Part shown: in pieces, positions 1-14,302 of the stretch | How positions within the stretch are numbered: position 1 is the first letter of the stretch | How the letters are laid out: the number at the start of each line of letters is the position of its first letter | Assembly (NCBI GenBank): GCA_036939355.1 | Contig: JALLAP010000638.1 | Span: forward strand, 1 to 14,302 | Direction of reading: 5' to 3' | DNA: 14,302 bases | Origin: Thalassiosira profunda | Taxonomy: Eukaryota; Bacillariophyta; Thalassiosirophyceae; Thalassiosirales; Thalassiosiraceae | Position numbers and translations under genes: made by a program | Notes under the pieces: model-generated | Seen by the model: the letters and a program-made list of their open reading frames with translations, nothing else | Told to the model about the DNA's origin: nothing | Database searches by the model: none

Positions 1-469
1 CACGAGATGTGAGCGTTGGGCATGAGAGTTGCAAATGAACCATCAATTGCAAACATAAACGGCATGAGAGGCAGCCTTTATCCCTCGACTGCAATGTTTC
101 TCTTTTTCCCCGACCGATGCAACGCCGATAGTCTCTACCACAGCACAACCCAGCCACCCCGAAGGATCCACCAACCCAACGCCTCTCCAATCTGGCATCG
201 GGGAGACGCTCCCACCCATTCCGCGCCACAGGCGACCACTCACCGCGTGCCGCTGCCTGGCTATTGACCGAAAGCCCGCGCTGAACATGGTAATTGGTGG
301 TTGCAGCGCTAGATTTGGATCGCCGCCGCCAGGTCCCCGTGTGAGATTAGGGAAGGGGGAACAAAGTGCGGTCGATTTGGAGGAAGTGTCCGATTTGTGT
401 CCAATGAAGGCTCAGACGCTGACATGTCCACAAGTGTCCGCTGACGCTGACACTTTCAGCACCTCGCAC
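1..469. other. Non-coding stretch, no supported gene
   Basis: I see no protein-like reading frame, RNA gene or clear promoter here. Short frames exist on both strands but none resembles a known domain. The first 55 bases carry two TTGCAA hexamers (about 29-34 and 47-52), a motif that follows several stop codons elsewhere in this window, so this may be the 3' flank of a gene ending just outside the window; that is inference. At 432-455 a small inverted repeat (aagtgtc/gacactt) encloses a doubled cgctga hexamer; I assign it no function. Confidence 0.5.
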
Positions 470-508
470 CGCGCTAGTGGACAAGAATAAATTGCACCTG
501 CAAAAAAA
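470..508 (+). repeat. Left terminal inverted repeat of the MITE-like element
   Basis: This 39-bp arm begins cgcgctagtgg and pairs with 697-735 at 35 of 39 positions with no gaps. It contains an inverted copy of the internal 11-mer (aaattgcacct, 489-499). Confidence 0.8.
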
Positions 509-696
509 GCTTTTATTACTAATTCCTCCGTACAGGTTGCCGTAATAGGTGCAATTTATTATAATTGGTTGGGACAATGATAATATTTTGTTAGTATATT
601 GTCCCAAAAAAGAAACAAGGTGCAATTTCAACGGATTATTTTGAGCTCATAACCTGGCACCTCTAGCAATTTGCTAGGTTCAAACGGCAGGTGCAA

Positions 697-735
697 TTTT
701 TTCTCAGGTGCCATTTATTCTTGTCGACTAGCGCG
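697..735 (-). repeat. Right terminal inverted repeat of the MITE-like element
   Basis: This 39-bp arm ends cttgtcgactagcgcg and is the reverse complement of 470-508 apart from four mismatches. Immediately inside it lies another copy of aggtgcaattt (689-699). Confidence 0.8.
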
Positions 736-975
736 TAGCCCCCCACCGCACCTTTCACTTTCACTTTCACACCTTCCTCCCAGCTTCCTCCCCTACCCCC
801 CGCGGCCCGCCCCAGTACACCGAACCGCTCTAGCATTATGATTGCCTCCTCTACCACCTGCTGACAGTGGCCGCAGCGTTGGCGCTGTGCAGTGCAAATC
901 GAGCAGTAACGTCCCGGCACGGTCGGTGCATGTTGACGGTGCACCCACCAGTCATCACCCTTCAGACACCTAACA
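736..975 (+). promoter_or_regulatory. Probable promoter and 5' leader of the SPX-EXS gene
   Basis: This 240-bp stretch lies between the MITE-like element and the ATG at 976. It is pyrimidine-rich, with a threefold ctttca tandem at about 751-768 and long C/T runs to about 815. I find no TATA box or phosphate-response motif I would defend. The start context is taacaATGgtc. The MITE-like element ends about 240 bp upstream of the start codon, so it could affect expression; that is inference. Confidence 0.35.
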
Positions 976-3925
976 ATGGTCGAGTTCGGGCTGAAATTGG
1001 AGGACAACAAGGTCGACCAGTGGGCGGACCAATACATCGACTACGAGAAGCTCAAAGCGATCCTGAAGCGGGCCAAGGCGGCCGTGGAGTATCGCGATGA
1101 CATCACCAACCGCATGCCCCCCGGGGCGGTCGCCGAGGTGGTCCAGGAGCGGAACGATCGGAGGGCCACCTCCTCGTCGCTGGGGAACAAGATCGCAACT
1201 CAGGGTGAAGTGACGCCCAAGGGGTTGGTCGCGCCCGCGGAGAACCCACCTCCGGGCGACGAACAGTACGAGCCGTTGAAAATGGGCCGGCAACCGCTCG
1301 AGGTGACAACGGACAGGCAGAGCACCCACTCCCTCCCCGCTACCGCCGGGGAGGCCACCGACACCACGCCGCTTTTGATGCACGAATCCCGCCCCCTGAA
1401 GCGGGGGAACAGCTGGAGCAGCAACTTTGGCGAGAACGTCAAGAAGGTCGCGTCCTACCTAGGACTGGCCGACGATCGGGCGCTCCTCCTGCACGCGTAC
1501 NGGCGAGAACGTCAAGAAGGTCGCGTCCTACCTAGGACTGGCCGACGATCGGGCGCTCCTCCTGCACGCGTACGACGACGCCGATGACAAGCTCAATTTG
1601 TTCAAGCAAACGTACGAGATGGAGGTGCGCAAGGTGAAGGACTTTTACCAGCAAAAGACGAACGAGATCTCGCAGCGGATGGAGGTCCTCGTGGAAAGCG
1701 TCGACACGTCGGGGTTGGACATCAACAAGCGACATCAACAGCCCGCGGGGGGCATCGTGGACGCCATGACGCAGAAGTTTGAGGGTCTCTTGCAGGGCCT
1801 CCGTCCCGGGCGGCGGGAGAGCGTGTCCCACGATGCCGCGGGCGGCCATCCCTCGCTGGACGTCAAGCACTCCGAATCCCTCGACGACGATTACGACGAC
1901 ATCGAACGCATCCTCCGCGGCGAGGCCTCGGCGGAGAAGCGGCGGGAGAAGGAGGAGCTGGCGCGGAAGCTCGATTCGATCAAGCGCGCGATCACGGACA
2001 TCTATCGGACGGCAAAATTGCTGCACAACTACTCGATCATGAACTACACCGGCTTCGTCAAGATTGCGAAGAAGTTCGACAAGACGTTCCCGGACCACAA
2101 GGGCATTTTCAAGGGGAACAACTGCGACGACGGGAAGCAGGCCGAGGTCCTGGCGGCCAAACTGGAGGACATTTACTCCCGCTGGTTCTGCGACGGAGAC
2201 GCGCGAGAGGCCCAGGCGCAAATGCTGCCCAAGCGGAACGACGGGCTGCTGATGGATTGGACGCAGCTCCGCCTCGGCTACCGGCTGGGAATGTGCAGCA
2301 TCTTGGCCATGTGGGTGGCGTGGGACTGCGTATGGGGCCAAGTGTCGAAGGGGGAGGTGTCCATTGGCGGACGTTCGGCCTTCCCGGTCTTCCGGGCCTG
2401 TTTTGGACTGCTGACGTGGCATTGGTTTTGGGGCGTGGCCGTCTATGTCTGGACGCGGTACAGGATCAACTACATTTATCTCTTTGTGAGTTCTCACTGG
2501 ACTGCAGTCTTTGCAGTTCCGCCTCGCCCGTGACTCACTTTCCTTCTGTTTAGGAGTTCGACCCTCGGATTGTTGACACGCCATTGGATATCTTCAATGA
2601 TGCAGTGGACGAGACTCTGGTGTTCCTCATTTGCATGCTGATGTACTACAAGGTGAGCGGTGAAGAATTACGATGCGCTTTGCCGTTGATGACTTTGACT
2701 CACAGCACCTGGATCTCAAACGCAAAAGTCGGACGCGGGAGACATGCCCCTGTGGATACCACCGCGCATTTATCCCTTTGGCCTCATCCTCTACACTGTC
2801 AAGTGCCTCATATTTCCGTGGAAACAGCGGAGGCCGATGTGGTCCGCCATCCGGCAGGTCATCCTGGCCCCATTTGTATCGCCGACATTTTTCTTAACAT
2901 ACGTGGGCGACGTCTTCACATCCATGATCAAAGTGTTTCAAGACATCCTGTGGACAGTGTGCTTTGTGATATACGGCGACTTCTTGCTTACGGAATCTGA
3001 ACACGAGTCTAGCCATCATCATGTCCATTCATGGAGTCAGGCGTTTTGGTACAAAAATGTCGCAATTCCGCTGGTATGTCTGATGCCGCTCTGGATTCGG
3101 TTCAACCAATGCCTTCGGCGATATTTTGATACGGGGCAGCGGATGCCCAACCTTGCCAATGCATTCAAATACGCAATGTCGCAATCAGTGACTCTCTTTG
3201 GCGCGTTTCATCCGGTAAGCAAGTGTGTGTCATCTTACTATGTGTATTGCTTTTCTCTGACCCCTTTCTCTTTGCAGCTGTACTTGATGCACAACAATCG
3301 TGATCAGCGCACTGTCTCGTTATCTGACGATGACGACGACAGCGACGAGGTTGGATCCATTGTCATCGGGGGATACCGATCGAACATATTCCAGATTTTT
3401 TGGATGGGACTCTTCGTCGCATCGTCGCTCTACAGCTTTTGTTGGGATGTGTATATGGATTGGGGCCTGGGAAGACGAGAATACGGGTTCTTGGGACCGC
3501 GGTTGATGTTTCCAAAACGATCGCAGTACTACACAGTCATTTGCGCTGATCTGGTTTTGAGGTTCATGTGGGTCCTGACGCTCATCCCGCCGCAATCAGG
3601 GGCAAAGTTCGAGCTGCCGGCTTATCTGTCTGCAATATCAATGACCGTGGAGCTATTTCGTAGAACGATTTGGAGCTTCTTTCGTCTAGAGCACGAGCAT
3701 CGGCAAAACACCTCGGGGTTCCGACGAGTCAACGTCGTTCCGCTCCACTTCAACACTGGGCACAAGCACAAGTATCACGAGCGACACTGGGTAGGATGGA
3801 AGGTGCTGGTAGAGATTGTGGCTGTCACTTCTGTCGTGGTTGCGATCAGTGCCGTCAGCGTGATTGTGGCCCAGCGGGCAACGCACAACTATCAAATGGC
3901 AGACCCGAATAACGACGATCTATGA
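976..3925 (+). CDS. SPX-EXS domain phosphate exporter (PHO1/XPR1 family)
   Basis: Likely a membrane phosphate exporter whose cytosolic SPX domain senses inositol pyrophosphates. Exons by my reading are 976-1500, 1574-2485, 2554-2652, 2729-3214 and 3278-3925, giving about 889 aa. The SPX domain opens with MVEFGLKLE and YIDYEKLK (residues 20-27) and its lysine patch KIAKKFDK is at about 338-345; a long low-complexity insert separates these parts. The EXS part has several membrane segments and the family signature RRTIWSFFRLEHEH near the C-terminus. It is longer than human XPR1 (696 aa), mainly through the SPX insert. The exon coordinates skip 1501-1573: an N followed by an exact repeat of the previous 72 bases. 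Removing these 73 bases restores one frame through the SPX domain, so I treat them as an assembly error. The gene converges on the minus-strand fusion gene with a 38-nt gap. Confidence 0.93.
1429..1573 (+). repeat. 72-bp direct repeat flanking a single N (probable assembly artefact)
   Basis: Positions 1429-1500 and 1502-1573 are identical over 72 bases and separated by the only N seen in the window (1501). The unit lies inside the SPX domain, and the 73-bp surplus shifts the frame by one. Deleting one unit plus the N reconnects residues ending LLHAY to DDADDKLNLF. This is what two overlapping contigs joined with a one-base gap would look like. Confidence 0.92.
2486..2553 (+). other. Intron 1 of the SPX-EXS gene (68 nt)
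   Basis: The donor is GTGAGT at 2486 and the acceptor is ctgtttAG at 2553, phase 0. Splicing joins NYIYLF to EFDPR, matching the family pattern of an aromatic/leucine run followed by E/L-DPR. The unspliced frame soon meets a stop. Confidence 0.9.
2653..2728 (+). other. Intron 2 of the SPX-EXS gene (76 nt)
   Basis: The donor is GTGAGC at 2653. The only nearby acceptor that keeps phase is AG at 2727-2728 (gcaaaAG); the stronger-looking cacAG at 2704-2705 is out of phase. The junction reads MYYK|SDAGDMPLW. The acceptor choice is less certain than for the other introns. Confidence 0.75.
3215..3277 (+). other. Intron 3 of the SPX-EXS gene (63 nt)
   Basis: The donor is GTAAGC at 3215; the acceptor follows a long pyrimidine tract (ctctttgcAG, 3277). 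The length is a multiple of three with no in-frame stop, so a naive translation reads through and adds 21 residues. The spliced junction FGAFHP|LYLMHNN, the strong splice signals and the family fit favour an intron. Confidence 0.85.
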
Positions 3926-3963
3926 GACGATCAAGATCTAGAGGATTTAAGAGGCTTGGATGT

Positions 3964-6641
3964 TTATTTTCCAGTTGCGTCCTTGAACGTTGCAGTTGAA
4001 GCCATCTTTGCTGCACGAGAGCCCTCGTGCTGGATGAATGACTCGAACTTTGAAGGCAGATCTATCCGAGCTCTCACCATTACAGTGCCTTTATCTTCCC
4101 ATACCAACGCGTCGCGATCCCCTCGCTCTGCTTCCCACTCTTGCCGTCCAGATGGTGTATTGTAGTATGGGTGCTCCAGTTCAATCTCATTGGAACACAG
4201 AAACAGGCCGCGACCTCGCAAACGCAACGCAGCCTCGTCTGCGCCGTCGTACGTCGAGTCGCCCACCAAAGGGGTGCCACACACCCAAGCCTGCAGATGC
4301 CCTGCGGTGAGTAACAGAAGGAAAGTATACAATGAGAAGATGTAGCACATCGCAAGCTCACCATGTGCCTCCGCAGTTGATGGTACCGTCCAGTCAGTGG
4401 CTTCAACTCAACCAACGCCAAGGTGTTGTTTTTTGCATGGAGTGATCTCACTTCACGCAGCACCTTCCATTTCGTTATGGCTGTCTTTTCCTCCAAGTCG
4501 TGGTCAATGACATTCCACTCATCGGGGGATAGTTCGCCACATTGTTGTTCCGGGCACCCGTTAACAATCGCTGTGTAGGTCTTCCTCACTTTGCGATGCT
4601 CAAACTGCTGTGACAAATGTACCGCCGCTGCTTTTGTCTTGGCCACGACCACCAGCCCAGACGTCGGCCTATCCAATCGATGCACCGGCTGCGGGCGTCG
4701 AAGTGGGATATTTGGATCGTCATCGCCACCATCGTCGCTTCCAACGGAGATATTGGACGGCGTCAGCACGTAGGGCAAGGCAGAAAGCAACGTGTCCCGA
4801 CCGTGTCCCCCGCCACGGGCGCCGCTGCCTCGGCCGCCCTCTGACTCTGACCGATACACCACCACGCCCGCGGGTTTGTTCACCACGGCCATGTGATCAT
4901 CCTCATACACAACGGGCAGGTCGAACGGAGGAGGGCGGTAGGGCACGCCTTCCTCTGCGTAGTAGTCTGCACCCGCTCGTTTTTGGAAGCCCACAATGTC
5001 CCCTGGATAGATTCGGCTGATCACTCTGCCCAATTCATTGAAGCCTGCATTTCTATTGCGGCAGATGCAGATGGAGCGTTGTCGTATTACCTTGCGAGCG
5101 CGAGACTGCGTCAGGTACTGTTCTGGATCGAGTAGCATCAGGGCTGCCGGAAGAGTTACATTCCGGGACGTCAGCCGCAACCTTTTGATATCTTCCGGGG
5201 AAAATATTGATGAGAGCGACGTCGCATTGCCCTCGCCGTTGATCGTTGTTTCTGGGAATCCCTCGAGAGGAACGGTATATTGCTGGACGACCACGTATCC
5301 ATCGCCCGTGCCATTTACGACATCCATTGGAGCAGGTGGCTCGTCCTCTTCATCTTCAAGGATGTGTGTAATCACATCCTCATCTGCATTCTCGTCTGGC
5401 AGCGAAAATGCATCAGACGACCGGCTCTCCGAAGACGAGCAAGGAAATTCAGTCTCAAAGGCCTGCAGCTCGTCAAACCCTACCACTTGTTTGACAGTTG
5501 CAAAATCCGCCATTGTTGCGCCATTGCCAATGATGCCGGTGGCTTCACGGTCCGAGCCATCAAGAAAATCCTTTGCAGCCGACTCGAGCGCGCCAACACA
5601 GACCTGAAGCGGGGTCACACCAAACAAGGCCAGATCGTAGCCCAAAGCTCCGATCTCCTCCACAGATAAAAGTGGCTTGGAATTGGTGTCGGCTGCGTCA
5701 GTTGGCGCTGTTGTCTCCTGTACCTGCGCAATCACTGTCACTGTGCGCGGATCCAACCGCTCTCTCAGCTGCCGATATTCTTCTCGACTTTGTAGGTTCT
5801 CCCCGTATATTATCTCTGCCCCTAGCTCTTCGAAGCGCAGGCACCGCTCCAACACTTCTTGGAATCCGTGTGACATTCGGCAGTCTGTCCTTGCCACAAT
5901 CCAAGGCCCCGCTCCAGAGTTTTCGACGAATGAGCTCTGCGATTGCACGTATTGGTCTCTCGCTCCCAAAGCCCCTCGTACCCTCTCGATTGCATCCTCC
6001 CGATTTACAATTTGTATGCTCGACCCGGCGGCAATGGCGCACCGCTTCGGAAAGGTTTGATCTTCAATAGATACGGCCGCTACTCCGGCATTTCCCAGAG
6101 CGGAGATCGTGCGCAGCATATTCGGCGCGCCTCCGTAGCCGGTATCTCCGTCGCAAATGATTGGCGGCGGGCACTGCCGACCGTTCACCACTACACTTCG
6201 ACAGTCTGGGCTAATTTGTACAATCGAGCAGATATTCCGTGCCATCATCTCCATCTCGACCAGATTCGTCATTCCAGCGTCCGGCAAGCCGAGCAGAGAT
6301 GCCGATACACCGAATCCGCTAACAAAGAGTGCGGGTGCACCGTGTTGGGCAAATATCTTGCCCGAGAGTGCGTCGTGGACGCCAGCAAGTGGTATGCTTT
6401 TGCAATTGTTCGTCTTGCATAATCGATTTTGCAGTATGAGGTGATAGAGGGAATGTGATGGCGACGTTGGCGGAGGCTCTGGCATCGCCATCACATCGTT
6501 ATGTGTCGACGACGAGAGGGAAAATCGCCGCCGCATGCATGATGTGGATACATCGGCAAATGACGAGACGAACGCCACGCAAATTAACAGGACCACTGAA
6601 GGCAAGAGCCTCCTTCTGCGCTGACGGGCCACAGGTTGCAT
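3964..6641 (-). CDS. Fusion: isocitrate lyase/PEP-mutase domain + S4 + RluA pseudouridine synthase, probably plastid-targeted
   Basis: Exons (minus) are 6641-4362 and 4290-3964, giving about 868 aa. Residues 1-27 form a basic, hydrophobic signal peptide ending VSS, followed by FADVSTS, an ASAFAP-like site that suggests plastid import. Residues about 66-390 are an isocitrate lyase/PEP-mutase fold: SGFGVSASLLGLPD, the metal-binding DGDTGYGG (164-171), IEDQ, and KRCA (199-202) where most relatives have KKCG/KRCGH. An acidic linker (about 400-485) leads to an S4 RNA-binding domain (about 490-555, ending YPGDIV). An RluA-type synthase follows, with HRLDRPTSG (catalytic Asp657) and HMAWVCGTPLVGDSTY across the splice junction. 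RluA enzymes convert uridine to pseudouridine, so a plastid rRNA or tRNA target is likely. The substrate of the lyase part cannot be told from sequence. The reading frame is continuous from lyase through S4, so the fusion is not a gap artefact. Confidence 0.88.
4291..4361 (-). other. Intron of the lyase-RluA fusion gene (71 nt)
   Basis: On the minus strand the donor is GTGAGC (starting at 4361) and the acceptor is catctgCAG (ending at 4291), phase 0. The junction gives LRRHM|AWVCGTPLVGD, which matches the RluA family motif. An earlier acceptor (ending at 4302) would put the downstream exon in the wrong frame. Without splicing, the frame reads on into non-RluA sequence. Confidence 0.88.
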
Positions 6642-6805
6642 GGCGGCTCGAGAGGAGTTGTGGGTCGCCAGCCAGGGAGGCCCCTCGCTCCTTGCTTTCC
6701 TCCTCTACGAGTGATGTGTTACTAATTCCTACGTTGATCTGGAGAAAGGCGCAACACCCCCTGCCACGCGACGCCACCTTCAGGCACTGCTGAGCTATCG
6801 ACGCC
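6642..6805. promoter_or_regulatory. Divergent promoter region between two plastid-targeted genes
   Basis: Only 164 bp separate the ATG of the lyase-RluA fusion (minus) from the ATG of the small ASAFAP protein (plus). Both products carry complex-plastid targeting signals, so shared control is plausible. I see C/T-rich tracts but no element I can name. Confidence 0.4.
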
Positions 6806-7239
6806 ATGAAACGGACCACAACCGTCGCGCTGCTATCCGCCGCCGGCGTCTTCGTCGGCGTGCTTGCCGCCCGGCCTTTCGCATTCGCCTTCGCTCCGAC
6901 AGTGCCGCACCAAGTGAAAGTGGGAATCCCATCAAAGGCACATGTGGCTGATGCAATGGCGGGAGACTTTGCCGCACTCGATAACCCGCTCGTCGAGACG
7001 GATGGGGCGATTGTTCCGGCGCGAAAGTGTGCTGTTTGCATTGGAGTGAGTGCATAACATCAACATTTGAAGTGTGGCTTGCGGTATCCTGGGGTATCCT
7101 GATGCTTCTCGCTGGACACACTCATATTTGCTCCTCTCACTTTGCTTTGTTCTTGACGCCACTCAATTCTACGACTGTATCTGCAATGGTTCAGTGATCC
7201 AAGTTCGACTACCCGTTTTGCCCGGTGGGTGGCGTGTAG
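6806..7239 (+). CDS. Small plastid-targeted protein of unknown function
   Basis: The N-terminus is a signal peptide (KRTTTVALLSAAGVFVGVL) followed by AFAFAP (residues 26-31), a near-perfect ASAFAP cleavage motif, so import into a complex plastid is well supported. The mature part is short and I do not recognise it; it contains KCAVCIG. Read straight through, the frame ends at 7057 (83 aa), but a perfect GTGAGT donor sits 12 bases before that stop. If it is spliced from 7046 to AG at 7203, the protein ends CIG|FDYPFCPVGGV at 7239 (about 91 aa), adding a third cysteine. No AG suitable as an acceptor lies nearer, so the intron would be 158 nt, longer than the others here. A TTGCAAT motif starts 11 nt after the 7239 stop, as at other genes in the window, which favours the spliced form. 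The gene diverges from the fusion gene. Confidence 0.6.
7046..7203 (+). other. Candidate intron in the small plastid protein gene
   Basis: The donor GTGAGT at 7046 matches the donors seen elsewhere in the window. The next usable in-phase acceptor is ccaAG at 7203; tcAG at 7194 would place a stop codon at once. A pyrimidine-rich stretch (about 7129-7155) lies upstream. The length of 158 nt is unusual here, so the call is tentative. Confidence 0.45.
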
Positions 7240-7680
7240 AGGAGTTGCCTTGCAATGGAGACGAATCTGCTATTTGATGTAGCAAAGCAAAAACGAGAGA
7301 ATACAAACCGAACAGTGCCTGAACGACTTTGCAATCAGAATGAATCTTGCACTTTCGGTACGGGTGATCATGTGCCTATTGTATCTGGGGAGAACGCAAC
7401 ATCCATCCACTGATCAGATTGATTGGAGTTGCAATGTCTTCCGTGATGAAGCTTGCATGGCGCATTTGGACAAAGAAACACGAGATATTGATCTCATCTG
7501 AGGTTCATATGCCGAGAAAGCAATCGCAACGGATAATAGGTTAGCAATTGCAATCCTCTTCCTGCTCTGAAGGCTTGGCGCTCTCCCCTCTTCCCTCTGT
7601 TTGCCATCTTTGGTTGCAATCATTTCTACTCGCTGTGGCATCCTTAGCGATTTGATCATGTAGAAGATGCCGACGATATC
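7240..7680. other. Intergenic region rich in TTGCAAT motifs
   Basis: No coding sequence or RNA gene is visible. The region lies between the 3' end of the small plastid gene and the 3' end of the minus-strand ankyrin fragment. It contains five TTGCAA(T) motifs, at 7250, 7329, 7429, 7548 and 7614, where about 0.1 is expected for a given hexamer in 440 bp. It probably holds the 3' untranslated ends of the flanking units. Confidence 0.5.
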
Positions 7681-7845
7681 TCACAGCTCCTGTTCTTCCG
7701 GACTGGCATATCGCATTGCGCCATTTTTCACCAGTATGCTCCTCGTTTTCATGAACCGCTCCTTTTCCTCCTCCTCGTCCAAGCTGAGCAGTATTTGCTC
7801 CACCGCATCCAGCGCCGTTCCCGGCTTGGCCTCCCCGCTCTCCGC
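7681..7845 (-). pseudogene. Truncated inverted copy of the ankyrin gene's last coding part
   Basis: On the minus strand this encodes AESGEAKPGTALDAVEQ through to ASPEEQEL and a stop, about 54 residues. It matches the C-terminal end of the plus-strand ankyrin gene at 8440-8604 without gaps: about 148 of 165 bases, and 46 of 54 residues with conservative changes. Similarity stops at the stop codon on one side and before the ankyrin repeats on the other. No repeats, start codon or convincing splice acceptor lie upstream on the minus strand, where the sequence becomes the promoter region of the plus-strand gene. I read it as a partial inverted duplication, probably non-functional. Confidence 0.75.
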
Positions 7846-8036
7846 GTTTGTGCTTGCACCTTGCCTCACCTTTTGAGGAGAGCGAGCGGTGTGAAGGACA
7901 GACTGCTTCAATTCTGACCACCCACCCCTCCTCCCTCCCCGTCCGCCGGCTCCCAGCGCCCCACTCTCACTCCGCCTCCGCCATCCGCAGCTGCGACAGG
8001 CCCCACCGCCTTCGGCAATAACGTGGGCAGGCCAGC
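7846..8036 (+). promoter_or_regulatory. Spacer and probable promoter of the ankyrin gene
   Basis: These 191 bases separate the inverted ankyrin fragment from the ATG at 8037. They include a long C/T-rich tract (about 7920-7980) like that ahead of the SPX-EXS gene. No specific element is recognised. Confidence 0.3.
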
Positions 8037-8604
8037 ATGAACGGCGCATCTGCCTTCTTGCTGCGCGCAATATTGCTGCTGCTTCGGCTTGCCGCCGCCG
8101 CCGCGAACCCAGACGACGACCAACCAAACGCCGACTTCTTCCATGCGTGCTCCGGCGGGGAGCTCGCCAGGTCCAAACCCTCGTGAAGCAGGATCCCTCG
8201 CTGGTGCACGCCACAACCAAGGACGGCGAACATTGTTTACATCTCTGCGCCATCAGCGGCAACTCTGAAATAGTCAAGTTGCTGTTGGAAAAGGGAGCCA
8301 ACCCGACATACGCTCGACGTGGGAGCAGGGCCTTCGCATGCATCCCTTGAGCTGGAACGCGTTTTACGGACGATACGACAACATTGAGCTCCTTTTGAAA
8401 CACGGGGCCGACGTTAATGCCGACTTTGATATTGGAAAGGCGGAAAGCGGGGAGGCCAAGCCGGGAACGGCGCTGGAGGCGGTGGAACAAATACTGCTCA
8501 GCTTGGACGACGAGGAGGAAAAGGACCGGTTCATGCAAACGAGAAACGTGCTGGTGAAGAATGGGGCAATGCGATACGCTGGCCCGGAAGAACCGGAGCT
8601 GTGA
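8037..8604 (+). pseudogene. Ankyrin-repeat protein with signal peptide, two frameshifts
   Basis: The start at 8037 gives a signal peptide (MNGASAFLLRAILLLLRLAA) and then a region reading FFHACSGGELA. The frame is lost at 8169-8170 and resumes one base short as VQTLVKQDPSLVHATTKDGE, with the first ankyrin repeat (HCLHLCAISGNSEIVKLLLE). It is lost again at about 8306-8308 and resumes as IRSTWEQGLRMHPLSWNAFY and a second repeat (DNIELLLKHGADVNADFD). The C-terminal part runs to a stop at 8604. Each break equals one missing base; the three pieces together make about 190 aa of one family. Ankyrin repeats bind proteins; the partner is unknown. There is no Phe after the signal peptide, so a secretory location is more likely than plastid. 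Either this is a young pseudogene or the sequence carries two one-base errors; neighbouring genes read cleanly. Confidence 0.78.
8440..8604 (+). repeat. Right arm of a 165-bp imperfect inverted repeat
   Basis: This is the last coding part of the ankyrin gene. It pairs with 7681-7845 in inverted orientation at about 90% identity without gaps. The arms are separated by 594 bp. Both end exactly at the stop codon. Confidence 0.85.
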
Positions 8605-8927
8605 CATTTTGGTACAATGCAAAGGCTCGATCAAAAGGTACCACATACCGAATCAGAGGCACAAAGATGTTGTGTTGAAGAGATATGATAGGAGAGAGTT
8701 GCACACCAAGCAGTGTTGTGGTCCGAATCACCTTTCCGCTAAGAGCATTACGGGGCAATCCTCTTGCATTTGCTTTGTGGGTGGGCCGCTCCTCCTGAGG
8801 GAAGGCCTCCACCCGCCCTGCCTCCTCCGGATGCGGAGAAGGCTCGGCAGTCACGCCTCGGCAGTCACGCGTGACTTCACAGTTACCCGCTCCGCCGCTC
8901 CCCCGCGCGCCCATCAACTTGCCCAAC
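8605..8927 (+). promoter_or_regulatory. Intergenic region and probable thiolase promoter
   Basis: There is no gene in these 323 bases. A 14-bp unit ctcggcagtcacgc is tandemly doubled (8843-8856 and 8857-8870). The second copy runs into the 12-bp perfect palindrome gtcacgcgtgac (8864-8875), about 53 nt ahead of the thiolase ATG. The same 10-bp core lies in the GNAT/p24 promoter region. Confidence 0.5.
8865..8874. promoter_or_regulatory. Palindrome TCACGCGTGA upstream of thiolase
   Basis: A perfect 10-bp palindrome (12 bp counting the flanking g and c), 53 nt before the thiolase start codon. It contains ACGCGT. The same 10-mer recurs at 11081-11090 between two divergent genes. A dimeric transcription factor site is a reasonable guess. 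Confidence 0.4.
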
Positions 8928-10154
8928 ATGGCGCCTCCTCCCCACCCGCGCGACGCCGTCATCGTGCAGGCAGTCCGGACCCCCCTCTGCCGCGCGCGGA
9001 AGGGCGGACTGGCCGAGCTTCCGCCGTCGGCCCTCCTCTCCGCAGTTTTGCACGGGGTGTTGCTCAAGCACCCGCAGCAGGCGACGGCCACCGCTGGGAG
9101 GGATGAGTATCTCATACCACCGGACGCGGTGCAGGACGTCTGCGTCGGCAACGTGCTGTCTCCCCCCACCGCCGCGGTGGCCTTTCGCATGGCAGCGCTG
9201 TCGGCGGGCCTCCCGCACACGACGTCGCTCTCGACGGTGAACCGCCAGTGCTCGTCCGGACTGCAGGCGATCGCCAATATCGCCCACGCCATCCGGTGCG
9301 GATCCATCGACGTGGGCATCGGCGCCGGCGTGGAGAGCATGAGCGCCAATCCGATGCACAAGCTGTACGAGAATCATCCCCCGGAGGTGGATTGGGACGC
9401 CATGCAGAATTGCAGCAACGCAAAGGAGGTGATGGATTGCTTGGTTCCGATGGGCAAAACGTCCGAGAACGTCTCGAAGAAGTACGGGCTGGATCGCCGG
9501 ACGCTGGACGAGCTCGCGGCCCGATCGCACCAAAAGGCGGCGAGGGCACAAGCGACCGGAAAGTTTATATCGGAGATTGTGCCCGTGGGCGACGTCGATC
9601 GGGACGACGGCATCCGCCCCTCCACCACCGCGGACAAGCTGGCCAAGTTGAAGCCAGTGTTCGACAAGAACGGATCTACGACCGCGGGAAATTCGAGCCA
9701 GCTGACCGACGGAGCGGCGGCGGTGTTGCTCATGAGCCGAGAAGAAGCGATGAGGCGACGGTTGCCCATCATGGGATGCTGGAAGTCGTACGCCGTTGAG
9801 GGAGTGCCGCCGCGGATCATGGGCGTCGGACCGGTATTTGCAATTCCCTCGGCCCTCGCCAAGGCCTCCCTGTCGACCGACGACATCGACGTGTACGAGA
9901 TCAACGAGGCGTTCGCCTCCCAGGCGCACTATTCCATCGAAACGCTGCGGTTGGATCCGGACAAGGTCAACCCGAACGGGGGCGCGATCGCGCTGGGGCA
10001 TCCGCTGGGTTGCACCGGCGCGAGATTGGTGGTTTCGCTGCTGAACGAGATGAGGAGGGAAAGAAAACGAACGGGGGTCGTGAGCATGTGCATCGGGACG
10101 GGGATGGGAGCGGCGGCGGTGTTGGAAGTGGACGGTATGAGATCTGCTCTTTGA
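8928..10154 (+). CDS. 3-ketoacyl-CoA thiolase (acetyl-CoA acyltransferase)
   Basis: Catalyses the last step of fatty-acid beta-oxidation: thiolytic cleavage of 3-ketoacyl-CoA to acetyl-CoA and a shortened acyl-CoA. The 408-aa product is full length for the family. It carries the nucleophile Cys108 in NRQCSSGLQA, NEAFA (326-330), His358 in GHPLGCTGAR and Cys388 in CIGTGMGAAAVLE, so all catalytic residues are present. It resembles the peroxisomal type. The ATG at 8928 (context caacATGgcg) is preferred; the open frame extends back to a GTG at 8871, but that stretch overlaps the promoter palindrome. There is no PTS2-like nonapeptide (R/K-L-x5-H/Q-L) at the N-terminus; the C-terminus is SAL, a weak PTS1 resemblance. 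Location is therefore peroxisomal by family, not proven. No intron is seen. It converges on the GNAT gene with a 37-nt gap. Confidence 0.95.
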   Translation: MAPPPHPRDAVIVQAVRTPLCRARKGGLAELPPSALLSAVLHGVLLKHPQQATATAGRDEYLIPPDAVQDVCVGNVLSPPTAAVAFRMAALSAGLPHTTSLSTVNRQCSSGLQAIANIAHAIRCGSIDVGIGAGVESMSANPMHKLYENHPPEVDWDAMQNCSNAKEVMDCLVPMGKTSENVSKKYGLDRRTLDELAARSHQKAARAQATGKFISEIVPVGDVDRDDGIRPSTTADKLAKLKPVFDKNGSTTAGNSSQLTDGAAAVLLMSREEAMRRRLPIMGCWKSYAVEGVPPRIMGVGPVFAIPSALAKASLSTDDIDVYEINEAFASQAHYSIETLRLDPDKVNPNGGAIALGHPLGCTGARLVVSLLNEMRRERKRTGVVSMCIGTGMGAAAVLEVDGMRSAL

Positions 10155-10191
10155 TTCAGTTGCAATTGCGAAGCAGCAGCATAATTGCAAC
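10155..10191. terminator. Shared 37-nt 3' region of two convergent genes with paired TTGCAAT motifs
   Basis: The thiolase stop (10154) and the GNAT stop (10192) face each other. TTGCAAT starts 5 nt after the thiolase stop on plus (10160-10166), and another starts 1 nt after the GNAT stop on minus (10190-10184). No AATAAA is present between the genes. A role in 3'-end formation is inference from position. Confidence 0.4.
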
Positions 10192-11043
10192 TCAGTTCTT
10201 AGCTACCGCTTGATGATGATGTGCCTCATCATTTGTGTCTCTTATCAATCTCTTTCGGAGCAGGTAGTGAGGCCTCGATTCTGCTCTCCTTCTTCTCGAG
10301 ACTGTCGTGTTCCTCATTTGCAAATCTCCCGATTCTGCAACCACATTGTCGTATCCGCTCGCCTGAAAGAAGGACAGTGCATTTTGATTGTCTGGCTCGA
10401 CATCTACGAATAGGATTTGATCGTCCCACACTTCGGTCGCAATTTGCTCGCATCTCCGAACGAGCGATTGCCCGACCCCTCTACTTCTGTGCGTCGATTT
10501 GACGCAGAGAACTCCCAGCAGGGGCTGCGGTCTCAATCCGGTTTCGTTTGTTGTTGATGTGCCAGGCTCACTGAGATCAGTATCCTCCAGAGAAACCGGG
10601 CAGAGCGACATGCCCATCTCAACCATACCCACCACTTCGTCAGCATTCTTGCTGCCATCACTGCCGGGATCGCTCTCCTTCGCGACGAGGAGGATGTGTT
10701 TCTTTCCCCTCATTTTCCTCGCCGTCGAGACGAGGCGTTTGTAGGTGAACTCCTCTGTGAGAGATCGCTCGACCCAGTTCCAATTCCACGCTTCTATTTT
10801 CGACGATGTTGTAGTGGCTGGTGCATCGAACGTGGCCGCGACGAGCGACGCCACATTTCGATACTCATTGGCCGACGAAGGAGGCGAGATCGATATGAGC
10901 GCGCATACCTCATGCGCGCACACGGACACCAACAACAACGGCGCCGATAGGCGCACCGCCGATAGGCGCACCACCGATAGGCGATGGAGCCTCATCGAAC
11001 CCCTTTTGTGGTGCGCCTGGCGATACATCCTCGGCATCGTCAT
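10192..11043 (-). CDS. GNAT-family N-acetyltransferase with N-terminal signal sequence
   Basis: A 283-aa protein with an acetyl-CoA-binding GNAT core: LLGVLCVKSTHRSRGVGQSL carries the R/Q-x-x-G-x-G/A motif, followed by FVDVEPDNQNALSFFQASGY, typical of the last strands and helix. It should transfer an acetyl group from acetyl-CoA to an amine; the substrate is unknown. The N-terminus is hydrophobic and signal-like (APLLLVSVCAHEVCA) with no clear Phe at the cleavage site, so ER or plastid entry cannot be decided. Met17 is an alternative start that gives a more typical signal peptide. Just after it the gene holds three 15-bp tandem units encoding RLSVV/RLSAV/RLSAP. It diverges from the p24 gene and converges on thiolase. 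Confidence 0.85.
   Translation of the reverse strand: MTMPRMYRQAHHKRGSMRLHRLSVVRLSAVRLSAPLLLVSVCAHEVCALISISPPSSANEYRNVASLVAATFDAPATTTSSKIEAWNWNWVERSLTEEFTYKRLVSTARKMRGKKHILLVAKESDPGSDGSKNADEVVGMVEMGMSLCPVSLEDTDLSEPGTSTTNETGLRPQPLLGVLCVKSTHRSRGVGQSLVRRCEQIATEVWDDQILFVDVEPDNQNALSFFQASGYDNVVAESGDLQMRNTTVSRRRRAESRPHYLLRKRLIRDTNDEAHHHQAVAKN
10943..10987 (-). repeat. 15-bp tandem repeat, three copies, in the GNAT signal region
   Basis: On plus the units are gccgataggcgcacc (10943-10957), the same again (10958-10972) and accgataggcgatgg (10973-10987). On minus they encode repeated (V/A)RLS just before the hydrophobic core. The unit is five codons, so copy-number change keeps the frame. Confidence 0.85.
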
Positions 11044-11285
11044 CGTCAGCGGCTTCTTCTTTGGTCGTCACGAGCAAACATCACGCGTGATGGATAAATC
11101 ACGTCCCGTCATTTCAACTTTGAACTTTGCGAGTTGCGAGGTGTTGGCCGGCCGGACGCGCCACGCCGCTGGGGCTGCCTCCGCTCCTCCTTTCGCGACC
11201 GATGCGCTGTACTCGTCGCCCAGCGCGCCGCCCTTGTGGCCGCCAGTGCGGTGGAGCCGATACCGTCGACCAATATCAATTTGAG
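11044..11285. promoter_or_regulatory. Divergent promoter region between GNAT and p24 genes
   Basis: The 242-bp gap between two divergent start codons holds the 14-bp perfect palindrome catcacgcgtgatg (11079-11092), 35 nt from the GNAT start. Its core TCACGCGTGA equals that upstream of thiolase. The rest has open frames on both strands but nothing protein-like. Confidence 0.5.
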
Positions 11286-12512
11286 ATGACACATGATATG
11301 AGCACCCTGAAATTTACATCAGCCACCCGATGCGGGCGAAGCCCGTTGCAGTTGAGCCTGCTCGCCTTCCTCCTGGCCCTCTCAATAACAATACAACCCG
11401 CGCTCTCGGTCCATCATCCCCTGATGCTCAAACTGGACGCGCGCGAGAACCAGTGCATATATGAGCGCTTCGAGCGGGGAGACTTTGCCACCTTCGAGAT
11501 ATTCATCGTCGAGGCCGAGGAAGGGGGGACGCCGCACGCCGGCGTGCAGATCGAAGGGCCGGTGATCAGCCCGAAAGTCGGCCAGCTGGACGGGGAGGGG
11601 AATCGATCGTGGGAGCCGCCCAAGGCGAAGGAAGGGGAGGATGAGGAGGGAGAGGAGAAAAAGAAGAAACGACGGACCAACAGCATGGGCGCAGCAATGC
11701 AAGATGGCGTGGAAGAATGGCCGAATTTCGTGAACAAGATGCACAAGCATTTCACCGATGCGGGGATCATCTTCCACTCCTACTTCATCGATTATACGCA
11801 TTCGGGGGAGAGCGAGGATGCCGTCGCCGCACGGGCAGATTGGACGCGCAAACAGAACGAGGAGGAGGAGGCGCTGAAGCGACGAAAGATGTACGATCAA
11901 AAGACGAAGGGGGAGGGGGGATACACGGGCGACGAGGACGTCGAGAAGGAGGTTTACGAGGAGGCAGGATCGAGGATACAACATATCATACCGGAGTGGA
12001 TCGAGCCGTACGAGTGGACGAAGCCAATCAAGGCCGCGGGGTGGTATCGGATGTGCGTCACGGCCGACGATTCCATCACGGTCGAGTTGGACATCCGATC
12101 CTCGGCGGATCTGGGGGGCATCGATCCCGACACCGGCCACGTGTTCACGCACGACGAGCGGGAGTTCATCGACGAGGAAGCGCGCATAATGGGAGAACAG
12201 GCAAAGACCGAGGAGGCGCGAAAGGCCGCGGAGGAACTGGAGCGGGCGCTGCAGGGCCAGGTGAAGGATTTCCACCTCGAGACGACGCGCAAATTGATGG
12301 CCGAGGTGAATCGGCTCGTGGCCGATATGCAAAAGCGGCAAACAGCCGTGCACCATCGAATCAAGAGCCACGAGAGCGATGCCCGGAGGAACCGCAGGAG
12401 AATTTCCCAGAATGGGAAAATCGTGTCGGTGCTCGTGGTGGCGATCACAGTGCTCCAGATGTACACCGTGCGGAAGTGGCTATTGTCGCGAACGACGCTG
12501 GGGCTGGCGTGA
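11286..12512 (+). CDS. p24/emp24 family protein (GOLD domain) with a large insert
   Basis: p24 proteins are type I membrane cargo receptors cycling between ER and Golgi. The 408-aa product shows a signal peptide (about 19-42), the start of a GOLD domain (HPLMLKLDARENQCIYERF), its later strands (AAGWYRMCVTADDSITVELDI), a coiled-coil region (about 300-370) and a C-terminal membrane helix (about 379-398). Cys57 and Cys257 match the conserved GOLD disulfide pair. Usual family length is about 200-230 aa; here about 150 residues are inserted between the GOLD halves, including an acidic/lysine run (about 116-130) and WPNFVNKMHKHF. The cytosolic tail YTVRKWLLSRTTLGLA lacks the usual KKxx retrieval ending. 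The start could be the ATG at 11286 or 11298. TTGCAATGGAG begins 7 nt after the stop. Confidence 0.88.
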   Translation: MTHDMSTLKFTSATRCGRSPLQLSLLAFLLALSITIQPALSVHHPLMLKLDARENQCIYERFERGDFATFEIFIVEAEEGGTPHAGVQIEGPVISPKVGQLDGEGNRSWEPPKAKEGEDEEGEEKKKKRRTNSMGAAMQDGVEEWPNFVNKMHKHFTDAGIIFHSYFIDYTHSGESEDAVAARADWTRKQNEEEEALKRRKMYDQKTKGEGGYTGDEDVEKEVYEEAGSRIQHIIPEWIEPYEWTKPIKAAGWYRMCVTADDSITVELDIRSSADLGGIDPDTGHVFTHDEREFIDEEARIMGEQAKTEEARKAAEELERALQGQVKDFHLETTRKLMAEVNRLVADMQKRQTAVHHRIKSHESDARRNRRRISQNGKIVSVLVVAITVLQMYTVRKWLLSRTTLGLA

Positions 12513-13101
12513 GAACGGTTTGCAATGGAGGGTCAACTCTTGGCCTCCCACTCAAAAAGAATACAAATCAAGTTGTTGCGCTTCTGTCGTTCCTAAGTTA
12601 CTGGCTCGTGGCGAAATGTGAATGCCTTGTCCACGCTACCGTTGCCGCCTCCCATTTCTGTCGCGGCAGCTGCCAGTCATTCCTCCTCGCTCGCCCGCGA
12701 TCCTTCCTGGGAGCTCTGTTGCTGGCGACGATCCACCCACTTTTCTTGCACGCGCCTCCGGACACGTCGAACGCCTCGAATGGCCAAAATGAACATGATA
12801 GACTCTTCGCTTTGTTGTTTGTGATTGTATTGAGGTGCTGTTTCTTTGCTTGTGTTGAGATTTATGAGCCAACCAGAGTTGGCGGCATCATTTGGTGGGA
12901 TCAGTGCTCACATCTTGGCATCGAATGCATGCAGGCAAGGTCTCGCCAACCGAGCGTCTTGCTCGCTCTTGCACACCAAGGTGCGTAGGTACGTACCTCC
13001 GTCCGATAACGCGGCTCGCCCAGCCACTGATGAGCCGTGGCATCACCGACACCCACACTGCGGCGAGAGAGGGCGCTTCGCCTCTGCGGCCACACAACGA
13101 G
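12513..13101. other. Intergenic region between p24 and JmjC genes
   Basis: These 589 bases contain no convincing gene on either strand. The first part is probably the p24 3' end, with TTGCAATGGAG at 12520-12530, an 11-mer also seen at 7250-7260. The last part should include the JmjC promoter. A 12-bp perfect palindrome aggtacgtacct lies at 12987-12998, about 103 nt before the ATG at 13102. The JmjC frame stays open upstream to about 12868, so ATGs at 12925 or 13030 remain possible starts. Confidence 0.45.
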
Positions 13102-14302
13102 ATGTCCGATACCACGACGGCGTTTGCGTCAATTGCGGCCTCGCCGTTCGAGCTCGGCATCGGCGGCGAAGGTGAAGGTGGCGGGGCAGATTGCAAAGGT
13201 GGAAACGGCGACAGCCACGTCCGTCGGTTCTTTCGAGACGTGTGGCAAAAACAGCCTGCAATCTACCGCACCGCATCGGAGAAACGTGGCCCATCAATCC
13301 TAAGCATGGGATGCGACGACGTCGCAGATCTGTTGCATCACTTGCGCGAGCATGCCGATATCCCCGGAGCGTCGCGGCCCATGTTTTTTAGAAGTGGCAC
13401 ACCCATCATCGATCCCGACGCGCTCTACGCGAGCAATCCACACGCGGCGTACCTCGATGGGTGCTCGGTGGTGATCAACCACGCCGATTTTCACCACGCT
13501 TCGTTGGCCAGAATGTGCGACGAGCTGCAGCAAACGTTTCCTCACGTGTACTGCAATACATATTTAACACCTCCCGCCTCGAGCGCGGTCAAAGCCCACG
13601 CGGACGACAGGGATGTTTTGGTTATGCAACTTATTGGTAAAAAGAGGTGGAGGGTATACAAACGCGTGCCAGTTCCATTTCCATTTGATCAAGAACAAGT
13701 GGGCAAATACGGCAATGTGGTGGATGCATCGGTCCTCGAGGGAGGGCTGTGCTTCGGAGACAAGGAAGTGACCTTGCATCCCGGAGATGTGCTTTACATG
13801 CCGAGGGGATTCGTGCACGAGGCCACAACGAACGAATTGTCTCGGCACGAGCCATCCTTTCACGCCACATTTGCAATTGCCACGCATGATTGGTGTGCGT
13901 CAGCTGTCGTCGCGGAGACGATCCAAAACATGCTGCAATCGGAGCCAAAGTATAGGGTGGCCTTGCCTGTGGGTCCGTGCAGAGATTACGAGGAATGCAT
14001 GGACGAACGTAGCTCGCTCAAATCTTGCGTGGAGGGAGCCCTGTCTGCAATCCAAAGCAATATTACGTCGGAGATCATTGAGCAACGGTTACGAGCCAAG
14101 TATCGAATTCACAATCAGCACGCAGAGTCGATCCGAGGTCGATTGCAAGACGGTGCCACGTCCAGGAAGAGAAAGGCCGACGACGACCAATCGTCACCAG
14201 TTGTGGGAAAGGATGCAGCCGCGAGGTTGGGCTTGCAAAGCATCATCAGAGTCAGCACGCCGGAAGAGAGGGAGAGCGTGCAGATGGAGGAGGGAAGATT
14301 GC
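13102..14302 (+). CDS. JmjC/cupin oxygenase, ribosomal-oxygenase-like, truncated by window edge
   Basis: An Fe(II)/2-oxoglutarate-dependent oxygenase of the MINA/NO66/YcfD type, enzymes that hydroxylate ribosomal proteins or act on histones. The frame is open for 400 codons to the last base, so the 3' end is missing. It opens with RRFFRDVWQKQPAIYR (41-56), typical of the family's N-terminus. The double-stranded beta-helix carries H166-x-D168 (KAHADDRDVLVMQLIGKKRW) and the distal iron ligand His239 (MPRGFVHEATT), so the metal site is complete. A basic SRKRKADDD stretch (about 354-362) could be a nuclear localisation signal. The start at 13102 is chosen because the sequence becomes protein-like soon after; earlier in-frame ATGs exist at 12925 and 13030. 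The substrate cannot be told. Confidence 0.88.
   Translation, partial: MSDTTTAFASIAASPFELGIGGEGEGGGADCKGGNGDSHVRRFFRDVWQKQPAIYRTASEKRGPSILSMGCDDVADLLHHLREHADIPGASRPMFFRSGTPIIDPDALYASNPHAAYLDGCSVVINHADFHHASLARMCDELQQTFPHVYCNTYLTPPASSAVKAHADDRDVLVMQLIGKKRWRVYKRVPVPFPFDQEQVGKYGNVVDASVLEGGLCFGDKEVTLHPGDVLYMPRGFVHEATTNELSRHEPSFHATFAIATHDWCASAVVAETIQNMLQSEPKYRVALPVGPCRDYEECMDERSSLKSCVEGALSAIQSNITSEIIEQRLRAKYRIHNQHAESIRGRLQDGATSRKRKADDDQSSPVVGKDAAARLGLQSIIRVSTPEERESVQMEEGRL

Follow-up and report, generated by a model that had tools for sequence, protein, structure and literature searches.

What brings a metabolic enzyme fold and an RNA-modifying enzyme together in a single gene, behind a plastid signal? 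The question is posed by the minus-strand gene at 3964..6641 of the stretch analyzed here, 14,302 nucleotides of Thalassiosira profunda DNA that we call the window. Judging from sequence comparisons, the best explanation (with a rough probability of 0.72) is that two nuclear genes became joined in a lineage-specific manner within Thalassiosira-type diatoms, giving a product that would be imported into the plastid and whose halves would each be active on their own. Two known kinds of enzyme are thereby combined in a new way, within one set of related sequences. A first-pass annotation of the locus treated the architecture as one not known to be described, and we likewise came across no account of this order of domains in the open-licence literature searched; one study lists pseudouridine synthases among genes that may be of chlamydial origin, but not this fusion (PMC2490706). 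A fusion hints that two proteins are partners, and the related diatoms in which the genes are separate make it possible to date and test this one.

The gene encodes 868 amino acids in two exons. Exon 1 (4362..6641, minus strand, as for all features of the gene below) runs for 760 codons without a stop through the lyase, the linker, an S4-like segment, and much of the synthase; exon 2 (3964..4290) supplies the synthase end and a C-terminal tail. Assuming independent bases of the same composition, an open frame of 760 codons has a chance of about 1e-14, and over the same stretch the remaining two frames of that strand hold 30 and 26 stops. The single 71-nt intron (4291..4361; GTGAGC...CTGCAG) joins RRHM to AWVC, and is supported by a second copy of the gene on contig C432 of the same assembly, in which an intron of the same length at the same place carries in-frame stops. 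In order, the domains are a presequence, an isocitrate lyase/PEP mutase barrel, a disordered acidic linker, the S4-like segment, and an RluA-type pseudouridine synthase. Translation and Pfam confirm the uninterrupted frame noted at first pass: PEP_mutase matches at residues 84-359 (E 2e-26; 93.5 bits against a curated cut-off of 31.5) and PseudoU_synth_2 at residues 583-761 (E 6e-29; 101.7 bits against 26.8).

An obvious concern is that an error of assembly or gene modeling has joined two neighboring genes. Some features of the window invite it. Over 75 codons (residues 406-480; 5175..5395), dS between the window gene and the C432 copy is about 0.04, compared with about 0.4 in the flanks; given this near-identity between flanks that are about 88% identical, the letters of the linker stretch may be gene-converted or an assembly chimera. 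Joining also appears imperfect elsewhere in the window, where a 72-base repeat surrounds an N at 1501 and an inverted repeat lies at 7678-7849/8436-8607. Nonetheless, exon 1 crosses both domains without a stop, such that no gene-model join is needed, and the segment holding the gene (3834-7844) is colinear with C432. The same join recurs in the C432 copy, in other sequences, and in a separate T. profunda assembly, where ACHAXT_004901 (P0001), on a 2.0 Mb contig, matches with 99% identity over 100% of the query and has slightly different letters in the 5175-5395 stretch, yet the same fusion. We thus reject assembly as the source of the fusion, on the strength of the separate assembly, the diverged second copy, and the other sequences, and consider an artefact of either kind extremely improbable. 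The first-pass annotation had also raised the prospect that assembly error would leave the fusion absent from close relatives; the same join is present in P0001-P0005 and C432. The placement of both domains behind an N-terminal signal was borne out in the separate assembly and in other sequences.

The fused forms are diverged enough to inform on selection. The C432 copy shares 88% DNA identity over 1.5 kb and 90% protein identity with the window gene, and dN/dS between the two is 0.111 for the lyase (330 codons) and 0.150 for the S4-like segment plus synthase (352 codons), which shows purifying selection on both halves at the level of codon comparison. Duplicate copies are unsurprising in T. 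profunda: PMC12159174 reports 26% BUSCO duplication, although the species is estimated to be diploid, and puts another assembly at 58 Mb. A protein search for further fusions, which scored the 7994 candidates sharing most words (candidate lengths at least about 477 amino acids), identified two full-length fusions that are 58% identical to the window protein, P0002 (853 amino acids) and P0003 (834 amino acids), and two partial ones, P0004 and P0005, in which the lyase continues into the S4/synthase part and whose ends, as we read them, resemble intron read-through.

Other Thalassiosirales encode the two enzymes separately. Among the synthase matches listed (120 of 374), unfused proteins of 476-616 amino acids occur in Stephanodiscus triporus, T. 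exigua, Skeletonema menzelii, Conticribra weissflogii, and Cyclotella cryptica, as well as in MMETSP transcript sets. Among the lyase matches listed, unfused proteins occur in T. exigua, Thalassiosira sp. AJA248-18, S. menzelii, S. dohrnii, Mediolabrus comicus, and Stephanocyclus meneghinianus. T. exigua and Skeletonema therefore have both parts as separate proteins. These unfused orthologues (for instance synthases P0013-P0036 and lyases P0130-P0159) have the same domains and motifs as the fusion. In two of them, P0035 and P0036, an intron at the place of the fusion intron has apparently been translated along with the exons. Split proteins in relatives had been proposed at first pass as grounds for refuting the fusion, and they do exist in several named Thalassiosirales; the fusion is nevertheless real, and their existence marks it as lineage-specific rather than false. 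It is not general among diatoms and, as far as these comparisons reach, looks like a local evolutionary event. In the partial assembly that holds the window (21.8 Mb, 1366 contigs) we found no separate orthologue of either half, an absence that is not proof given 21.8 Mb against 58 Mb. The only other PEP_mutase-type gene found there, on C890 (L007, about 780-1799, minus strand), is a distant, intron-split paralogue with a canonical KRCGH loop.

The junction itself is the same in all seven fused sequences (window, C432, and P0001-P0005), which helps to favor a single origin. Of the 40 unfused Thalassiosirales-type lyases chosen for the lyase tree, all but one terminate no more than 7 residues from the FPC (or equivalent) at which the fusion linker starts; the exception, P0165, is cut short. 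Unfused synthases have their own N-terminal extension; in the fusion its place is taken by the acidic linker alone. Phylogeny is less decisive. An initial tree rooted on distant paralogues left the backbone open. In the lyase tree (56 rows) the seven fused sequences form one clade with support of 66/85, not starred, and in the synthase tree (33 rows) six fused sequences fall in two groups, requiring a minimum of 2 changes. Holding these six together costs 0.95 log units and is not rejected (p-AU 0.3). A single origin is the simpler reading of these sequences, and a weakly supported one.

The fusion protein probably goes to the chloroplast, according to hydropathy and our own rule of thumb for cleavage sites. 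Its presequence (residues 1-50; 6492..6641) has a hydrophobic core followed by VSS|FADV, an ASAFAP-like junction with Phe at +1, and is mostly of low confidence in the structure model. Counterpart sites are VAS|FSLP in P0002 and AAS|FALP in P0003. A Phe +1 site is found at the lyase N terminus in five of the six fused sequences examined, the exception being P0005, whose signal is weaker and lacks the Phe. By the same rule, cleavage ahead of Phe is possible in 7 of 14 unfused lyases, compared with 10.3% of shuffled N termini, and in 12 of 19 unfused synthases, compared with 17.5%. On the best reading, two plastid-directed enzymes have been fused, probably into a bifunctional protein. Head to head with the fusion gene, and with 164 bp between the two start codons, lies a small plus-strand open reading frame (6806-7057) with a classical heterokont plastid motif, FAFAFAP; it has no Pfam match and may extend beyond an intron.

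If both enzymes are destined for the plastid, must they remain joined once there? The linker (residues 402-445; 5307..5438) was delineated by pLDDT, which falls below 50 at residues 401-438 and 443-445 of the P0001 model, and by composition: in the window protein, the 40 residues ahead of NGT include 14 D+E and a single K+R. A cut polyprotein is the main rival to a lasting fusion, albeit an unlikely one. On this account, the halves are translated jointly and imported on one signal, before a plastid protease cuts the acidic linker to release two mature enzymes. A disordered, acidic linker would suit such cleavage, and because several relatives make the two halves as separate proteins, nothing demands that they stay joined. 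Linker length is similar in all seven fused sequences (33-40 residues, each linker acidic), a regularity compatible with either reading. A start codon for a separate synthase is not conserved in the linker, since P0001, P0004, and P0005 have no Met ahead of the NG[ST] motif. Internal initiation is possible in view of a Met in the linkers of the window protein, C432, P0002, and P0003, and of one Met in P0005 that follows NG[ST] but precedes the S4 core.

Another rival, in line with the first-pass idea of a domain linking carbon metabolism to plastid RNA modification, is functional coupling: either the lyase would control pseudouridylation by sensing or channeling a plastid metabolite, or the synthase would tie lyase activity to ribosome assembly. 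For such a link, the fusion itself is the one piece of support. Retention of the linkage in sequences only 58% identical, with both halves under purifying selection in two diverged copies, is what coupling would predict, but several related diatoms manage without the linkage and we found no support in the open-licence literature searched. The structure model likewise has two confident domains with a disordered linker between them and a pTM of 0.54, such that no fixed arrangement of the two is predicted. Coupling accordingly strikes us as quite improbable. Instead, a linker that is disordered and relatives in which the enzymes are separate both point to simple tethering of two activities.

The lyase half bears most directly on whether both activities persist. 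The isocitrate lyase/PEP mutase-type barrel (residues 57-401; 5439..6473) has the fold of known members of this superfamily, to which PrpB, dimethylmalate lyase, oxaloacetate acetylhydrolase, and petal death protein also belong. The letters of its metal-site motif, DGDTGYGG (residues 164-171; 6129..6152), and of its active-site loop, KRCA (residues 199-202; 6036..6047), agree with the first reading. By our own position mapping, the acidic residues of the Mg site are present as D121, D164, D166, and E193, with roles taken from PMC7609661 and PMC11982470. The former attributes the chemistry of isocitrate lyase to the corresponding Asp, Cys, and Arg, the correspondence again being ours. Eight residues—Asp121, Asp164, Asp166, Glu193, Lys199, Cys201, Arg251, and Glu281—are retained by every one of 114 diatom-type sequences (109 of at least 300 amino acids, from the 118 of the lyase search, plus the window, C432, P0002, P0003, and P0005). 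The same eight occur without exception in 78 of 78 bacterial sequences, which were retrieved by patterns including DGDTG[FY]GG and so have the DxD by construction. From these comparisons, the metal-dependent core is likely intact.

What has changed is the loop and the pocket. The loop of bacterial relatives reads KKCGH or KRCGH in 78 of 80 sequences (the best 80 of 497 prokaryotic matches; two were unread), and PMC11982470 names KRCGH as the canonical PrpB motif. We tallied the loop in 126 diatom-type proteins, comprising 118 from the lyase search (among the 120 of 1286 matches listed) and P0001-P0008; these are close relatives only, many of them metagenomic, and the named ones are diatoms. 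The loop is K.C[T/A] in all 126, fused or unfused, and GH follows the Cys in none, a pattern match accounting for 122 and a separate reading for the other four, all K[KR]CT. The Ala form seen in the window protein is a minority (3 of the 126 among the matches listed), and even the C432 copy has KRCT. The residue after the Thr or Ala is Tyr, Ile, Phe, or Val in the diatom-type sequences, giving K.C[T/A][I/Y/F/V] where bacteria have K[KR]CGH. Beyond the loop, diatom-type Phe106, Ser108, Thr/Ala202, and Cys254 stand against bacterial Tyr, Thr, Gly, and Ala, and Tyr279, Leu283, Ala305, and Gly341 against Phe, Pro, Asn, and Pro, each in at least 90% of sequences. Phe replaces Tyr at 106 in 112 of the 114, and Tyr279, Leu283, and Gly341 are present in 112-114. 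A pocket Asn is replaced by Ala or Gln at 305-306, where the register is off by one residue between two comparisons.

These patterns separate the loop change from the fusion. The first-pass annotation had taken KRCA as a possible sign that the fused lyase had changed substrate or become a binding domain. The KRCT loop of the C432 copy, and the K.C[T/A] shared by fused and unfused relatives alike, instead show that the change predates the fusion and is widespread among diatoms, and we reject the fusion as its cause. It is not common to all algal members of the superfamily, as the loop is KRCGH in the C890 paralogue and KSCGH in P0009, from a green alga. With the metal-site and catalytic residues kept but the loop and pocket changed, the idea of a changed substrate survives without its link to fusion: as far as sequence can tell, the substrate probably differs from that of bacterial relatives in diatoms generally, and did so before any fusion. 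Curated models agree in placing the fusion lyase outside the named families, its scores being far under the cut-offs of every named NCBIfam equivalog matched (for instance 132.3 against 354.4 bits for prpB, methylisocitrate lyase, and 27.9 against 275.9 for isocitrate lyase). Many database records nonetheless label the diatom family methylisocitrate lyase-like or carboxyvinyl-carboxyphosphonate phosphorylmutase, and we found no mention of carboxyphosphonate phosphorylmutase together with a diatom in the open-licence literature searched. An isocitrate lyase-like family with a loop and pocket unlike those of the bacterial relatives examined, but with the metal site and catalytic Cys kept, is in our judgment the part of this work most worth testing.

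The same residues weigh on whether the lyase half has become a noncatalytic scaffold or binding domain. The replacement of loop GH by Thr or Ala plus Tyr, Ile, Phe, or Val, the Tyr-to-Phe change at 106, and the loss of the pocket Asn would all fit such a role. Set against them, all eight catalytic and metal residues are kept in every diatom-type sequence, unfused versions are kept as separate genes, and dN/dS is 0.11. The binding domain suggested at first pass is thus disfavored by this dN/dS and by the retention of the metal ligands together with the Cys, Arg, and Glu, and we regard a scaffold as improbable.

The synthase half has similarly kept its core motif. The RluA-type domain extends from residue 583 onward (3964..4895, interrupted by the intron) and includes HRLDR (residues 654-658; 4668..4682), in which Asp657 is presumably the catalytic residue; the H, R, and D of HRLD are invariant in 37 of 37 orthologues. 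Compared with RluA, RluC, and RluD, which act on 23S rRNA and tRNA, it has N- and C-terminal extensions and falls under every curated NCBIfam cut-off: TIGR00005 (rluA_subfam) requires 192.7 bits, and scores are 109 for exon 1 only and 127.1 for the whole of the unfused orthologue P0013. The S4 assignment made at first pass is only partly upheld. The segment (about residues 480-560; 4962..5204) is too diverged for Pfam, which found no S4 match in any of the 37 orthologues, but a structure comparison supports an S4-like RNA-binding fold, as the P0013 model matches full-length RluD (2ist), with the alignment starting at chain residue 6. In one synthase relative, the 705-residue P0041 of Cylindrotheca closterium, the S4-like segment apparently occurs twice in tandem.

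Taken together, a plausible route to the present gene can be proposed. A lyase gene would have lost its stop codon and become joined, via an acidic stretch, to an S4-RluA pseudouridine synthase, which would have lost its own presequence in the process. One mRNA would then yield one polypeptide, imported into the plastid by a single N-terminal bipartite signal. There, the lyase half may act as a Mg-dependent C-C lyase on a putative oxo- or hydroxy-acid, and the synthase half on plastid rRNA or tRNA. Fusion would fix the stoichiometry of the two enzymes and co-deliver them. As PrpB, of the same superfamily, is a tetramer according to PMC11982470, the fusion could even hang four synthases on one lyase core. 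A bolder extension, which we consider a long shot, envisages a probably tetrameric lyase core with a rewired active site and tethered synthases, in which the lyase would be a new diatom-wide activity and an organic-acid reaction would be linked to plastid RNA pseudouridylation in a physical and perhaps also an allosteric way.

The surroundings of the gene offer several minor observations. Across 3303-12967, comparison with L011 revealed five pieces (about 8.2 kb) that match C432 at 85-95%. The part that includes the fusion gene (3303-7844) is opposite to C432 throughout; 7970-8607, 8915-10953, and 11832-12967 lie in the same order as in C432, with each piece turned around. The turned pieces are either small inversions between diverged copies or joining errors. 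The inverted repeat (7678-7849/8436-8607; 172 bases, 89% identical) is not a repeat in L011 and holds the end of an open reading frame that we take to be ankyrin-like, which has no Pfam match. At 1429-1573, the same 72 bases flank the sole undetermined base (1501), within the SPX-EXS gene, probably as two overlapping contig ends joined by an N. Pfam identifies the remaining neighbors, besides this SPX-EXS protein (976-3925), as a thiolase (8871-10154), a GNAT acetyltransferase (10192-11043, minus strand), an emp24/p24 protein (11127-12512), and a JmjC protein (12892-14301).
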